Shown here piece after piece: positions 1 to 64,000 of a stretch of 64,000 bases of DNA. The stretch is from Polyangium spumosum (GTDB lineage Bacteria > Myxococcota_A > Polyangia > Polyangiales > Polyangiaceae), in contig NZ_WJIE01000005.1 in NCBI RefSeq assembly GCF_009649845.1, forward strand, positions 496,001 through 560,000, in the 5' to 3' direction. A model generated the notes under the pieces. That model ran no database searches. It saw nothing but the letters and a program-made list of their open reading frames with translations, and had not been told where the DNA came from. The translations under genes and the position numbers were made by a program. Within the stretch, counting starts at the first letter, position 1, and the number at the start of each line of letters is the position of its first letter.

Positions 1-1
1 C

Positions 2-163
2 GCGCCCGAGATCGACGCCTGGGCCGAGCGCGCGCTCGCGGCCGATCCGAACCAGCGTTTTCCGTACATCCCCACGTTGTGGAACGACCTCATCCGCGTG
101 ATGATGAACGGCAGAGGCCCGAGCGCCGATCGGGTGCGACAGACCTTCCGCCTACCCGGCTAG
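2..163 (+). CDS. Ser/Thr protein kinase, C-terminal fragment (5' end outside window)
   Basis: An open frame enters from the left edge and stops at the TAG at 161-163, giving about 53 residues. They include WAERALAADPNQRFP, the usual end of a Hanks-type kinase domain (helix I, of the form AL..DP..RFPS), followed by a short tail ending in RLPG. No transmembrane segment follows, so this kinase appears to end soon after its catalytic domain. The next kinase starts 6 bp downstream on the same strand, so the two are probably co-transcribed. The active site lies outside the window and cannot be judged. Confidence 0.75.
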   Translation, partial: APEIDAWAERALAADPNQRFPYIPTLWNDLIRVMMNGRGPSADRVRQTFRLPG

Positions 164-169
164 CCCCGC

Positions 170-1438
170 ATGTCGCCTACCGAAGAGAGCGCGCAGTCCA
201 TCGAGATCGAGACCGAAGCCGAGCCGAAGGTCGACGTCGACGAGCAGAACGCCCTGGCCCACGAGCAGGCCCTCGAGCGCGCGCGTGACCTCATCGGCCG
301 GGTGATCTCGGACCGCTACCGCATCGTCGACCTCGTGGCGATGGGCGGCATGGGCGCGGTCTACCTCGGCGAGCACGTGCTGATGCACAAGCGCATCGCC
401 GTGAAGATCCTCCACCCGGAGAGCGACGACAACCCCGAGATCGTGGCGCGCTTCGAGCGCGAGGCCCTCGTCGGCGCGCACATCGACCACCCGAACATCG
501 CCCACGCGACCGACTTCGGGAAGCTCGACGACGGCTCGTACTTCCTGATCCTCGAGTACGTCGACGGCAAGAACCTCGCCGAGGTGATCAAGGAGGGCCC
601 GATGAAGCCGCGCCTCGTCGTGCACGTGGCGCGGCAGCTCCTGCTCGGCCTGCAAGCCGCCCACGAGCTCGGCATCGTGCACCGCGACCTCAAGCCGCGG
701 AACGTGATGCTCGAGGCGAGCTTCACGCCCAAGCTCATCGACTTCGGCTTCGCGAAGGTCTCCGTCGGCAAGCTCCCGCTCACCGTGTCCAAGGAGGGCC
801 GGCCGCCCTCGCGCCTCACGGGCGTCGGCGTGATCTTCGGGACGATCAACTACCTCGCGCCCGAGGCCGCGCACGGCATGGACGCGGTCGACGAGCGCGC
901 GGACCTCTACGCGCTCGGCGTGATGATGTACGAGATGCTGACGGGCAAACACCCGTTCGACTCGACGGACCCGGTGGAGATGTTCCAGCACCACCGCACG
1001 ACGGCGCCGCCGAGGTTCTCCGAGCGCGCGCCGAAGGTGAAGGTCCCGGCCGAGCTCGAGGAGCTCGTGGGCAAGCTGCTCGAAAAGGACCCGTACGAGC
1101 GTTTCCCGAACGCGAGCGAGGTGATCGACGCGCTCGACGCGCTCGCGATCTCGAGCGAGCCCGTCGAGGAGGCGGCCGTTCGCTCCAGGAAAATCACCCC
1201 GCCGCCGCCTTCCGTCTCGACGCGCCCCCCGGACAAACCGGGAGAGACCTCGGACGCCGAGCCCGCCGCGGCGAAGGCGCCCGAAAAGGCGCATTCGAGC
1301 GCGGCGCGCAAGAAGAAGAAAAAGGCGCGCGCCGACGAGAGGGCAGCCCCAAAGAAGGGGCCGACCACCTTGAATTACACGCTCGCGCTGATCGCGATCG
1401 TGGCCGTGGCGGCCGCGGCCTTTTTCGCCGCGCGCTGA
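170..1438 (+). CDS. Ser/Thr protein kinase with C-terminal membrane anchor
   Basis: This 422-residue Hanks-type kinase has a complete catalytic set: glycine loop GGMGAVYLG near residue 60, the VAIK-type lysine in RIAVKIL (K79), HRDLKPRN near residue 170, DFG near 190 and an APE motif in YLAPEAAHG. After the kinase domain come about 90 residues rich in Pro, Ala and Lys. A single hydrophobic helix (about residues 398-421) ends the protein, so the kinase is probably cytoplasmic and tail-anchored, with almost nothing outside the membrane. It starts 6 bp after the preceding kinase fragment and its stop lies 7 bp from the convergent gor stop. Its substrates are unknown. Confidence 0.93.
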   Translation: MSPTEESAQSIEIETEAEPKVDVDEQNALAHEQALERARDLIGRVISDRYRIVDLVAMGGMGAVYLGEHVLMHKRIAVKILHPESDDNPEIVARFEREALVGAHIDHPNIAHATDFGKLDDGSYFLILEYVDGKNLAEVIKEGPMKPRLVVHVARQLLLGLQAAHELGIVHRDLKPRNVMLEASFTPKLIDFGFAKVSVGKLPLTVSKEGRPPSRLTGVGVIFGTINYLAPEAAHGMDAVDERADLYALGVMMYEMLTGKHPFDSTDPVEMFQHHRTTAPPRFSERAPKVKVPAELEELVGKLLEKDPYERFPNASEVIDALDALAISSEPVEEAAVRSRKITPPPPSVSTRPPDKPGETSDAEPAAAKAPEKAHSSAARKKKKKARADERAAPKKGPTTLNYTLALIAIVAVAAAAFFAAR

Positions 1439-1445
1439 AGTCCCC

Positions 1446-2822
1446 TCAATCGCCCGAGAGCGAACTCGGATCCGGGACCGGGTCGCGCATCGTGACGAAC
1501 TCCTCCGCGGCCGTCGGGTGAATGCCCACGGTCGCGTCGAATTGCGCCTTCGTCGCGCCGCATTTCACCGCGATCGCCACGCCCTGGATGATCTCGGGCG
1601 CGTCCGCCCCGACCATGTGCGCGCCGACCACCTTCTGCGTCGCCCGGTCCACGATGAGCTTCATCATCGTGCGCTCGTCCCGCCCCGAGAGCGTGTGCTT
1701 CATCGGCCGGAAACGCGCGCGATAGACGTCGATCTTGCCGTAACGCCGCCGCGCCTCGTGCTCCGAGAGGCCCACCGTCCCCACCGGCGGCTGCGAGAAC
1801 ACCGCGCTCGGCACGTCCGCGTGATCCATCTCGGTCGGGCGATCTCGGAAGAGCGTCTCCGCCACCGCGCGCGCCTCCGCGATCGCCACCGGCGTCAGGT
1901 TGATCCGGTCGGTCACGTCGCCGACCGCGAAGATGCTCGGCACGCTCGTGCGCGAGTACGAATCGACCTTGATCGCGCGCTCCTCGTCGAGCGCGACGCC
2001 GATCTCCTCGAGCCCGAGCCCCTCCGTGTTCGGCGCGCGCCCCGTGGCGAAGAGCACGACGTCCGTCTCCACGATCTCGCCACCCGCGAGGCGAACGGAC
2101 AAACCGTCCGCCTCCCGCGCCACGCTCCGGAGGATCGTCTCGCGCAGGATCTCGATGCCGCGCTTTTGCATGCCCTCGGCCACCGACTCGCGCACGTCCT
2201 GATCGAAGCCACGCAGCACGTTGTCGCCGCGGACCACGAGCGTCACCTTCGCGCCCGCGGCGCGCCAGATCCCCGCGAACTCCACGCCGATGTAGCCCCC
2301 GCCCACGACGAGCGCGCGGCGCGGCACGTACGGCAGCGCGAGCGCCTCGTCCGACGAGATCCCGAGCTCCTTGCCGGGGATGTCCGGCCGCACCGCTCGG
2401 CTGCCCGTGGCGATGAGCACGTGCCGCGCCGTGTACCGCTCGCCGGAGACCTCGACCGTGTGAGGCCCGACGATCCGCGCGGACCCTTCGATCATCGTGA
2501 CGCCGGCGTCGCGCAGCATGCGCACGTAGATGCCGTTCAGCCGGTCGAGCTCGCGGTCCTTGGCCTCGATGAGCTTCGCCCAGTCGAGCTTGGCCTCGCC
2601 GATGGTCCAGCCGAAGCCACGCGCGTCCTCGAGCTCCTCGGCCACGTGCGCGCCGTGGACGAGCAGCTTCTTCGGCACGCAGCCGCGCAGGACGCAGGTG
2701 CCGCCCACGCGGCCCGCCTCGCAGATCGCGACACGCGCGCCGTACGAGGCCGAGCGACGGCTCCCCGCCACGCCGCCCGAGCCTGCGCCGATGGTGAACA
2801 GATCGAAGTCGAACGTGGTCAT
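1446..2822 (-). CDS. gor: Glutathione-disulfide reductase (class I FAD/NAD(P) disulfide oxidoreductase)
   Basis: A 458-residue flavoprotein that would reduce glutathione disulfide with NADPH in the cytoplasm. The N-terminal FAD-binding IGAGSGG is followed by GGTCVLRGCVPKK, whose two cysteines (about C43 and C48) form the redox pair and whose wording matches glutathione reductase rather than lipoamide dehydrogenase. A second Rossmann motif (VVGGGYIGVEFAG) binds NADPH, and the C-terminal HPTAAEE motif supplies the catalytic His/Glu to the partner subunit. The ATG at 2820-2822 is preceded by GAGGAGG about 7 nt upstream. The STAS gene upstream ends 55 bp away. Mercuric or trypanothione reductase is less likely, because no extra N-terminal domain or C-terminal Cys pair is present. 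Confidence 0.92.
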   Translation of the reverse strand: MTTFDFDLFTIGAGSGGVAGSRRSASYGARVAICEAGRVGGTCVLRGCVPKKLLVHGAHVAEELEDARGFGWTIGEAKLDWAKLIEAKDRELDRLNGIYVRMLRDAGVTMIEGSARIVGPHTVEVSGERYTARHVLIATGSRAVRPDIPGKELGISSDEALALPYVPRRALVVGGGYIGVEFAGIWRAAGAKVTLVVRGDNVLRGFDQDVRESVAEGMQKRGIEILRETILRSVAREADGLSVRLAGGEIVETDVVLFATGRAPNTEGLGLEEIGVALDEERAIKVDSYSRTSVPSIFAVGDVTDRINLTPVAIAEARAVAETLFRDRPTEMDHADVPSAVFSQPPVGTVGLSEHEARRRYGKIDVYRARFRPMKHTLSGRDERTMMKLIVDRATQKVVGAHMVGADAPEIIQGVAIAVKCGATKAQFDATVGIHPTAAEEFVTMRDPVPDPSSLSGD

Positions 2823-2877
2823 CGCGGGGCCTCCTCGGCGGGAAGTATGCGGGAGGAAGGGCCCCCGGGCGACGCCC

Positions 2878-3942
2878 TTATTTGCGGACCATCTCGCCAG
2901 GACGCATGCAGCGCCGCAGCGCCTCGCGCAGCGTCGCGAGCGTCACGATCTTCGTCAGATCGATCCCGATCTGCACCATCGTCTGCGCCACCGCGGGCCG
3001 GATGCCCGTGATGATGCAGCGCGCCCCGAGCAGCTCGGCTGCGCGCACGAGCTTGCCGATGTGATCGGCCGTCGAGGTGTCCACGATCTCGACGCCCGTG
3101 AGATCGATGATCGCGTACGTCGCGGCTTTTTGCGTGATCGCGTCGAGCAGCCGCTCCATCATCTCGGCCGCGCGCTGGCTGTCGACCACGCCGAAGAGCG
3201 GGAGCGAGAGCACGCCGTCCCAGACCTCGATGATCGGGGTCGAGAGCGCCCGGATCGCCTCCTCCTGCCGCGCGATGAGCTCGAGCTTCTCCCGCAGCTC
3301 GCGCTCGGCGAGGGCGCGCTCCTCGACCTCCTTGCGGACGCGCTCGAGCGCCACCGCGAGGTCGGCCTTCGTGGCCTGATCCGATTGCATGAGCGCGTCG
3401 AGCCGGTCCTCGAGGCTCCTGTCGGAGGGTTTTACGACGAACTCGTCGAAGGCGTCGCCCCGGGCGGCGAAGGACGTCTGCTCGGCCCAGCAGGTCGAGA
3501 CGCCGAAATGGCGCTGGAAGATGCCGGCGAACTTGCCGCCCACGTACGCCGAGCCCCAATCGGCCTGGATGGCGCGTTGCGCGAGGGACTCCCAGCTATT
3601 GTGGACCCGGACGCGCGCCTCCTTCGCTTTTGCGTCGATCGAGACGATCTCCCAGCGCCCCCAGCCCGCCGCCGCCGCGATCGTCGCAATCGCCGCGAAG
3701 CCCTCCTCGAACGTGGGCCTCGAGGTAATGACGGCCCAATCTCCGTCGGTGCTGTCACGACCGCCGCCGTGGAGCGCCAGCTTGAACCGCTCTGTGCCGA
3801 CCATCCGGTGAAAACCGGAAAAAAGCCCCGCGACGGACGACTCGGTCCACATCGTCACGGCGGGAGAGCCGGCCCAGAGGTTCAAGCCCGCCTCGGCATT
3901 CCACTCTACATCCACCCCCCCGATGCGGAACTTGTCGGTCAT
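2878..3942 (-). CDS. V4R-like sensor plus STAS domain protein (RsbR-like), copy 1
   Basis: A 354-residue protein in three parts. Residues about 1-185 form a sensor-like region ending in a pattern resembling V4R domains (GGKFAGIFQRHFG, then a Gly-Asp and EFVV). A charged coiled coil follows (about 190-235). Residues about 240-350 are a STAS domain with the RsbR-type IIDLTGVEIVDTSTADH and GARCIITGIRPAVAQT. In RsbR proteins the Thr/Ser residues here are phosphorylated by RsbT-type kinases to switch stressosome signalling. No RsbS or RsbT gene is visible nearby. A close paralogue lies immediately upstream. The STAS call is firm; the V4R assignment is by eye and could be wrong. Confidence 0.82.
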   Translation of the reverse strand: MTDKFRIGGVDVEWNAEAGLNLWAGSPAVTMWTESSVAGLFSGFHRMVGTERFKLALHGGGRDSTDGDWAVITSRPTFEEGFAAIATIAAAAGWGRWEIVSIDAKAKEARVRVHNSWESLAQRAIQADWGSAYVGGKFAGIFQRHFGVSTCWAEQTSFAARGDAFDEFVVKPSDRSLEDRLDALMQSDQATKADLAVALERVRKEVEERALAERELREKLELIARQEEAIRALSTPIIEVWDGVLSLPLFGVVDSQRAAEMMERLLDAITQKAATYAIIDLTGVEIVDTSTADHIGKLVRAAELLGARCIITGIRPAVAQTMVQIGIDLTKIVTLATLREALRRCMRPGEMVRK

Positions 3943-4084
3943 CTTCCGGAGTACCTCGCGAAGAACCGTCAGCGTATCGCGACGGCCGCGATCGATCCAG
4001 CAAAATCACTGGATCCAGCCCCGGCGTAGGGACACGTGTCACGCAGGATCGAGCGACAGTGGCATGACGCTCGTCGCGAGCGAC

Positions 4085-5158
4085 TCAAGGATTTTTCGGT
4101 CGGACTGTATCGGTCGAACGCATGCAACGACGCAATGCCTCGCGCAGGGTCGACAACGTGACAATCCTGGTGAGATCGATCCCGAATTCGACCATCGTCT
4201 GCGCGACGGCGGGGCGGATCCCCGTGATGATGCACCGCGCGCCGACGAGCTCCGCCGCCCGCACGAGCCTCCCGATGTGGTCCGCGGTCTCCGCGTCGAT
4301 CGTGTCGACGCCGGTCAAATCGATGATCGCGACCTCGGCGCCCTTGTACGTGATCGCGTCGAGCAGCCGCTCCATCATCTCGGCCGCGCGCCGGCTGTCG
4401 ACCACGCCGATGAGCGGGAGCGAGAGCACGCCGTCCCAGACCTCGATGATCGGGGTCGAGAGCGCCCGGATCGCCTCCTCCTGCCGCGCGATGAGCTCGA
4501 GTTTGTCCCGGAGCTCCCGCTCGGTCCGCGCGCGCTCCTCGACCTCCTTGCGCACGCGCTCGAGCGCCACCGCGAGGTCCGCCTTCGTCACCTGATCCGA
4601 ATGAAAGAGCGCCTCGAGCCGCTCTTCGAGCGTCCTGTCCGAAGGCCGCACGACGAATTCGTCACAAGCGTCGCCCTCCGCCGCGAAGGCCGTCTGCTCG
4701 GCCCAGCAGGTCGGAACCCCGAAATGGCGCTGGAAATAGGCCGCGAGCTTGCCCGCAATGAAGGACGCGCCCCACGAGACCCCGAGCGCGCGCTGCGCGA
4801 TCGATTCCCAGTTGTTGTAAACGCGCACCCGGGCCTCACGCGCGGCGCGGTCGACCGAGACGAGCTCCCAGCGCCCCCAGCCCGCCGCCGCCGCCACCCG
4901 GGCGAGCCTCGCGAAGCCCTCCTCGAACGTCGGCGCCCCGGCGATCACGCGCCAATCCCCGTCGATGCTGTCGCGGCCCCCCTGCTGCATGGCGATCTCG
5001 AACCGCTCGGCCCCCACCATTTTCTGCACCGTCGCGAGCAGACCCGCCATGGTGCTCTCGATCCAGGCCGTCATCACCGGCGCCCCGGCCCACAAGCAAA
5101 GCCCCTCGGCTTCTCTCCACTCGATGTCGATCCCAGCCACCTGAAGCTTCGGGTCCAT
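4085..5158 (-). CDS. V4R-like sensor plus STAS domain protein (RsbR-like), copy 2
   Basis: A tandem paralogue of the gene downstream, with the same layout: sensor region, coiled coil, then STAS with AIIDLTGVDTIDAETADH and GARCIITGIRPAVAQT. The reading frame is open for 30 more codons upstream. I chose the ATG at 5156-5158 because AAAGGAG lies 6 nt before it and because MDPKLQVAGIDIEW aligns with the N-terminus of copy 1; this gives 357 residues. The sensor halves differ clearly between copies, whereas the coiled-coil stretch is nearly identical at DNA level. The pair may therefore read different inputs but assemble together, as RsbR paralogues do in stressosomes (inference). Confidence 0.83.
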   Translation of the reverse strand: MDPKLQVAGIDIEWREAEGLCLWAGAPVMTAWIESTMAGLLATVQKMVGAERFEIAMQQGGRDSIDGDWRVIAGAPTFEEGFARLARVAAAAGWGRWELVSVDRAAREARVRVYNNWESIAQRALGVSWGASFIAGKLAAYFQRHFGVPTCWAEQTAFAAEGDACDEFVVRPSDRTLEERLEALFHSDQVTKADLAVALERVRKEVEERARTERELRDKLELIARQEEAIRALSTPIIEVWDGVLSLPLIGVVDSRRAAEMMERLLDAITYKGAEVAIIDLTGVDTIDAETADHIGRLVRAAELVGARCIITGIRPAVAQTMVEFGIDLTRIVTLSTLREALRRCMRSTDTVRPKNP

Positions 5159-5248
5159 GTAAAGCTCCTTTGGGCCGAACATAAACCCAGCCGCGATTTT
5201 CCGCACAAGAAAATCAGGAAGAATCTCAATCCCGTTACGTTGCGTCAC

Positions 5249-5956
5249 TCAATCGAGGTGTTCCTTGAAAAACGAGAGCACGCGCTCCTTCGCGTCGAGC
5301 GCCGAGGGCTCGTGGTAGCCGGCGTGCATCGGCAGGAGCGGCCCGATTTTCCGAAGGATGAAGCCCTCGGTGCGCGTGAAAAACGAATGACCGGCGTCCT
5401 CGTAGACCTTCACGTCGGAGGCGACGCCGAGCCGATCGAGGCTGCGCCGCAAGCGCGCGGGCGCCTCCCGCAGAGGCTCGTCGCGCCCGCCGAAGCTCGC
5501 GACCATCGGGCACGCGCTCGGCAGCTCCTCGGGGACCTCACCATAAAAAGGTGCAGCCACCTTGTAATGGCCGCGCATCGCGAGCACGATCGCGAAGCCG
5601 CCGCCCATGCAAAAGCCGATCACGCCGAGCCGCGCCGCGTCGACCTCGGGGCGCGACACGAGATACCGCCTCGCCGCTTCGAGGTCGTCGAGCGGCCGGC
5701 CGCGCTGGCGGATGATCGAGCGAATGGCGCCCGCCACGCAGAGGGCCTTCGGGCCGCGGTGAAAGAGGTCCGGGATGAGCACGACGTACCCCGCCTCGGC
5801 GAATTCCCGCGCGACGCGCCTCATCTCCTCGTTGAGGCCAAACACCTCGTAGATGAGCACGAGCCCAGGGCGAGGCTCCGGGTGGGTGGGGAGCGTGAGG
5901 ATGCCCCGCATCGAAAAGCCGTCGTCGCAAGGAAACCTGATCTCGCGCTGATCCAT
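5249..5956 (-). CDS. Dienelactone hydrolase family alpha/beta hydrolase
   Basis: A 235-residue cytoplasmic hydrolase of the dienelactone hydrolase family, which opens lactone rings or cleaves related esters; the natural substrate is unknown. The Cys nucleophile sits in the elbow GFCMGGGFA, with the Asp in GGRDEP and the His in DAGHSFF completing a Cys-Asp-His triad, and the family Glu in LIYEVFGLNEE is present. The frame extends 6 codons upstream to 5974. The ATG at 5954-5956 (MDQREIRF) is preferred because AAGGGGG stands about 5 nt before it. The STAS gene downstream begins about 90 bp away on the same strand. Confidence 0.88.
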   Translation of the reverse strand: MDQREIRFPCDDGFSMRGILTLPTHPEPRPGLVLIYEVFGLNEEMRRVAREFAEAGYVVLIPDLFHRGPKALCVAGAIRSIIRQRGRPLDDLEAARRYLVSRPEVDAARLGVIGFCMGGGFAIVLAMRGHYKVAAPFYGEVPEELPSACPMVASFGGRDEPLREAPARLRRSLDRLGVASDVKVYEDAGHSFFTRTEGFILRKIGPLLPMHAGYHEPSALDAKERVLSFFKEHLD

Positions 5957-5985
5957 CGAGCCCCCTTGTACCATGGGGGCTCTCC

Positions 5986-6735
5986 TCAGCCGAGGTTGCG
6001 CTTCTTGTCGCCCGGCGCGCCCGGCCCCGAGACCTGTGGCATTCGCACCGAAGGCTTGCGCGCCGGCCGGCCCTCCGCGCGCGGCGGCGCGAGCTTTCGC
6101 AGCGTGGCCCCGACCTCCTCGCGCACGTGGGGTCCGAGCAGCCGCTCGGCCTGCGCCACGATTCGACCGGCGAAGGCGGCGAGGATCGCCTGGCCCTCGA
6201 GGTCGTCGTGCTCGGGGGCGCTCGTCTTGCGCCGGTGCTCCTCGTAATCGCGCGCGGCCGCGCCGAGCGGACCCGGCGCGGAGAGGGCGCGGCGCACGAC
6301 GAGGCGCGCGCCCCGCTCGCTCGTGACCTCGGGCAGCTCCGCGACGATCCGGAGCGCGCCCTCGACATTACCAGCCGCCGCGAGCATGGGCGCGAAGTAT
6401 CTGCGGGCGAGCTCGACCAGGCGCGGGGCGAGCTTCTGCTCGTCGAGCACGTGGACGTCCGGCGAGAGCAGCCCCGCCACGCCGGCCTCGTGCAAGAAGG
6501 CGTTGAGGACCCGCGAGCGCGTGGGGGCCGGGCGCAGGTACGTCCCGGAGCCCCGCTCGGCCGGGCGCGCCGCGGGCATGGCCTTGACGGAGCGAGGCCG
6601 CCGCGCCCGCGCGAGGTGCCGGTCGGCGAGCGCCTTCTGCGTAGCCGGGTCGGCGCCCGAGACGAGCTCGGTCACGCGTTTGGCGGGGCCAAAGCCTGGA
6701 TCCGAAGGACGAGGGGGGCGCTTTCCGCTGGACAT
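5986..6735 (-). CDS. Hypothetical protein
   Basis: A 249-residue protein I do not recognise. The first about 70 residues are basic and rich in Pro, Arg and Ala, and probably disordered. Residues about 75-215 are Ala/Leu-rich and predicted helical (SRVLNAFLHEAG, LVELARRYFAPMLAAAG, QAILAAFAGRIVAQAERLLG). The tail is again basic (RPARKPSVRMP and DKKRNLG at the end). There is no signal peptide or membrane segment. It is followed 29 bp later by the hydrolase gene on the same strand, so the two may share a transcript. Codon use is typical of the region, which supports it being a real gene. Confidence 0.65.
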   Translation of the reverse strand: MSSGKRPPRPSDPGFGPAKRVTELVSGADPATQKALADRHLARARRPRSVKAMPAARPAERGSGTYLRPAPTRSRVLNAFLHEAGVAGLLSPDVHVLDEQKLAPRLVELARRYFAPMLAAAGNVEGALRIVAELPEVTSERGARLVVRRALSAPGPLGAAARDYEEHRRKTSAPEHDDLEGQAILAAFAGRIVAQAERLLGPHVREEVGATLRKLAPPRAEGRPARKPSVRMPQVSGPGAPGDKKRNLG

Positions 6736-6864
6736 GCGACGAGGTGTCTCCCGAAAAGGAGGCTGCTCGTCCGTCTACCACGCGGAAAGCGTTCAGGTGT
6801 GGAGAACTTGGAGAGGCCCGGACGAATATTGTCCGAGGCTGGATCCAGGCTGATCCTGGAGAGC

Positions 6865-8967
6865 TCAGGCGGCCCGGAGCACGGCCTGGATGGCGTCGAA
6901 GCTCGCGGGCTTGACGAGGTGGGCGTCGAAGCCGGCCCGGAGCGCGCGATCGCGGTCCTCGGCCTGGCCATACCCGGTGATGGCCACGATGAAGGGGCGC
7001 GCGGCTCTGCCGTCGCGCAGGCGCCTGCAGACCTCGTAGCCGTCCATGCGCGGCAGGCCGATGTCGAGCAGGACGACCTCGGGAGAGCCGCTCGAGACGG
7101 CCTCGAGGGCCGCCTCGCCGTCATGCGCGACGGCGACCTGGTGGCCGAGGGTCTCGAGCAGCGCGGCCATGGTCTCGGCCGCGTCGACGTTGTCGTCGAC
7201 GACGAGCACGCGGCGGCACTGGCCATTCGTGAGGACCGCGGGTTTGTGTGCGTCCGTCATCGGGCGATCCTCCAGCGCGAGCCGGACCAAAAATTCGGAG
7301 CCCTTCCCGAGCCCGTCGCTATGGGCTTCGACCTTCCCGCCATGCAGCTCGACGAGGCGGCGAACGAGCGAGAGTCCGATTCCGAGACCCCCCTCGGAGC
7401 GATCGAGGGTGCGGGTCGATTGATAGAACGTATCGAATACATGCGGCAGGTCCTTCGGGTCGATGCCACGGCCGTTGTCCTTGATGCGGATGAGCGCTTC
7501 GCTTCGGGGCCCCCTCTCGATGCGGAGCTCGATGCGTCCGCCGTCGTCGGTGTATTTGGCTGCGTTGTTCAGCAAATTGGACACGACCTGCGTGAGCCGC
7601 GCGGCGTCGACGTTCACGGGCAGCGGCTCCGCGCAAGGCGCGAGGACGAGCTCGTGCTTGCGGGCGTCGATGAGCGGGCAGGTCGATTCGACGGCGTGGC
7701 CGACGATCTCGCCGAGCTCGCGCGTCTCTCTCCGCAAGGTGATGCGACCACGCGAGATGCGCGAGACGTCGAGGAGATCGTCGAGCAGGCGCGCGAGGTG
7801 GCCGACCTGTCGCTCGATCACGTCGCGGGACCTCGCGAGCCGCGGCTCGTGCAGGTCGAGCCGCTTCTGGATCTCCACGGCGGTCTTGATGGGCGCGAGC
7901 GGATTGCGGAGCTCGTGCGCCAGCATGGCCAAGAATTCGTCCTTGCAGCGATCGGCCTCGCGCAGGGCCTCCTCGTTGCGCTTCGCGAGGGTGATGTCCT
8001 CGACCACCGCGGTCGACGAGCGGATGACGCCGTGGATGTCCCGCAAGAAAAAGCCGTGCACGCGCACCCAGACCGCGCCGCCGTCCTTGCGGAGGTATCG
8101 CTTCTCGGCCCGATAGACGCGCCCCTCCCGCGAGGCCTCCCGGAATTCGGCGCCGTTCCTCTCCCGATCGTTCGGGTGCGTGATGTCCTGGAAGGTCTTG
8201 CCGACGAGCTCGTCCGCCGAATACCCGGTGATCTCGCAGAAACACGCGTTGACCCGGATCAAGCGCCCCTCCGCGACGGAGACGTGCGCCATGCCGAGCG
8301 GGATCCAATCGAAGAGCAGCCGGATGAGCTCGTCGCTCCAGCGCGTCGCGGTCTCGGCCCCCCTGCGCGGCGTGACGTCGCGGATGACCGTGGCGCGCGC
8401 AGGGCGGCCCTTCACGCGGGTGTTGCCCCCACGAAGCTCGGCCAGGAATCGGCTGCCGTCCTTGCGCTGGAGCACGGCCTCGTAGGTGGTCTCGGCGCCG
8501 CTCGTGCTCTGCTCCTCGAGCAAGGGTCGATATTCGGCCGGCGCGAGCATCTGCTTGCGCGTGCCGACGACCTCCTCGCGGCGATACCCGAAGACCTCGG
8601 TGAAGGCCTGGTTGACGTCGAGGATCACGCCCTCGCTATGCAGGACCAGCGGATCGAAGCACGCCTGCGCGAGGGCGCGAAATCGCTCCTCGCTCTCGCG
8701 CAGGACCCGGGCCTCCACCTTCCGTCGCACCTCGCGCGCGAGCAGCCAATCGACGAGGGACGTGCAATCGCCGAACCGCTTCTCGGAGCCACGCACCCGC
8801 GCCCCCATCCAGCCCATGGCGAGGCAAAACGAGAGGAACAGGGCGAAGAGCAGCCCGTCTCCTCCAACCGCCGCCGAGCGCGTGAACACGGCGACCGCCG
8901 CGACCAGCGACAGGGCGGCCACGAAGAAGCCGAGCGACGCGGACCATTGCTTTCGTTGGGTCTGCAT
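6865..8967 (-). CDS. Hybrid sensor histidine kinase (2 TM, PAS-PAS-HisKA-HATPase-REC)
   Basis: A membrane-bound hybrid kinase of 700 residues. Two hydrophobic helices within residues 10-60 (LGFFVAALSLVAAVAVF and LLFALFLSFCLAMGWMG) leave almost no periplasmic sensor, so sensing is probably by the two PAS domains (about 90-210 and 220-345). The H-box AMLAHELRNPLAPIK carries the phospho-His. The N box (NLLNNAAKY), DNGRGID and GLGIGLSLV form the ATPase. The C-terminal receiver has the acidic pair VVDDN, phospho-Asp in LLDIGLPRMDG and the conserved Lys in HLVKPAS. A GTG is possible at 8989-8991, but it lies inside a perfect palindrome, so the ATG at 8965-8967 (MQTQRKQW) was chosen. There is no separate response regulator nearby. 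Confidence 0.9.
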   Translation of the reverse strand: MQTQRKQWSASLGFFVAALSLVAAVAVFTRSAAVGGDGLLFALFLSFCLAMGWMGARVRGSEKRFGDCTSLVDWLLAREVRRKVEARVLRESEERFRALAQACFDPLVLHSEGVILDVNQAFTEVFGYRREEVVGTRKQMLAPAEYRPLLEEQSTSGAETTYEAVLQRKDGSRFLAELRGGNTRVKGRPARATVIRDVTPRRGAETATRWSDELIRLLFDWIPLGMAHVSVAEGRLIRVNACFCEITGYSADELVGKTFQDITHPNDRERNGAEFREASREGRVYRAEKRYLRKDGGAVWVRVHGFFLRDIHGVIRSSTAVVEDITLAKRNEEALREADRCKDEFLAMLAHELRNPLAPIKTAVEIQKRLDLHEPRLARSRDVIERQVGHLARLLDDLLDVSRISRGRITLRRETRELGEIVGHAVESTCPLIDARKHELVLAPCAEPLPVNVDAARLTQVVSNLLNNAAKYTDDGGRIELRIERGPRSEALIRIKDNGRGIDPKDLPHVFDTFYQSTRTLDRSEGGLGIGLSLVRRLVELHGGKVEAHSDGLGKGSEFLVRLALEDRPMTDAHKPAVLTNGQCRRVLVVDDNVDAAETMAALLETLGHQVAVAHDGEAALEAVSSGSPEVVLLDIGLPRMDGYEVCRRLRDGRAARPFIVAITGYGQAEDRDRALRAGFDAHLVKPASFDAIQAVLRAA

Positions 8968-8975
8968 TCTCTTGC

Positions 8976-8997
8976 CGTTCCGTGACGTCACGGAACG
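8976..8997. promoter_or_regulatory. 22-bp perfect palindrome just upstream of the hybrid kinase gene
   Basis: The sequence CGTTCCGTGAC is followed directly by its reverse complement, with no spacer and no mismatch. It ends 8 bp before the chosen ATG of the hybrid kinase and overlaps the likely 5' untranslated region. A symmetric site of this length is what a dimeric regulator would bind, so I read it as a candidate operator. A role as an mRNA hairpin that blocks the ribosome site is the alternative. The binding protein is unknown. Confidence 0.5.
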
Positions 8998-9093
8998 TCG
9001 AACACACCCGTACTACGATCGGCGCAGGTCGCACGTCACGGCGTATGCATTTGCTCGATGATGTCCGGACTCTCCCGCGATCACCGTCGGCGG

Positions 9094-9149
9094 CGCGATT
9101 CTCTCGATCCTGCGGGGTTCAGCCGCCCGGCAGGATCGAGAGAATCGCG
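9094..9149. terminator. Long hairpin (20-bp perfect stem) after the helicase gene
   Basis: Arms 9094-9113 and 9130-9149 are exact reverse complements, with a 16-nt loop. The structure begins 13 bp after the helicase stop (minus strand) and lies upstream of the hybrid kinase, so it is placed like a terminator or 3' stabilising hairpin. No run of U follows on the minus strand, so it is not a textbook intrinsic terminator. The other about 140 bp between 8968 and 9162 hold only this hairpin and the 22-bp palindrome. Confidence 0.55.
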
Positions 9150-9162
9150 AGAGGAGCGTCCC

Positions 9163-11280
9163 TCAAAACTTCGGGCGCGCCCGCGGGATCATCGGCAGCT
9201 CGCCCGGCGGGAGCGTCGGGATCGAGTTCAGCGCCGCCAGGAGGTTCGCCGCGCCGGCCTTGGTCTTCTCGATGCCCGGCGCGATCGGCGTGGTCTCCTC
9301 GCGCTCCTCGTAGAGCTCGCGCGGCAGCTCCAGCAAGAACCGGCTCGGCGTGCGCGGCACGAGCTTGCCCCGCTGCCCGCGCGCCATGCAGCGCGACATG
9401 TAGAGTTTTTCCCGGGCGCGCGTGACGGCCACGTAGAAGAGACGCCGCTCCTCTTCGATGCTCACCGCCCCGTCCTGGTCGCCGGGCACGAAATCGGTGG
9501 CGCGCTCGGTCGTCGTGCGAGAATGCGGGCAAAACCCCTCCTCGACGCCGATCACGAAGACGTACGGATACTCGAGGCCCTTCGCGCCGTGCATCGTGGT
9601 GAGCGTGACGCGGTCCGTGGCCTCCTCGTCCTGCTCGTCCATGCGGAGCGCGAGCAGGCGCAAGAACTCCATGAATTGCACCCGATCCCCTTTGCCGGCC
9701 TCGTCGCGGCGCGCGAAGAGCTTGAGCAGGCCCTCGACGTTGCCCCAGCGGCGCGCCGCGACCTGCGGGTTCGCCGAAGCCGCCAGGATGTCGGCCTTGA
9801 GGCCAATCGCCTCGCAGAGCCTCGCCGCGACCTCCGCGCTCGGCAATTTTTGCTCGAACGCGAGCCGACCCCCCTCGATGATCCGGACGAACTGCCGGCA
9901 CCCCTCGAGCGCCCCCGGCGGCAGCTCCCGCACCGCGTGCGCGCGCTGGATCACGGCCCAGAGGCTCATGTCCTGCGCGGTCGCGTGCGCGGTGATCTTG
10001 TGGAACGCGACCTCGCCGATGCCACGCGCCGGGTAGTTCACCACGCGCCGGAGCGACATCTCGTCGTCCGGCGAGAGCACGACCTTGAGGTACGCGATGA
10101 GGTCCTTGACCTCCTTGCGCTCGAAGAACTGCTGGCCGCCGATCATACGAAGCGGGATGCTCCGCTCCTTCAAGGCCTGCTCGATCGGCTGGGCCTGGAG
10201 GTTCGAGCGGTAGAGCACGGCGATGTCCTTCGGCCGGACGCCGTGCTTCTCGATGAGCATCTGCGCCTCGTTCGCGACGAAGCTCGCCTCGACCTCGGGG
10301 TCGGCGCAGACGACGACCTGCGCGATCGGCCCCGCGCCCTGCGTGGGCACGAGGACCTTCCTGTGCCGTTTACCCGATTGCCGCGCGAGGATCGCATTCG
10401 CCACGTCGAGGATCGGCTTCTTCGAGCGATAGTTGTGCTCGAGCTTGACGACCTTCGCGCCCGGGAAATGGTCCTCGAACGAGAGGATGTTCTTCACGTC
10501 CGCGCCGCGCCACGCGTAGATCGACTGATCGTCGTCGCCGACGACCACCACGTTGCGGTGCGAGCCCGCGAGCAGGAGCACGAGCTCGAGCTGCGCGTGG
10601 TTCGTGTCCTGGTACTCGTCGACGATGAGGTACCGGTAGCGCATCCGGTACTTCTCCAGCACGTCGGCGCGCTTCTTCCAGAGGCGGACGAGCTCGCAGA
10701 TGAGGTCGTCGAAGTCGAAGGCCTGGAAGGTCCGCAGCGCGGCGAGGTACTTCGGGTAGACGAGCATGCTGATCTCGTCGTACTCGTCCACGCCGCGGCT
10801 CTTGCGCTGCTTCTCGAGCCACTCCTCGGGCGTGATGAAGTCGTTCTTCGCCGCGGAGATACGCGCGAGGATCGCGCCGATGTCGTAGTTCTTCGTGGTG
10901 CGCAGCTCGCGCAGGATCTCGCGGATCGTGCTCGTCTGATCCGCCTGGTCCAGGATGGCGAATTTGGTGCCGCGGAAGCCGAGCGCGCGTGTCTCCTGGC
11001 CGAGCGTGTCGAGGCCGAAGCGGTGGAAGGTGCAGACCTTGAGGTCCTTCGCGACCTTCGGGCCGACGAGCTTAGAGACGCGCTCGTGCATCTCGGCGGC
11101 GGCCTTGTTGGTGAAGGTCATCGCGAGGATGCTCTGCGCGGACACGCCCTTGCCGAGCAGCCGCCCGATCCGCTCGGTGACGACACGCGTTTTGCCCGAG
11201 CCGGCCCCGGCGAGCACGAGCATCGGCCCGAGATCGTGCTCGACCGCCTGCTTCTGGGAGGGGTTGAGATCGATCGCCAC
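9163..11280 (-). CDS. UvrD/PcrA/Rep-type superfamily 1A DNA helicase
   Basis: A 705-residue ATP-dependent 3'-5' DNA helicase of the UvrD/Rep family. Motif I is AGAGSGKTRVV, motif II VDEYQDTNHAQ, motif III GDDDQSIYAWRGAD, motif IV EHNYRSKKPI, motif V TTMHGAKGLEYPYVF and motif VI YVAVTRAREKL. The N-terminal LNPSQKQAVEH is the Q motif. The frame is open far upstream, but family alignment puts the start at the GTG at 11278-11280 (MAIDLNPSQ). Roles in repair or replication restart are known for the family; which one applies here is not visible. The C-terminal part after motif VI is short, about 90 residues, and lacks a recognisable Tudor-like tail. A lipoprotein gene ends 87 bp upstream. Confidence 0.93.
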   Translation of the reverse strand: MAIDLNPSQKQAVEHDLGPMLVLAGAGSGKTRVVTERIGRLLGKGVSAQSILAMTFTNKAAAEMHERVSKLVGPKVAKDLKVCTFHRFGLDTLGQETRALGFRGTKFAILDQADQTSTIREILRELRTTKNYDIGAILARISAAKNDFITPEEWLEKQRKSRGVDEYDEISMLVYPKYLAALRTFQAFDFDDLICELVRLWKKRADVLEKYRMRYRYLIVDEYQDTNHAQLELVLLLAGSHRNVVVVGDDDQSIYAWRGADVKNILSFEDHFPGAKVVKLEHNYRSKKPILDVANAILARQSGKRHRKVLVPTQGAGPIAQVVVCADPEVEASFVANEAQMLIEKHGVRPKDIAVLYRSNLQAQPIEQALKERSIPLRMIGGQQFFERKEVKDLIAYLKVVLSPDDEMSLRRVVNYPARGIGEVAFHKITAHATAQDMSLWAVIQRAHAVRELPPGALEGCRQFVRIIEGGRLAFEQKLPSAEVAARLCEAIGLKADILAASANPQVAARRWGNVEGLLKLFARRDEAGKGDRVQFMEFLRLLALRMDEQDEEATDRVTLTTMHGAKGLEYPYVFVIGVEEGFCPHSRTTTERATDFVPGDQDGAVSIEEERRLFYVAVTRAREKLYMSRCMARGQRGKLVPRTPSRFLLELPRELYEEREETTPIAPGIEKTKAGAANLLAALNSIPTLPPGELPMIPRARPKF

Positions 11281-11366
11281 GGACCGGGGGTAGCGCGGCC
11301 GGGGCGGGTTGGGTAGTCGGAATTTTTCGCGGTGCGTCGGGGCGCTGGATCGCGCTGTTTTCCCGA

Positions 11367-12353
11367 TCAGGGCGGGGTGGCGAACTGGCCGGGGAACGGA
11401 TTGGCGTCGTGGCGCTTGTTGACCTCGTCGTTCGTCCAGGGGAACGGGTTCGTCCCGCGCTCGTGGAAGAAGGCGAAGCCGATGACGCCGACGTTGCGCG
11501 AGTCGCCGCCGGATTTGCGGGTCGCGTACGCGCCGCGCACGGAGCCGAAGCGGAAGGCGGCGACGGCGTCGACGCTCTGGCGGAAGCCGTCGATCTCGAG
11601 CTCGCCGTGCGGCTGCACGAGGTAGCCGCGCTTCGTGAAGCTCGCGGCGCGGCCGTCGATCACGTCGAGGCCGTCGACGGAGACGACACACTCGATGCGG
11701 TTCGGCGTGCGATTGCGAATGACGATCGTGTAGCGGCGGCCCGCCTCGCCGACGATGTAGCTCTTGTCGCTCGCGACGAACCCGTTCAAGAACGCGCCAT
11801 TCTCGTCACGCAGGCCGACGAGCAGCGCGCCACCCGCGACGGGGGTGACGCCGCCCGAGGTGCGGCGGAAGCCGGCCGCGTTCGCCATGGAGCGCGCGCC
11901 CTCCTCGTCGTTGTAGAAGAGGCTCGACATCGAGAACGGGCTCGTCGGCTCGGCGCGCTGGAACGGGACCGTGGTGATCGACGACGAGCGCGTCTCGCCC
12001 CACTGCGTGCCGAGGCCCGGGCGATTCTGGGGCTCGGGCTGCATGACCTCGGCGCGCTTGGCCTCGGCCTCGAACGCGCCGGGGCGCTGCGCGGCGCCGG
12101 CCGTCGCGGCGGCGGGCGGAGGCGCGCTCGGGGCTGCCTCGTCCGTGACCGGCGCGTCGCTCGGGAAGCCGGCCGAATCGCCGCCGAACTGGCCCTGCGA
12201 GGCGCTCGCGCCCGTCGGGGTGGCTTCACTCGCCCGCGCGTCACCCGGCGTCGCCGAGCCGCCGCCCGTGTAGGAGGCTCCTCCGCATCCCATGGCGGAG
12301 GAAAACAACGTCGCCAACGAAACAGCCAAAAACCCGCGTCGGATGAGGTCCAT
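11367..12353 (-). CDS. Lipoprotein of unknown function
   Basis: A 328-residue exported lipoprotein. The N-terminus has two Arg, a hydrophobic stretch and a lipobox-like SSAMGC; the Cys is followed by Gly-Gly, so outer-membrane retention is plausible. Residues about 25-125 are low-complexity (Ala, Pro, Ser, Gly). Residues about 155-300 look like a folded beta-rich domain (GRRYTIVIRNRTPNRIECVV, then VDGLDVIDGR and QPHGELEIDGFRQ). The protein ends in an Asn/Pro-rich segment. The ATG at 12351-12353 has GGGGAG 7 nt upstream and was chosen over a GTG five codons earlier. I do not know the function of this domain. The kinase gene upstream ends 89 bp away. Confidence 0.72.
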   Translation of the reverse strand: MDLIRRGFLAVSLATLFSSAMGCGGASYTGGGSATPGDARASEATPTGASASQGQFGGDSAGFPSDAPVTDEAAPSAPPPAAATAGAAQRPGAFEAEAKRAEVMQPEPQNRPGLGTQWGETRSSSITTVPFQRAEPTSPFSMSSLFYNDEEGARSMANAAGFRRTSGGVTPVAGGALLVGLRDENGAFLNGFVASDKSYIVGEAGRRYTIVIRNRTPNRIECVVSVDGLDVIDGRAASFTKRGYLVQPHGELEIDGFRQSVDAVAAFRFGSVRGAYATRKSGGDSRNVGVIGFAFFHERGTNPFPWTNDEVNKRHDANPFPGQFATPP

Positions 12354-12442
12354 CGTCGTTCTCCCCACGGCTCGCGCCGTTCGCCGGTGGAAACGGAGGC
12401 GTGCAAGGAGACCTTACACCGATCGTGTGTCGATCGGATCGT

Positions 12443-13636
12443 TCACGACGCCCCCCGCGCAAAAACGACCGGAGTCGCGGGGCCCGGGGAGGACGCGTGC
12501 GGGCCGAGGAGCCTGCCCACCGCGAGCCCGACGGCGAGCGAAGCGATGGCCAGGGCGGAGACGACCATGCGGCGCAAACCTTCCCCGCCGTCGTGATCCC
12601 GCGAAGGCGAGGCGGCGCGGCGGGACGAGGGGCGAGCGGCGGATGAAAAAACCGCGGACGGCGTGGTGTCCTCGGCGGGGCGCGCGTGACGAGGCGCGAG
12701 GAGGGCGGGGATCTCGGCGGCCATGGCCTCGGCGGAGGGGAAGCGGTCGTCGGGATCCTTTTCGAGCGCGCGGAGGATCCAGGCGTCGAGGGCCGCGGAG
12801 ATGGGCTGGGGGGCGAACCGCGACGGCGGCGCGGGGATCCGATCGAGGTGGGCGAAACGCAAGGCGTCGAGGTCTGCGATATCGTCGAAGGGGCCACGAC
12901 CTGCGAGGAGCTCGTACAGGACGAGGCCGAGGGCATAAAGGTCGGCGCGCCCGTCGACGGGTCTGCCCGCGAATTGCTCGGGGGCCATGGTGCGCGGCGT
13001 CCCGAGCGAGGCGCCCCGCGCGCCCGGCCCCTCCGCGCCCCGGGCGGGCTCGGCGGCGCCGAGGTCGAGGATCTTGGCGCGGCCGTCGTCGCAGAGGAAG
13101 AGGTTCTCGAGCTTGACGTCGCGGTGCACGAAGCCCGCGCGGTGGAGCGCGCCGAGGCCGCGGAGGATCTGCGCCGCGATGGCGAGCGTCGTCGGCACGG
13201 AGAGGACGCCGATGCGGCCGAGCTCGGCGCGCAGATCCCGCCCTTCGAGCAGCTCGAGGACGAGGTACGGGCGGCCGTCGTCCGAGAGCAAGCCGAGGTC
13301 CTGGACCTCGACGAGGTTGTCATGACGCACCATTGCGAGGATGCGCCCCTCGTCGGCGATCCGCTCGGCGAGGCCATGGCGCTCGGCGTTCGCGGGGAGC
13401 AGGGCCTTCAGCGCGGCGCGGCGCCCGAGCAGGGCGTGCTCGACCTCGAAGACCTCCCCGACGCCGCCCTTTCCGAGGGGGCGAACGACGATCCACTGCG
13501 TGCCGGGCGCGCGCTCGCCGCGGCGGAGGGGCGTTGCGGGGAAAACGCGCCGGGTGGAGGGCGCGCGAGGAGGCTCGACGGCGTGATCCTCGGGCACGGT
13601 GGAGCGCGCGTGGGGGTCTTTGCGGGTGGTGTTCAC
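12443..13636 (-). CDS. Ser/Thr protein kinase with C-terminal transmembrane helix
   Basis: A 397-residue Hanks-type kinase. It has the glycine loop GKGGVGEVFE, the lysine in AALKALL, HRDVKLEN, the metal motif as DLG (ILDLGAAE) rather than DFG, and APEQF. DLG is tolerated in active kinases, so this one is probably active. After the kinase domain a Ser/Arg/Pro-rich linker leads to one hydrophobic helix (VVSALAIASLAVGLAVG) and a short tail. The GTG at 13634-13636 overlaps the stop of the upstream kinase as GTGA and has GAGGG about 6 nt before it, which sets the start and indicates translational coupling. Confidence 0.9.
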   Translation of the reverse strand: MNTTRKDPHARSTVPEDHAVEPPRAPSTRRVFPATPLRRGERAPGTQWIVVRPLGKGGVGEVFEVEHALLGRRAALKALLPANAERHGLAERIADEGRILAMVRHDNLVEVQDLGLLSDDGRPYLVLELLEGRDLRAELGRIGVLSVPTTLAIAAQILRGLGALHRAGFVHRDVKLENLFLCDDGRAKILDLGAAEPARGAEGPGARGASLGTPRTMAPEQFAGRPVDGRADLYALGLVLYELLAGRGPFDDIADLDALRFAHLDRIPAPPSRFAPQPISAALDAWILRALEKDPDDRFPSAEAMAAEIPALLAPRHARPAEDTTPSAVFSSAARPSSRRAASPSRDHDGGEGLRRMVVSALAIASLAVGLAVGRLLGPHASSPGPATPVVFARGAS

Positions 13637-14532
13637 GACGCCCTCCTCTCCGCGGCGAAGGCGGCCTCGGGCGCGACGGCGCCGCGGATCGCGGCGGCAA
13701 AGGCGGCGGCCGTGGGATAACGGCGCGCGGGCTTCTTTTCGAGGGCGCGGGCGACGACGCGGGCGAGCGCGGGCGGGGCGCCCGAGACGTCGTCGAGGCG
13801 GCGCGGGGCGAGGCCGAGGTGGGCGCGCATGACGGTGAGCATGTCGGCGCCGACGAGCACATCGAAGGGACCACGCGCAGCGACACACTCGAAGAGGACG
13901 ATGCCCATCGAATACACGTCGGTGCGGGCATCGACGCGTCCGCCGAGGATCTGCTCGGGGGCGAGGTAGCGAGGGGTGCCGAGGATGAATTGATGGTCCG
14001 TGGTGCGCCAGGTGGCGGCGCCGTGGACCTTGGCGATCCCGAAGTCGAGCATCGCCGGGCGCGGGGGGCCGGACGTGGATTCGACGAGGAAGATGTTGCC
14101 GGGTTTGACGTCGCGGTGCACGACGCCGTGGTGGTGGGCCGCGTGCAGACCGTCGAGCGCGCCCGCGATGAGGGTCGCGGCGAACGCGGGCGCGAGGGCG
14201 CCTTTGCGGAGGCGGATCTCGCGGAGGGTCTCGCCGGCGAGGCGGGGCATGGCGAGGAAAGGACGGCCGTCGCGGGTCATTCCAATCTCGCGGAGGGGGA
14301 CGAGGTTCGGGTGCCGGAGCGAAGCGAGCAAGCGGCCCTCCTGGAGGAGGCGCGCGGCGGCCTCCTGGGAGTCACGCATTTCGTGGCGGAGGACCTTGAT
14401 GGCGCAGAGCTCGCCGGAAGGGCCTTTGGCCTCGTACACGTCGGCGGACGAACCGCCGCCGATCAAACGAACGACACGATAACGGGTCCCCACGAGCGGA
14501 TCGGTCGGGAGTGCAGCAGCGTCGATGAGCAT
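13633..14532 (-). CDS. Soluble Ser/Thr protein kinase
   Basis: A 299-residue kinase that is little more than a catalytic domain. It has GGGSSADVYEA, the lysine in CAIKVLRHE, HRDVKPGN, DFGIAK and LAPEQI, so all active-site residues are in place. There is no membrane helix or extra domain. The ATG at 14530-14532 has GGAGG about 9 nt upstream; the much longer open frame upstream (to 15462) has no kinase-like sequence and overlaps the opposite frame of the next gene. Its TGA overlaps the GTG of the following membrane-anchored kinase, so the two are made together and may act on each other (inference). Confidence 0.9.
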   Translation of the reverse strand: MLIDAAALPTDPLVGTRYRVVRLIGGGSSADVYEAKGPSGELCAIKVLRHEMRDSQEAAARLLQEGRLLASLRHPNLVPLREIGMTRDGRPFLAMPRLAGETLREIRLRKGALAPAFAATLIAGALDGLHAAHHHGVVHRDVKPGNIFLVESTSGPPRPAMLDFGIAKVHGAATWRTTDHQFILGTPRYLAPEQILGGRVDARTDVYSMGIVLFECVAARGPFDVLVGADMLTVMRAHLGLAPRRLDDVSGAPPALARVVARALEKKPARRYPTAAAFAAAIRGAVAPEAAFAAERRAS

Positions 14533-14714
14533 GAGTTCGTCCCTCCGGGGGTTCGTCCGAGCATGACCCCCTCGCACGCATGTCGACAGAACGAGGGCGG
14601 CAGTTGCGTGGTTGGACGAAAAAATCGTAATGGGGGGACGGGTGTTCAGGTCTGCGGGGGTGGGCGCGCGGGACGCGCGAACGAGGGGAGGGCCCGTTCG
14701 ACCGCTGCCGGACC

Positions 14715-15719
14715 TCAGCGCCCGTTCGTCGCCGCGAGCCAGGAGGCGAGGTCTTCGGCGGAGAGGTCGAGGACCAGGTCGCCGATATGCTCGGCCCCCT
14801 GCGCGAGCACCCGCTCGGCGAGCCGCGCCCGCTCGGCGTTGGTCAGCCCTCGCGCGAGCCGGCGCTCGAACTGGCGGACGAGCGGCCGCAGCTCTCCTTC
14901 CAGGAGCCCCTCGGCGCGACCTTTCTCGATGCCCTTCTCGATGCCCTTCTCGATCCCCTTTTCGATGCCCTTCTCGATGCCCTTCTCGATCCCCTTCTCG
15001 ATGCCCTGTTCGAACCCTTCCTCGCGTCCCTTCTGGAAGTACGTTCGCGCGAACTCGCTCTGGTACTCGTAGTTCTTCATGCTCATGACGGCCTCCAGGG
15101 CCCTTCGTGCTGCCGCGCCCATCGAGAATAGCACGAGATCCGCGTACATCGCACGGGTCTCCTCGTCCTCGATCCCCGCGCTCGCGATGATCGCAGCCAC
15201 CGCGACGTCCACGCCCTTCTCGGTTGGCCCGTGCGCCATCGCCGACAGGACCGCGAGCTCCGGCCTCCTCTGCGCCTCCTCGATGTCCGCCACGACCGGG
15301 ACGCCCGCGGGTCCCAGGACGAACGGCGTGACCAGGTTCTGGCCAGGGCCGAGCACGATCGGCTCGGCCAGGCGCGCCGCGAGCGCCGGGTCGGGCGTGA
15401 CGAGGAGGAGGCACGCCGGGCACTTGTGACGCGCACGCGCGCCGACGAGGTAGGCCGGCCACGCGAATGACTTCTCCCGCTTGGCGTCGTTGAGCTGGAC
15501 CTCGACGATGATGGCCAGCACCGGCCTCCCGTCGAGCAGGAGCACGAGCAGATCGGCGCGCAGCTCCCGGGGGATCACGTCGCCGAGCACCGCGGATTCG
15601 ATCCGCGCCTCGGTGAAGCTCGGGAGCACGACGTCGAATGCCTCGCGCAAGATCTCCGCCGCCAGGAGCGGGCGGTTGCGGAACAGCTCGACGATCCCTT
15701 CGTGGGGCAGGGAGGGCAC
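14715..15719 (-). CDS. Rpn/PD-(D/E)XK nuclease-family-like protein with IEKG repeats
   Basis: A 334-residue protein starting at a GTG. The N-terminal half resembles the Rpn/transposase-like PD-(D/E)XK proteins common in myxobacteria and cyanobacteria, with RADLLVLLLDGRPVLAIIVEVQ giving the Asp and the E-x-Q version of the (D/E)XK motif. Then comes a region with FQKGREEGFEQG and seven copies of the tetrapeptide IEKG, typical of the C-terminal helical part of this family. The last 70 residues are helical and acidic. Rpn proteins have been linked to DNA cleavage and recombination, but most members are uncharacterised. No transposon ends were seen, so I treat it as a resident gene. Confidence 0.7.
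   Translation of the reverse strand: MPSLPHEGIVELFRNRPLLAAEILREAFDVVLPSFTEARIESAVLGDVIPRELRADLLVLLLDGRPVLAIIVEVQLNDAKREKSFAWPAYLVGARARHKCPACLLLVTPDPALAARLAEPIVLGPGQNLVTPFVLGPAGVPVVADIEEAQRRPELAVLSAMAHGPTEKGVDVAVAAIIASAGIEDEETRAMYADLVLFSMGAAARRALEAVMSMKNYEYQSEFARTYFQKGREEGFEQGIEKGIEKGIEKGIEKGIEKGIEKGIEKGRAEGLLEGELRPLVRQFERRLARGLTNAERARLAERVLAQGAEHIGDLVLDLSAEDLASWLAATNGR
14921..15016. repeat. 12-bp in-frame tandem repeat encoding IEKG units
   Basis: Seven 12-bp units close to CCTTCTCGATGC, plus one degenerate unit, lie inside the Rpn-like gene. They differ only by a G/C swap and one C/T change. Because the unit is a multiple of three, gain or loss of copies would change protein length without a frameshift. 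On the minus strand they encode (IEKG)n, probably a helical coiled segment. Confidence 0.85.
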
Positions 15720-15805
15720 GGGCGCGTTCTTACGCCGGTCTCCCCCAGTTTGTCAAGGGAGCGTTTGCCCGCGGATACGCCGACAACCTCCCCTGCCCCG
15801 TGCCT

Positions 15806-16864
15806 TCAATGCACGAGGAACCACCGCACGCCGGGCTTGATCTCCATGTGAAAATGGTCGGCGTGGTCGGCGTTGTAATTCGGCGAGAGCACGTACGTGA
15901 AGATGCCCGCGTCCTGCGATTCACACACGAGCGCGCGGAGCTCCTGCGCGAGGGCCTGCTCGGGCCTCCGCGCGCCCTCGCCGCAGGTCTTTTCGCCGAT
16001 CTTGCCGTGGAAATGGTCGAGGACGCTGATCCAGGTGCCGTCCTTCTTGCGGAGACGGCCGACGTCGATCGCGAGCCCCGCGGGGTGACGCGTGCCCGGC
16101 GGGGCCCAGCGCGGCGAGGGCTTCGGCTTCGCCGCCTCCGTGACGATCTCGCGCGGCTTGCCGAGCTTCTCCGGAGCCTTGGCCGGCTCCTTCCGCTTCG
16201 TCCCCTTCGCCGCGCCCTCGTGCGCGTGTTTCGCCCCGAGCGCGCCCTTGCCGAGGTCCCGCGCCTTCGCGGTATTCGCCGGCGGGAGCTTCGGGTTCGC
16301 TCGGGGCGCCTCCTTCTTCGAGGCTTCCTTCCCCGCCGCTCCCTTCTTCGGGGCGGCTCTTCGCGGCGCTTGCTTCTTCGCGACCTTCCGCTTCGCCGGG
16401 GCCGCGGGCGCTCTCGCCTCGCGCGGCACGTTCGGCCGATACATCGTGTAATGGATGACCTCGTCGATCTCGTGCCGCTCGAGCACCGCCGCGAAATCGT
16501 CGAGCGCGAGCGCCAGCCGCGCGTCGAGGATCTCGAAGATCGACGTGGCCCGCTGCTCCTCCGGCAGCGCGGAGTGGATGTACACGCCGTGCAGCCGGCC
16601 CGTGAGCCGGATCGGCGCCCGCACGCCGGGCGCGCTCTCGACGCGGATGTACGGCAGGCTCCGGCGGTCGAGCTCGGCGAACGCCTCCTCGTCCGTCATG
16701 TTCGCGTATCGATAGGCCGGGCTCGCCTCGACCACCGCGGGCTCGGGCGTCACCAGGAACGGCGAACCCGCGCTCGCCGGGCGGGCGCAGACGAGGCCGG
16801 CGCCGAGCGTGAGCGCCGCGAGGCACGACGGGGCCAGGGAGCGGAGAAACGAACCGAGCACCAC
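15806..16864 (-). CDS. Secreted extensin-like / M15-type peptidase with Lys/Ala-rich insert
   Basis: A 352-residue protein with an N-terminal signal peptide (LAALTLGAGLVCARPASA). The catalytic fold is split. The N-terminal part (about 35-150) precedes a roughly 90-residue insertion very rich in Lys, Ala and Pro (about 150-240). The C-terminal part holds the zinc-type signature: HPAGLAID (H-x6-D) and ADHADHFHMEI (the H-x-H end). This pattern is shared by extensin-like DUF882 proteins and M15 D,D-peptidases, which cut peptidoglycan cross-links in the periplasm. The start is a GTG at 16862-16864, with another GTG directly after; no strong ribosome site is seen. The divergent CPBP protease gene begins 114 bp away. 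Confidence 0.78.
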   Translation of the reverse strand: MVLGSFLRSLAPSCLAALTLGAGLVCARPASAGSPFLVTPEPAVVEASPAYRYANMTDEEAFAELDRRSLPYIRVESAPGVRAPIRLTGRLHGVYIHSALPEEQRATSIFEILDARLALALDDFAAVLERHEIDEVIHYTMYRPNVPREARAPAAPAKRKVAKKQAPRRAAPKKGAAGKEASKKEAPRANPKLPPANTAKARDLGKGALGAKHAHEGAAKGTKRKEPAKAPEKLGKPREIVTEAAKPKPSPRWAPPGTRHPAGLAIDVGRLRKKDGTWISVLDHFHGKIGEKTCGEGARRPEQALAQELRALVCESQDAGIFTYVLSPNYNADHADHFHMEIKPGVRWFLVH

Positions 16865-16977
16865 GAGCCGAATGTACCCGTCGTCCCCAGGAAGGCCAGA
16901 AAATCGAAGTTCTTCCCGCCCGGCCCTGCCTCCCCGGGCTCGCGCGGGCGGCCAGACGAGGGTATCCTCGCCCGCGC

Positions 16978-17718
16978 GTGCTCCCCGACTCCCCGGCTCC
17001 CCTCGCGCCCGAAGCGCCCGCCCCCGAGGCGCCGAACGCGCGCCGCCCGCTGCTCGTCGCGCTCGCCACGACCGTCCTGGTGACGGCGCTCTCGTACCTC
17101 ACGCCGAAGGATCACGCGGGGACGGCGGTGGGGCTCGTGTTCCTCGCGGTCACGTGGTGGCTCGTCCTGCGCGCGGACGAGCACGTGATCCGCGCGCATG
17201 GGCTCTCGCTCGGCGGCCTGCTCGAGCCGCTGCCGCTCGATCGGCGGCGGCTCCTCCGCGACGCGGCCACGGCGCTGCTCTGGGTGCTCGTCCTCGCGCT
17301 GATCATTTTCCCGCCGTTCTGGATCGGCTTCAAGCTGTTCTGGCGCCTGAAAATGCCCTTCGTGTTCCGGGCGCTCACCTCGCCGTGGAACGAGATTTCC
17401 GGCCATTTCCTGGCCGTGGCGCTCCCCGAGGAGGCGTTTTTCCGGGGATACCTCCAGACCCGGCTCGACGCCGCGTGGCCGCCGCGGTGGCGCGTGCTCG
17501 GCGCCGATCTCGGCCCGGGGCTCCTCGTCGCCTCGGCGATCTTCGCCATTGGGCATTTCTTGACCGTCCCGAGCCCGGACCGGCTCGCGGTGTTTTTCCC
17601 CTCGCTCGTGTTCGGCTGGCTCCGCGCGCGGACGGGCGGCATCGGCGCGGGTGTCGTGTTCCACGCGCTCTGCAACCTCTTCTCGGCCACGCTCCAGCGC
17701 GGATACGGCCTCACGTGA
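16978..17718 (+). CDS. CPBP-family glutamic intramembrane protease, myxosortase-like
   Basis: A 246-residue polytopic membrane protein with about six helices after a Pro/Ala-rich N-terminus. It carries the CPBP signature: EEAFFRGYLQTRL (the catalytic Glu pair and Arg), a His in FAIGHFL and HALCN near the C-terminus. In myxobacteria, CPBP proteases of this size include the myxosortases that cut MYXO-CTERM proteins at the membrane. The resemblance is by eye and the subfamily is not certain. The start is the GTG at 16978-16980. The stop TGA overlaps the ATG of the next gene (TGATG), and a HAD hydrolase and an epimerase follow in one operon. Confidence 0.82.
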   Translation: MLPDSPAPLAPEAPAPEAPNARRPLLVALATTVLVTALSYLTPKDHAGTAVGLVFLAVTWWLVLRADEHVIRAHGLSLGGLLEPLPLDRRRLLRDAATALLWVLVLALIIFPPFWIGFKLFWRLKMPFVFRALTSPWNEISGHFLAVALPEEAFFRGYLQTRLDAAWPPRWRVLGADLGPGLLVASAIFAIGHFLTVPSPDRLAVFFPSLVFGWLRARTGGIGAGVVFHALCNLFSATLQRGYGLT

Positions 17719-18383
17719 TGAACGAACAAAAACCACGCGCCGCGCTCTTCGACATGGACCGCACCCTCGTGCGCAAGGAGACCGCGAGCCTCTATGTGCG
17801 GTATCTCCGGGACATCGGCGAGGCGACGACGTTCGACCTCCTGAAGACCTTGTACTGGGTCGGGCAGTACACGCTCGGGCTGCTCGACGCCGAGAACATG
17901 GCGGAGAAGGCGCTCGGGCCGCTCGCGGGCACGCCCGAGAGCGTGCTCAGCGCGCGTTGCGAGGACTGGTTCGGCAAATACGTGGAGGTGCACATCGCCG
18001 AGGCCGGGCGGCGCGCGGTGCAGCGGCACAAGGAGGCGGGCGACGTCTGCGCGATCGTGACGGGCGCGACGAAATACGCGGCGCGGCCGCTGGCGAGGCG
18101 GCTCGCGATCGAGCACGTCGTGGGGACCGAGCTCGAGCTCGATACGCGTGGCCATTTCACGGGGCGCGCCGAGCGGCCCCTCTGCCTCGGCGCGGGCAAG
18201 GTGCGGCGCGCCGAGGCGCTCGCCGCGAAGCTCGGGTTCGTCCTCGAAGAGTCCACGTTTTATTCGGACAGCGTGACCGACGTGCCCCTGCTCGAGCGCG
18301 TGGCCGAGCCGATCGCCGTGAACCCCGATCCGCGGCTCGAGCGCGTCGCCAGGCAACGCGGGTGGAGGATCGAGCGATGGTGA
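17718..18383 (+). CDS. HAD-IB family phosphatase (SerB-like)
   Basis: A 221-residue cytoplasmic HAD hydrolase. Motif I is FDMDRTLV (nucleophile and acid/base Asp), motif II VTGATKY, and motif IV SDSVTDVPLLE. The cap is the helical C1 type of subclass IB, the group that includes phosphoserine phosphatase and phospholipid-related phosphatases. The ATG overlaps the stop of the CPBP gene, so translation is coupled. The epimerase gene begins 10 bp downstream. The substrate cannot be read from sequence; the pairing with an epimerase/dehydrogenase suggests a lipid or sugar phosphate (inference). Confidence 0.87.
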   Translation: MNEQKPRAALFDMDRTLVRKETASLYVRYLRDIGEATTFDLLKTLYWVGQYTLGLLDAENMAEKALGPLAGTPESVLSARCEDWFGKYVEVHIAEAGRRAVQRHKEAGDVCAIVTGATKYAARPLARRLAIEHVVGTELELDTRGHFTGRAERPLCLGAGKVRRAEALAAKLGFVLEESTFYSDSVTDVPLLERVAEPIAVNPDPRLERVARQRGWRIERW

Positions 18384-18393
18384 CGAGGCAGCG

Positions 18394-19407
18394 ATGAGCG
18401 GCATCCCGCGCAGCAAAACCGCCTTCGTGACGGGCGGGACGGGCTTCCTCGGCTGGGAGATCACGCGGCGATTGCTGGAGACGGGGCATCACGTGATCGC
18501 GCTCTCGCGCAGCGGTGAATTGCCGGGCGAGCTCCCGCGGGCCGAGCTCGAGATCGTGCGGGGGGACCTCGACGACGTGGCGACGCTGCGCGAGGCCATG
18601 CGCGGCGCGTCGGTCGTGTATCACGTCGCGGCCGACGTGCGGATGTGGCGCGCGAAATGGGCGGAGATCGCGCGGACGAACGTCACGGGCACGCGGAACA
18701 TGGTGCAGGCGGCCCGGGACGCGCGGGTCGACCGATTCGTGTTCACCTCGACGGGCTCGACGATCGGAAAGCCGTATCCCCCGACCGAAGAGGTCGTCAC
18801 GGTCGACGAGACGAGCGCGTACAACTTCGCTCCGCTGCAGATGGTCTATCCGCACACGAAATGGCTGGCGGAGCAAGAGGTCGAGCGGGCCGCGAAAGAG
18901 GGGCTCTTCGCCGTGATCACGCACCCCGTGGCGGTGTTCGGCCCGGGTGACTGGAAGGCGAACGTGCTGCCGCTCTTCCTTTCGACGCGGAAAGGCACGA
19001 CGATCGCCGTGCCAAACGGGATCCGGACCACGTGCGACGTGCGGGACGTGGCGACGGCGCACCTCGCGGCGGCCGAGCGCGGAGGCTCCGGGCGCCATTA
19101 CATCCTCGGGGGCGAGTCGCTCTCGGTGCGCGCGCTGCTCACGCGGATCGCCGCCGCGGCCGGCGGGCGGGCGCCGCGCTTCACGCTGCCCGATCGTGCC
19201 GTGATGGGATTGTCGTTCTTGATGGAACGGGCGGCGCGGATCTCCGGCCGGCCGCCCCTGTTGAGCCACGAAATATCGCTGCAGAGCACGCTCCGGGTGC
19301 GGATGTCGTCGGCGCGCGCCGAGAAGGAGCTCGGGTACACGTCGCGCCCGCTCGACGTGTCGCTCGGGGACGCCGCGAGGTTCTACCGGGAACGCGGATG
19401 GTTGTGA
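18394..19407 (+). CDS. NAD-dependent epimerase/dehydratase (extended SDR)
   Basis: A 337-residue extended short-chain dehydrogenase. The N-terminal GGTGFLGWEI binds NAD(P), the catalytic motif is YPHTK (Y-x3-K), and FTSTGSTIG supplies the Ser. The sequence resembles 3-beta-hydroxysteroid dehydrogenase/HpnA-type enzymes more than nucleotide-sugar epimerases, but the substrate remains open. GAGG lies about 6 nt before the ATG at 18394-18396. It is the third gene of the CPBP-HAD-epimerase operon and ends 10 bp from the convergent permease gene. Confidence 0.87.
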   Translation: MSGIPRSKTAFVTGGTGFLGWEITRRLLETGHHVIALSRSGELPGELPRAELEIVRGDLDDVATLREAMRGASVVYHVAADVRMWRAKWAEIARTNVTGTRNMVQAARDARVDRFVFTSTGSTIGKPYPPTEEVVTVDETSAYNFAPLQMVYPHTKWLAEQEVERAAKEGLFAVITHPVAVFGPGDWKANVLPLFLSTRKGTTIAVPNGIRTTCDVRDVATAHLAAAERGGSGRHYILGGESLSVRALLTRIAAAAGGRAPRFTLPDRAVMGLSFLMERAARISGRPPLLSHEISLQSTLRVRMSSARAEKELGYTSRPLDVSLGDAARFYRERGWL

Positions 19408-19417
19408 AGCGCTCGCC

Positions 19418-20506
19418 TCATGACGAGGCGGGGGGCGCGCTCTTCGGCGGCGGGACGTTCGGGTCGCTGGGCGGCGCGACGGCCTCGCGGCGCGGCGGGT
19501 GCAGCTTCGCGTAGGTGTCGACGGTCCAGACGGCCATCGCCGCGATGACGGGGCCGAGGAAGACGCCGACCGGGCCGAAGAGCTCGAGGCCGCCGAAGAT
19601 GCCGAGCAGCGCGACGAGCGGGTGCATCTTCGTCGACGAGCTCTGCACCCAGGGGCGGACGACGTTGTCGGAGAGGCCGATGAGCACCGCCGAGATGGCC
19701 ATCCCGACGCCGCTGCCGACGTGGCCCGTGGCGAAGAGGTAAATCGTCGAGCCCACCGTGACGGGCGTCGTGCCGACGAGCGGGATGAACGAGAGGAGCG
19801 CCGCGAGCACGCCGAGCAAAAACGCGTTTGGCACGCCGAACACGTAGAGCGCGACGAGCGACAGGCTGCCCTGCACGAGCGCGGTCGCGAGGATGCCGAG
19901 GATGGCGCCGTTGACGGTCTCGCGCACGGACGCGAAGAGCTCGCGCGTCTGGTTCTGCGGGAACGGAGAGAGGCGGAACAACCAGCGGACGAGCCTGCCG
20001 CCGTCCTTCAGGAAATAATAAAGCGAGACCCCGAACAGGAAGAGGCTGAGGATGAACGCCGGCACGGCCGCGGCCATGCCGCCGACGGCCGCGGCCGCGA
20101 TGGTCGCGGCGCGCTGGCCGACGTTCTGGATGGCGGCCGTGAGCTGAGGCCCGCCGATGTGGATGTTCCGGCCGCGGATGTCGATGCCGTTCGTCAGGAA
20201 CGATTGCAGGCGCGTGATGGTCGAGGTCCAGTCGCGGGCGAGGAACTCGCTGATCGACTGGACGACCTCGATCGTGATGAAGACGAACGGAATCACGACG
20301 AGGACGATCGTGCCGAACGTGAAGAGGAGCGGCGTGAACTTCTCGGCGCGGCCCAGCCGGGGCCTCGCCTTTTCGGCGAGGGGGCTCAGGAGGAGCGCGA
20401 AGAGCCCGCCCAGGGCGATCGGGACGAGCAGCGTCCGGACCATCCAGAAAAACAGGACGAGCAGCGCCGTCCTCAGCACAACGGAGAGCCAGCGATCTCG
20501 TTCCAT
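19418..20506 (-). CDS. AI-2E family transporter (YdiK/PerM-like permease)
   Basis: A 362-residue inner-membrane protein with about seven or eight hydrophobic helices and the family pattern: an N-terminal helix pair, a central soluble stretch (residues about 85-150), then YYFLKDGGRLVRW, FIPLVGTTPVTVGS and LSDNVVRPWVQ. Members export autoinducer-2, or act as Na+/H+ antiporters or general exporters, so the name does not fix the substrate. The C-terminus is a short Pro-rich cytoplasmic tail. The gene stands alone between a convergent epimerase and a lipoprotein gene on the same strand. Confidence 0.9.
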   Translation of the reverse strand: MERDRWLSVVLRTALLVLFFWMVRTLLVPIALGGLFALLLSPLAEKARPRLGRAEKFTPLLFTFGTIVLVVIPFVFITIEVVQSISEFLARDWTSTITRLQSFLTNGIDIRGRNIHIGGPQLTAAIQNVGQRAATIAAAAVGGMAAAVPAFILSLFLFGVSLYYFLKDGGRLVRWLFRLSPFPQNQTRELFASVRETVNGAILGILATALVQGSLSLVALYVFGVPNAFLLGVLAALLSFIPLVGTTPVTVGSTIYLFATGHVGSGVGMAISAVLIGLSDNVVRPWVQSSSTKMHPLVALLGIFGGLELFGPVGVFLGPVIAAMAVWTVDTYAKLHPPRREAVAPPSDPNVPPPKSAPPASS

Positions 20507-20592
20507 GGGCAGCCGCGCCTCGCTGAAGCGGAGAGGTGGGACGAAAGAGGCGCGGCGTCAACGGTGGGCAGGGCCCGCCGCGCGCATTTTCG

Positions 20593-21585
20593 TCACGCGC
20601 CGTCGCAGACCGGGCTCCCCGTCCCCGGGCTGCAAGACCCCGCGTCACAGAAGCCGCTCGCGCATTCGGCGGAGACCATACAAGGCGCGCCGTCCGCCTT
20701 CGTCGCCGTGCACGTCCCCGGGCCCGCGGCGTCGTCGCAGAAGCCGCTCGCGCATTCCGCGCCCGTGACGCACGCCCCGCCGTCGGCCTTCTTCGCGGCG
20801 CAGGCCCCCGCCGACACGTCGCAATAACCGCTCTCGCAGCCGGCGTTCACCGCGCACGGCCCGCCTTCGGGCGCGGGCGCGGCGCAGACGCCGGTGTCGA
20901 AATCGCAATAGCTGCTCTGGCACTCGATGTCGAGCGTACACGCGGCGCCGTCGGGCGTGGGGGCGAAACACTTCAGCATGCCGGCGTCGAGCCGGCAGGT
21001 GAGGCCAGGGCCGCAGAGGCCGTCCTGGCAAGGCTCTCCCTCGCCGGGCGGGGCTTTGCAAATGCCGAGCTCCGCGCCCGAGGCGCCCGCGCACTTCGCG
21101 CCGGGATCCTCGCATTCGTCGTCGCCGAGGCAGGCGCCGCCGAGCGCGACGGTGCCCTGGAACGCGGCCTCGCAATCGGGGTCCTCTTCGAGGAAATCGG
21201 AGCCGAAGAAATCGCCGCAGGAGGCGGACCCGGCCTTCGTGAAGCACGCCTCCGCGCGGGCGGCGTCGTAGACGATGCGGCCGGCCTCGATGCCGCTCCG
21301 GAGATCGACGACGACGGCGCCGAAGAAGCTCTCGTACCGCGCCTCGCATTCGGCCTGGGTGCCCGGCACGGGGTCGAAGAGGAGCACCTCGTCCCGCTCG
21401 GCTTCGTCGCAGCAGGCGAAGACGCGGCCGCACTGGACGCGGGCATAGGTGGAAGGAAGCCCGGCGAGCGGATCGTCGGGCTTCGTTTGCGGGGGATCTT
21501 CGCTGCAGCCGGCCCACGTGAAGCCGAAGAGGCCGAGCCAGAGCCCCACGCCGAGGATCTTCGCAATCGTTCGCACGCGTCTCAC
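20593..21585 (-). CDS. Cys-rich lipoprotein with Dickkopf-type repeats
   Basis: A 330-residue exported protein with a signal peptide ending in FTWAGC, a plausible lipobox. Residues about 30-150 contain paired cysteines (FACC, AEACF). The C-terminal half consists of Cys-rich units of the form C-x4-EC-x-S-x-YCD or ECASGFCD, repeated about six times. This is the arrangement often labelled Dickkopf N-terminal-like in myxobacterial surface lipoproteins. Such proteins are probably disulfide-bonded and surface or periplasmic; no enzymatic role is known. The GTG at 21583-21585 has GGAGGAGAC directly before it, a near-ideal ribosome site. Confidence 0.82.
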   Translation of the reverse strand: MRRVRTIAKILGVGLWLGLFGFTWAGCSEDPPQTKPDDPLAGLPSTYARVQCGRVFACCDEAERDEVLLFDPVPGTQAECEARYESFFGAVVVDLRSGIEAGRIVYDAARAEACFTKAGSASCGDFFGSDFLEEDPDCEAAFQGTVALGGACLGDDECEDPGAKCAGASGAELGICKAPPGEGEPCQDGLCGPGLTCRLDAGMLKCFAPTPDGAACTLDIECQSSYCDFDTGVCAAPAPEGGPCAVNAGCESGYCDVSAGACAAKKADGGACVTGAECASGFCDDAAGPGTCTATKADGAPCMVSAECASGFCDAGSCSPGTGSPVCDGA

Positions 21586-21650
21586 GTCTCCTCCGGCGTT
21601 CTAAGAGAGCTCCGGCGGAGAAGCAACAGCGCCGTTCGGCGGGCGTCGCT

Positions 21651-23156
21651 TCAGGGCGCCGCGTAGCTCGGGTGCTTCTTGATCAGCGCGGCGATCTCGT
21701 CGAGCTCGGCGTCGGGGGCGCCGGCCTTCGCGGCTTCGATCTGCGCGAGGGCGCTCGTGAAGGCCTCCGCGCTCGGCTGCTTCAGGGCCTCGGCATAAGC
21801 GACGATCGCCTTGCCCTTGGCGAGCTGGGGCGAGGGGGCGGCGAGCAGCTCGGCGAGGGTCGTCGTGACCTTCACCTCGCGTGATTGATACGTGAGCGGC
21901 GTCTTCCAGCGCGCGACGACCGTGACGGTGTCGTCCATGTTCAAGACCGACGCGTCGCAGGCCTTCACGACCTGGTTGAAGATCATCGCGTCGCTCGGGG
22001 CGAGGTGCTGCGGCTCGATCTCCTCGGGGTTCGTCGAGTACTCCTCGCCGTAGAACTTGTACATGCGCATGTACCAGGGCAGCGTGATCTCGACCTGCAC
22101 GCCGCGCGCGGCGACCTCCATCGTCTCGTCGAATCGATCGACGAACATCCGCGTCGCCTCCGCGGTGCTGTCGAGGTAGACGTAGGCGCCGCGCCCCTTG
22201 TCCGTGACGGCGTCCATCAGCCCGTCGTTGTAATACTCGGCCGGGCCCGCGCCGACGCCGACGAGGTAAATGCCCTCCTTGTCGGCGTCCTGCGATTGCA
22301 GGCCGATGAGGCCCTCGTCGGTCACGCCCACGTTGGCGCCGCCGTCGCTGATCAGGATGACGCGGTTGATCCTCCCCGCGCCATAATGCTGCTCCGCGAG
22401 CTTGTAGCCGGCCGCGAGGCCACTCGAGAGGTCCGTCCCGCCGCTCGCCTGGATGCCATTGGCCTTCGCGAGGAGCTGCTCGTCGTTCGGCCCCGTGACC
22501 TTGTGGCCCGCGAGCACGACGTTGTTGTCCGTGTTCCACGTGACGACGTTGACGATATCGCCCTCGGCGAGGCTCTGCGCGATGGCCGCGACGGTGGCGC
22601 GCTCGCGCTTGATGGGCTCGCCGTCCATGGAGCCGGACGTGTCGAGCACGAAGGTCACGGTGATCGGCCTGCGCGGCTTGACGGCGTCGAAGGAGCGGAC
22701 GCCGAGCTGGAGATCGATCTCGCCGGGGACGGCCGTCTCGGCCATGTGCGGGAGGATCGAGAGCTCGCCGGCCGGCGGCGCGGGGTACTGGATGCGGTAG
22801 TAGTTGAGGAACTCGTAGGTGCGGACGAGGTTCGCGCTCGGGGTGATGCCCATGTTCAAGAGCTCGCGGATCTGGACCGGCGAGCCCATCGAGTTCGAGT
22901 CGTCGGCCGAGAGGTAGAGGATGACAGGGCTGTCCTTGTCGAGGCTCTCACACGCAAAAGGTGCGTCGGCGTCCGCGCCCGCGTCATTGCCGTCCGGGGG
23001 CGGAGGCGCCGTCGGCGGCGCCGCCTGGCCGCCCGAGCTCCCGCCCGCATAATTCGGCATACCCTGGCCAACCTCGGCATGGTCCGCACCACACGCGGCG
23101 ATTCCCACCGCGGCGAGGGTGAAGACCGCCGAGCCAAGCAAAATCGATTTTCTCAC
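21651..23156 (-). CDS. VWA domain lipoprotein (YfbK-like)
   Basis: A 501-residue exported protein. The signal peptide ends in AAVGIAAC, a lipobox. After a Gly/Pro/Asp-rich linker come an N-terminal VWFA_N-like segment (TYEFLNYYRIQYPAPP) and a von Willebrand A domain with the metal site DTSGSMDG, a Thr in GTDLSSG and the Asp in ISDGGANVG. The C-terminal part resembles DUF3520-type tails. VWA domains bind partners through a divalent metal ion. The GTG at 23154-23156 has GGAGGTG about 5 nt upstream. It lies 65 bp downstream of... no linked gene on its own side other than the GH35 gene, whose stop is 58 bp upstream; partners are unknown. Confidence 0.88.
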   Translation of the reverse strand: MRKSILLGSAVFTLAAVGIAACGADHAEVGQGMPNYAGGSSGGQAAPPTAPPPPDGNDAGADADAPFACESLDKDSPVILYLSADDSNSMGSPVQIRELLNMGITPSANLVRTYEFLNYYRIQYPAPPAGELSILPHMAETAVPGEIDLQLGVRSFDAVKPRRPITVTFVLDTSGSMDGEPIKRERATVAAIAQSLAEGDIVNVVTWNTDNNVVLAGHKVTGPNDEQLLAKANGIQASGGTDLSSGLAAGYKLAEQHYGAGRINRVILISDGGANVGVTDEGLIGLQSQDADKEGIYLVGVGAGPAEYYNDGLMDAVTDKGRGAYVYLDSTAEATRMFVDRFDETMEVAARGVQVEITLPWYMRMYKFYGEEYSTNPEEIEPQHLAPSDAMIFNQVVKACDASVLNMDDTVTVVARWKTPLTYQSREVKVTTTLAELLAAPSPQLAKGKAIVAYAEALKQPSAEAFTSALAQIEAAKAGAPDAELDEIAALIKKHPSYAAP

Positions 23157-23214
23157 GAAGCACCTCCGAAGTCAGGACGCGGAGAGCGCCTAGCAACGGA
23201 CATGCCCCCCAGGA

Positions 23215-25302
23215 TCACCGCAGCGCCAGCATCCGCACCGTCCGCGGCTTCATGCGCACCTCGATCGTGCCGGCGCGCGCTTCGAAGGTCGAATCGTCGA
23301 TCAGGTCCGTCGCCTTCGTCCGCGCCGCGCCGGCGCTCACGCGGGCCACGAAGTCCCGCTCGGACGGGTTGATCACGAAGAGCACGCGTGGCGCGCCCGA
23401 GGCGTCCTCGTGCACGGTGACGTACACGCCGCCGGGATCGCAGGCGTACGTGGGCAGGCCGAGCGTCTCGATCGCCTGCGCGACGGCCGCGTCGGCCGCG
23501 GCGGGCACGTCGGGCGTGAGCGGACCGTCGTCGCCGAGGCGGCCGAGGTCGAAGGGGACGTCCACGGGACGGAACGCGCCGTCGAAGCGAGGCTCGCGCG
23601 GGCCGAGGGTGACGCGGGCGCCACGCGCCTTGGCCTCGGCGAGGCGCTCGAAGAGCTCGGGCTTGAGGGCGCCGGAGGTCGCGCAGATGAGCCAGCGCGC
23701 GTCGCCGAGCGCGGTGTCGCGGTCCTCGCCGCCGACGACGGCGAAGGGCACGCCGCGCGACTCGAGGGCCTGCTCGAAGGCGGTGGCGAAGGTGTCGGCC
23801 TCGATGGCGAGCGGATACCCGAGGCCGAGGTCGTCCTCGACGCAACGCTCCCGCGCGCCGGCCCCGACGATGGAGAAAAACGCGCCCGAGAGCGGGCCGA
23901 AGGCGTGCATGACCCGCGCGAGCCTGCGCTCGGTGCGGGGGATGAGGATCCGGACGGGGGTCTTCCGGCGCAGATCGTGGAAGCTCGTCTGCTCGAGGGC
24001 GGCGCAGAGCTTGCGCCAGAAGGTGGCGTACGGGCGCTCGCGGCCGTGGCGGTCGATGGGGGCGCCGATCCAGCGGTCGCGCTCGACGGCCATGTAGACG
24101 TTGAAGCCACGCAGGCCGTAGGCGAGGGCGCAGAGGACGGTGAAGGCGCCGTCGCGCTCGTCGAGGGGCGGGAAGAAGGGCGGGAAGCCGGCGCCCATCT
24201 CGCAGGCGAACGCGGGCACGGAGAGGGCCTCGCAGCGCGTCGCGAGCTCGCTCGTGCGGCGGGCGATGATGGCGCGGCTCGTGGGGTTCGCCAGGTGGTA
24301 GTAGTCGAGCCCGACGAGGTCGACGACCTTGGTGACGCGGGCGGCGTTGAGGGGCGTCGCGTCCTGGCCCGGCGGCAGGTTGTGCGTCGTGGGCAGCCCG
24401 TCCATGCCGGCGGCGGCGAGCGCGCGGCCGAGGCGCTGGAACGCGGTGGCGAGCAGGTGCTCGTGGAACTCGGACCAGTCGAGGTGTCGGGCGAGGTCAC
24501 GCGGGCGCGTGGCGTCGAGCTTGCGCGGCGGGTCGATGGAGGAGAAACGTGTCGCCTCGCCCTTGCGGCTCGACGGGACCTCGCCGTCCTTGGGCTCGAC
24601 GCCGTAGGAGGCGCGCAGGGCCTCGATGGTGCCGTACTTTTCGCGCAGGAACTCGCGGTAGAGGCGGATCGCGTCGGGGTGGTAGTCCTGGTCGTAGGCG
24701 CCGTCGCGGAAGTAGAGGGCGCCTTCGTTGTCGATCTGGAAGAGGACGATGGGCCCGTCCGGGTAGAGCAGCGGCGCGAGCGTGGGGCCGAGGGCCTGGA
24801 AGTACCGCGCGGCCTCGTCGTGGAAGGCGTCGCTCGCGTAACTCGGGACGGGGAACGCGAACGGGAGCATGGGGAGCAAGACCGGGTTCTGGTCGGGGGA
24901 GCGGGCCTGGCAGGCCGGGTCCCAGACGATACGCTCGGGCAGGCCGAAGTAGGTGAGCTCGGCGTTGATGTGGGGCCCGGGGCGGGCGATGACGTGGAGG
25001 CCGAGCTCCTCGGCGATGCGGCAGAAGCGGGTGATGTCGCGCTGGGGGTCGGTGGCGCCGAGCTCGAGCTTGCCGGGGGCGACCTCGTGGACGCCCCAGG
25101 GGATGTAGGTGTCGACGAGGCGCAGGCCCATGGCCTTGACGGCCTCGAGGCAAGCGCGCCAGGCGCCGGGGTCGAGGCGCCAGTAGTGGACGGAGCCTGC
25201 CCAGAGCGGGACGACGTCGCCGTTGATCTCGATCCCGCCTGGGACGAGACGCACCTTTCGCCCCTGCCCTTCGGCCCTCGGCCTGTCTTCACGTGCGGTC
25301 AT
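23215..25302 (-). CDS. Glycoside hydrolase family 35 beta-galactosidase
   Basis: A 695-residue enzyme that starts like GH35 beta-galactosidases: PLWAGSVHYWRLDPGAW, then DTYIPWGVHEVAPG and RPGPHINAE. The acid/base Glu is in LFQIDNEGALYF, and the nucleophile is likely the Glu in VPAFACEMGAGF. No signal peptide is visible, so it is probably cytoplasmic, acting on imported galactosides. The first about 10 residues are polar and may not belong; an alternative start cannot be ruled out. It is divergent from the small ABM-like gene, with only 38 bp between the starts, so promoters must overlap. Galactoside specificity is inferred from the family. Confidence 0.87.
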   Translation of the reverse strand: MTAREDRPRAEGQGRKVRLVPGGIEINGDVVPLWAGSVHYWRLDPGAWRACLEAVKAMGLRLVDTYIPWGVHEVAPGKLELGATDPQRDITRFCRIAEELGLHVIARPGPHINAELTYFGLPERIVWDPACQARSPDQNPVLLPMLPFAFPVPSYASDAFHDEAARYFQALGPTLAPLLYPDGPIVLFQIDNEGALYFRDGAYDQDYHPDAIRLYREFLREKYGTIEALRASYGVEPKDGEVPSSRKGEATRFSSIDPPRKLDATRPRDLARHLDWSEFHEHLLATAFQRLGRALAAAGMDGLPTTHNLPPGQDATPLNAARVTKVVDLVGLDYYHLANPTSRAIIARRTSELATRCEALSVPAFACEMGAGFPPFFPPLDERDGAFTVLCALAYGLRGFNVYMAVERDRWIGAPIDRHGRERPYATFWRKLCAALEQTSFHDLRRKTPVRILIPRTERRLARVMHAFGPLSGAFFSIVGAGARERCVEDDLGLGYPLAIEADTFATAFEQALESRGVPFAVVGGEDRDTALGDARWLICATSGALKPELFERLAEAKARGARVTLGPREPRFDGAFRPVDVPFDLGRLGDDGPLTPDVPAAADAAVAQAIETLGLPTYACDPGGVYVTVHEDASGAPRVLFVINPSERDFVARVSAGAARTKATDLIDDSTFEARAGTIEVRMKPRTVRMLALR

Positions 25303-25340
25303 GGCGGCGGGGCGGAGGGTAGCAAAGAAGGGACGAACCC

Positions 25341-25916
25341 GTGAGCTTCAAACGGCGCGAAGAGCCGCCGAGCTCTGGTACGATGCGCGCCATGGCGAGC
25401 AAGACCCACGTCGATGGGAACAAGGTGACGATCGACGACAGCCTCTACCACGTGAGCGCCGCGGGCGGTCAGTACGCGGTGACGGACGAGTTCGGCTTGC
25501 GCACGGGTTACTTCTCGGTGCGCGGCCGGGTGGTGACGCCGGAGGACTACGGCGTGGAGGGCGCGCACCCGGTGCTGCAGATCGGCAAGCTCTGGGCGGC
25601 GGCGAACCTGTGGAAGGCGAACGAGAAGTCGACGTCGTCGCTTCCGACGAAGGGGTTCTGTCGCGTGGTGACGCACGAAAAGGCGAGCGAGGCGGACCTG
25701 GAGAAGGCGCGCGCCTATCGAGCCTGGATGCGCAAGCAGCCCGGGTGCAAGGCGAGTTATTACGTGACAGACCCGTCGAGCGGGAAAGGAATGACGATCA
25801 GCATCTGGGAGACGCGTGACCAGATGAATGCGGCCAAGGAGGCGAGGCCGCCGGAGGGAGCGGTCCTGCTGAAGTCGCTCGGGGTGGAGGTGTTCCCGAT
25901 GGTGGAGGAGCCGTAG
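25341..25916 (+). CDS. Small protein with ABM-like (dimeric alpha+beta barrel) C-terminal part
   Basis: A 191-residue protein. The N-terminal half (TIDDSLYHVSAAGGQYAVTD) is beta-rich and unrecognised. The C-terminal half (FCRVVTHEKA, then LEKARAYRAWMRKQPGC and MTISIWETRDQMNAA) resembles antibiotic-biosynthesis-monooxygenase-like proteins, a fold with many functions. The GTG at 25341-25343 has AAGGGA about 7 nt before it; ATG codons at 25383 and 25392 are alternatives and would remove 14 or 17 residues. The nucleoside hydrolase gene starts 13 bp downstream, so the two form an operon. Confidence 0.6.
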   Translation: MSFKRREEPPSSGTMRAMASKTHVDGNKVTIDDSLYHVSAAGGQYAVTDEFGLRTGYFSVRGRVVTPEDYGVEGAHPVLQIGKLWAAANLWKANEKSTSSLPTKGFCRVVTHEKASEADLEKARAYRAWMRKQPGCKASYYVTDPSSGKGMTISIWETRDQMNAAKEARPPEGAVLLKSLGVEVFPMVEEP

Positions 25917-25929
25917 CGGGGGCGAGGGC

Positions 25930-26964
25930 GTGATTTCGACGCAGGAAGCCCCGCTCGGCGCGGCGCCGTCGATCTTCGACCTGGACATCGGCACGGATCC
26001 GGACGACACGTGCGTCGCGGCGATGCTGGCCGCGCGGCCGTCGCGATTTCGACCTGCCCTGCTGGTGACGAGCGACGAGACGCGCGAAAAAGGGCGCGCG
26101 CGGTTCCTCGCGGGGTTGCTCCGCGCGTCGAGGGTGGAGCTCCCGGTGGCGGCGGGGCTGCCGAGCGTGCGCAATCGGGCGTCGTGCCTGGTGGAGGAGG
26201 CGGGGCTCGCGCCGGACGACGTGCGATTCTCGGTCGACGCGGTCGGGGAGATCGTGCGGGTGCTCGAGGCGTCTCCGCGGGTCGATTACGTGGGGCTCGG
26301 GCCGCTCTCGAACCTCGACGCGGCGCTTTTGGCGCGTCCGGAGCTCGCGGCGCGGGTGCGTCTCTTTCAGATGGGCCCGGCGCTCGCGGGGGCGTACCGG
26401 CGGGAGGCGGCGCAATACAATGCGCGGCTCGACCCGGGGGCCTTCGCGCGGGTGCTCGCGCGGGTGGAGAAGCCGCGGCTATTGTTCAGCCATTCGAGCT
26501 GGGGGAGCGGGCTCGGGGTCTACCCGGACGACCCGCTGGCGTGCGCGCTCCGAGGGGCCTCTCCCGCGGGAGCGCTCTTCGTGCGGCACCTGGAGGCGTG
26601 GGTGGAGACGGGCAAGCCCTGCTCGATCATGCACGACCCATTGACGGTGCTCTCGGCGGCCTTGCCGGGGCTCTGCGATTCCGCGGATGTGTCGCTCGTG
26701 GTGCGCGACGACGGATGGGTGGGGCTGACGGAGGAGGCACACGCGGCGCTGGCGAGGGAGCTGCCAGCGCGAGGGAAGGTGATCGCAGGGTTGTTATCGG
26801 AGCGGCATGCGCAGATGGAGGGCGTCCGGATCGAGGCGCGAATGTCGCTGGATACGGATGGCGCAGCGGCGAGGCGGGCGATCGGGGAGGCGCTGCTCGG
26901 GGAGGAGGGGGCGGCGGTGGGGGTGGCGTGGGGGGATTGGAATCGGGGGCGGGGGGAGAGATGA
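25930..26964 (+). CDS. Inosine-uridine nucleoside hydrolase family protein
   Basis: A 344-residue protein of the nucleoside hydrolase family, which cleaves the N-glycosidic bond of nucleosides. The calcium-binding Asp cluster is DLDIGTDPDD near the N-terminus, and the conserved C-terminal HDPL motif (MHDPLTVL) is present. QYNARLDPGAF matches the N-x3-DP ribose-binding stretch, with R-L inserted where many members have one or two residues. It starts at a GTG 13 bp after the ABM-like gene. The family also contains members acting on other substrates, so the exact nucleoside is unknown. Cytoplasmic; no signal peptide. Confidence 0.85.
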   Translation: MISTQEAPLGAAPSIFDLDIGTDPDDTCVAAMLAARPSRFRPALLVTSDETREKGRARFLAGLLRASRVELPVAAGLPSVRNRASCLVEEAGLAPDDVRFSVDAVGEIVRVLEASPRVDYVGLGPLSNLDAALLARPELAARVRLFQMGPALAGAYRREAAQYNARLDPGAFARVLARVEKPRLLFSHSSWGSGLGVYPDDPLACALRGASPAGALFVRHLEAWVETGKPCSIMHDPLTVLSAALPGLCDSADVSLVVRDDGWVGLTEEAHAALARELPARGKVIAGLLSERHAQMEGVRIEARMSLDTDGAAARRAIGEALLGEEGAAVGVAWGDWNRGRGER

Positions 26965-26998
26965 GGGGTCGAGGTTTCGCGCAAGGGAACCGCGCGGA

Positions 26999-27688
26999 TC
27001 ACGGCGGCGCGACGGCGTCGGGATCGACGACGGGATCGGTCGCAAAGGCCCGCCCCACCTTGTAGGGGAAGTCGCTGCAGTCCAGCGCCAGCCCGGACGC
27101 CGGGCCCGTCGGGGCCATATCGTCGAACGCGACACGCGCCAGGGCGAGCGCGTCGAGGAAGGCCTCGATGAAATCGGCGCCGACGCCATACCGGACCGAT
27201 GCCCCCTCGGACGGACCAAACGCAAAGCCACACTTCCACGATCCGTCGTCCGCCTGAAACGGCTTGAACACGGTGAACACGAGCTCCGTTTCGACGCCGC
27301 TCGTATCGGAATGGCCGAGCGCTCGTGTCGTGAGCACCTCCAGGTCTCCCGGGTTGCTCTCCGGCGCTGGCACCTCGGGGGCGCGATATTCGCCTGGCCT
27401 GGCCTGGGGCGTGGGCAAGCCGGAATGCGACATGCCTTGCCAGTGTGAGCGCTCCTCTTCGGGGTGCTCGACGTAACCACGCGCGACCTTGAGGCACCCG
27501 ACGAGCGCCTGGATGAAATCGATGCCGCCGACGTAAACGACGCGCCGATGGGTGGGTGGACTGAACTGGAACCCGCACTTCCACCCGCCATGCTCATCCG
27601 CAAAGGGCACGAATACCGTGAGGGTGACGTCCCGCTCCTTGCCGTCGTCTCCGCGGTACTGGAGGACGCGTGTGGTCAGGGTGGCCAT
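26999..27688 (-). CDS. Hypothetical protein with two copies of one domain (DUF6968-like)
   Basis: A 229-residue protein made of two similar halves of about 95 residues. Both contain L-x-V/T-F-x-PF, then GGWKCGFQF or GSWKCGFAF and a GxDFI-x-A segment (GGIDFIQALVGCL and GADFIEAFLDALAL). It resembles the small DUF6968-type proteins frequent in Polyangiales, but the label is from memory and unverified. There is no signal peptide. The ATG at 27686-27688 follows AAGG about 8 nt upstream. The Cys-rich secreted protein gene ends 19 bp upstream, so they are likely co-transcribed. Function unknown. Confidence 0.62.
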   Translation of the reverse strand: MATLTTRVLQYRGDDGKERDVTLTVFVPFADEHGGWKCGFQFSPPTHRRVVYVGGIDFIQALVGCLKVARGYVEHPEEERSHWQGMSHSGLPTPQARPGEYRAPEVPAPESNPGDLEVLTTRALGHSDTSGVETELVFTVFKPFQADDGSWKCGFAFGPSEGASVRYGVGADFIEAFLDALALARVAFDDMAPTGPASGLALDCSDFPYKVGRAFATDPVVDPDAVAPP

Positions 27689-27707
27689 TCGGATCTGCCT
27701 TGGTGCT

Positions 27708-28058
27708 CTAGTCGGCGTAGGGGATCTTCTTCATGCAGTCTTGCAACTTGTCGGCGCAGTCCTCGTAACACAGCCGGAGCTTCTTCCTGTCCTTCAGGTT
27801 CGATCGCGTGCACCAGTCATAGCAGTGGTCGTGAAGCGTTTCGCATTCGCGGACCCTGCGCTCTCGCTCGTCCTCGCTGATCCCTCCCATCGGTATCGGG
27901 CTTGCTGTGCCCTCGCGCGACCCGAGGTTCGTTGTGTCGTTTGCGGCGGACGTCAACGTCGGACGCTGCGCCTCCGGGCGAACGTCACCGATACCCGACG
28001 CCACACCAAGCGATCCGTACAGGAAAAGCGCCCCGAGACCCAGCAGCAACTTGGCCAT
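27708..28058 (-). CDS. Small secreted Cys-rich protein with mirrored Cys pattern
   Basis: A 116-residue protein with a signal peptide (MAKLLLGLGALFLYG). The mature part is low-complexity up to about residue 65, then has six cysteines in a helical hairpin-like region: C-x6-C-x3-C followed after 13 residues by C-x3-C-x6-C, a mirror-image spacing. Such C-x3-C pairs are typical of coiled-coil/helix-turn-helix proteins held by disulfides, as in CHCH-type folds (analogy only). The ATG at 28056-28058 has GAGGGG about 5 nt upstream; a longer frame to 28130 lacks this support. The divergent helical gene begins 247 bp away. Confidence 0.65.
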   Translation of the reverse strand: MAKLLLGLGALFLYGSLGVASGIGDVRPEAQRPTLTSAANDTTNLGSREGTASPIPMGGISEDERERRVRECETLHDHCYDWCTRSNLKDRKKLRLCYEDCADKLQDCMKKIPYAD

Positions 28059-28245
28059 GATTCCCCTCCACGCTGCCCCCCCCGGGGCGCAGCATGAGCA
28101 CGGTATCAGGCGTGATCCCGAAGTCCACAAACTGGCGACCGGACGCAGCGTAACGCCGCAGTCGTGCGCGACGGCGCGACCGAGGGTTCGGGGGGCGCGG
28201 GGCGAGACTCCTACGCGTCGCGGCCCACCCTCCCCAACTTTCCTC

Positions 28246-28275
28246 TTGTAAGCCCCCCACGTGCTCGCCTACCGT
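28246..28275 (+). promoter_or_regulatory. Possible sigma-70 type promoter for the 245-aa protein gene
   Basis: TTGTAA (28246-28251) and TACCGT (28270-28275) are separated by 18 bp and would start transcription near 28282, about 24 nt before the ATG. The -10 match is weak. The remainder of the 28059-28305 divergent interval shows no recognisable site. Confidence 0.25.
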
Positions 28276-28305
28276 CCTCCCCCTTCCCACCTCCTGGAGG
28301 ACCCC

Positions 28306-29043
28306 ATGGCGGACAAGAACATCGATCAGGACGAGACGCAGATCTACGGCCCCTATGCCTCCAAGAAGATCCGCACGCGCCTCGTCGGGCTGGTCCCCGC
28401 GTTCGATTCTACGTTGAACTACGTCGCCGATCGCCTCGACGACACCACGAACGCCGTCAAAGCCGCCGTCGACGCAGCCCGGGACAAGGACGCCGAGCGC
28501 CGCAAGGGCACGCAAAACAAAAGGCCTCTCCTCAAGGAGGCCCGCCGATTGCTGGGGCAATTCAGCAAGCACCTCAGCGCCCATGACGCCAGTATCGTCG
28601 ACCGGAAGGTGTTTTTCGTCCGCGATGGCACGGCGACGGGCGTCGGCAATGCCGCGCATGACGTGCTGCTCGCCGTCACGCATATCACGACGAAGCTAGC
28701 GGGGCCCCAGTTGACCGTGCGCGACGCGGCGCATTGGTACGGGCGGTTCGATTCCATGATGAAGACCCTCACGCCGGTCGTCGCGCACGCCGACGACGCG
28801 CTGGTCGATCGGCAATCGCTCACGCCGGAGGTCGAGGCGGCCCGGCAGGCGTGGCTCAATCGATACCTCGCCGCGCGCTCGATCGTGGAGGGTGTGCTCC
28901 GGGAGCTCGGCCGGCTCGATCAACTCTCGCTTTTTTTCTACGACCTGCGCGTCCCCGCCGGCACCAAGCTCACCGAGCCCCCGCCGGACGAGCCGCTCGC
29001 CCCGCTGGCGCCGGAAGACGACGATCAGGACGACGAGCCGTGA
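28306..29043 (+). CDS. Hypothetical helical protein upstream of the nuclease-methyltransferase
   Basis: A 245-residue protein I do not recognise. It appears mainly helical (LDDTTNAVKAAVDAARDKD, LKEARRLLGQFSKHL, then LRELGRLDQLSLFFYDL) and ends in an acidic Asp/Pro-rich tail. There is no signal peptide or membrane helix. The ATG at 28306-28308 has GGAGG about 5 nt upstream, which decides against the longer frame from 28261. It is followed by a 42-bp repeat array and then, 258 bp on, by the large nuclease-methyltransferase on the same strand. A functional link with that enzyme is possible but not shown by the sequence. Confidence 0.6.
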   Translation: MADKNIDQDETQIYGPYASKKIRTRLVGLVPAFDSTLNYVADRLDDTTNAVKAAVDAARDKDAERRKGTQNKRPLLKEARRLLGQFSKHLSAHDASIVDRKVFFVRDGTATGVGNAAHDVLLAVTHITTKLAGPQLTVRDAAHWYGRFDSMMKTLTPVVAHADDALVDRQSLTPEVEAARQAWLNRYLAARSIVEGVLRELGRLDQLSLFFYDLRVPAGTKLTEPPPDEPLAPLAPEDDDQDDEP

Positions 29044-29061
29044 CAGGCGAGCCGATCGGCG

Positions 29062-29240
29062 GCCGATCCGCCCGGCAGGAGCCTCCAGGCGCCTCGGTGG
29101 GAGGCCGATCGGCGCGGTAGGAGCTTCCAGGGGACCTGAGCGGCGGCCGATCGGCCCGGTAGGAGCTTCCAGGTGCTTCGGTGGGCTGCCGATCGGCGCG
29201 TTAGGAGCTTCCAGGGGACCTGAGCGGCGGCCGATCGGGC
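29062..29240. repeat. 42-bp tandem repeat array, about 4.3 units, each opening with a palindrome
   Basis: Units start at 29062, 29104, 29146, 29188 and (partial) 29230. Each opens with GCCGATCGGC or a one- or two-base variant, a perfect 10-bp palindrome, and contains AGGAGCTTCCAG. Units 2 and 4 are alike in their second half (GGGACCTGAGCGGCG), as are 1 and 3 (GC[G/T][C/T]TCGGTGGG), giving an alternating A-B-A-B pattern. A further GCCGATCGGC lies at 29051. The array fills most of the 258-bp space before the nuclease-methyltransferase. It is not a CRISPR, because the units have no unique spacers. Confidence 0.85.
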
Positions 29241-29301
29241 GACCTGGACAGGCCGGAGGCCCGCGTCGCCCGATCATCTCGCATCCCCGGCCCGAGGGCA
29301 C

Positions 29302-32300
29302 GTGATAGGGTCGCGCGCCGTGTTGCCCTACCTCGAACCGCATGGGCTCTTCGCCCCGACGTACTTCGCGCGTGTGGTCGCCGACCCGAGAGGCACGTGC
29401 CCACGCACGCAGCCGGTCGACATCGACACCCGCCTCGCGGCCCTCGTCGAGATCTGGGGCCGTTACCGACCCTCGTTGACCATGCCCGCGCCGTCGCAGA
29501 AGGGCCTGTTCACGGACACCGCCGAGACGAAACACGTCGGGCTCCCCCGGGATCTCCGGCCCCTGCCCAAGTCGCAGGAGGCCGTGGCAGAAGGGTTCGT
29601 GCAGCTCGTGCTGGAGAAGGTCTGCGGATACCACGCCGACCCCAAGCCGCCGCTCCTCGACCCTGCGACCCAGGAAAAACACATCCCCGACTTCGTGTGC
29701 TTCGCCAGCCAGGAGGCGGCCGTGCGGCTGCGCTCCGGGCGCAAGATGCCCGAGGCGCGTGTCTACTGCGCAGATGCGTTGCTCGTCGTGGACGCGAAGC
29801 GCTTCGGGAAAGGCGTGGGCGCCGACGAGGCCGGCGATGAGCAGAGCCGCGCCAAAGGACCCAAGGCCGCACGGAAGGAGCCGACCGCGAGCGAGGACGT
29901 CGAGCAGGTCCTCCGCTACCTGCGGGTGACGGGCAAGCGCTGGGGCGTGCTCACGAACGGGCGCTCGTGGCGGCTCATGGAAGCGGGGAAGTTCGAGGCG
30001 CACCTGCGCTTCGACCTCGTGCTCTTCGCGGAGGACCTGCTCGCCCGCGGCGGCGTGTTCACCGACGAAGACCGCGCCGCGCTCACGCTGTTCCTGCACC
30101 TCTTCGGCCCCCCGGCGACGAGCGGATACCTCGACATGCTCGCGCGCGAGAGCGAGGTCGAGACCCGTCGCGTCCGCGAGATCCTCCGGGAGCGCGCACA
30201 CGAGGCCGTGTCGATCGTCGCCAATGGTTTCCTGCTCCACCCGGGCAATGGCTTCGTCGCGCGGGAGGGCAGCGCGCTTTCGGCCCCGACGCAGGAGAAG
30301 CTCGACGAGCTGCGCGAGCTATCGCTCGTGTTCCTCTACAGGCTCCTGTTCGTGCTCAAGGCCGAGGCGATGAACCTGCTCCCCATGCGAGACCGCAACG
30401 GAGCGAAGACCTCTTACGCGAAGCACGCGTCCACGGAGGCGATCTTTCACGCCGTCGCGAGGCTCAGCGCGCACGAGCGGACGGAGTCGAGCGCGGCATA
30501 CAAGATGCTCCGCGATCTGTTCCAGCTCATCGACAAGGGCGGCGAGTACGACGTCCTCGCCTACAACGGCGGGCTCTTCTCGGCGGGCGACCACCCGGAC
30601 CTCGAAGAGCTCCGCTTGCGTGACGACGTGGTCCACGCGCTGCTCGTCTCGCTGATCTACCTCGACGCCGATACGAGCGGCGTGCGCGCGGGTGAGCCGC
30701 TCGTCGCCGTCCCGTATGCGGACCTCGACGTGCGGGATCTCGGCGACGTGTACGAGGGGCTCCTCGAACTGCGCCTCGTGCGCGACCCGCAGGTGCCACT
30801 CGATGGGGTGGGCGTGCGCCCGTTCGTGCTGCGCAACCAGGATGGCGAGAAGAAGGCATCGGGCAGTTACTTCACGCCCGACGTGATCGTCGAGCATCTG
30901 GTGCGGCGCGCCTTGCAGCCGCTGCTCGACGCATGTGGGACCGATGCGGAGGCCGTCCTGTCGTTGAAGGTCGTCGACCCCGCGATGGGCAGCGGGCATT
31001 TCCTGGTGAAGGCGATCGACGTGATCGCGTGGCACCTGACTCTGCGCTGCGATCCGCTGGAGCAAGGCGTCGCCAACGACAACGGGCCGCGGGAGCTCGC
31101 GTACTGGAAGCGGCGCGTGGTGGAGCGGTGCATCTACGGGGTGGACGTGAACCCGATGGCCGTGGAGCTCGCGAAGGTCGCGCTGTGGTTGCACACGGCG
31201 AGCGCGGGCAAGCCGCTGTCGTTCCTCGACCATCACCTGAAATGCGGCAACGCGCTGGTGGGCGCGCGCCTCGGTCGGCTCAACGTGCCGGCGCGGGTGG
31301 CGCGACGGACGAAGAAGGGCGACGTCTGGGAGCCACGGCCCACGGGCGAGGCGCAAGGCAAAGGCAAGGCGAAGGGCAAGGGTGAGGGGCCCGCGGAGCA
31401 GGCGCCCGCGCAGCGCCCGCTCGCGCTTTCGCTCGACGAAGGCTGGATGAAGGACATCGTGGCGCGCGTGGCGCAGGTGGCCGCGCAGCCGGCGAATACG
31501 GTCGCCGAGGTGCACGACAAGATCCGGCGACATCAGGACGTGGACGCGCGCCTGCGCTGCCATCGATTGCTCGCGGACCTGTGGTGCGCGCAGTGGTTTT
31601 TGGCCGCGCCGGACGTGGAGGGCGTGCACGTGTACCAGAGAGGCGAGGGCCTGTACGAAGAGCTCCGCGAGGCGTGCGTGCGGAGCGGGTCGGACGGCGA
31701 CGAGCTCCGGCGGATGACGATCGAGAAGGTCGCCGACGTGCCGCTCGTCAAGGAGATCGCCCGCGTGCGCGAGGAAGGGTATGGGCCGCGTCTGCTGCGC
31801 TTCTTTCACTGGGAGCTCGAGTTCCCGGAGATCGCGTTCGACGCGACGGGGGCGCGGCGACCGCGGGTCGGCTTCGACGCCGTGGTCGGCAACCCGCCGT
31901 GGAACAAGCTGAAGCCGGCGAAGCGCGACTTCTACGGCCCCTTCTCGGACGAGGTGGCGAACACGCAAGGGCCGTCGCTCGATCGGCTGATCGACCGGTT
32001 GCAGGGGGAGCGGCCGGAGCTCGCGTCGGGGTGGGACACGTATACGAATCGAATCGAGACGCTCGTCGAGTACCTCGCGGAGGGCGGGGACTACGAACAT
32101 CAGTCGGTCGAGGTGAACGGGAAGAAGACCGGGGGTGATCCGGATCTGTTCCGGTATTTCATCGAGCGGGCGCACCAGCTCGCGCGCGTCGACGGTCGTA
32201 TCGGGCAGGTGGTGCCGTCGACGTTGTGGCAGGCGGAGGGGTGCACGGGGCTGCGGCGGCTCTTGCTGGAGACGTGCACCATGGGATGCCTGTACGGCTT

Positions 32301-33966
32301 CGAGAACGCGAGGCGATGGGCGTTTTCCATTCACTCGCAGTTCAAGTTCTCGACTTTCGTCGTGGCGCGTCGCCCTGCATCCGAGGGGCACAAGTTCCCG
32401 GCGGCGTTCATGCTACGCGACGCCCGCGTGCTCGAGGGGGGCTTGCAAGAGCGGGTGGTCGAGATGTCGCGTGCGTTCGTGGACGCGGTCAGCCCGGGGA
32501 CGCTGGCGCTGCTGGACGTCAAGAATGAGCTCGAGGCCAAGCTCATCGAGCGGCTTCACGAGGAGCACCCGGCGCTCGGGAGCGAGAAGAGCGGGTGGGG
32601 CGTGAAGTACCGCAATGAACTGCACATGACGAACGACGCGTGGATGTTCCGCAACCGCGCGTGGATGAAGGCGCGGGGATTCACGCAGGTGATGCCGGTC
32701 CGTGACACGCAAGGTCAATGGACGCAGCGCTTCGAGGGACCGGGTGAGGTGGCCGAGCTGCCCGAGGCACTTCCGGCAGGCGGCGAGTACTGGGTCGCGG
32801 CGAGCGAGCGATATTATCGAAATCGAGGGTATGCCGAGCGGAGCGGCGAGATGAACGGCCAAACGGTGGCGTGGTTCATCCACCCGAGTGACGTGGGAAA
32901 GGACGAGGACAAGTCGCGTATCTTCGCGGGGGAACGGTACACGGCGCTTTACGACGGTCGACTCATTCACTCATTCGATCACTGCTATCAACGATACGTA
33001 TCGGGCGAGGGCCCCAAACAGATCTGGGCACGCCTGGATCTGGGCGTGAAGAAGTACGAGCCAAGGGTATTCACATGCCGGGTGGAATCGGCAGCGCCGT
33101 TACAGGCACGATGTGGGTTTCGCGATATCGCTCGCGGAACTGATGAGCGTACGATGATCGCCGCGATCGTACCGGGCGACGTAACCTGCGGGAACAAGGT
33201 CCCCGTGCTGCGCTCGACCCACGATGACGTCGTCAATGTACTGCCCGGGATCCTCGGCTCGCTGACGGCCGATTTCATCATCCGCTTACGCGTCGGCGCG
33301 ACGCTCAACTGGATTTACGTGGCACGACTCATCGTACCGCGTCGGGAAGAGATCGACAGTACATCGCTCGAACGCCTGCGAGTCCTCGTCGCCCGCCTCT
33401 CCTGCACGACGCCCGAGATGGCCGACGTCTGGACGCACGTCTTCCCGGACGAGCCTTGGTCCTACGATTCAGCAGAACGTGACCCCTGGAAGCGCGCCGA
33501 GCTGCGCGCGGAGATCGACGCCATCGTCGCGGACCTGTACGGCCTTTCCGTCCCTGAATACGCGTACGTGCTGACGACGTTCCCCTTGCTCGATCGAGAC
33601 CAGCCGCCGCTGCCCGGCGATGGCTTCGTCACGGAGGGGAAGGAGGCGTCCCGCGGTTCCGACGACGAGCGGGGCGTGACCTGGGACGAGACGGAGGACG
33701 GTATCGTCGAGATCACGCCGCGCAGCTTCATCACGCGTGATCTCGCGCTGCTCCGGTACATGCAACGCAAGGGATATCCGATCCCCGCGGACCTGGACGC
33801 ATTCTATCGAGACGTCGTGGGCCTGGACCCGCGAGGGCCCCTCTCGCGCTTCCGCGTCGGAGCGCTGCGAGACCTCGAAGCGCGCGTGATCGAGGCAAAG
33901 AAACGAGGCGCAGTCGCGTACGTGCCGAGCGGGCGGGGCGGGGGGCAGGACGAGGAGACGAGCTGA
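29302..33966 (+). CDS. Large nuclease-N6-adenine methyltransferase, Type IIG-like (Eco57I-type)
   Basis: A 1554-residue single-chain protein. The N-terminal part has a PD-(D/E)XK nuclease look: IPDFV near residue 128, then LLVVDAKRFG near 162 and RWGVLTNGRSWRL. The gamma-class adenine methyltransferase follows, with VDPAMGSGHFLV (motif I, near 559) and VVGNPPWNK (motif IV, near 864). Between them lies a Lys/Gly-rich linker (KGKAKGKGEG). The last 600 residues probably include target recognition. Enzymes of this plan cleave and methylate with one polypeptide and act in phage defence. The start GTG at 29302 and a GTG at 29320 are both possible. No BREX or DISARM partner genes flank it. Confidence 0.85.
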   Translation: MIGSRAVLPYLEPHGLFAPTYFARVVADPRGTCPRTQPVDIDTRLAALVEIWGRYRPSLTMPAPSQKGLFTDTAETKHVGLPRDLRPLPKSQEAVAEGFVQLVLEKVCGYHADPKPPLLDPATQEKHIPDFVCFASQEAAVRLRSGRKMPEARVYCADALLVVDAKRFGKGVGADEAGDEQSRAKGPKAARKEPTASEDVEQVLRYLRVTGKRWGVLTNGRSWRLMEAGKFEAHLRFDLVLFAEDLLARGGVFTDEDRAALTLFLHLFGPPATSGYLDMLARESEVETRRVREILRERAHEAVSIVANGFLLHPGNGFVAREGSALSAPTQEKLDELRELSLVFLYRLLFVLKAEAMNLLPMRDRNGAKTSYAKHASTEAIFHAVARLSAHERTESSAAYKMLRDLFQLIDKGGEYDVLAYNGGLFSAGDHPDLEELRLRDDVVHALLVSLIYLDADTSGVRAGEPLVAVPYADLDVRDLGDVYEGLLELRLVRDPQVPLDGVGVRPFVLRNQDGEKKASGSYFTPDVIVEHLVRRALQPLLDACGTDAEAVLSLKVVDPAMGSGHFLVKAIDVIAWHLTLRCDPLEQGVANDNGPRELAYWKRRVVERCIYGVDVNPMAVELAKVALWLHTASAGKPLSFLDHHLKCGNALVGARLGRLNVPARVARRTKKGDVWEPRPTGEAQGKGKAKGKGEGPAEQAPAQRPLALSLDEGWMKDIVARVAQVAAQPANTVAEVHDKIRRHQDVDARLRCHRLLADLWCAQWFLAAPDVEGVHVYQRGEGLYEELREACVRSGSDGDELRRMTIEKVADVPLVKEIARVREEGYGPRLLRFFHWELEFPEIAFDATGARRPRVGFDAVVGNPPWNKLKPAKRDFYGPFSDEVANTQGPSLDRLIDRLQGERPELASGWDTYTNRIETLVEYLAEGGDYEHQSVEVNGKKTGGDPDLFRYFIERAHQLARVDGRIGQVVPSTLWQAEGCTGLRRLLLETCTMGCLYGFENARRWAFSIHSQFKFSTFVVARRPASEGHKFPAAFMLRDARVLEGGLQERVVEMSRAFVDAVSPGTLALLDVKNELEAKLIERLHEEHPALGSEKSGWGVKYRNELHMTNDAWMFRNRAWMKARGFTQVMPVRDTQGQWTQRFEGPGEVAELPEALPAGGEYWVAASERYYRNRGYAERSGEMNGQTVAWFIHPSDVGKDEDKSRIFAGERYTALYDGRLIHSFDHCYQRYVSGEGPKQIWARLDLGVKKYEPRVFTCRVESAAPLQARCGFRDIARGTDERTMIAAIVPGDVTCGNKVPVLRSTHDDVVNVLPGILGSLTADFIIRLRVGATLNWIYVARLIVPRREEIDSTSLERLRVLVARLSCTTPEMADVWTHVFPDEPWSYDSAERDPWKRAELRAEIDAIVADLYGLSVPEYAYVLTTFPLLDRDQPPLPGDGFVTEGKEASRGSDDERGVTWDETEDGIVEITPRSFITRDLALLRYMQRKGYPIPADLDAFYRDVVGLDPRGPLSRFRVGALRDLEARVIEAKKRGAVAYVPSGRGGGQDEETS

Positions 33967-33981
33967 AGCGGTCTCGCCCCC

Positions 33982-34788
33982 TCACCACCCCGGCCCCTGC
34001 CCTCCAACCACGATATGCAACCCCGCGTCATGGTGCGGCACCTCGGCCCTGTCCAGGTGGAGCGCCCGCACCTGTGACGAGGCCCCCAGCACGACATGCG
34101 GCACGACGCCAATCGTGACCGCCCCGATCTTCTCCGTGCCCGCCCCGATCGCCACGCCGAGGGCCGCCGAGAGCCGCGTCTCGTTCGAGAATGCGCCGAG
34201 CAAGAGGCCACATTGCGGCAGCGGGCCCTCCAGCGGGCAATCGTCGTCGCCGGGCAAATCGAGGTACGCCGTGTGGTACGCCGCGCCATGGCTCACGTAG
34301 AGGTTGAAGAGCGGCGCCACGCGGCCCAGGCGCTTGCTGAGGTCGAGGCCCGCGCGACCCCAGGGGCCGTGGCCGACGCCCGTGTAATACCCGCCCGCCC
34401 CCAGCACGAGCGAGACAGGGTCGCCATTGTCCTCGTCGAGCACAGCGAACCGCGCCTCGCCGCCAAAACGCTGGAAGCCGAGGGAGGCCCCGATTTCGAG
34501 CCAGCGCTTCAGGCCATACCGAAAACCGACCTCGTAGGCGCCGAGGCCGCTGCTCAAGAACCACGGGAAGGTCGAGTCCTCGGGGTAGATGTCCGCGCCA
34601 CCCGTGGTCACGGGGGTCTCTGCGCCGGAGGGGCGCTCGAAATGGCCCCAGCCGAAGTTCCAGGCGACCGCGTGCACGCTCCAGCCGAATTTGCCGGCCG
34701 GTGTGGTGTCGCCGGTGCGAGGGGTGATGGCAGGGCTGCAGGCGAGGAGGGCGAGGGGGAGGAGGGCGAGGGGGTGGAGGCGCGGCAT
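33982..34788 (-). CDS. Lipoprotein of unknown function, beta-rich, coupled to the NuoL/M-like fusion gene
   Basis: A 268-residue exported lipoprotein with a signal peptide and lipobox (LLPLALLAC). The body is rich in Gly, aromatic and alternating hydrophobic residues (LGAYEVGFRYGLKRWLEIGASLGFQRFGG, in part), as in small outer-membrane barrel or surface proteins, although no family is recognised. The ATG at 34786-34788 is separated by one base from the TGA of the upstream NuoL/M-like gene (TGAAATG), so translation is coupled. The frame continues upstream but that region is the other gene in a different frame. Confidence 0.68.
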   Translation of the reverse strand: MPRLHPLALLPLALLACSPAITPRTGDTTPAGKFGWSVHAVAWNFGWGHFERPSGAETPVTTGGADIYPEDSTFPWFLSSGLGAYEVGFRYGLKRWLEIGASLGFQRFGGEARFAVLDEDNGDPVSLVLGAGGYYTGVGHGPWGRAGLDLSKRLGRVAPLFNLYVSHGAAYHTAYLDLPGDDDCPLEGPLPQCGLLLGAFSNETRLSAALGVAIGAGTEKIGAVTIGVVPHVVLGASSQVRALHLDRAEVPHHDAGLHIVVGGQGPGW

Positions 34789-34789
34789 T

Positions 34790-37700
34790 TCAGGTGCTCG
34801 TCCGGTCCTCGGGAGCGTGCACCGGGATCGCCGCAATCTGCAACGGCCCCGGTCGATCCACCAACCTGTGCATCTCGCGGCTTGCCGTATCCACCATCCC
34901 GAGCAGCGGCCTCGGCCAGATCCCGAGCACCACCACGACAATCACGAGCGGCAAGGCCGCCGCAATCTCCCGACCGTGCATCGCGGGGAACTTGCCCCCG
35001 AACGGCTCGAGGTATTTGCTCGTCCGCCACTCCTCGCGCGCCTCGCCAAACAGGAGATGCGCCATCGCGAAGAGGTGCACGCCCGCGAGCACCACGAACC
35101 CCGCCGCGCCGAGGACGCCGATCCACCGCTCGCGCGCGAACGCGCCCCAGAGCGCGAGCAAGGGACCCCAGAAACCCGCGAGAAGCGGCATTCCGAGCGA
35201 GGCGAGCATAGCCAGGCCAAAGAGCAACGCGAAGAGCGGCATTTCGCGCGAGAGGCCGCCGAACCGGCCGAGGTCACGCGAGGACACGCGTGATTCGAGC
35301 GCCGACACGAGCACGAACAAGAGGCCCACGATCACGCCGTGTAGCGCCGCCACGGCCACGCTCGCCTCGAATCCTTGCGGGGTGAGCGAGCCCATTCCCA
35401 GGAAAACAAAGCCCACGTGGGCCCCCGCGATACGGGCGAGGAATCGCTTGAGGTCACTCTCGGCCATCGCCGCGAACGCGGAGACGAAGATGGCGACCAC
35501 GCCGAGGATCGAGACCGTCATCGCCGCCCAGCGCATGCCGTCCGGCAAGACGCCGACGCCGAGCCGCAAGAGGCCATAAACGCCCGTCACGAAGAGCGCG
35601 CCCGAGAGCAAGACGCTCGTCGGGGTGTCCGATTCGGAGTGCAGGTCCGCGAGGTATCCCGGGAGCGGGAAGGCGGACAGGCGGAGGGCGAAGGCGAGGA
35701 AGAGGGCGGTCCAGACGACCTTCACGGCGGAATGGCCAAAGAGGAGGAGGCCCTTGTCGACCCAGGCCACACGCGCGAGCTCGGGAATGGCCGCCGAGCG
35801 GCGGACAGCCTCGCCCGTCGAGAGATAGGTGGGGTCACCATTTTGCCAGAGCCAATAGGAGGCCGCGCAGAGGAGCGCGGCGCCGATCAGGGAGGAGACG
35901 AGCACACGAGCCGCCGCGCGGCGAGGGCCAGGGCCGCCGCGGCGCGCGACGAGAAAACAGGCCGGAAGGAGGCCGAGCAGCCAGAAGGCGCAAAAGAGGA
36001 AGAGGTCGAGCGAGACGAGGACACCCAGGGAGGCCGTGAGGAAGAGGCCGGCGAGGGCGTGGTAGGTCGAAGCGCGCTCGCGCAAGGTCGCGCTCGTTAT
36101 CGAGGCGACGAAAGCGACGAGGACAGCAGAGGCGACGAGGACGAGGGATACGCCGTCGACGCCGATGGACCATTCGACGCCGAGGGAGGGGAAGAGGCGG
36201 CTCCGCTCGATGAGTTGGAAGCCGTCATTGCCGTCGGCGCGGGTGAAGAGGCGGTCGAATCGATAACAGAGCCAGCCGACGAAGAGGAGGAGCGCGCCGT
36301 GGACGGCGGCGCTCGTGGCGGCGAGGGTACGCGAATGGTCGCGGCGCGCGAGGCGGAGGAGGAGCGCGAGAAGGGTGCCGAGCAGAGGGAAAAAGACGAC
36401 GACGAAGAGCGGGGCGCGGCCGAGGAGGCCACGGCCGAGGAGGCCAAGGCCAAGCGGGCGCTCGGCGCGAAGGGGCATCACGAGGGGGCGCGCGGGTTCG
36501 TCACCGGCGCGGGTGCTCGATTCGACGAGGACCTGGCCGTAGAGCTCGCGGGCGCGGGCAGCCTCGTAGCGCCATTTGACGACCACGCGGCGCTCCTGGC
36601 CCGCAGGGATACGCGTGACGAGGGGCACGCGCGCGCCTTCGACGGTGACGGTGAGGCCAGGCGGGAGGCGAGGATCGGCCGGCGAGGTGCGTAACTCGAC
36701 GCGCGAGACCTCGAGCAGGCCAGGGCCCTCGTTCCGAAGGAGAAACGCGCCGGTCATCTGCTCGCCGTCTGGAGAGAGGGTGAGCTCGACGTGGTCGCCG
36801 CCGAATTCGGGGCGAAGGACGGCGCGGCCCGAAGGCGCGTCGTCCGCAAAGGCCGGCGAGGCAAAGCCGAGGAGCACGAGGGCGACGAAGAGGGAGAAGA
36901 GGCGCGAAAGGAGGCGCGCCGGGAGGCCAAGGACGAGGTCGTCGATCGCAGAGACGAGCTTCGAGGCGAATCGCGCGATCGTGGTGGCCCCTTCGAGGGT
37001 GGCCTCGCCAAGCCGAGGTCCGAGGCCTTCGAGCAGACGCGCGCCAGGGAAGGTGCGCGCCTCACGAGGGCGCTCGTCGGGGCGCTCGGAGGTCGTTCGA
37101 AGGCAAACGAGCGGGAGAAGGAGCGCCTGCAAGGAGAGGAGGACGACGGCGAAGGTCGGCGCTTCGAGGCCAACGGACACAAACGAGAGGCCCACGGAGG
37201 TGAGCGCGAGGAAGACGAGGCGGTGGAGGCGTCGGCGCTCGATCAGCACACGGAGGCCCGCGAGGAGGGCCGCGAGCACGCCGAGGGTGGTGACGATCGT
37301 GGAGGCCGTGGAGCTGAACGAGAGGAGGTCGGAGAAACGAACGAGGAGGAGAGGGCCCGGCGCGAGGGAGAGGCCAAGCACGAGCGCGAGCGCAGGCCGC
37401 GAGAGGAGCGAGGCGGCGCGAGGGAGCCAGCCAGAGAAGGGGAAGGTCGCGCTCGTGGCGAGAGCGCCGACGAAGAGGAGGAGGCAGGCGAGCGTGACGA
37501 GGCCGATCGAGCCAGCGCCGTGCTTGCGGAGGAGCGAATGGGCGAGGAGGTGCCGGCCCGTCTCGTCACGCATCACGAGCTGGTCGTGGATCTCCCGAAA
37601 CGCGACCGTGGAGCCGACGGGCGCGATTCGCACCTCCTCACCTTCGAGGACGACGAGGCGCTCGATCCAGGTGACCTCGAGGCCATCCCCCGTGACCATG

Positions 37701-38656
37701 GCGCCGCCGCCCGGCGCGACGACGACCGCATGCGAGCCCGCAGGGATCGGGCGGCGCACGAAGGGCGCGATCGCGAAGGGCGCAGGGTTCTGCGCGAGCT
37801 GGGCGCGATCGGAGACGCCGAGGTAGACCCGCGCGCCCGCGTGGCTCGTGAAGGTGAGGAAGCCACGCTGCTCGGCGCGCTCGGCGATGATCTTGGCGTC
37901 ACGCTCGCCACGCGGGCGGTCGACGTCCTCGGCGACGGTCTCTTCGTGAGGGATGCGGCCCTCGGCATGGACGGGGACGAACCGCGCGCGGTAGTCGGAG
38001 AGGAACTGGCCCTCGTCGAGCCAAGCGCCGCCGAGGCCCCAGAAGAGGAGCACGAAGCCCCCCGCGAAGGCGACGCCGCCAAAACTCGCGACCACGCCCG
38101 CGCGCACGCCCGCCGAAGCAGCCGCCTGCGTGCTCTTGCCCTGCACGAGGAAGAGGCCCGTCGCGAGCACGACGGCGCCCCAGCCAAAGAGCCAACCGAT
38201 CGCATCGGCCGCGAGCACGACGAGCGAGACGCCAGACGCGAGGAGAGAAGCACACGCGGTGAAACGAATCGACGCGCGGTCGTCCTCGACGAACCTCGGC
38301 GCGAGGAGGTGCACGCCGAGGACGGCGAGCAACGCAGCGAGGAGGAAGGCCGTCGCGAGCGGATCGAGGACGAAGGAGGCGCTCGCGTCGAGAGTGCCGA
38401 TCCGCAAGAGGCGGAAGGCCACGTCGAAGAGGGCGCGGCGCGCAGGCTCGAGCGAGGCGAGGCGCGCCGCACCCGCGAGCACGACGGCGAGCGAGAGCAA
38501 GGTCGCGCCGAGGCCGAGGTGCGTCACGCGACGTCGCCCGATCCGCACGCCAAAGAGAGCGACGACGATCGCGACGAGCAGAGGCACGAGCGGCACGAGG
38601 CCAAGCGGCACGAGGGGCGCCTCGACGGGCGCGAGCGGACCAGCATACGCGGGCAT
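34790..38656 (-). CDS. NuoL/NuoM-like fusion protein with a periplasmic domain between the halves
   Basis: A 1288-residue polytopic membrane protein built from two antiporter-like halves of the complex I/Mrp type. The N-terminal half (to about 590) resembles NuoL (FPFSGWLPRAA matching the HTWLPDA/QTWLADA element) with a soluble loop at about 220-385. A signal-peptide-like helix (SLFVALVLLGFASPAFA) and a roughly 140-residue exported beta-rich domain follow. The C-terminal half (about 745-1288) resembles NuoM (FALRLSAFPLPGYLADLHSESDTPTS, LKRFLARIAGAHVGFVFLG). The lysines that carry protons in NuoL and NuoM appear replaced. The ATG at 38654-38656 was chosen over a TTG 22 codons upstream. No other complex I gene is near. 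Confidence 0.75.
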   Translation of the reverse strand: MPAYAGPLAPVEAPLVPLGLVPLVPLLVAIVVALFGVRIGRRRVTHLGLGATLLSLAVVLAGAARLASLEPARRALFDVAFRLLRIGTLDASASFVLDPLATAFLLAALLAVLGVHLLAPRFVEDDRASIRFTACASLLASGVSLVVLAADAIGWLFGWGAVVLATGLFLVQGKSTQAAASAGVRAGVVASFGGVAFAGGFVLLFWGLGGAWLDEGQFLSDYRARFVPVHAEGRIPHEETVAEDVDRPRGERDAKIIAERAEQRGFLTFTSHAGARVYLGVSDRAQLAQNPAPFAIAPFVRRPIPAGSHAVVVAPGGGAMVTGDGLEVTWIERLVVLEGEEVRIAPVGSTVAFREIHDQLVMRDETGRHLLAHSLLRKHGAGSIGLVTLACLLLFVGALATSATFPFSGWLPRAASLLSRPALALVLGLSLAPGPLLLVRFSDLLSFSSTASTIVTTLGVLAALLAGLRVLIERRRLHRLVFLALTSVGLSFVSVGLEAPTFAVVLLSLQALLLPLVCLRTTSERPDERPREARTFPGARLLEGLGPRLGEATLEGATTIARFASKLVSAIDDLVLGLPARLLSRLFSLFVALVLLGFASPAFADDAPSGRAVLRPEFGGDHVELTLSPDGEQMTGAFLLRNEGPGLLEVSRVELRTSPADPRLPPGLTVTVEGARVPLVTRIPAGQERRVVVKWRYEAARARELYGQVLVESSTRAGDEPARPLVMPLRAERPLGLGLLGRGLLGRAPLFVVVFFPLLGTLLALLLRLARRDHSRTLAATSAAVHGALLLFVGWLCYRFDRLFTRADGNDGFQLIERSRLFPSLGVEWSIGVDGVSLVLVASAVLVAFVASITSATLRERASTYHALAGLFLTASLGVLVSLDLFLFCAFWLLGLLPACFLVARRGGPGPRRAAARVLVSSLIGAALLCAASYWLWQNGDPTYLSTGEAVRRSAAIPELARVAWVDKGLLLFGHSAVKVVWTALFLAFALRLSAFPLPGYLADLHSESDTPTSVLLSGALFVTGVYGLLRLGVGVLPDGMRWAAMTVSILGVVAIFVSAFAAMAESDLKRFLARIAGAHVGFVFLGMGSLTPQGFEASVAVAALHGVIVGLLFVLVSALESRVSSRDLGRFGGLSREMPLFALLFGLAMLASLGMPLLAGFWGPLLALWGAFARERWIGVLGAAGFVVLAGVHLFAMAHLLFGEAREEWRTSKYLEPFGGKFPAMHGREIAAALPLVIVVVVLGIWPRPLLGMVDTASREMHRLVDRPGPLQIAAIPVHAPEDRTST

Positions 38657-38803
38657 GGCTTTCGGGGAGGATGTCGCGGGCGTCGGCGGGCGCCAGCCCC
38701 GTTCGTCGCTCCACTCGATCAAGCGAGGAAGCCACAGGATCTGGGCGAATTTTCTGAGCCCGCCGCCCGCCGCGACGAACGAGCGGACGTGTCACGCTAG
38801 GAG

Positions 38804-39676
38804 ATGCCTGGGAAGCCCGACGTCGCACTTCTGGTCGAGGACACGGCCGGCGAGCTGCAAAGGCTCCACGAGGAGAACCGGCGCCTGCGCGAGGCCGAGC
38901 GTCGCCTCTCGATGCTGGTGGAGCTGACGAACGACTGGATCTGGGAGGTCGACGCGAAGGCGGTCTACACCTTCGTGAGCCCACGCATCCGCGATTTCCT
39001 GGGCTACGAGCCAGAAGAAGCGCTGGGAAAGACGCCCTTCGACTTCATGCCGCCGGAGGAAGCCACGCGCGTCGCGGCCGCCTTCGTGCCGATCGTGGAG
39101 GCACGCGCGCCGTTCAGGGACCTCGAGAACGTGAACGTGCACAAGGACGGTCGGCGGGTGGTGCTGGAGACGAGCGGGGTGCCCCTGTTCGACGAAGAGG
39201 GCAGGTTCTCGGGGTTCCGCGGGGTGGACCGAGACATCACGAAGCGAAAGCAAGCCGAGGCGGAGCGAGCGCGGATGCAGGAGGAGATCATCCACGCGCA
39301 GGAGAGGATGCTCGCGGAGCTGGAGTCGCCGCTGTTGCCGGTCGCGGAGGGCGTGCTCGTGATGCCGCTCATCGGCTCGGTGGACAAGCGGCGCGCCGGG
39401 CGCATCGTGGACGCGCTGCTCGCGGGTGTGTCGGCGCGCGCCGCGACGTTCGCGATCATCGACCTGACAGGCCTGCGCGCCGCAGACCACGCAGTGGTGG
39501 AGCTGCTCTGCGAAGCGGCGCGCGGGGCGCGGCTGCTCGGCGCAGAGGTGCTGCTGACAGGGGTGCGGCCCGAGGTGGCCCGCACGATGGTGGAGCTCGA
39601 CGTGAACGGGGTGCGCACGCAGAGCACGCTGGCGCAGGGGATCAGGTTCGCGCTGGGGGCGCGGAGGCGAGGGTGA
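38804..39676 (+). CDS. PAS-STAS protein, RsbR-like
   Basis: A 290-residue cytoplasmic protein: a short coiled coil (LQRLHEENRRLREAERRL), a PAS domain (about 40-150; LTNDWIWEVDAKAVYTFVS, GYEPEEALGKTPFDFM), a second short coil, and a STAS domain (about 180-285; AIIDLTGLRAADHAVVELL, GARLLGAEVLLTGVRPEVART). The layout matches RsbR-type stressosome proteins with a PAS sensor instead of the globin or V4R types. Its 3' end overlaps the convergent TOPRIM gene by 35 bp. No RsbS/RsbT/RsbU genes are visible. It is divergent from the NuoL/M-like fusion, with 147 bp between the two starts. Confidence 0.87.
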   Translation: MPGKPDVALLVEDTAGELQRLHEENRRLREAERRLSMLVELTNDWIWEVDAKAVYTFVSPRIRDFLGYEPEEALGKTPFDFMPPEEATRVAAAFVPIVEARAPFRDLENVNVHKDGRRVVLETSGVPLFDEEGRFSGFRGVDRDITKRKQAEAERARMQEEIIHAQERMLAELESPLLPVAEGVLVMPLIGSVDKRRAGRIVDALLAGVSARAATFAIIDLTGLRAADHAVVELLCEAARGARLLGAEVLLTGVRPEVARTMVELDVNGVRTQSTLAQGIRFALGARRRG

Positions 39677-40478
39677 GGGACGACGCCCCCGGGATGCCGA
39701 GGAGCTCGTAGAGAAACACGCGCACGGCCTTGATGCGCGGGAGCTCGCACGACGCGCCTTCGAGCCAGCGGTTGTCCTGGATGGAGACCTGGACGGCTTT
39801 GCCAGGACGAAGGACGCCTGCGATGCACGCGACGGTCGCCTTGTTGCGCCCGGCCGGCTTCGTGAAGTCTGCCATGTCGTCGCGGTTGAAGGCTGCATCC
39901 TTCGGATTCACGCCTGCCACGAGAGCGTGGGCTGCGACGAGGAGCGAGGGGTAGCTGGTCGCCGCACCCTCGAGGAGCAGGTCCTCGAGGGTGCCTGGTT
40001 GATGGTTGTCAGGCAGCACGAACACACCGGTTCGTGGGGGGCCGGGCGTGATCTCGCCGGGCTCGTCGGGGAGCGCGACGGGGGCATCCTTCGAGGCCGC
40101 GAGCTTCGCCTTCAGCTCCGCGAAGCGATCGCGGGGCGTAGCCTTCTGGTCGGCGTCGAGGACGACACCGATGGACGCAGGAGATGGGCGCAGCTCGGTG
40201 AGCGACTCTTCGATGGTCTGCGCGATACGCGACTCGCCGGTGGCCGCGTGGATGGCGAGCGAGACCTCGGTGTTCTGGAAGAAGAAGGGAACCGAAACGC
40301 GCCGGAGCAGATCGAGATCGGGCGGCGGCGGGAAGCTCGTGGGGATGAGCCGCCTCCAGTAGGGATCAACTTCCGGTTGCTTCTGGACGCGCTTCAGGCC
40401 GAGAGGCTTGAGGAGCCGCGCGACGAGCTCGACGTCGTGCGGGCCCTCGACGACGATGTACGCGTACCGGACGCTCAT
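39642..40478 (-). CDS. TOPRIM domain protein (DUF3226-like), partner of the adjacent ATPase
   Basis: A 278-residue protein with a TOPRIM fold read from motifs: VVEGPHD (Glu11, residues 9-15), VVLDADQK (Asp108 and Asp110) and a later Gly-rich stretch. TOPRIM proteins of the DUF3226/OLD type are metal-dependent nucleases. The start ATG overlaps the ATPase stop as ATGA, so both proteins are made together. The C-terminal half includes a Lys/Arg-rich stretch (KPAGRNKATVAC), possibly DNA contacts (inference). The last 35 bp overlap the convergent PAS-STAS gene. Phage-defence activity is plausible for the pair but untested. Confidence 0.77.
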   Translation of the reverse strand: MSVRYAYIVVEGPHDVELVARLLKPLGLKRVQKQPEVDPYWRRLIPTSFPPPPDLDLLRRVSVPFFFQNTEVSLAIHAATGESRIAQTIEESLTELRPSPASIGVVLDADQKATPRDRFAELKAKLAASKDAPVALPDEPGEITPGPPRTGVFVLPDNHQPGTLEDLLLEGAATSYPSLLVAAHALVAGVNPKDAAFNRDDMADFTKPAGRNKATVACIAGVLRPGKAVQVSIQDNRWLEGASCELPRIKAVRVFLYELLGIPGASSLTLASAPPART

Positions 40479-41566
40479 CGCACGTCGAGCCCTCGCTCGT
40501 AGCGGATGCGCTTGAGCAGGTCCTCGCCGTAACGGCGGGCCGTCGTCTGATCGCCGTCACGTTCCAATCGGTAGGCGACGATGTCTTCTTCGGGCGTCGG
40601 GTCGACCGCGAGGATCGCGTCGAGCGCTTCGAGGCTGTGGGTCGTGGCGAAGACCTGCACGTCGTGCTCGGCGCAGGCGTCGAGGAGCCAGCGGAAGACG
40701 TGCTGGAGCACGGAGACGTGGATGGCGGTCTCGAGCTCGTCGATGAGCAGGATGCCGCCCGCGATGCTCGGTATCGTCAGAGCGAAATGCAGAGCGCGAC
40801 GAACGCCATCGCCGTAGGAGCTGAGGGGCAAGAGGCCAGCGCGCTCGTCGCGCAGGTAAACCATCGCATAGGGTTCACTCGCCCACGGGGGTACGAGGAG
40901 CTCCGCGCCGACAATCGCAGGCTCGATCTTCCGCAGCAGATCGATCGTCGCATCCCAGTGTCCACCGAGCTTCGCCTCCGAGATGTCACGGACACCGCTC
41001 GGCTGGATCGAAGCGTTGATGGCGCGAACCGGCACCTGGGGCTCGACCGGCTGCGGTGAAAATTCCCAAGCCTCCCTTTCCCAGAACGTGAACGACCCTC
41101 GCGCCTCGTCTGCGGAGAACAGGTCGAGCTGGCGGGTCTTGGCGACGACATCGATGCGCGCACCACGGCGCTCGACGGCAGGTCCAGGAACGGCCGCGCG
41201 AACGTCCTGGTATTGCGCTACGACCTCACGCACGGGCGCGCGACCCACACCAGCGACGCGGAGAGTGCCCTCGTAGGGCTTCGTGAACACGACATCGCTG
41301 GTATGGGGAAACAGCCAGCGAAGCAGCTCGCCGGCCGGCAAACCAGCAAAGACATCCCGCCATGCCGCAATCGCAATCCACTTCCGCGGATCCAGCGGCG
41401 CGCAGAAGACGGACAGCGCCTCCAGCACACTCGTCTTCCCCGAGTTGTTCCGGCCGACGAGCAGGTTGAACCGGCCGAGGTCCCGCAACTCCAGGTCACG
41501 GATCCCCCGGAACCGCTCCACCGTGAAGCTCTCGAGAGGCAGTCTCATGGGCACGACCGGGGACAT
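40475..41566 (-). CDS. AAA/ABC-type ATPase, OLD/RecF-like
   Basis: A 363-residue ATPase with Walker A LVGRNNSGKTSV (about 36-47), ABC-like signature LSSYGDGVRR, Walker B GILLIDELETAIH (about residue 274) and switch His in ATTHSLEAL. This is the domain arrangement of OLD-family and RecF-type ATPases (AAA_21). The TOPRIM nuclease that OLD proteins carry at the C-terminus is here a separate gene overlapping by 4 bp. Two in-frame ATGs compete (41566 and 41548), with no clear ribosome site for either. The ECF sigma gene stops 81 bp upstream. Confidence 0.83.
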   Translation of the reverse strand: MSPVVPMRLPLESFTVERFRGIRDLELRDLGRFNLLVGRNNSGKTSVLEALSVFCAPLDPRKWIAIAAWRDVFAGLPAGELLRWLFPHTSDVVFTKPYEGTLRVAGVGRAPVREVVAQYQDVRAAVPGPAVERRGARIDVVAKTRQLDLFSADEARGSFTFWEREAWEFSPQPVEPQVPVRAINASIQPSGVRDISEAKLGGHWDATIDLLRKIEPAIVGAELLVPPWASEPYAMVYLRDERAGLLPLSSYGDGVRRALHFALTIPSIAGGILLIDELETAIHVSVLQHVFRWLLDACAEHDVQVFATTHSLEALDAILAVDPTPEEDIVAYRLERDGDQTTARRYGEDLLKRIRYERGLDVR

Positions 41567-41647
41567 GTCCCGAAGGCGGCAAGCTCTATACCATCGACGC
41601 GAACAGCGAAGGGGGCTCGACCCGATTTTCCACCCAAACCCGCCCTT

Positions 41648-42262
41648 TCACTCGTCCTCGGATCCGCCCACCCCGCGCATCTCGAGCGGCCCTTCGAGGG
41701 CCACGCGCAAGGCCGAGAGGGCGCGCGCCGCGCGGGACTTCACGGTGCCGAGCGGCACGCCGTCGCGCTCGGCGATCTCCGGATAACTGAGCCCCTCGAA
41801 GAAGGCCGTCTCCAGCGTCGCGCGTTGCGCCGCAGGCAGACCAACGAGCGCCGCCCGAACCGCGCGGCGCTCGAGGTCGAGGACCGAGGTCGACTCGGGA
41901 TCCACGACGGGCTCGGCAGGCTCGTGCCGGAGCTCCTCCTCCGTGATCTGCGCCCTGCGGGTGCGCCGCCGCGCCCGATCGAGGGCCAGGTTGCGCACCG
42001 TCGTGACGAGCCACGCGACGACCGTGCCTCGCTCGGCGCGGTACTGATCGGCGCGCTCGACGATGGCGACGAACGCGTCGTGCACCACGTCCTCGGCCTC
42101 GAGCGCGTCGCGCACGATCTTGAGCGCGAGCCCGTACGCGACGCTCGCGTGACGATCGTAGATCTCCGCGATGGCGTCGTCGTCGCCGTCGCAGATGCGG
42201 CGCATGGCGCGCGCGTCCAGCGCGTCCCGCTCTGCCCGGCTCTGGCGCCCACCCGCCGTCAT
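41648..42262 (-). CDS. ECF-type RNA polymerase sigma factor
   Basis: A 204-residue sigma-70 family factor. Region 2 is YDRHASVAYGLALKIVRDALEAEDVVHDAFV, in part, with VAWLVTTVRNLALDRAR (2.3-2.4), and region 4 is LPAAQRATLETAFFEGLSYPEIAERDG with GTVKSRAARALSALR. There is no extra N- or C-terminal domain, so it belongs with minimal ECF sigmas of the SigK/SigJ type. The ATG at 42260-42262 was chosen; a GTG two codons earlier is equally possible. No anti-sigma gene follows. A TTGACG at 42295-42300 (minus strand) may be part of its promoter, but a convincing -10 is missing. Confidence 0.88.
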   Translation of the reverse strand: MTAGGRQSRAERDALDARAMRRICDGDDDAIAEIYDRHASVAYGLALKIVRDALEAEDVVHDAFVAIVERADQYRAERGTVVAWLVTTVRNLALDRARRRTRRAQITEEELRHEPAEPVVDPESTSVLDLERRAVRAALVGLPAAQRATLETAFFEGLSYPEIAERDGVPLGTVKSRAARALSALRVALEGPLEMRGVGGSEDE

Positions 42263-42402
42263 CGCCACCTAACGAAAGGTGTACACCGGCCGAACGTCAA
42301 CCGATTTACGGTGCGCATCGGCGTACGCTCCCCCGCGGCTGAGCACGCTTCGCAAGCGCGGGCACGCCCCACACGCGGAGATCAACACGCACACCCACGC
42401 CG

Positions 42403-43182
42403 TCAGGAAGGCTCGGGCTCGACGTCCTTCGCCTCGGGCGCGGCTTCGGGCGCGGCCTCGGGCGCGGCCTCGGGCGCGCCGAGCGTGACCTTGCGGAGCA
42501 GCGCCCAGAGCTCGGCGCGGCCCTCGGCCGTGACCGACGAGAAGCCGAGCACCTTGCGCCCCGTGCGCTTGGCCATCGCCGCCGTGGCGCTGCGGCTCGC
42601 CGAGCGCCCGATCTTGTCGATCTTCGTGGCGACGATGACGACCTCCACGGGCCTGCGCTGGACGTCGCGCGCCTCCTCCACGAACTGGATGAGCTCGAGG
42701 TCGTCCTCCTCGAGGCCACGCCGCGCGTCGACCAGGATCACGAGGGCCGCGAGGGTGACGCGGCTGCGCAGGTAGCCCTCGATGAGGTCGCCCCACGCCG
42801 TCCGTTCGGCCTTCGAGCGCCTCGCGTAGCCGTAGCCGGGAAGGTCGATGAGGTGGAAGGTCGCGCCGTCCCGCGCGCGCGCCTCGAAGAGGTTGATCTG
42901 GCGCGTGACGCCGGGCGTGGCCCCCGTGCGCACGAGGCCCTTGCGCTCGACGAGCGTGTTGATGAGGCTCGACTTGCCCACGTTCGATCGACCCGCGAAG
43001 GCGATCTCGGCCATGGTCGGCGCAGGGAGCGAGGAGCCCGGCGCCGCCGCGGCGAGGAAGTCCGCGTGGACGATCTGCCTGGGATCGAGCGACTTCTTCT
43101 TCTTGGCCTCGGCGGGCGCGCCCTTGGGCTTCGGGGCCGCCGCGCTTTTTTTCTTCTTCGCCGTCTTGGATTGGTCGTTCAC
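42403..43182 (-). CDS. engB: EngB/YsxC (YihA) ribosome-assembly GTPase
   Basis: A 259-residue TRAFAC GTPase involved in large ribosomal subunit assembly. G1 GRSNVGKSSLI, G3 DLPGYGYA, and G4 TKIDK are present, as is the family signature RTGATPGVTRQINLF. The N-terminus has a Lys-rich extension (about residues 1-35). The C-terminus has a tail built from four EAAP repeats encoded by 12-bp units at 42431-42478. The GTG at 43180-43182 overlaps the TGA of the DUF971 gene (GTGA), showing coupling. The essential core is complete. The sigma gene begins about 140 bp downstream on the same strand and is probably a separate unit. Confidence 0.92.
   Translation of the reverse strand: MNDQSKTAKKKKSAAAPKPKGAPAEAKKKKSLDPRQIVHADFLAAAAPGSSLPAPTMAEIAFAGRSNVGKSSLINTLVERKGLVRTGATPGVTRQINLFEARARDGATFHLIDLPGYGYARRSKAERTAWGDLIEGYLRSRVTLAALVILVDARRGLEEDDLELIQFVEEARDVQRRPVEVVIVATKIDKIGRSASRSATAAMAKRTGRKVLGFSSVTAEGRAELWALLRKVTLGAPEAAPEAAPEAAPEAKDVEPEPS
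42431..42478. repeat. 12-bp tandem repeat in the EngB tail
   Basis: Four units close to GCCTCGGGCGCG, one carrying a C to T change, encode a (EAAP)n-type tail on the minus strand. Copy number can change without shifting the frame. The tail lies outside the GTPase domain. Confidence 0.8.
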
Positions 43183-43514
43183 GGCGTCGATCCCGGGTTG
43201 AACGTCGGCTTGCACGCGTCGCACTGGCAAAGCGAGCGGAGGTAACGGAAGGAGTAGATCCCCGTGTCGTGCTGGTCGCCCCAGGTGAACTGCAGGGCGT
43301 AGTTGCCGACCTGCTGGATGTCGCGAAGGGAGAGGTCGCCGCCCGGCACGAAGTGGATGGTGCCGCCGTGGCCCTGGCAGACCGCGCACGGGCAGTAGCC
43401 GCGAAGGGTCTCGTGCGGAAGCACGCTCTTGTGCCCGTCGGCCCACTGGATCTCCATGGTCCGCGCGCCGTGCGGGGCCTTGACCATCGTGGGCTCGATC
43501 CTCGGATCGCTCAT
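43179..43514 (-). CDS. DUF971 (gamma-butyrobetaine hydroxylase-like N-terminal) domain protein
   Basis: A 111-residue protein with the DUF971 pattern: EIQWADGHKSVLPHETLRGYCPC, in part, then VGNYALQFTWGDQHDTGIYSF and a Cys-rich end LCQCDAC. Seven or so cysteines in CPCAVC and CQCDAC pairs suggest metal or Fe-S binding; DUF971 proteins are often linked to Fe-S assembly (Mrp) or to dioxygenase-like proteins. The ATG at 43512-43514 is preceded by AGGAAG. Its stop overlaps the engB start. It is divergent from the metallophosphoesterase gene. Confidence 0.87.
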   Translation of the reverse strand: MSDPRIEPTMVKAPHGARTMEIQWADGHKSVLPHETLRGYCPCAVCQGHGGTIHFVPGGDLSLRDIQQVGNYALQFTWGDQHDTGIYSFRYLRSLCQCDACKPTFNPGSTP

Positions 43515-43606
43515 CGTGCTCGCTTCCTGTGCTCTGGGGACTCGCGCGCTAGCATGAAGCTTCGGGCGGCGTAAAGCAGCCACTTTCGCTGCGATGTCGG
43601 AGGGTG

Positions 43607-44755
43607 ATGCGAAGGTTCTGGACCGTCCTGTTTGCCGTGACCGCCGCGCTGCACGTGACGTTCGCCGTCGCAGCACACGCGCTCCTCACGCGGGCCGGCG
43701 CGCCGTCGCCGTGGCTCTTCGCGCTCGTGCTCTCCGCGCTGCTCGCCTACACGTTCCGCGGACGGATGCTCCTCGCTTCGGCCGATCGCCCGGTGCCCCG
43801 CCTGCGCCGCCTGCTCGTCGAGGAGCCGTACTACGTGCACTGGTGCGCCCTCGTCGCGGCGCTGCCGATCTGGGTCGCAGGGCTCGCCCTGTCGATGATC
43901 GCGGCCTTCGTGGTCCCCGCGGCGCTCGTGCCCACGTCGGGCACGCTCGCGATCGCGGCGTACGGGCTCGGGCTCGCGCTCGCCGGCTGGGGCGTGTTCG
44001 TGCGGCGGCGCTGGGTCCGCGTGCGGACGATCGACGTGCCCATCCGCGGCCTGCCGCCCGCCTTCGAGGGCTACCGCATCGCCCACCTGTCGGACCTGCA
44101 CATCGGCGCGCTCTGCCCGCGCGAGCACGCAGAGCGCTGGGCCGACACCGTCCGCGCGCTCGACGTCGACCTCGTGGCGCTGACGGGCGATTACGTGACG
44201 AGCGGCGACGCGTTCCACGGCGAGGTCGCCGCGCTCGCGAGCTCGCTGCCGAGCCGCGACGGGGTGATCGCCGTGATGGGCAACCACGACTACTTCGGCG
44301 ACGGCGAGGCGCTCGTGGTGAAGCTGCGCGAGGCCGGCATCGTGGTCCTGCGCAACGAGCGCACGTCGATCGAGCGCAGCGGCGCAGCGCTCGTGATCGC
44401 GGGCGTGGACGACACGTGGTCGCGCCGCGCCGACGTGCGCCGCGCGGTCGACGGACACGAGAGCGGCGCGCCGCTCGTCGTCCTGGCCCACGATCCGCAG
44501 CTCTTCCCGGATCTGTCGGCGCGGGGCGCGTCGCTCGTGCTCTCGGGGCACACGCACTGGGGTCAGGTCGCCGTGCCGTTTTTCTCGACGCGCTGGAACC
44601 TCTCGGCCCGCGTCTACCGCTACCACGCCGACCTCTACCGCGAGGGCGACGCGTGGTTGTACGTGAACCCCGGGCTCGGCACGACGGGGCCGCCGGTGCG
44701 GCTCGGCGCGGCGCCGGAGATCACGATCCTTCGGCTCGGAGCGAAGTCGGCCTGA
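43607..44755 (+). CDS. Metallophosphoesterase with N-terminal membrane segments
   Basis: A 382-residue protein. Four hydrophobic segments within the first about 130 residues (TVLFAVTAALHVTFAV, WLFALVLSALLAYTF, WVAGLALSMIAAFVV, LGLALAGWGVF) put it in the inner membrane. The calcineurin-like catalytic domain follows, with HLSDLHIGALC, TGDYVTSGD, MGNHDYFG, AHDPQL and SGHTHWGQV, all metal ligands intact. It is of the YkuE/TMEM62-like type, which acts on lipid or nucleotide phosphoesters; the substrate is unknown. GGAGG lies only 3 nt before the ATG at 43607, so the preceding GTG at 43604 may also be used. The 3' end overlaps the convergent oxidoreductase by 35 bp. Confidence 0.88.
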   Translation: MRRFWTVLFAVTAALHVTFAVAAHALLTRAGAPSPWLFALVLSALLAYTFRGRMLLASADRPVPRLRRLLVEEPYYVHWCALVAALPIWVAGLALSMIAAFVVPAALVPTSGTLAIAAYGLGLALAGWGVFVRRRWVRVRTIDVPIRGLPPAFEGYRIAHLSDLHIGALCPREHAERWADTVRALDVDLVALTGDYVTSGDAFHGEVAALASSLPSRDGVIAVMGNHDYFGDGEALVVKLREAGIVVLRNERTSIERSGAALVIAGVDDTWSRRADVRRAVDGHESGAPLVVLAHDPQLFPDLSARGASLVLSGHTHWGQVAVPFFSTRWNLSARVYRYHADLYREGDAWLYVNPGLGTTGPPVRLGAAPEITILRLGAKSA

Positions 44756-45689
44756 TCCCGCCGCCGTCGACGAGCACCCGCTCGGCCTTCTCGAGCACCC
44801 GCACGACGACCGCGCCCTCCTCGAACGGCGTACGCGGGACGCGGCGCTCCTCCACGCAACGAAGGAAATGATCGATCTCGACGGCCATCGGCTCACGCCA
44901 GGGGACGCGGATCTCCTCGGTCGGGCCCTCGAAGGAACCATCCGGGCGCCGCGACAAGAAGACCCGATCCGGCGCGCGCACGTCGTCGAGCATCACCACC
45001 GCGGACGAACCCACCACCACGATCCTTCGCTCCTTCGTCGCATGCACGCGCGAGAGCTCGATCCGCGCCGCGAGGCCCGAATACGTGCGCAGCCCGAGAA
45101 CGACCGGATCGCCGTCGGGCCCGCTCGTCGCCTCGATCGACTCGACCCGGAGCGGCTCGATCGCATGCACGATCGAGAGGTCGTGCGGGCCGAGCGACCA
45201 GAGCGCCGGCACCGATCGATCCCCACGAATGGAGAGCCGCGACGCGGCGAGGTGCCGGATCACGCCGAGCGCACCCTCGTGCACCATCGCGACGAGCCGC
45301 TCGACCGCCGGGTGATACCGCAAGAGGTGCCCCACCATCACGACGCGCCCGAGCGCCGCCGCGCGCGTCACACAAGCCTCCGCGTCCGCCGCCGAGAGCG
45401 CGAGCGGCTTCTCGACGAAGACGTCGAGCCCCGCGTCGAGCGCCGCCAGCACGAGCGAGGCATGCGAGCGCGGCGGCGTGGCGATCACCACGGCGCGCGC
45501 GCCGAGCGCGGCGGCCTCCTCCAGGCTCTCGACGATCGCAGCCGTCTTCGCCTTCACGCGCGCCACCTCGCGCCGCGCGGGGCTCGTCTCGGCGACCGCG
45601 ACGAGCTCGGCCCGCGGGCTCTCGCAGAGGACACGCAGGAGGTTTTCGCCCCACGCGCCGCAGCCGACGAGGGCGACGGGTACGGTCAC
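44721..45689 (-). CDS. Gfo/Idh/MocA family NAD(P)-dependent oxidoreductase
   Basis: A 322-residue oxidoreductase with the N-terminal Rossmann motif ALVGCGAWGENLL, VVIATPPRSHASL, the EKPLAL element and a C-terminal substrate-binding part (MVGHLLRYHPA near residue 120-130). The family reduces or oxidises sugars and inositols or acts in sugar antibiotic and cell-surface pathways; the substrate cannot be fixed. The GTG at 45687-45689 has GGGAG 6 nt upstream and was preferred over a TTG four codons earlier. It follows accA by 60 bp on the same strand. Its end overlaps the convergent metallophosphoesterase. Confidence 0.86.
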   Translation of the reverse strand: MTVPVALVGCGAWGENLLRVLCESPRAELVAVAETSPARREVARVKAKTAAIVESLEEAAALGARAVVIATPPRSHASLVLAALDAGLDVFVEKPLALSAADAEACVTRAAALGRVVMVGHLLRYHPAVERLVAMVHEGALGVIRHLAASRLSIRGDRSVPALWSLGPHDLSIVHAIEPLRVESIEATSGPDGDPVVLGLRTYSGLAARIELSRVHATKERRIVVVGSSAVVMLDDVRAPDRVFLSRRPDGSFEGPTEEIRVPWREPMAVEIDHFLRCVEERRVPRTPFEEGAVVVRVLEKAERVLVDGGGIRPTSLRAEGS

Positions 45690-45749
45690 GGCCGCTCCCA
45701 AGCGAAACGCATCCGCCGCGTATAGCGCCCTCCCGCCGCGCGGGAAAGG

Positions 45750-46697
45750 TCAGGCGAGGAAAGACCCGAGCGCGCGGAAGCGCTGATACCGATCGTCGAC
45801 GAGCTCGTCCCCCGTGAGCCCGTCGAGCGAGGTGAGCGTCTGCCAGAGCGCGACGTCGAGCATACGCGCGGCCTCGTCGTGGTCCTGATGCGCGCCGCCC
45901 GTCGGCTCCTCCACGACGGCGTCGACCACGCCGAGCTGCAGGAGCTCGGGCGCGGTGATCTTGAGCTGCGCCGCCGCTTCGTCCGCGCGCGCGCCGTCGT
46001 TCCAGAGGATCGCCGCGCAGCCCTCGGGCGAGATGACCGAGTAACAACCAAACTCGAGCACGAGCACGCGGTTGGCCACGCCGAGCGCGAGCGCGCCGCC
46101 CGATCCACCCTCGCCGATGATCGTCGCGACGATCGGCACGCGCGCCCTCGCCATGGCCGCGAGCGCCGCGCCGATGGCCTCGCTCTGCCCGCGCTCCTCG
46201 GCGCCGATGCCGGGATACGCGCCGGGCGTGTCGATGAACGTGAGCACGGGCAGGCCAAACTTGTCGGCGAGCTCGTACATGCGGATCGCCTTCCGGTAGC
46301 CCTCGGGGTGGGGCATGCCGAAGTTGCGCTTCACGTTCTCCTTGGTGCCGCGCCCCTTCTGGTGGCCGACCACGACGACGCTGCGGCCGTGAAACGACGC
46401 GAGCCCCGCGACGATCGACGGATCCTCGGCGAAGCGACGATCCCCTTTGAGCTCGACCCAGCCGGTGAAGAGGCGCTTGACGTAGTCGAGCGTGTAGGGC
46501 CGGTTCGCGTGGCGCGAGAGCTGGACCTTCTGGATCGGCGTGAGGTCCGCGAAGATCTCGCGCGCGAGCCGCGACGTCTTCTCTTCGAGGCGCGCGAGCT
46601 CAGGTTCGAACCTGCGATCCGACGCAGCGAGCGCCCGCAGCGCCCGCACCTTCTCGACCAGATCGGCGATCGGCTTCTCGAACGGCAGCACGAACAT
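45750..46697 (-). CDS. accA: Acetyl-CoA carboxylase carboxyltransferase subunit alpha
   Basis: A 315-residue protein that pairs with AccD to transfer carboxyl from biotin to acetyl-CoA in fatty-acid synthesis. It shows the AccA features: LEEKTSRLAREIFADLTPIQKVQL, in part, RPYTLDY, ELKGDRRFAED, GRGTKENVKRNFGMPHPEGYRKA, IDTPGAYPGI and EGGSGGALAL. The length and order match the family. accD is not in the window, so the partner is elsewhere. The cyclase gene upstream ends 13 bp before the ATG at 46695-46697, which suggests one transcript although the functions are not obviously linked. Confidence 0.95.
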   Translation of the reverse strand: MFVLPFEKPIADLVEKVRALRALAASDRRFEPELARLEEKTSRLAREIFADLTPIQKVQLSRHANRPYTLDYVKRLFTGWVELKGDRRFAEDPSIVAGLASFHGRSVVVVGHQKGRGTKENVKRNFGMPHPEGYRKAIRMYELADKFGLPVLTFIDTPGAYPGIGAEERGQSEAIGAALAAMARARVPIVATIIGEGGSGGALALGVANRVLVLEFGCYSVISPEGCAAILWNDGARADEAAAQLKITAPELLQLGVVDAVVEEPTGGAHQDHDEAARMLDVALWQTLTSLDGLTGDELVDDRYQRFRALGSFLA

Positions 46698-46710
46698 GAC
46701 GAGCTCGGGT

Positions 46711-48690
46711 CTACTCCGAGATCGTCGGCTCGGCGATGAGGTTCGCGGGGACCTGCGCCGACGTGGCTGGACGGATCACGTTGAAGACGCGCAGCGGCTT
46801 CTCCTTGCCCTTCACCTTCGCCGACGGGAGCTCCTCCGTCTCGAACCGACCCGCGAGCCGGTCGTGCGTCATCTCGCTGACCACGATCTGTCCGGCCAGC
46901 GCCACCGAGCAGAGGCGGGCCGAGGTGTTCGCGGTGTCGCCGATGACCGTGTACGAGAGCGCCTTGGAGCTGCCGATGTACCCCGCGACGAGCGGGCCCG
47001 TGTGGATGCCGATGCCGATGGCGAGCGGGGCGAGGTCACGCTCGAGGCGCCTCCGGTTGAAATCGCCGAGGACCTCCCCCATCTCCAGCGCGCAGAACAC
47101 GCTGCGGATCGCGTCGTCGGGGTGGATCACGGGCGCGCCCCAGATGGCCATGATCCCGTCGCCCATGAACTTGTCGAGCGTGCCCTCGTACTTGAAGATC
47201 GTGTCCACCATGAGCTCGAAGTACTCGTTGAGCATGTCGACGAGCTCTTCGGGCGGGGTGTTCTCGCTCATCGCGGTGAAGCCGCGGATGTCGCTGTTGA
47301 AGACCGTGCACTCCTCGACGCGCTGACCGCCGAGGCGCACCTCGAGCTGGCCGCTCATCACGCGCTCGGCGATGTTCGGCGAGAGCAGCCGCGAGAAGCG
47401 CTCCCGGGCGATGATCTCGTTCTCGATCTTCTTCCCGAGGATGTTGATCTCGATGAACATCGAGGCCTGATGGGCCACGGCCACCACGAGCTCGAGGTCC
47501 TTCGGCTGGAACTGCGCGAGCGTCTCCGAGTCGAGCCAGAGCACGCCGAGCACGTCCTGCGAGTTGTTCGGCGCGACGAGCGGCACGACGATCGCCGAGC
47601 TGATCCGGTTCAGGATCATGCTCTTGCCCTTGGAGGCCGCAAAATCCATCGCCGCGTCGTGCGTGAGGACGGCCGCGCGCTCCTTGACCACGTGGTTCAG
47701 GATCGTCGACGAGACGCTGATCGGCGCCGTCGTGCCGTCGCGGCGCTGCGAGGCGCGCGGCGTGAGCTCGCCGTTGTCGTCGCGGAGGAAGATGACGCCG
47801 CGATCGGCGCGGATGAACTTGAAGATGCTCGCGAGGATCTTGTCGAGCAGCTTCGAGGTGTCGCGCTCGGAGGCGATCTCGCGCGAGAGCTCGTGCGACA
47901 AGCGCAGCCGCTCGTAGTCGGCGCGGAGCTGGTTCAGGTCGCTCGCGAGGCGGTCGAAGGGCAAGAAGCCCTTCTCCACCGCGGCGATCTGCGTGCCGAT
48001 CTGGCGCGCTTGATCGTTGAGGTCGATCCGCGTGCCCTGCGCGACGTAGGAGTGCGGGCCCGTGACGAACGTGTGCGCGCCCGAGCCCCTCCCCATCATC
48101 GTGAGGTTGGGGCTCGCGTTCGGGATGCCGAGCGCCGGGTTCGGCGCAGGCAACCCAGGACCGCCGGGGCGCGAACCCAAATTCGGCGGCTGCGGACCCA
48201 CGGGCCGCGGCGGCATCGGCGGCGGCGCGAAGGCCCCTTGCGGCGGACGATTCGCGGTCGCCGCGGGCACCGCCGGCAGCACGTGGGCCGACTGTGCAAG
48301 CGGAGACGGCGCGACGGGGGCCGGCTGCGGCGTGGCGGCCCAGGCTTGCTGCGGCGCGGGCGCGGGCGCGGGCGGCGGCCCCCCTGCGGTCCCCGCGACG
48401 GGCGACGGCGTGTCGTCGAAGCGACCCCGCGTCGATCCGAGGGCGATCTCGTCGCCGTGCTTCAGGGGAGCCTCGCCGCGGACCCGCTCGTTGTTGATGA
48501 ACGTCCCGTTCAAGCTGCCCAGATCACGCAGGTAAAACTGCGCCCCGCGGAGCTCGATGATGCAGTGCTCCTTGGAGACGATCTTGTCGAGAAGCTGGAT
48601 CGAGTTGTTGGGGTGGCGCCCCAACGAGTTCACGGGCCGCAGCTCGATGGCCTGCTGCCCTTCGGCGGTCTGCAGGATCAGTCGAGCCAT
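46711..48690 (-). CDS. FHA-GAF-class III adenylate cyclase
   Basis: A 659-residue cytoplasmic signalling protein. The FHA domain (about 20-80) has SLGRHPNNSIQL, VSKEHC and LGSLNGTFIN, the phosphothreonine-binding residues. A Pro/Ala-rich linker of about 120 residues follows. A GAF domain (about 270-400) has ILASIFKFIRADRGVIFL, in part. The class III cyclase domain contains the metal Asp residues in FNSDIRGFT and KFMGDGIMAIWG, and VIGDTANTSARL. The Lys and Asp at the purine-contact positions favour ATP over GTP. Phosphorylation by the local kinases may be read by the FHA domain (inference). The ATG at 48688-48690 lacks a clear SD. Confidence 0.9.
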   Translation of the reverse strand: MARLILQTAEGQQAIELRPVNSLGRHPNNSIQLLDKIVSKEHCIIELRGAQFYLRDLGSLNGTFINNERVRGEAPLKHGDEIALGSTRGRFDDTPSPVAGTAGGPPPAPAPAPQQAWAATPQPAPVAPSPLAQSAHVLPAVPAATANRPPQGAFAPPPMPPRPVGPQPPNLGSRPGGPGLPAPNPALGIPNASPNLTMMGRGSGAHTFVTGPHSYVAQGTRIDLNDQARQIGTQIAAVEKGFLPFDRLASDLNQLRADYERLRLSHELSREIASERDTSKLLDKILASIFKFIRADRGVIFLRDDNGELTPRASQRRDGTTAPISVSSTILNHVVKERAAVLTHDAAMDFAASKGKSMILNRISSAIVVPLVAPNNSQDVLGVLWLDSETLAQFQPKDLELVVAVAHQASMFIEINILGKKIENEIIARERFSRLLSPNIAERVMSGQLEVRLGGQRVEECTVFNSDIRGFTAMSENTPPEELVDMLNEYFELMVDTIFKYEGTLDKFMGDGIMAIWGAPVIHPDDAIRSVFCALEMGEVLGDFNRRRLERDLAPLAIGIGIHTGPLVAGYIGSSKALSYTVIGDTANTSARLCSVALAGQIVVSEMTHDRLAGRFETEELPSAKVKGKEKPLRVFNVIRPATSAQVPANLIAEPTISE

Positions 48691-48867
48691 CAGGTGAGCC
48701 GTTGCGCTTGCATTCCGACAACCACGGGAGGCCCTGCCCGCACAAAAGGCAGACGGCCGCCGAACCGGTACGCGAAGAAGTGTATTCCTTCTCCAGGGAT
48801 TAAGCGAGAGGTTCGACGCGCCGATCGTCCCTTCCCCCCCCGCGGCCCCTGGGCTAGGGCCGAAACC

Positions 48868-50379
48868 ATGGCCGCCGACCTTCTGCTCGCGATCGATCAA
48901 GGGACGACCGGGACGACCTCCCTCGTGCTCGACACAGAAGGGACCACACGCGGACGCGCGACGCGCGAGTTCCCGCAGCACTTTCCCCGCCCCGGCCTCG
49001 TCGAGCACGAGCCCGAGGACATCTGGCAAAGCGTGCTCGAATCGGTGGAGGCCGCGCTCGCCTCGGCCTCGATCAAGGGCGACCGCATCGCCGCCGTCGG
49101 CATCACGAACCAGCGCGAGACCACGCTCGTCTGGCAACGCGCGACCGACAAGCCCATCCACCGCGCGATCGTCTGGCAAGACCGGCGCACCGCCGATACG
49201 TGCGCGCTCCTGCGCGAGCGCGGCCACGAGCCCGACGTGAAACGGACGACCGGGCTCGTGCTCGATCCGTACTTCGCCGGCACGAAGCTCACCTGGTTGC
49301 TCGACAACGTCGACGGCGCCCGCGAGCGCGCCGAGCGCGGCGAGCTCGCCTTCGGCACCATCGACAGCTACCTCGTCTGGCGCCTGTCCGGCGGCGCGAT
49401 GGGCGGCTCGCCCGTGCACGCGACCGACGTGACGAACGCCTCGCGCACGCTGCTCATGAGCCTCGAGACGCTCGACTGGGACGCCGAGATGCTCGCGCTC
49501 TTCCGCGCCCCGCGCTCGGTGCTGCCGAAGATCGTCGACTCGGCCGGGCTCATCGCGAAGACGCATGGATTCCCGCACCTGCCCGACGGCGTGCCGATCA
49601 CGGGCATCGCCGGCGATCAACAAGCCGCGCTCTTCGGTCAGGCCTGCTTCGACACGGGCGACGCGAAATGCACCTACGGCACGGGCGCCTTCGTCCTCGT
49701 CAACATCGGCGAAAAGCCCATCACGAGCCGCTTCGGCTTGCTCACGACCGTAGGCTGGAAGGTGGGGAGCGAGGTCGTCTTCGCCCTCGAAGGCAGCGCC
49801 TTCATCGCGGGCGCGGCCGTGCAATGGCTGCGCGACGGGCTCGGCATCATCCGCAGCGCGGCCGAGATCGAGCCGCTCGCCGCGAGCGTGCCCTCGAGCG
49901 AAGGCGTGACGTTCGTGCCCGCGCTCTCGGGCCTCGGCGCGCCGTACTGGGATGCGAACGCGCGCGGGATCATCCACGGCATCACGCGCGGCACGACGAA
50001 GGCGCACCTCGCGCGCGCCACGCTCGAGGGCATCGCGCTCGAAGTGACGGACCTGCTCCGCGCGATGGGCGACGACCTCGGCAAGCCCCTCGGCCGCATG
50101 CGCGTCGACGGCGGCGCCGCGAACAACGACCTGCTCATGCAGTACCAGGCCGACACGGCGGCCCTCACGATCGAGCGCCCCATCGAGCTCGAGTCGACCG
50201 CCCGCGGCGCCGCCATGCTCGCGGGCGTGGGCGCCGGCCTCTTCCGCGGCATGCGCGACGCGGCCCGGATGTCCCGGGTCGAGCGGACGTTCGAGGTCGC
50301 GATGTCCGCAAACGAGCGCAAAACCCACCTCGACCGCTGGTCCGACGCCGTCGCCCGCGCCCGCTCGTCGCGCGGTTGA
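48868..50379 (+). CDS. glpK: Glycerol kinase
   Basis: A 503-residue FGGY-family kinase that converts glycerol to glycerol-3-phosphate. LLAIDQGTTGTTSLV is the N-terminal phosphate-binding motif, ITNQRETTLVWQ and YFAGTKLTWLLDN are typical of GlpK, GIAGDQQAALFGQ carries the catalytic Asp and TYGTGAFVLVN the second phosphate motif. The C-terminal FGGY-type end is complete. No glpF or glpD is adjacent. The gene is divergent from the cyclase with 177 bp between them; that gap holds a 5-bp hairpin (AGAAG...CTTCT) but no clear promoter. The start ATG at 48868 has GGGC about 9 nt upstream. Confidence 0.94.
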   Translation: MAADLLLAIDQGTTGTTSLVLDTEGTTRGRATREFPQHFPRPGLVEHEPEDIWQSVLESVEAALASASIKGDRIAAVGITNQRETTLVWQRATDKPIHRAIVWQDRRTADTCALLRERGHEPDVKRTTGLVLDPYFAGTKLTWLLDNVDGARERAERGELAFGTIDSYLVWRLSGGAMGGSPVHATDVTNASRTLLMSLETLDWDAEMLALFRAPRSVLPKIVDSAGLIAKTHGFPHLPDGVPITGIAGDQQAALFGQACFDTGDAKCTYGTGAFVLVNIGEKPITSRFGLLTTVGWKVGSEVVFALEGSAFIAGAAVQWLRDGLGIIRSAAEIEPLAASVPSSEGVTFVPALSGLGAPYWDANARGIIHGITRGTTKAHLARATLEGIALEVTDLLRAMGDDLGKPLGRMRVDGGAANNDLLMQYQADTAALTIERPIELESTARGAAMLAGVGAGLFRGMRDAARMSRVERTFEVAMSANERKTHLDRWSDAVARARSSRG

Positions 50380-50656
50380 CGAATTTTCGACGCTTCATTT
50401 TCCCCGCCCCGGACAGACCAGCTCCGGCCAGATACGCTCGTCCGTTCGCTTTACGAGCATTTCCGGCGCGAACCTGCTACTTCGCTGTTTTCGGGGACAA
50501 GAAGTGGGACGCTTGGCAAGCTGGCGCACCGGGCGCCTGGGACGAACCGGTCACGGCGAAGCCCATCGCACGGAGATGGCCGAGCTTCCGGCCTGGGGAA
50601 CAGGCACTATGTTGCGAGAGTTCACCCCAAAGCGACCTCACAGAGCGTAAAATTCT
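50380..50656. other. Intergenic region upstream of the UPF0158 gene
   Basis: This 277-bp gap follows glpK. No open frame with protein character, RNA gene or terminator was recognised. It is somewhat less GC-rich than its surroundings just before the UPF0158 start (AAAATTCT) and may hold that gene's promoter. Confidence 0.4.
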
Positions 50657-51550
50657 ATGTCAACGGAGAGCTCCCGTTCTCACTTGGTTCCCCTGCAGAG
50701 GCCCGGCCGGCCCGCCACACGTCGGGTCGTGTCGCTCGATGAGGAGGAAATGCCGAAGCCTGAAAATCCTTCCACCTCGGGGGTGGTCTACCGGGACATC
50801 CCGATCGATTGGGAGGCGCTGGAGGACGCGTTCGAGAACAACGCGCCCGAGGTCCACTCTTACCTTCACCTCGTGACGGGTGACGTCCTGCGCGTCGTCG
50901 ACGGAGTCGCGGACCCGCAGATGCACGCGCGCATCGCGGCCGATCCGAACTACCTCCGCATCGACCCGGTGAGCTCCCGCGAGCAATACCGCTGGATGGA
51001 GCGCTTCATCCCGATGGTGGAGGACCCGGAGCTGCAGGGAAAGCTGACGCAAGCGATCGACGGAAAAGGCGCCTTCCGACGCTTCAAGGACGTGCTGATG
51101 AGCTACGGCCCGGAGCGCGAGCGCTGGTTCTCGTTCCGCAGCGAGCGGCTCCGCATCTTCATGGAAGCGTGGCTGAACGCGCACGCGCTGAACCCGATCG
51201 CGCGCCCCGTGTGGGTGCCCGAGCAGCCGCCCTCACGCAGCGAAGGATCAGCCGCCGCGGACACCGCCGCGCCCGTCCCGAGCACGCGCGAGCGTGGTGA
51301 CGAGCCGCCGCGCGAGCTGCGCCGCGGAAAGAGCGTGGAGACGCTGCGCAAGAACCTGCGCGACATCGCCGACGCCCTCGGCCCGCGCGACCTCGACACG
51401 CTCACGGCCTTCGCGGAGTTCCTGAAGGCCCGTCGCGCCGCTCGCTCGTTCGCCCATCATTACGAGGGCAGCCACGCGCACACCGAAGAAGAGCCCGCCC
51501 CCGCCTCGCAAGAGATCGTCGGCGGCGAAGCGCGCTCCGCTTCGTCCTGA
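50657..51550 (+). CDS. UPF0158 family protein
   Basis: A 297-residue protein whose first 175 residues match the UPF0158 pattern: VYRDIPIDWEALEDAFENN, in part, then YLHLVTGDVLRVVDG, YRWMERFIPMVEDPELQGKL, KGAFRRFKDVLMSYGPERERWFSF and RIFMEAWL. The remaining about 120 residues are low-complexity apart from a helical stretch. The function of the family is unknown. The start is the ATG at 50657-50659; an ATG at 50750 preceded by GGAGGAA is a shorter alternative close to the family's usual start. Cytoplasmic. Confidence 0.8.
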   Translation: MSTESSRSHLVPLQRPGRPATRRVVSLDEEEMPKPENPSTSGVVYRDIPIDWEALEDAFENNAPEVHSYLHLVTGDVLRVVDGVADPQMHARIAADPNYLRIDPVSSREQYRWMERFIPMVEDPELQGKLTQAIDGKGAFRRFKDVLMSYGPERERWFSFRSERLRIFMEAWLNAHALNPIARPVWVPEQPPSRSEGSAAADTAAPVPSTRERGDEPPRELRRGKSVETLRKNLRDIADALGPRDLDTLTAFAEFLKARRAARSFAHHYEGSHAHTEEEPAPASQEIVGGEARSASS

Positions 51551-51559
51551 GCCTCCGAT

Positions 51560-52288
51560 CTAACGAGATCGTACGATCGTGACCGTCACGCGTGAACGCG
51601 CGGTCTGGTAGTAACTCGCGATCGCATCGCCGAGCCTCCGCGCCACGACCCACCGACCCAGCGCGACCGAGACCTGCTCGTACGGGCGACCCGTGAAGGG
51701 CGTGGTGCCCGTGCGCAAGAGCGCGCGCAGCTCCGGGTCGCTCGGCGCGAGCATCGGCGCGACCATGCGGTCGAGGTAGAGGCTCGCGCGCGCCTGGCGC
51801 CGGAGGAGCGCGTCGATCTCGTCCGAGCCGATCCCCTCCGCCCTGGCCGCGGCGATGAGCTTGTCCCGTCCACGCACGCGTTGCTCGAGCACCGCGCGCG
51901 CGGACTCGGCGCGGATCGCGATCTCCTTGGCGTCGGGCGCAGGCAGGATGGGCAGGTTCGCGAGCAGCGTCTCGGCGATGTGGCGATCGAGCGCGCCGCG
52001 GACGTGGCGATCGGTGAAGGGCGCCGGATCCGGATCCGGATCGGCCATGGCCTCGATACGCGCCTCGAACGCGAGCTCGCGCTCGTAGACGAACTGCGGA
52101 CGCGTGACGCCGCCCGTCTCGGGCGCATGCCACCGGACGACCACACGATCGAGGAGCGCAGGCTTCGCCTCGGTCTGCGCGCCCGCAGGCGCGGCAGGCG
52201 CGAGCGCGGCAAGGACGACGACGAGGAGGACGGCCAGGCGCATCGAGGACATCGAGGAGCGAACCATACCGCGGGCGCGGTGCTCCAT
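51560..52288 (-). CDS. Secreted protein resembling the N-terminal domain of SurA-type chaperones
   Basis: A 242-residue protein with a signal peptide (RLAVLLVVVLAALAPAAPAGAQ). The mature part is helical, with a region beginning PALLDRVVVRW and FEARIEAM, then ILPAPDAKEIAIRAES and LLRRQARASLYLDRMVAP. The plan resembles the N-terminal chaperone domain of SurA or other peptidyl-prolyl isomerases but no isomerase domain follows, so it may be a stand-alone chaperone-like protein (low certainty). Several ATGs compete for the start between 52243 and 52288 and none has a clear SD; all give the same mature protein. The BMP receptor gene starts 29 bp away, divergent. Confidence 0.6.
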   Translation of the reverse strand: MEHRARGMVRSSMSSMRLAVLLVVVLAALAPAAPAGAQTEAKPALLDRVVVRWHAPETGGVTRPQFVYERELAFEARIEAMADPDPDPAPFTDRHVRGALDRHIAETLLANLPILPAPDAKEIAIRAESARAVLEQRVRGRDKLIAAARAEGIGSDEIDALLRRQARASLYLDRMVAPMLAPSDPELRALLRTGTTPFTGRPYEQVSVALGRWVVARRLGDAIASYYQTARSRVTVTIVRSR

Positions 52289-52317
52289 CGAGGGCGCCTC
52301 TGCGCTAGCCTCGGTTC

Positions 52318-53367
52318 ATGGCCGAAAAGAGCCCCCCTGCCGCGTCGAAGCTGACGGTGGTGACGCTCGTCGTCACGCTCGCGGCGGCCGCGTCGACGCT
52401 GCTGCCGGCGCGCGCGGAGGAGCCGCGGCCGGAAGGTCCACACACGAACGTGCGCGTGGGCCTGGTGTTCGACGTCGGAGGGCGCGGGGACAAGAGCTTC
52501 AACGACGCGGCGTACGAGGGCCTGTCGCGCGCGTCGCGCGAGCTCGGCGTGACGACGGAGGTGCTCGAGCCGAGCGGCGCGGAGGATCGCGAGGCGGCGA
52601 TGCGCCTCTTCGCGGCGCGCGGCTTCGACCTCGTCATCGGCGTGGGGTTCATCTTCTCGACGGACGTGAACGTGGTGGCGCGTGATTTCCCGAGCACGCG
52701 CTTCGCCTGCATCGACTACGCGCCGCCGATGGAGGGCTCGATCCCGCCGAACGTCGTGGGCCTTCGTTTCCGCGAGGAGGAGGGCTCGTTCCTCGTCGGC
52801 GCCGTCGCCGGGCTCGTGTCGAAGACGGGACGCGTGGGGTTCGTGGGCGGCATGGACATCCCGCTCATCCGCAAGTTCGAGGCGGGTTACCGCGCCGGCG
52901 TCGAGGAGGTTTGTCCGCGCTGCGAGGTGCAGGTAGGCTTCGCGGGCACGACCCCCGACGCGTTCCGCGATCCGGTGAAGGGCAAGGCGCTTGCGATCAG
53001 CCAGATCGCCGCGGGCGCGGACGTCGTCTACCACGCGGCGGGGACGACGGGGCAAGGCGTCTTCGAGGCGGCGCGTGACATGGGCGTGAAGGCGATCGGC
53101 GTCGACGCGGACCAGCACGACGAGATGCCCGGCACGGTGCTGACGAGCATGATCAAGCGCGGCGACGTCGCCGTGTTCGACGCGATCGAGGACGTCGCCG
53201 AGGGCCGCTTCCAGGGCGGGCTGCGCACGTTCGGGCTCGCGGAGGACGCCGTGGGGTACGTCGACGAAGGGCCCCACGCCGCGGGCATCCCCGAGGAGAC
53301 GAAGAAGAAGGTGGAGGCGCTCGCCGAGCGCGTGATCCGCGGCGAGATCAAGGTCCCCGAGCGCTAG
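52318..53367 (+). CDS. BMP-family substrate-binding protein
   Basis: A 349-residue periplasmic binding protein of the basic membrane protein (BMP/PnrA) family, which in known cases binds purine nucleosides for ABC import. Signal peptide at the N-terminus (LTVVTLVVTLAAAASTLLPARA). Then RVGLVFDVGGRGDKSFNDAAYEGL, in part, GVGFIFSTD, GSFLVGAVAG, GFVGGMDIPLIRKFEAGYRAG, in part, and ADVVYHAAGTTGQGVFEAA. It is probably soluble periplasmic, because no lipobox Cys is seen. No permease or ATPase gene is adjacent, so it is either a receptor shared with a distant transporter or a sensor. It is convergent with cdaR, with 13 bp between the stops. Confidence 0.88.
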   Translation: MAEKSPPAASKLTVVTLVVTLAAAASTLLPARAEEPRPEGPHTNVRVGLVFDVGGRGDKSFNDAAYEGLSRASRELGVTTEVLEPSGAEDREAAMRLFAARGFDLVIGVGFIFSTDVNVVARDFPSTRFACIDYAPPMEGSIPPNVVGLRFREEEGSFLVGAVAGLVSKTGRVGFVGGMDIPLIRKFEAGYRAGVEEVCPRCEVQVGFAGTTPDAFRDPVKGKALAISQIAAGADVVYHAAGTTGQGVFEAARDMGVKAIGVDADQHDEMPGTVLTSMIKRGDVAVFDAIEDVAEGRFQGGLRTFGLAEDAVGYVDEGPHAAGIPEETKKKVEALAERVIRGEIKVPER

Positions 53368-53380
53368 GTCAGCGCTCGCG

Positions 53381-54325
53381 TCACCACTTCACGAGCACCT
53401 TCGGCGGATCGACCACGACCTTCACGTGCGGCACCTCGAGGAGCACGTCGAGGTACGCGCTGCCCGGCTTGCTCACGTCCGCGCCGGAGGCCTTCGGCTC
53501 CACGCGCGGCACGAGCGACTCGGGCGAGACCGCGTTCACGTCGTCGTTCGAACCGACGAGCCGCACCTTCACCGTGGGCGGCATGGTCGTCGCGCGCGGC
53601 AACCCCACGACCTCGACGCGCAGGTTCGCGAACTCCTTCTTCGCGAGCTCACGCGCGATCTCGACCGTCGCGATCACGCTCTCGACGTCGTAGATCACGA
53701 GCTTCGGCGGCTTGTCGAGCGGCAAGGGTCGGCGGTAGACACCCTCGGTCAAGCCCGTCACGTCGAACGGCGCCGCGCGCGCGTACTGCATGACGTCCAC
53801 GATCGAGCGGGGACCACGCGCCTGCACGACCTTCGGCTCGGAGCCGATCACGCCCTTCACCGCGAAGGAGGGCGCAGGCTCGCCCGTGCGCGCGATCTGT
53901 ACGGGGATCTCGCGCTCGACGACGTCGTCCCAGCGCAGCTCGATCGAGGGCGGCTGGACCTCCTCGATGGCCACGCCCGTGGGGACACGGAACATGCTCG
54001 GCTTGAGGTCGACGTTCGTCTCGCGCCCGCTGCGCAGGTTGAGCTGGAGCGTGCCGAGGTCGTCGCTGCGCAGGTCGTCGAGCTGCGTGCGCGAGCCGCG
54101 CAGCGTGACCTTCACCTCGTTGGGGATCTGGGTCATGAGCTGCCGGTTCGCGCTCTCCGGCGGCATGATCGACACGACGCTGACGGAGAACGTGCGCTGC
54201 GCGTTCTCGGCGCCGTGGATGAACGCGTAGATCCCGAGCGCGCAGAGGAGCGACAGGATCTTCAGCCCGATGTTGTCGAGCAGCGCCGCGCGGATGTTCT
54301 CGCGGATCCCGTCCTTGGCCGTCAT
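53381..54325 (-). CDS. cdaR: CdaR (YbbR-domain) regulator of the diadenylate cyclase
   Basis: A 314-residue membrane-anchored protein with an N-terminal transmembrane helix (IGLKILSLLCALGIYAFIHG) and a periplasmic part made of about three YbbR repeats (VKVTLRGSRTQLDDL, VEREIPVQI, VRLVGSNDDV). In Firmicutes the CdaR extracytoplasmic domain tunes CdaA. The start ATG overlaps the stop of cdaA as ATGA, so the two are made together. Regulation of CdaA is inferred from family and context. Confidence 0.87.
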   Translation of the reverse strand: MTAKDGIRENIRAALLDNIGLKILSLLCALGIYAFIHGAENAQRTFSVSVVSIMPPESANRQLMTQIPNEVKVTLRGSRTQLDDLRSDDLGTLQLNLRSGRETNVDLKPSMFRVPTGVAIEEVQPPSIELRWDDVVEREIPVQIARTGEPAPSFAVKGVIGSEPKVVQARGPRSIVDVMQYARAAPFDVTGLTEGVYRRPLPLDKPPKLVIYDVESVIATVEIARELAKKEFANLRVEVVGLPRATTMPPTVKVRLVGSNDDVNAVSPESLVPRVEPKASGADVSKPGSAYLDVLLEVPHVKVVVDPPKVLVKW

Positions 54326-55614
54326 GAGTCGTCACCGTGCGTGGGGCTGCCGGCGCCTTCACCCGCGCGAGGCGCAGGCTGCGTGCCCGGAGGCGCGCTC
54401 GAAGGTGGACCGGGAGGTGTACTCGGAGGCGTCTCCTGCGGCGCCACGGGCACCACGGCAGGCGGCGGCATCGTGGCCGAGGTCGACGTGGTGGACGACG
54501 TCGTCGCCGCCTCCGCGGCCGGCGGCGGCGGAGGCACGGAGGACGCGGGCACGAACGTGCTCGGGCGCAAGGTCGGCGCGGCGACCGAGGCCGGCGGCAT
54601 CTCCGTGGTCGAGGCCGGTCGCATCGGCGTCGCGCTCTGCGGCATGCGCGACGTGGGCGTGCCCGGGACGCCGGGCATCGGCGTCGCGGTGACGGAGACG
54701 GGCGTCGGGATCGACGGACGCACGGTCGGAGCGGGCGGCGGGACCGCGGGCGTGCGCGAGGGCTGCGGCGGGCTCGGGGCCGGCGGGGCCGGCGGTTTGC
54801 GCGCGGCGGCCGCCTTCTGCTTCTTGCGCGACGAGCGGCCGAAGAGGCCGAGGAGCGCGTGCCGGAGCGACTGGCCGTCGAGGTTCGAGACGATGTTGCC
54901 GCTGAAGCAGAAGCTGATCGTGCCGCGCTCCTCGCTGACCACGACGACGACCGCGTCGGTCTCCTCCGTGATGCCGAGCGCGGCGCGGTGGCGCGAGCCG
55001 AGGCTCGCGTCGAGCACCTTCGTCTCGGGCATCGGGAAGAACACGCCCGCGCGCGCGATCTTGAGGTCGCGGATCAGGACGGCGCCGTCGTGCAGCTTGT
55101 TCACCGACTCGGGGACGAAGAGGCTCACGAGCAGCTCCCGCGTCACCACCGAGTCGAGCGCGACGCCGTCGCTCTTGCAGAACTCGAGCACGTTCGCGTC
55201 CTGCTCGAAGGCGATGATCGCGCCCATGCGATGGCGCGCGAGCTCCGTCGCCGCGGCCACGACCTCGTCGATCACGCGCGACTGCTGCTCGCGACCGCCG
55301 GCGAGCCACGCCTTCGAACCCATGCGGATCAGCGCGCGGCGGATGTCGTTCTGGAAGACGACGACGACGATCAGGATGATCGACGAGAGCAGCCACGAGA
55401 GCAGGTGCAGGAGCGTGACGAGCTCGAACGTCTTCGCCGCGAGGTAGAGCAGAAAGACGATGCCGAGGCCGAGGCCCATCTGCATCGCGCGCGTGCCGCG
55501 CAAGACGAGCAGCGCGCGGTAGATGACGTACGCGACGATGAAGATGTCGAGCAGGTCCCGCAGGATCTGCAGGAGCGGGCGGGCCGCGAAGAGGCGAAGC
55601 AGGCCGTCGAGCAT
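54322..55614 (-). CDS. cdaA: Diadenylate cyclase CdaA with long Pro-rich C-terminal tail
   Basis: A 430-residue membrane enzyme that would condense two ATP to cyclic di-AMP. Three N-terminal membrane helices (about 20-92) lead to the DAC domain with the catalytic DGA (176-178) and RHR (208-210, in SRHRAALG), the two signatures of active diadenylate cyclases. The domain ends near 258. After a Lys/Arg-rich stretch comes a tail of about 165 residues rich in Pro, Ala, Thr and Ser, absent from typical CdaA proteins of about 270 residues. The ATG at 55612-55614 is 3 bp from the stop of folP, and cdaR overlaps its end. Confidence 0.93.
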   Translation of the reverse strand: MLDGLLRLFAARPLLQILRDLLDIFIVAYVIYRALLVLRGTRAMQMGLGLGIVFLLYLAAKTFELVTLLHLLSWLLSSIILIVVVVFQNDIRRALIRMGSKAWLAGGREQQSRVIDEVVAAATELARHRMGAIIAFEQDANVLEFCKSDGVALDSVVTRELLVSLFVPESVNKLHDGAVLIRDLKIARAGVFFPMPETKVLDASLGSRHRAALGITEETDAVVVVVSEERGTISFCFSGNIVSNLDGQSLRHALLGLFGRSSRKKQKAAAARKPPAPPAPSPPQPSRTPAVPPPAPTVRPSIPTPVSVTATPMPGVPGTPTSRMPQSATPMRPASTTEMPPASVAAPTLRPSTFVPASSVPPPPPAAEAATTSSTTSTSATMPPPAVVPVAPQETPPSTPPGPPSSAPPGTQPAPRAGEGAGSPTHGDDS

Positions 55615-55617
55615 GGC

Positions 55618-56493
55618 TCAGGCTTCCCCTCCTCGGCCCGCGTCGATCGCCGCCGCGACCGCGAGCGCTTGCACCACCACCGCGACGTCGTGCACCCGCA
55701 CGATGGCCGCGCCGCGCGCCACGCACGCGAGCACCGCGGCGATCGTCCCGCCGAGCCGCTCCCCCGGCGGCGCGAGCGCCTTCGCGTCCGGCGTCGTCGC
55801 CGCGCGCGCGACGAACGATTTCCGGCTCGGCCCCACGAGCACCGGGAAGCCGAGCGCCACGAGCTCGGAGAGCCGCGCGCAGAGCTCGATCGAGTGCTTC
55901 GTGTTCTTCGCGAACCCGAGCCCGGGATCGAGCACGAGGTCCTCGCGCGGCAGGCCCGCCGCGATCGCTCGTTCGGCCGCCGCGGTCCACTCGCGCGACA
56001 CGTCCGCGACCACGTCGCCGTACGCGTCGTCGTCGTAGATCGAGAAGCCGCGCATGTCGGTCATCGATCCGCGGCAATGCATCAGGACGAGGGAAGCGCC
56101 GAAGCTCGCGCAGAGCGCGCCGAGCTCGGCCGCTGGCTCGAGGGAGACCGTGTTCACGATGCGCGCGCCCTCGCCGAGGGCCCACGCGGCGACGTCGGGC
56201 GACGTCGTGTCGATCGAGACCACCACGCCGAGCGCCGCGCTCTCGCGGACGAGCCCGCCGATGCGCCGGATCTGCTCGGCCGCGTCGACCGGCTCCGCGC
56301 CCGGCCGCGTCGACTCGGCGCCGATGTCGAGGATGTGCGCTCCTTCGATCACGAGCCCCCGCACATGCCTAGCGGCTGCCGCATCATCCAGGAATCGTCC
56401 CCCATCCGAGAATGAGTCCGGGGTCCGATTACAAACCCCCATGACGAGCGCGCCCCGTCGGCTCGAAAGAAGCGCGCGGAGCGGGGACGACAT
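55618..56493 (-). CDS. folP: Dihydropteroate synthase
   Basis: A 291-residue TIM-barrel enzyme of folate synthesis that joins p-aminobenzoate to the pterin diphosphate. MGVCNRTPDSFSDGGRF is the first signature and ILDIGAESTRPGAEPV the second; SIDTTSPDVA, LVLDPGLGFAKN and GPSRKSF complete the active site. The frame is open upstream, but the ATG at 56491-56493 fits the family length; no SD is obvious, so an internal start is possible. It forms an operon with cdaA and cdaR (3-bp gap, then a 4-bp overlap), and is divergent from the HD phosphodiesterase gene. Confidence 0.92.
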   Translation of the reverse strand: MSSPLRALLSSRRGALVMGVCNRTPDSFSDGGRFLDDAAAARHVRGLVIEGAHILDIGAESTRPGAEPVDAAEQIRRIGGLVRESAALGVVVSIDTTSPDVAAWALGEGARIVNTVSLEPAAELGALCASFGASLVLMHCRGSMTDMRGFSIYDDDAYGDVVADVSREWTAAAERAIAAGLPREDLVLDPGLGFAKNTKHSIELCARLSELVALGFPVLVGPSRKSFVARAATTPDAKALAPPGERLGGTIAAVLACVARGAAIVRVHDVAVVVQALAVAAAIDAGRGGEA

Positions 56494-56545
56494 TGTGTGT
56501 GCGTAGCAAGTTCCGAGCCGGCCGGCAATCTTCGACCGTGTGCGG

Positions 56546-56576
56546 CAAAAACCCCACGATCCGAGAGCGGTTTTTG
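56546..56576. repeat. Inverted repeat in the folP-pgpH divergent region
   Basis: CAAAAACC (56546-56553) and GGTTTTTG (56569-56576) are perfect reverse complements with a 15-nt loop, in an interval that serves both the folP operon and the HD phosphodiesterase gene. The site is AT-rich against its surroundings. It could be an operator shared by both promoters or a small RNA hairpin. The rest of the 264-bp interval shows nothing recognisable. Confidence 0.4.
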
Positions 56577-56757
56577 GCGACTTTCCAGGGCCTCGAGGAA
56601 GCGACCCCCGAGCTTGGCCGGCGTCGGCGGGTGTTTGGCGGGCGTGGCCGGTGCGATCTGCCTGACGCGCGGCGAAATGCCTGCTACGGTCGGCCGATCC
56701 GCGTGTCCGAGGCGTCTCGGGCCGCATTCGGCCGAGGCCACGCCGAGGCCCGAGCGA

Positions 56758-58545
56758 ATGATGCTAGCCACGCGTGTTCGAGCAGGGGCGTCCGCCGGCC
56801 TCGTGCTGAGCCTGATTTTCGCCGCGCTGTTCACGGCCATCGGCACCTTCGAGCTGTACCTGCCCTCCATGGCGCCGCGCCTCGGAGCGGCGGCGCCGGT
56901 CACGCTGCGTATCCCGTACGGCCCGCGGATCGTCCGCGACGCTCGTTCGGGCCGGCTCGCGTACGAGCACGCGCGCGTGGTCGTTCCCCGCGGCACCCTG
57001 CTCCGGGAGGAGAACGACGAGCACCGCGCCGCCTTCGCCTACGAATCGACGCGCAGGCCTCCGGCGACGGCGCGCCTCGTCTCCAACTTCGTCATCCATT
57101 TCATCGTCTGCCTCATGCTCACCGCGTACCTGCGGCGCTTCGGGCAGAACCGCGTGCGGCTCCTGCGAGCGCAGCTCGGCCTGCTCAGCTTGATGGCGGG
57201 CAGCGTCGCGCTCGCCAAGGGCATGCTCCTGTTCACGGCGCTGCCGGAGTTCTGGGTGCCGATGGCGGCGCTGCCGCTCTGGGTCGCGCACGCGTTCGAT
57301 CGTCGCACGGCCTTCCTCGTCGACCTCGCCGTCGCCTTCGTCGCCGCATCACTCCTGCGCTTCGACAACATCCTCCTGTCGGTGCTGCTCGTGCGCGGCG
57401 TCGCGGCCACGCTCTTCTTCTTCGATCGCAAGCACGCGCGGCAGATGCTCGTCGCGGGCACGCTCGCGGGCGTCTCGGGCGCGGTCGTGTTCGTCGCGCT
57501 CACCGTGATCTACGAGGGCAGGTTCAACCTCCTCGCCGACATCCTCCGCGGCACGAGCTCGAGCGTCCTCGCCTGCATTGGCGGCGGCATGCTCGCGGGC
57601 ATCCTGGCGCGCGCGCTGCGCGATCCGGCCGAGCGCGCGATGGGCCATGTCTCTCGGGACAAGCTGATCGATCTGACCGACCTCGAGCAGCCGCTCTTGC
57701 GGAAGATGGCGGCCGAGGCGCCGGGGAGCTGGGAGCACGCGCGCGCGATGGCGAACCTCGCCGAGGCGGCGGCGAGCGCGATCGGCTCGGACGCGCTGCT
57801 CACGCGCGTCGGCGCCTACTACCACGACCTCGGCAAGACCGTGCAGCCCAAGTATTTCGTGGAGAACCTCGCGCACGGCGAGAAGTCGCCGCACGAGGAG
57901 CTCGACCCCGAGGTCTCGGCCGACGCGATCATGGCGCACGTCGTGATGGGCACGAAGATCCTGCGCGACGGCCGCATCCCCGAGCCCGTCGTGGAGTTCG
58001 CCTACACGCACCACGGCACGCAGGTCGTCGAGTTCTTCTGGCACAAGTGCAAGGAGCAGGGAAACCCGCGAGGCCTGACGCAGGAGTACTTCCGCTACCC
58101 GGGCATGAAGCCGCAGACGAAGGAGACGGCGATCCTCATGCTCGTCGACTCGATCGAGGCCGCGAGCCGGACGATCTGGCCGCCCGAGCAGAAGAAGTTC
58201 GAGGAGATGATCCAGCGCGTGATCTTCACGAAGCTCTCGAGCGGGCAGCTCGACGAGTCGGGGCTCACGCTGGAGGACCTGCGCATCATCACGACGCGCA
58301 TGGCGACGACGCTCGTGAACCTCTACCACGGCCGCATCAAGTACCCCTGGCAGCGCGACAAGCAGGACGCCGAGAAGACACCCGTCGTGCACGGCGCGCC
58401 GCCTCCGCCGGCGCCACCTCCGCCGCCGGCGACGACGACCCCCGTCGTGCACTCGCCCGCGGAGCTGCCCGAGCCGAAGAGCTCGAAGGACGGGCCGAAG
58501 TCGGGCGAGCAGAAGCCTCCGACGTCGGAGGAGACCGCGAGCTAG
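56758..58545 (+). CDS. pgpH: PgpH-type 7TM-HD phosphohydrolase, probable c-di-AMP phosphodiesterase
   Basis: A 595-residue membrane protein. An N-terminal helix (about 8-30), a small extracytoplasmic part (about 35-105) and several further helices (to about 285) lead to a cytoplasmic HD domain: GSWEHARAMANLAE, RVGAYYHDLGK (H356, D357), FVENL and THHGTQ. This is the PgpH/7TM-HD arrangement, whose known members hydrolyse c-di-AMP to pApA. The large HDED receptor domain of Firmicute PgpH is largely missing. The ATG at 56758 has GAGG about 8 nt upstream; an ATG follows directly. It ends in a Pro-rich tail and is divergent from folP-cdaA-cdaR. Confidence 0.87.
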   Translation: MMLATRVRAGASAGLVLSLIFAALFTAIGTFELYLPSMAPRLGAAAPVTLRIPYGPRIVRDARSGRLAYEHARVVVPRGTLLREENDEHRAAFAYESTRRPPATARLVSNFVIHFIVCLMLTAYLRRFGQNRVRLLRAQLGLLSLMAGSVALAKGMLLFTALPEFWVPMAALPLWVAHAFDRRTAFLVDLAVAFVAASLLRFDNILLSVLLVRGVAATLFFFDRKHARQMLVAGTLAGVSGAVVFVALTVIYEGRFNLLADILRGTSSSVLACIGGGMLAGILARALRDPAERAMGHVSRDKLIDLTDLEQPLLRKMAAEAPGSWEHARAMANLAEAAASAIGSDALLTRVGAYYHDLGKTVQPKYFVENLAHGEKSPHEELDPEVSADAIMAHVVMGTKILRDGRIPEPVVEFAYTHHGTQVVEFFWHKCKEQGNPRGLTQEYFRYPGMKPQTKETAILMLVDSIEAASRTIWPPEQKKFEEMIQRVIFTKLSSGQLDESGLTLEDLRIITTRMATTLVNLYHGRIKYPWQRDKQDAEKTPVVHGAPPPPAPPPPPATTTPVVHSPAELPEPKSSKDGPKSGEQKPPTSEETAS

Positions 58546-58579
58546 TCCTCGTCCGGGAAATACTTGCTACAACGAGCGA

Positions 58580-60307
58580 GTGCCCCCGACGATCGAGCAA
58601 AGCTTCACGAAGGCGCTCTTCCACGGCGTGATCGCCGAGGACATGATCTTCCCGTACCCGGAGATGACGTCCGAGGAGCGGCAGAGCACGTCGATGATCC
58701 TCGACAGCGTGCGCCGGTTCTTCGCGGCGAACGTGGACAGCGCGAAGATCGACCGCGAGCACGAGATCCCGAAGGAGGTCATGGAGGGCCTCAAATCGCT
58801 CGGGCTCTTCGGCCTGCAGGTCCCCACCGAGTACGGCGGCATCGGCCTGTCCACGGCGGCGTACGCGCGCGTCATGCAGGAGATCGGCGGCATGGACGCG
58901 TCGATCGCGGTGACGCTCGGGGCGCACCAGTCGATCGGCTACAAGTCGCTCCTGCTCTTCGGCACGCCCGAGCAGAAGCGGCAGTACTTGCCGAAGCTCG
59001 CCACGGGGGAGTCGGTCGCGGCCTTCGCGCTCACCGAGCCCTCCGCAGGCTCCGACGCCGCGGCGATCAAGACACGCGCCGAGAGCGTCGACGGAGGCGC
59101 GGCGTACGTGCTGAACGGGTCGAAGATCTGGATCACGAACGGCGGCTTCGCGGACGTGTTCACGGTCTTCGCCCGCACGAGCGCGCTCGAGGAGGGCGCC
59201 AAGCCGAAGATCACCGCGTTCATCGTGGAGCGCGGCATGGGCGTCACGAGCGGGCCGAACGAGCACAAGCTCGGGATCCGCGGCTCGTCCACGACCGAGA
59301 TCTTCCTGGAGAACGTGCGCGTGCCCCGGGAGAACGTCGTCGGCGACGTGGGCAAGGGGTTCAAGGTCGCGATGGAGGTCCTGAACTCGGGGCGCCTCGG
59401 CCTCGCCTCGGGCTGCGTCGGCGTGTGCAAGACGCTGCTCCGCCTGGCGATCGCGCGCGTCGAGGAGCGGCGCGCCTTCGGCCGCAACATCGGCGAGTTC
59501 GGGCTCATCAAGGACAAGATCGCGCGCATGCTCGCCGAGACGTACGCGCTCGAGTCGATGACGTACCTCACGGCGGGCCTCGTCGACTCGAAGATCGCCG
59601 ACTACTCGCTGGAGAGCGCGATCTGCAAGGTGAAGGGCTCGGAGACGGTCTGGAGCGTCGTCAACGAGACGCTCCAGATCGCGGCCGGCATCGGCTACAT
59701 GCAGGAGTATCCGTACGAACGGATCCTGCGCGACTCGCGGATCAACCTCATCTTCGAGGGCACGAACGAGATCCTGCGTTGCTTCATCGCGCTCTCGGGC
59801 ATGGCCGCGCCGGGCAAGGCGCTCGCCGAGGTCGCGAAGGCGATGCGCGAGCCGATCAAGGGCTTCGGGCTGCTCAGCGACTTCGCGCTCCGCAAGGCCC
59901 GCGCCGCGCTCGGACGTGAGCGTTTGAGCCGCGCGCACCCCTTGCTCGGTCGCGAGACCGTGATCTTCGAGGAGTACGTCTCGGAGCTCGCCGCGCAGGC
60001 GGAGAACGTCCTGCGCAGGCACGGACGGGACATCGCCGAGATGCAGTTCACGCAGCTCCGCATGGCCGACATGGTGATGGACCTCTTCGCCATCGCCGCT
60101 TGCCTCACGCGCACGACACGCGCGATCGAGCGGCGCGGCGAGGACGGGGCGCGGCGCGAGATCGACCTCTGCTCGCTCTACCTGAACATGGCCCACAAAC
60201 GCCTCCGGCAGACCGTCTCGGACTTCCAGCGCAACGACGACGAGCTGCGCAAGCAGATCGCCGGGCGCGCCTACGTCGACGGCGCCTATCCGTTCGACGT
60301 GATCTGA
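58580..60307 (+). CDS. Acyl-CoA dehydrogenase
   Basis: A 575-residue flavoenzyme of fatty-acid beta-oxidation. The core has FALTEPSAGSDAAAIKT (FAD/substrate site), LGIRGSSTTEIF, GRNIGEFGLIKDKIA and IFEGTNEILR (C-terminal signature carrying the catalytic region). About 170 further residues form a C-terminal helical domain as in ACAD9/VLCAD-like enzymes, so longer-chain substrates are likely (inference). The start is the GTG at 58580-58582, 34 bp after the HD phosphodiesterase gene, so read-through is possible. The GNAT gene follows after 48 bp. Confidence 0.92.
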   Translation: MPPTIEQSFTKALFHGVIAEDMIFPYPEMTSEERQSTSMILDSVRRFFAANVDSAKIDREHEIPKEVMEGLKSLGLFGLQVPTEYGGIGLSTAAYARVMQEIGGMDASIAVTLGAHQSIGYKSLLLFGTPEQKRQYLPKLATGESVAAFALTEPSAGSDAAAIKTRAESVDGGAAYVLNGSKIWITNGGFADVFTVFARTSALEEGAKPKITAFIVERGMGVTSGPNEHKLGIRGSSTTEIFLENVRVPRENVVGDVGKGFKVAMEVLNSGRLGLASGCVGVCKTLLRLAIARVEERRAFGRNIGEFGLIKDKIARMLAETYALESMTYLTAGLVDSKIADYSLESAICKVKGSETVWSVVNETLQIAAGIGYMQEYPYERILRDSRINLIFEGTNEILRCFIALSGMAAPGKALAEVAKAMREPIKGFGLLSDFALRKARAALGRERLSRAHPLLGRETVIFEEYVSELAAQAENVLRRHGRDIAEMQFTQLRMADMVMDLFAIAACLTRTTRAIERRGEDGARREIDLCSLYLNMAHKRLRQTVSDFQRNDDELRKQIAGRAYVDGAYPFDVI

Positions 60308-60355
60308 CGCCCACGGCCGAGCCGGCCCGGCGCGCGCCTTGCAGCGCGCCCGGAC

Positions 60356-61324
60356 GTGACCACTTCTCCTGGATTCCTCATCGAACGCGCCGACGCACGG
60401 CACCGCGACTACGTGCTGCATTTGCTCTCCGAGCACCTGCCCGGGTCGGACGTCGCGCGCAGGCACGCCTGGCTCTACGAGCAGAACCCGCACGGCAAGG
60501 CCGTGACGGTGATCGCCCGCGACGAACGGAGCGGCGAGCCGCTCGGGATCACCTCGGTCTTCCCGCGCCGCATGCTCATCGCCGGCCGCACGCGCCTCGG
60601 CTCCGTCGGAGGCGACGGCTACGTGCGCCCCTCGGCCCGGAGGCGCGGCATCGCCACCGCGATGCACCGCGCCTCGCTCGAAGAGATGCGCAAGGCAGGC
60701 GTCGAGGTCATGTTCGGCCCGCCCGAACCACACAACCTCCGCGCCCTCGAGCGCGCCGGCGCGCGCGTGGTCTGTCACGTACGCCGTTACGCGCGCCCGC
60801 GTATCTTGCAGGGCCTCCTCGGCCCCCTCGCGCGCCTCGTCACCCGCGGCGCGCGCCTCGCGCCCATCGAGGGGCGCGACGGCCGCGTCGATCGGATCTT
60901 CGAACGCGCCATCGACGACACCGTCGTCACCCCCGTGCGCGACGCCGCGTATTACGCGTGGCGCTTCGTCGAGAGCCCCGCGCGCGCGCAGCGCGCCTTC
61001 GTCGTCCTGCACCACGACGAACCACTCGGCTTCTGCGTGCTCGAGCGCGCCGGCACGCGCGTCGCGCTCGTGGACCTCGTCGCGCATCCGGACGACTTCG
61101 CCTCGGCGCTCTCGATCGCCGCCGCGGCCTCGGGCGCCGAGGCGCTCGTGACGCAGCTCAACGACCGCGGCCCGCACGCGAAGAACCTCGGGCGCGCCGG
61201 GTTCTTCGCGCGCGAGGGCAAACCCTTCCAGGTCCACGCCTCCGAGGGGATGGATCCGGCCGTCTTCGACGCGCACCGCTGGTACTACAGTTGGGGCGAC
61301 GGCGATCTCGACCGCGTGCTCTAG
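60356..61324 (+). CDS. GNAT-family N-acetyltransferase
   Basis: A 322-residue protein with the acetyl-CoA-binding motif of GNAT enzymes (RPSARRRGIATAMHRASLEEMR, in part; the R/Q-x2-G-x-A pattern), preceded by VRPSA. After about residue 150 the second half also has GNAT-like beta strands (AFVVLHHDEPLGFCVLE), so it may hold two fused GNAT folds, the second lacking the motif. The acceptor substrate is unknown. It starts at a GTG. It ends 4 bp before the convergent unknown gene. Confidence 0.8.
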   Translation: MTTSPGFLIERADARHRDYVLHLLSEHLPGSDVARRHAWLYEQNPHGKAVTVIARDERSGEPLGITSVFPRRMLIAGRTRLGSVGGDGYVRPSARRRGIATAMHRASLEEMRKAGVEVMFGPPEPHNLRALERAGARVVCHVRRYARPRILQGLLGPLARLVTRGARLAPIEGRDGRVDRIFERAIDDTVVTPVRDAAYYAWRFVESPARAQRAFVVLHHDEPLGFCVLERAGTRVALVDLVAHPDDFASALSIAAAASGAEALVTQLNDRGPHAKNLGRAGFFAREGKPFQVHASEGMDPAVFDAHRWYYSWGDGDLDRVL

Positions 61325-61328
61325 CGCC

Positions 61329-61964
61329 TCACCGCACCGCCATCGGCCCGATCACCTCGAGGACCGGAGCCCCCTCCAGCACCCGGGTGAACGACACGAG
61401 CGGCAGGCGCTTGTGGGATCCTCCGCTCGCCTCGTTCACGCCGATCCGCCCCGAGGCGATCGCCTCCTGCAGCGTCGGGATCACGGCCCGATGCTGCGCG
61501 AGCGGTCCGTCGCTCGGATCGAGCGTCGTCTCCGACTCGACCTTCCGGCCCGGCAGCTCCACCTCGAACATGCGGCCGCTCCGGTTGTCGACGACCCCGT
61601 AGACGTACACGCTCACGTCGGGCGAGGGCAAAAGCCCGTAGGTCCGCTGGACCTCGTTCACGAGCGCCGCGAAACGCGCGCCGTCGAGCCCCGTCGGCAA
61701 GAGCTCGCCGACCCGCGCGAGGTCGACCATCCGCTCGTGCATGTACCCGAGCAGCATGCCGCGCAGCCGCTCCGTGAACATCGGCGACGCCGCGCGACCC
61801 GCCGCGCTCACCGCGTCCTCGACCGCCGTGATCAGATCCTCCGGCTGGAAGATCGCCACCTCGATGCACAGGTCCTTGCAGAACGCGTGAACGAACGCGG
61901 CCGCGTCCCTCCGGACCCCCTCGTCGAACCCTGCGAGCGCCTTCGTGACCGGCTCGGTGATCAT
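61329..61964 (-). CDS. Hypothetical protein
   Basis: A 211-residue cytoplasmic protein I do not recognise. The N-terminal half is helical (FVHAFCKDLCIEVAIFQPED, in part), and the C-terminal half looks beta-rich (DVSVYVYGVVDNRSGRMFEVE). The start is the ATG at 61962-61964. It is separated from the NamZ-type gene by 81 bp on the same strand. No conserved motif that would suggest an enzyme is apparent. Confidence 0.6.
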   Translation of the reverse strand: MITEPVTKALAGFDEGVRRDAAAFVHAFCKDLCIEVAIFQPEDLITAVEDAVSAAGRAASPMFTERLRGMLLGYMHERMVDLARVGELLPTGLDGARFAALVNEVQRTYGLLPSPDVSVYVYGVVDNRSGRMFEVELPGRKVESETTLDPSDGPLAQHRAVIPTLQEAIASGRIGVNEASGGSHKRLPLVSFTRVLEGAPVLEVIGPMAVR

Positions 61965-62045
61965 GCAGGTGAGCCTCCTCGGCGACCCCTCAGCGTAGCG
62001 CCGGAAATGCCGAGCAGGTAGGCCACCGAGGGCCGCCGTCCCCGC

Positions 62046-63248
62046 TCAAATCGCCGCTTCTTGCAGCGCCGCGCTCGCCTCGGCCATCACGTCCGGCCAG
62101 GTCGGATCCGGCGCCGACACGTACTCGGCGACCGAACGCGCGTCCTCGCCCGCCTCGATCGCGCGCCGCGCCTCGTCCGAGCCCGTGAGCAGGTCGAAGG
62201 CGGGGATCGTGTCGATGTACTCGTAGCGCTCCGTGCGGAACAAGAAGCTCTCCGGGTTCTGCCGGCGCGCGAGCGCCACGAGCGCGGTGTACGTGGCGAC
62301 GGGCCGGAACGTCATGCGATCGGCGATGTGGATCTGCACGCCGCCGCAGATCTGTCCCGCGTGCTTCTGGAACGTCGGCCGGAACGTGAGAGGTCGCGCG
62401 ACGAAACCAGGCAGCCCCGTCGCCCGCAGCCCCTGCGCGAGCTGATGCCCGTCGAGCCACGGCGCGCCGACGATCTCGAAGGGCCGCGTCGTGCCGCGCC
62501 CCTCGGAGAGGTTCGTGCCTTCGATCAAGCAGCCGCCCGGATACGCCATCGCCGTGCAGCACGTCGGCATGTTCGGCGAGGGCATCACGAAGGGCCGGTC
62601 CCACACGTCCGCGTATTTCTCGCGGTCCCAGCCCTCCACGGTCACGATCGAGAGCGCGTCGCCGAGCGGGATGCCCTCGCGACGCGCGAAGAGCGCGACC
62701 ACCTCGCCGATCGTGAGCGAGTGCCGGACCGGGATCGGCTCGAGGCCGACGAACGACTGGAACCCCGGGGCCTGCGAGCGCCCCTCGATCGTGCGGCGCG
62801 AGCCCGTGATCGGGTTCGGCCGATCGAGCAGGATCACCGGCACGCCCGCCTTCGCCGCCGCGCGCAGCGCGAGCAGCGCGGTCCAGACGAACGTGTAGTA
62901 ACGCGCGCCCACGTCGGCGAGGTCGATGAGCAAGAGGTCGATCGACGCGAGGTGCTCGGGCCTCGGCGAGAGGTCCTCGAAGCGATCGCCGTAGAGGCTG
63001 ATGATCGGCGCGCCGGTGCGTCTGTCTTTCGCGTGCGGCACGTCGACCATGTCCTGCGCTTCGCCCCCGTAGCCGTGCTCCGGCCCGAAGAAGAGCGCGG
63101 GTTTGCAGCCGATGCGGGCGAGCACGTCGCCGATGTGCTCGATGCCCCGATCCACGCTGGCCGGATGCGCGAGCACGCCGAATCGCGTGCGGTTCAAGCG
63201 AGAGGTGACCGAAGGGAGGCGAGGGAGCCGATCGAGTCCTACGAGCAC
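62046..63248 (-). CDS. DUF1343 / NamZ-type exo-beta-N-acetylmuramidase
   Basis: A 400-residue protein of the DUF1343 family, shown in Bacillus NamZ to release N-acetylmuramic acid from peptidoglycan ends. The catalytic Glu is in FFGPEHGYGG, DLADVGARYYTF and LLDRPNPI are typical, and the C-terminal SPNMPT and LSEGRGTTRPFE motifs are complete. No signal peptide is seen with the GTG at 63246-63248, so it may act on imported muropeptides (cell-wall recycling) or be exported another way. The longer open frame to 63638 overlaps the divergent pseudokinase and is not supported. Confidence 0.87.
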   Translation of the reverse strand: MLVGLDRLPRLPSVTSRLNRTRFGVLAHPASVDRGIEHIGDVLARIGCKPALFFGPEHGYGGEAQDMVDVPHAKDRRTGAPIISLYGDRFEDLSPRPEHLASIDLLLIDLADVGARYYTFVWTALLALRAAAKAGVPVILLDRPNPITGSRRTIEGRSQAPGFQSFVGLEPIPVRHSLTIGEVVALFARREGIPLGDALSIVTVEGWDREKYADVWDRPFVMPSPNMPTCCTAMAYPGGCLIEGTNLSEGRGTTRPFEIVGAPWLDGHQLAQGLRATGLPGFVARPLTFRPTFQKHAGQICGGVQIHIADRMTFRPVATYTALVALARRQNPESFLFRTERYEYIDTIPAFDLLTGSDEARRAIEAGEDARSVAEYVSAPDPTWPDVMAEASAALQEAAI

Positions 63249-63419
63249 CGCCCGGCCGTACTCCGACCCTGAGCGGCCGTCCAGAGGGTGAGCACGAGAC
63301 TTACCAGGACGGTCTCGAGATCGTGGGAAATCAAAGGGGTTCGACCGTGGGGGAGCGCAAGATTCCGGCGCCGTGGTACTTTCCCATCGGTACTTTTCGG
63401 GGGGTTCGGGCGCCGGACG

Positions 63420-64000
63420 ATGGCTCTTCAGATCGGCCAGATCTACGGCGGCAGGTACCGCGTCCTTCGCGCGCTCGGCGAAGGCAAACACGGCCCCGTC
63501 TACGAGGGCGAAAATGTCGAGATCCATCGGCGCGTCACGCTCGAGGAGCTCGCTACGTCGCGGCTCGATCGCCCCGCCTCCGCCCTCGCCGCGTTCGCGC
63601 GTGACGCGCAGGCCGCGAGCGGCGTGCCCTCGCCGCACGTCGACAAGATCCTCGACGACGTGGAGATCCCCGGCGTCGCGCGTGTGCTCGTGAAGGAGCC
63701 ACGCGAAGGGGTGACGTTACGCGACCGCATGCGCGAGCGTGGCCGCCTCGACGCCGACGAGGCGAGCCGCATCGGCATCCAGATCGCCCGCGGCCTCGCC
63801 GACGCACTTGCAGCCGGCGTCGTGCACCGCGCCCTCGAGCCCGAGAGCGTCTTCCTCGCGCGGGGCCCCCTCGCTCGCGCCGAGCTCGTCAAGGTCCTCG
63901 ATTTCGGCGTGGCGCACATCGCGGAGAAGCAGCCGCCCGATCACGCCACGCCCTACACCGCCCCCGAGCAGATCCGCACCACGAACGAGGTCGACGCGCG
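63420..64000 (+). CDS. Predicted Ser/Thr pseudokinase (3' end outside window)
   Basis: The first 193 residues of a protein with a Hanks-kinase fold and lost catalytic residues. The glycine loop GEGKHGPVYEG is intact. The VAIK lysine is replaced (RRVTLEELA, Lys to Glu), the catalytic Asp of HRD is Ala (VVHRALEPESVFL, where an active kinase has HRDLKPxN) and the Lys and Asn of that loop are also changed. DFG is kept (VLDFGVAHI). ATP hydrolysis and phosphotransfer are therefore unlikely. The ATG at 63420 was chosen by family alignment. Two GGTACTTT copies 14 bp apart (63375 and 63389) lie upstream. The C-terminus and any sensor domain are outside the window. Confidence 0.88.
   Translation, partial: MALQIGQIYGGRYRVLRALGEGKHGPVYEGENVEIHRRVTLEELATSRLDRPASALAAFARDAQAASGVPSPHVDKILDDVEIPGVARVLVKEPREGVTLRDRMRERGRLDADEASRIGIQIARGLADALAAGVVHRALEPESVFLARGPLARAELVKVLDFGVAHIAEKQPPDHATPYTAPEQIRTTNEVDA

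What the first reader, a model, noticed from the sequence alone, without database searches (positions are those of the whole stretch)
34790..38656. NuoL/NuoM-like fusion that seems to have lost both proton-channel lysines and gained a periplasmic domain
Two antiporter-like halves are fused with a signal-peptide-like helix and an exported domain of about 140 residues between them. By eye, the C-terminal half has Arg in FALRLS where NuoM has Lys (K234), and Val-Thr at the second Lys (K265). The N-terminal half has Thr in ALATSATFPF where NuoL has K229. No other complex I gene is near. It may be a non-pumping relative with a surface or assembly role and is coupled to a lipoprotein gene.
Basis: partly seen in the sequence, partly recalled or inferred. 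Interest (0 to 1): 0.65.

Follow-up and report, generated by a model that had tools for sequence, protein, structure and literature searches.

The report
Pump-dead remnant of a second complex I
A soil bacterium and some relatives keep the gutted membrane core of a duplicate respiratory complex I that has lost residues needed to pump protons, perhaps because its parts facing the space outside the inner membrane still do something useful.

Summary
The minus-strand gene (38656..34790, 1288 aa) fuses a truncated NuoL to a NuoM; all four charged residues of the NuoM axis are gone (E144L, K234R, K265V, E407P), and so are E144 and K229 of the NuoL half. It is the syntenic orthologue of an intact L-M-N set of a second complex I in related genera. 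That complex carries periplasmic additions: a lipoprotein-PDZ NuoH, an insert in NuoL, an exported Ig-like domain on NuoM. The window's genome keeps only that H (elsewhere) and the fused L-M; other lineages keep an H-L-M cluster. M genes from loci with an intact N keep E-K-K-E in 19 of 19; of 33 reduced ones none keeps all four and none keeps K234. Between intact genomes the membrane core is far better conserved than the periplasmic domains. In Polyangium the core has lost that excess while the periplasmic domains stay level; across all reduced genes they drop a little. So the retained function probably lies in the periplasm (inference). 'No other complex I gene is near' is true here but not of its orthologues; coupling to the lipoprotein gene is not conserved.

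The parts
34790..38656 (-). NuoL/NuoM fusion gene, 1288 aa, start ATG at 38656
   Evidence: full-length fusions in six of six Polyangium genomes
38033..38656 (-). NuoL half TM1-TM6 (aa 1-208); E144 lost
   Evidence: AF2 helices 20-39, 41-68, 99-122, 126-148, 152-172, 177-208; residues
37511..38023 (-). Domain inserted in the NuoL half between TM6 and TM7 (aa 212-382); PEGA-like, weakly supported
   Evidence: Strands and short helices in the AF2 model; PEGA hit in 1 of 30 L members, 7.7e-5, none in the window's own copy up to E 1; periplasmic side inferred from the recalled topology of NuoL
37097..37501 (-). NuoL half TM7-TM11 (aa 386-520); K229 is Thr; TM12-TM15 of NuoL are absent
   Evidence: Foldseek E. 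coli NuoL 3.0e-13
36845..36922 (-). Signal-peptide-like helix (aa ~579-599) followed by A-F-A (aa 602-604) before D-D/D-E: a possible signal peptidase I site inside the fusion
   Evidence: Motif present in 6 of 6 Polyangium fusions; helix modelled with low confidence; cleavage not tested
36422..36844 (-). Exported Ig-like domain of the NuoM half (aa 605-745)
   Evidence: Beta sandwich in the AF2 model; searched alone as aa 598-745 it matches 61 of 317 class genomes, intact and reduced forms together; no Pfam hit in the window's copy, weak Ig-type hits in up to 8 of 38 family members
34871..36415 (-). NuoM-fold half (aa 748-1262) without E144, K234, K265, E407
   Evidence: Foldseek 8qby_M TM 0.92 of the target, rmsd 2.2
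33982..34788 (-). Putative lipoprotein gene (268 aa, LLAC lipobox by eye), ATG one base after the fusion's stop; probably not part of the system
   Evidence: in five other Polyangium loci about 2.26 kb away
38804..39676 (+). Divergent PAS/STAS-like regulator gene (named by eye), beside the fusion in all six Polyangium loci; not shown to belong

Best explanation
The gene is what remains of subunits L and M of a second complex I. Shown by sequence: the orthologous genes in related genera belong to a complex I (A, B, CD, H, I, J, K, L, M, N found; no E/F/G in the stretches examined) whose H, L and M carry added domains and which keeps its pump residues. In the window's genome, Pfam searches find no second A, D or J, and no K, B or N that looks like that set. 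It keeps H as a lipoprotein-PDZ-NuoH protein and L-M as this fusion, with the charged axis destroyed. Inferred: H and L-M still assemble in the inner membrane as a small non-redox, non-pumping platform whose job is to hold the periplasmic domains (IPT-like plus PDZ of H, the insert of L, the Ig-like domain of M) for an envelope task, such as binding or organising another periplasmic or lipid-anchored protein. Also inferred: the conserved A-x-A motif behind the internal helix may let signal peptidase I cut the fusion into an L part and an M part, each in its old topology.
For: Orthology: w46711, w45750, w44721, EngB-like, L-M-N, GH35 in five loci of genus g47; the same upstream genes, then the fusion, in Polyangium, with GH35 further on in the window and L045. 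NCBIfam calls the g47 genes NuoL, NuoM and NuoN above cut-off (626.7, 562.5, 380.2 bits) and the fusion NuoM at 308.4 against 263.8. Residues: M axis E-K-K-E in 19 of 19 intact rows, all four kept in 0 of 33 reduced rows; L keeps all ten sites checked in 19 of 19 intact rows. Losses in G000, and the same in G149 (2 contigs): one D (31), one J (33), one A (96), two K, one in an Mrp-like cluster (32), two NuoB-family genes (41). In G000 the best matches to the lost N are the ordinary NuoN and an Mrp-like ORF. Constraint: intact pairs, TM core 0.76/0.71/0.83 identical, periplasmic 0.45/0.45/0.46 (M/L/H); Polyangium against intact, core 0.43/0.35/0.45, periplasmic 0.44/0.48/0.51. Not decaying: dN/dS median 0.30. 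H and M lie in one cluster in 14 reduced loci. Fold: pLDDT 86.1 and 80.2. In E. coli, mutating M K234 or L K229, or E144 of M or L to A or Q, destroys function (passages of PMC3046159).
Against: No experiment. The periplasmic ligand is unknown. K234R keeps a positive charge. Polyangium H keeps E157 (the counterpart of NuoM E144, passage of PMC8357420), R209, E216 and E218, so a half-channel could survive. H and L-M are unlinked in Polyangium, so their association is inferred from other lineages. Across all reduced rows the periplasmic domains do fall somewhat, to 0.36/0.39/0.39. The M core is still under purifying selection (dN/dS 0.24, lower than 0.28 in the exported domain), so it does more than float domains. 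In one species pair the fusion's dN/dS (0.36) is a little higher than that of all six neighbours (0.13-0.33). The reduced genes form one clade on the M tree (UFBoot 94), so how often the reduction happened is unsettled.
Confidence: 0.55

Rival explanations
1. Assembly or regulatory factor for the ordinary respiratory chain: the L-M fusion and H bind the normal complex I or ATP synthase and tune assembly or supercomplex formation.
For: The complex I-type fold is kept, so binding surfaces could be shared. In seven reduced loci (five genera) ATP synthase genes, named by eye, lie within about 4 kb (L063, L074, L080, L084, L085, L092, L094).
Against: No ordinary nuo gene of the families searched lies in the window; atp genes were not searched for there. 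The constraint that was kept sits in periplasmic domains. The atp genes are convergent in all seven loci, so adjacency may be positional.
Confidence: 0.17
2. Still an ion-conducting or energy-transducing module with a rewired path, for example using Arg at K234 and the surviving charges of NuoH to drive periplasmic work with the proton motive force.
For: R at K234 in all six Polyangium; E157 and R209 kept in Polyangium H; 19 of 31 invariant charged positions of the M core kept.
Against: E144 and the TM12 charge are gone in M; in L the charges of TM5, TM7 and TM8 checked are gone and TM12 is absent. Other reduced lineages have Leu, Phe, Ala, Thr, Tyr, Pro or Val at K234.
Confidence: 0.12
3. Decaying pseudogene of a duplicated complex I.
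For: Loss of N, J and the quinone module; truncation of L; fusion; dN/dS 0.44-0.47 in the L core.
Against: Open frame of about 1280 aa kept in six species, median dN/dS 0.30, well-folded M model, reduced orthologues with open frames in 14 further genera (rows).
Confidence: 0.04
4. Mrp-type cation/proton antiporter relative.
For: NuoL/M and MrpA/D share a fold; Mrp chains appear among the hits.
Against: NuoM is far closer (8qby_M 5.7e-41 against MrpD 7qru_D 4.5e-12); synteny is with a complex I L-M-N set.
Confidence: 0.01

Closest known systems
NuoM (ND4) and NuoL (ND5) of respiratory complex I
   Same: Fold and sequence: TIGR01972 308 bits, 8qby_M TM 0.92; L half matches NuoL by fold
   Different: Charged axis lost, L lacks TM12-TM15, fused, with two added domains
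Second complex I of related genera (g47 and others) and of locus L141, apparently of the kind without NuoEFG
   Same: Direct orthologue in sequence and gene order; the same added domains
   Different: That form keeps its pump residues and, in g47, A, B, CD, I, J, K and N; the window's genome keeps only H and L-M
NuoH (PF00146)
   Same: Polyangium H matches it with 145.5 bits
   Different: N-terminal lipoprotein signal, IPT-like stretch (by eye) and PDZ domain; several conserved loop charges lost
Fusion polyproteins split by signal peptidase such as cytochrome b/c1 of Bradyrhizobium (recalled, no call)
   Same: Polytopic protein fused through an internal signal peptide
   Different: Cleavage here is only predicted from a motif

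Membership tests
Respiratory complex I subunit M (NuoM) | Sequence and fold of the 14-TM antiporter-like subunit | tested here: met
Respiratory complex I subunit M (NuoM) | Charged axis E144, K234, K265, E407 | tested here: not met
   L, R, V, P in the window
Respiratory complex I subunit L (NuoL) | 16 TM helices with lateral helix; E144, K229, K399 | tested here: not met
   TM1-11 plus two poorly modelled helices; E144 G, K229 T, TM12 absent
Functional second complex I | Quinone module and A, J, K, N of the second set present | tested here: not met
   Single A, D and J; second K match in an Mrp-like cluster; second NuoB-family match at C5:70 kb not identified; no N of that type; NuoC and NuoI not searched genome-wide
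Functional second complex I | Descent from it (orthology) | tested here: met
   Synteny and identity
Complex I without NuoEFG (11-subunit type) | No E, F, G for the second set in the intact genomes | tested here: inconclusive
   None in the stretches examined; no genome-wide search for E, F, G, and L141 begins inside its operon
Mrp antiporter | MrpA/D similarity exceeding Nuo similarity | tested here: not met
Proton pump (any) | Ion translocation | not testable with these tools
   Needs a proteoliposome assay

The most novel reading that the evidence does not exclude
Polyangiales have gutted a complex I, possibly several times, into a pump-dead H-L-M complex whose selected function is entirely periplasmic: a respiratory machine turned into an envelope scaffold, in Polyangium made from an L-M polyprotein that signal peptidase splits.
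Probability: 0.45. Interest if true: 0.82.

Novelty: new variant of a known kind. Interest (0 to 1): 0.7.

Why it matters
Complex I subunits are usually seen as energy converters. Here a lineage keeps H, L and M after losing the quinone module, J and N and the pumping residues, while the added periplasmic domains keep their conservation. That would be a natural separation of structure from function in the membrane arm, and a warning for annotation: the NCBIfam subfamily model still scores this protein as NuoM above its cut-off, so profile counts of complex I subunits can include dead remnants. Intact orthologues in 11 genera and reduced ones in 15, with no genus in both lists, make the question testable.

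Tried and rejected
Mrp membership: rejected. Pseudogene: held unlikely. Coupling to the downstream lipoprotein gene: rejected as a conserved feature. Idea that the intact form is a stand-alone membrane arm without its own quinone module: rejected for G165, where A, B and CD lie at 10.80 Mb and I-J-K at 9.42 Mb. G157 shows one A, one B and one D although it has H, J, K, L, M and N, which may be assembly gaps.

Number of losses: on a tree of up to four neighbouring genes, 20 loci, midpoint rooted, with much missing data, intact and reduced genomes interleave. Polyangium groups with L052/L053/L057 (UFBoot 100), L061 with g47 (75), L066 outside; this needs at least three reductions if intact is ancestral and nothing was transferred. 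Against it: on the M tree all reduced genes form one long-branched clade (94), with L061 next to Polyangium (97). With L061 alone added to the intact set it falls inside g47 (90 and 75), Polyangium alone is unresolved (34 and 56), and together the two group at 100 with their place among the intact set unresolved (29-57). Unsettled. L105, cut by a contig end, was left out of M counts and trees.

Partial retention among reduced rows. M: L060 keeps E144 and E407, L092 K265 and E407, L088, L093 and L094 E407 only. L: L061 keeps E144, D178 and K229; L083 D178 and K229; L093 E144, R175 and H334; L064, L086, L087, L092 and L094 keep R175 and D178; columns beyond TM11 are unreliable in truncated rows. 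L093 has an N remnant with two of four residues.

The class labels intact and reduced follow the N gene: of 20 loci with an N match beside the M gene, 19 keep E-K-K-E and L093 does not. Some reduced loci end near the cluster, so N beyond the contig cannot be excluded there; I did not sort all antiporter matches. Plasmid search (156 records, five listed): all under 60 % identity, none covering 80 % of the M half; four of the five listed annotated as NuoM or NuoM/N, one unannotated.

Literature: what was listed shows no title or abstract start on PDZ-NuoH, on complex I remnants of Polyangium or Sorangium, or on this fusion. Open-access PMC only, and searches listed only part of their hits. Polyangium is supported by named records whose contig lengths equal those of G148, G150, G151 and G152.
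Full report
What is there. Between 34790 and 38656 on the minus strand lies one open frame of 1288 aa. Its N-terminal half is a truncated NuoL, its C-terminal half a NuoM. Pfam sees Proton_antipo_M twice; NCBIfam places the C-terminal half in TIGR01972 (NuoM) with 308.4 bits against a cut-off of 263.8. phmmer alignments to E. coli and Paracoccus NuoM fix the register: E144 is L, K234 is R, K265 is V, E407 is P. In the L half K229 is T and E144 is G. The AF2 model of the M half (aa 560-1288, alignment of 38) has pLDDT 86.1 and pTM 0.88 and matches NuoM structures (8qby_M, TM 0.92 of the target, rmsd 2.2). The L half (aa 1-600, alignment of 30) has pLDDT 80.2 and matches NuoL (7p62_L 3.0e-13). 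It has TM1-TM11, then a poorly modelled stretch with two helices (pLDDT mostly under 50); TM12-TM15 are missing. A domain of about 170 aa is inserted between TM6 and TM7. From the orientation of antiporter-like subunits (recalled: N-terminus periplasmic) both this insert and the exported M domain face the periplasm, and the single helix near aa 579-599 would return the chain to that side.

What it descends from. A protein search of 183 genomes of the order gave full-length fusions in six of six Polyangium genomes (75-77 % identity to the other five). In other genera it gave adjacent separate genes: L (about 860-1000 aa), M (about 700-830) and N (about 510). NCBIfam scores those of locus L050 as NuoL, NuoM and NuoN above cut-off (626.7, 562.5, 380.2 bits). 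In genus g47 (unnamed in the tool; I take it for Sorangium from genome size, not verified) five loci read w46711, w45750, w44721, an EngB-like GTPase, L-M-N, GH35. Polyangium has the same upstream genes in the same order, with a few more between, then the fusion, no N, and GH35 further on in the window (23215-25302) and in L045. In G165 (g47) the rest of this second complex I is scattered: A, B and CD at 10.80 Mb, I, J and K at 9.42 Mb, H at 8.74 Mb. Locus L141, from another order of the class, has CD-H-I-J-K-L-M-N in one operon. Its H shows a lipoprotein-like start (by eye) and aligns through the PDZ region, its L is long, its M aligns through the exported region, and the 11 pump residues checked are all there. 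L140, from elsewhere in the phylum, has a B-CD-H-I-J-K-L-M-N operon with a 435-aa H frame, a 712-aa L and a 566-aa M, so without the additions, and with the same 11 residues. No NuoE, F or G turned up in the stretches examined; I did not search for them genome-wide. So the additions were acquired by a working complex I, and the window's gene is what remained after most of it was lost.

The partner. NuoH of this second set has a lipoprotein signal (Gly-Cys invariant in 15 of 15 aligned), an IPT-like stretch (by eye) and a PDZ domain (PDZ_2 4.5e-8 in the window's genome, 2.8e-6 and 7.8e-8 in two intact forms). The window's genome has it at C17:53.6-55.6 kb, 49 % identical to that of G165, next to an ABC ATPase, a zinc-ribbon protein and a trypsin-like protein. 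In 14 other reduced loci H and M lie in one cluster (L060, L062, L064, L067, L073, L074, L079, L080, L082, L084, L086, L087, L088, L092). In seven of these an L match lies between them (L062, L064, L074, L079, L086, L087, L092); in the rest L is fused to M or an unmatched frame stands there. H and M also cluster in L093 and in L046/L094, which are one region. This links H, L and M as a unit.

How far the pump is broken. I call a locus intact if it has an N that is itself intact: 19 loci in 11 genera. All 19 have E-K-K-E in M. Of the 33 reduced M sequences (15 genera, six Polyangium among them) none keeps all four, none keeps K234, and 28 keep none; L060, L088, L092, L093 and L094 keep one or two. 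For L, 19 intact rows keep all ten charged sites; 15 reduced rows lose most, though L061 and L083 keep K229 and others keep R175 or D178. The 18 N sequences aligned from intact loci all have E-K-K-K; L058's N is cut by a contig end; among reduced loci only L093 has an N, with two of four residues. In E. coli, mutation of M K234, L K229 or N K217 caused loss of function, and E144 to A or Q in M or L caused total loss (passages of PMC3046159; the motif is described in passages of PMC9802314). The window genome's H has lost D63, K66, K70, E71, D72, D213, E220 and E228 among 27 charged sites compared, but keeps R38, E157, R209, E216 and E218; six intact-type H sequences keep nearly all 27.

Where selection acts. 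I compared identity in the membrane core and in the periplasmic domains for the same pairs, leaving out pairs 75 % or more identical. Between intact genomes the core is much more conserved: M 0.759 against 0.448 (117 pairs), L TM1-6 0.710 against 0.447 (159 pairs), H 0.833 against 0.463 (10 pairs). Between Polyangium (two representatives) and intact genomes the core falls to 0.432, 0.353 and 0.445, while the periplasmic domains stand at 0.444, 0.480 and 0.513. Across all reduced rows against intact, the core is 0.358, 0.316 and 0.319 and the domains 0.364, 0.388 and 0.390, a modest drop. Thus the extra constraint of a pump has gone, while that on the periplasmic domains is kept in Polyangium and mostly kept elsewhere. 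Pairs are not independent, so I give no significance. Within Polyangium the fusion is under purifying selection (15 pairs): median dN/dS 0.30, with 0.24 in the M core, 0.28 in the M domain, 0.30 in the L insert and 0.44-0.47 in the L core. The M core is thus not free. In one species pair the fusion has 0.36 and H 0.33, ordinary NuoL/M/N 0.25/0.26/0.09, six neighbouring genes 0.13-0.33. Invariant glycines and prolines of the M core are kept better (38 of 47) than charged (19 of 31) or hydrophobic ones (57 of 123), as expected if the fold matters more than the pump.

The fusion joint. All six Polyangium fusions keep A-F-A followed by D-D or D-E after the internal helix, the kind of site signal peptidase I uses (recalled rule). 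The fusion in L060 has the alanine-rich A-N-A-N-A-Q there. I infer that the fusion may be cut into two chains; nothing here tests it.

Spread. The exported M domain alone finds 61 of 317 genomes of the class, intact and reduced together: 57 in the family of the window, three in a second family of the order, one weak hit outside. In the H search of 377 phylum genomes most listed rows align only the NuoH part; 19 listed rows start before query residue 30 and so include the lipoprotein region.

What it most likely does. Shown: descent, loss of the charged axis, retained fold, retained periplasmic domains, purifying selection, a linked H-L-M unit in relatives. Inferred: absence of pumping, and a membrane platform for periplasmic interactions. 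Unknown: the ligand. The downstream lipoprotein gene starts one base after the fusion's stop in the window, but its frame is about 2.26 kb away in five other Polyangium loci, so I do not count it as a partner.

Novelty. What my literature searches listed describes no such thing. A 2025 survey of complex I (PMC12361115, passages only) reports two complete sets in 45 species and 2,171 species with incomplete sets; the term Myxococc does not occur in its main text. I rate it a new variant of a known kind.

Noticed in passing
L063, L074, L080, L084, L085, L092, L094: In seven reduced loci (five genera) F-type ATP synthase genes, named by eye from sequence, lie convergent to the M gene within about 4 kb.
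   Followed up: partly
L108, L109, L110, L113, L114, L115, L117, L118: NuoH of the second complex I sits with a zinc-ribbon protein (about 550-660 aa) and a trypsin-like protein (Trypsin_2 2.2e-13 in L108), usually also an ABC ATPase, in both intact and reduced genomes.
   Followed up: partly
window 39642-41566: A DUF3226 protein and an AAA_21/AAA_15 ATPase, a possible defence pair, present at this place in the window and in one other Polyangium (L045/L100) but not found in the other four loci: probable insertion.
   Followed up: no
window 29302-33966: Eco57I-type restriction-modification methylase (1554 aa), convergent with the lipoprotein gene; in L068 an HsdM-like gene lies between fusion and lipoprotein gene. 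The spot may attract restriction genes.
   Followed up: no
L070 (G000:C2:690-709 kb): Cluster of four antiporter-like ORFs around a 1018-aa protein in the window's genome, function not identified.
   Followed up: no
L120 and L069: The ordinary complex I of the window's genome is itself split over two contigs.
   Followed up: no
L060, L067, possibly L088: L-M fusions seem to occur outside Polyangium too, suggesting repeated fusion.
   Followed up: partly
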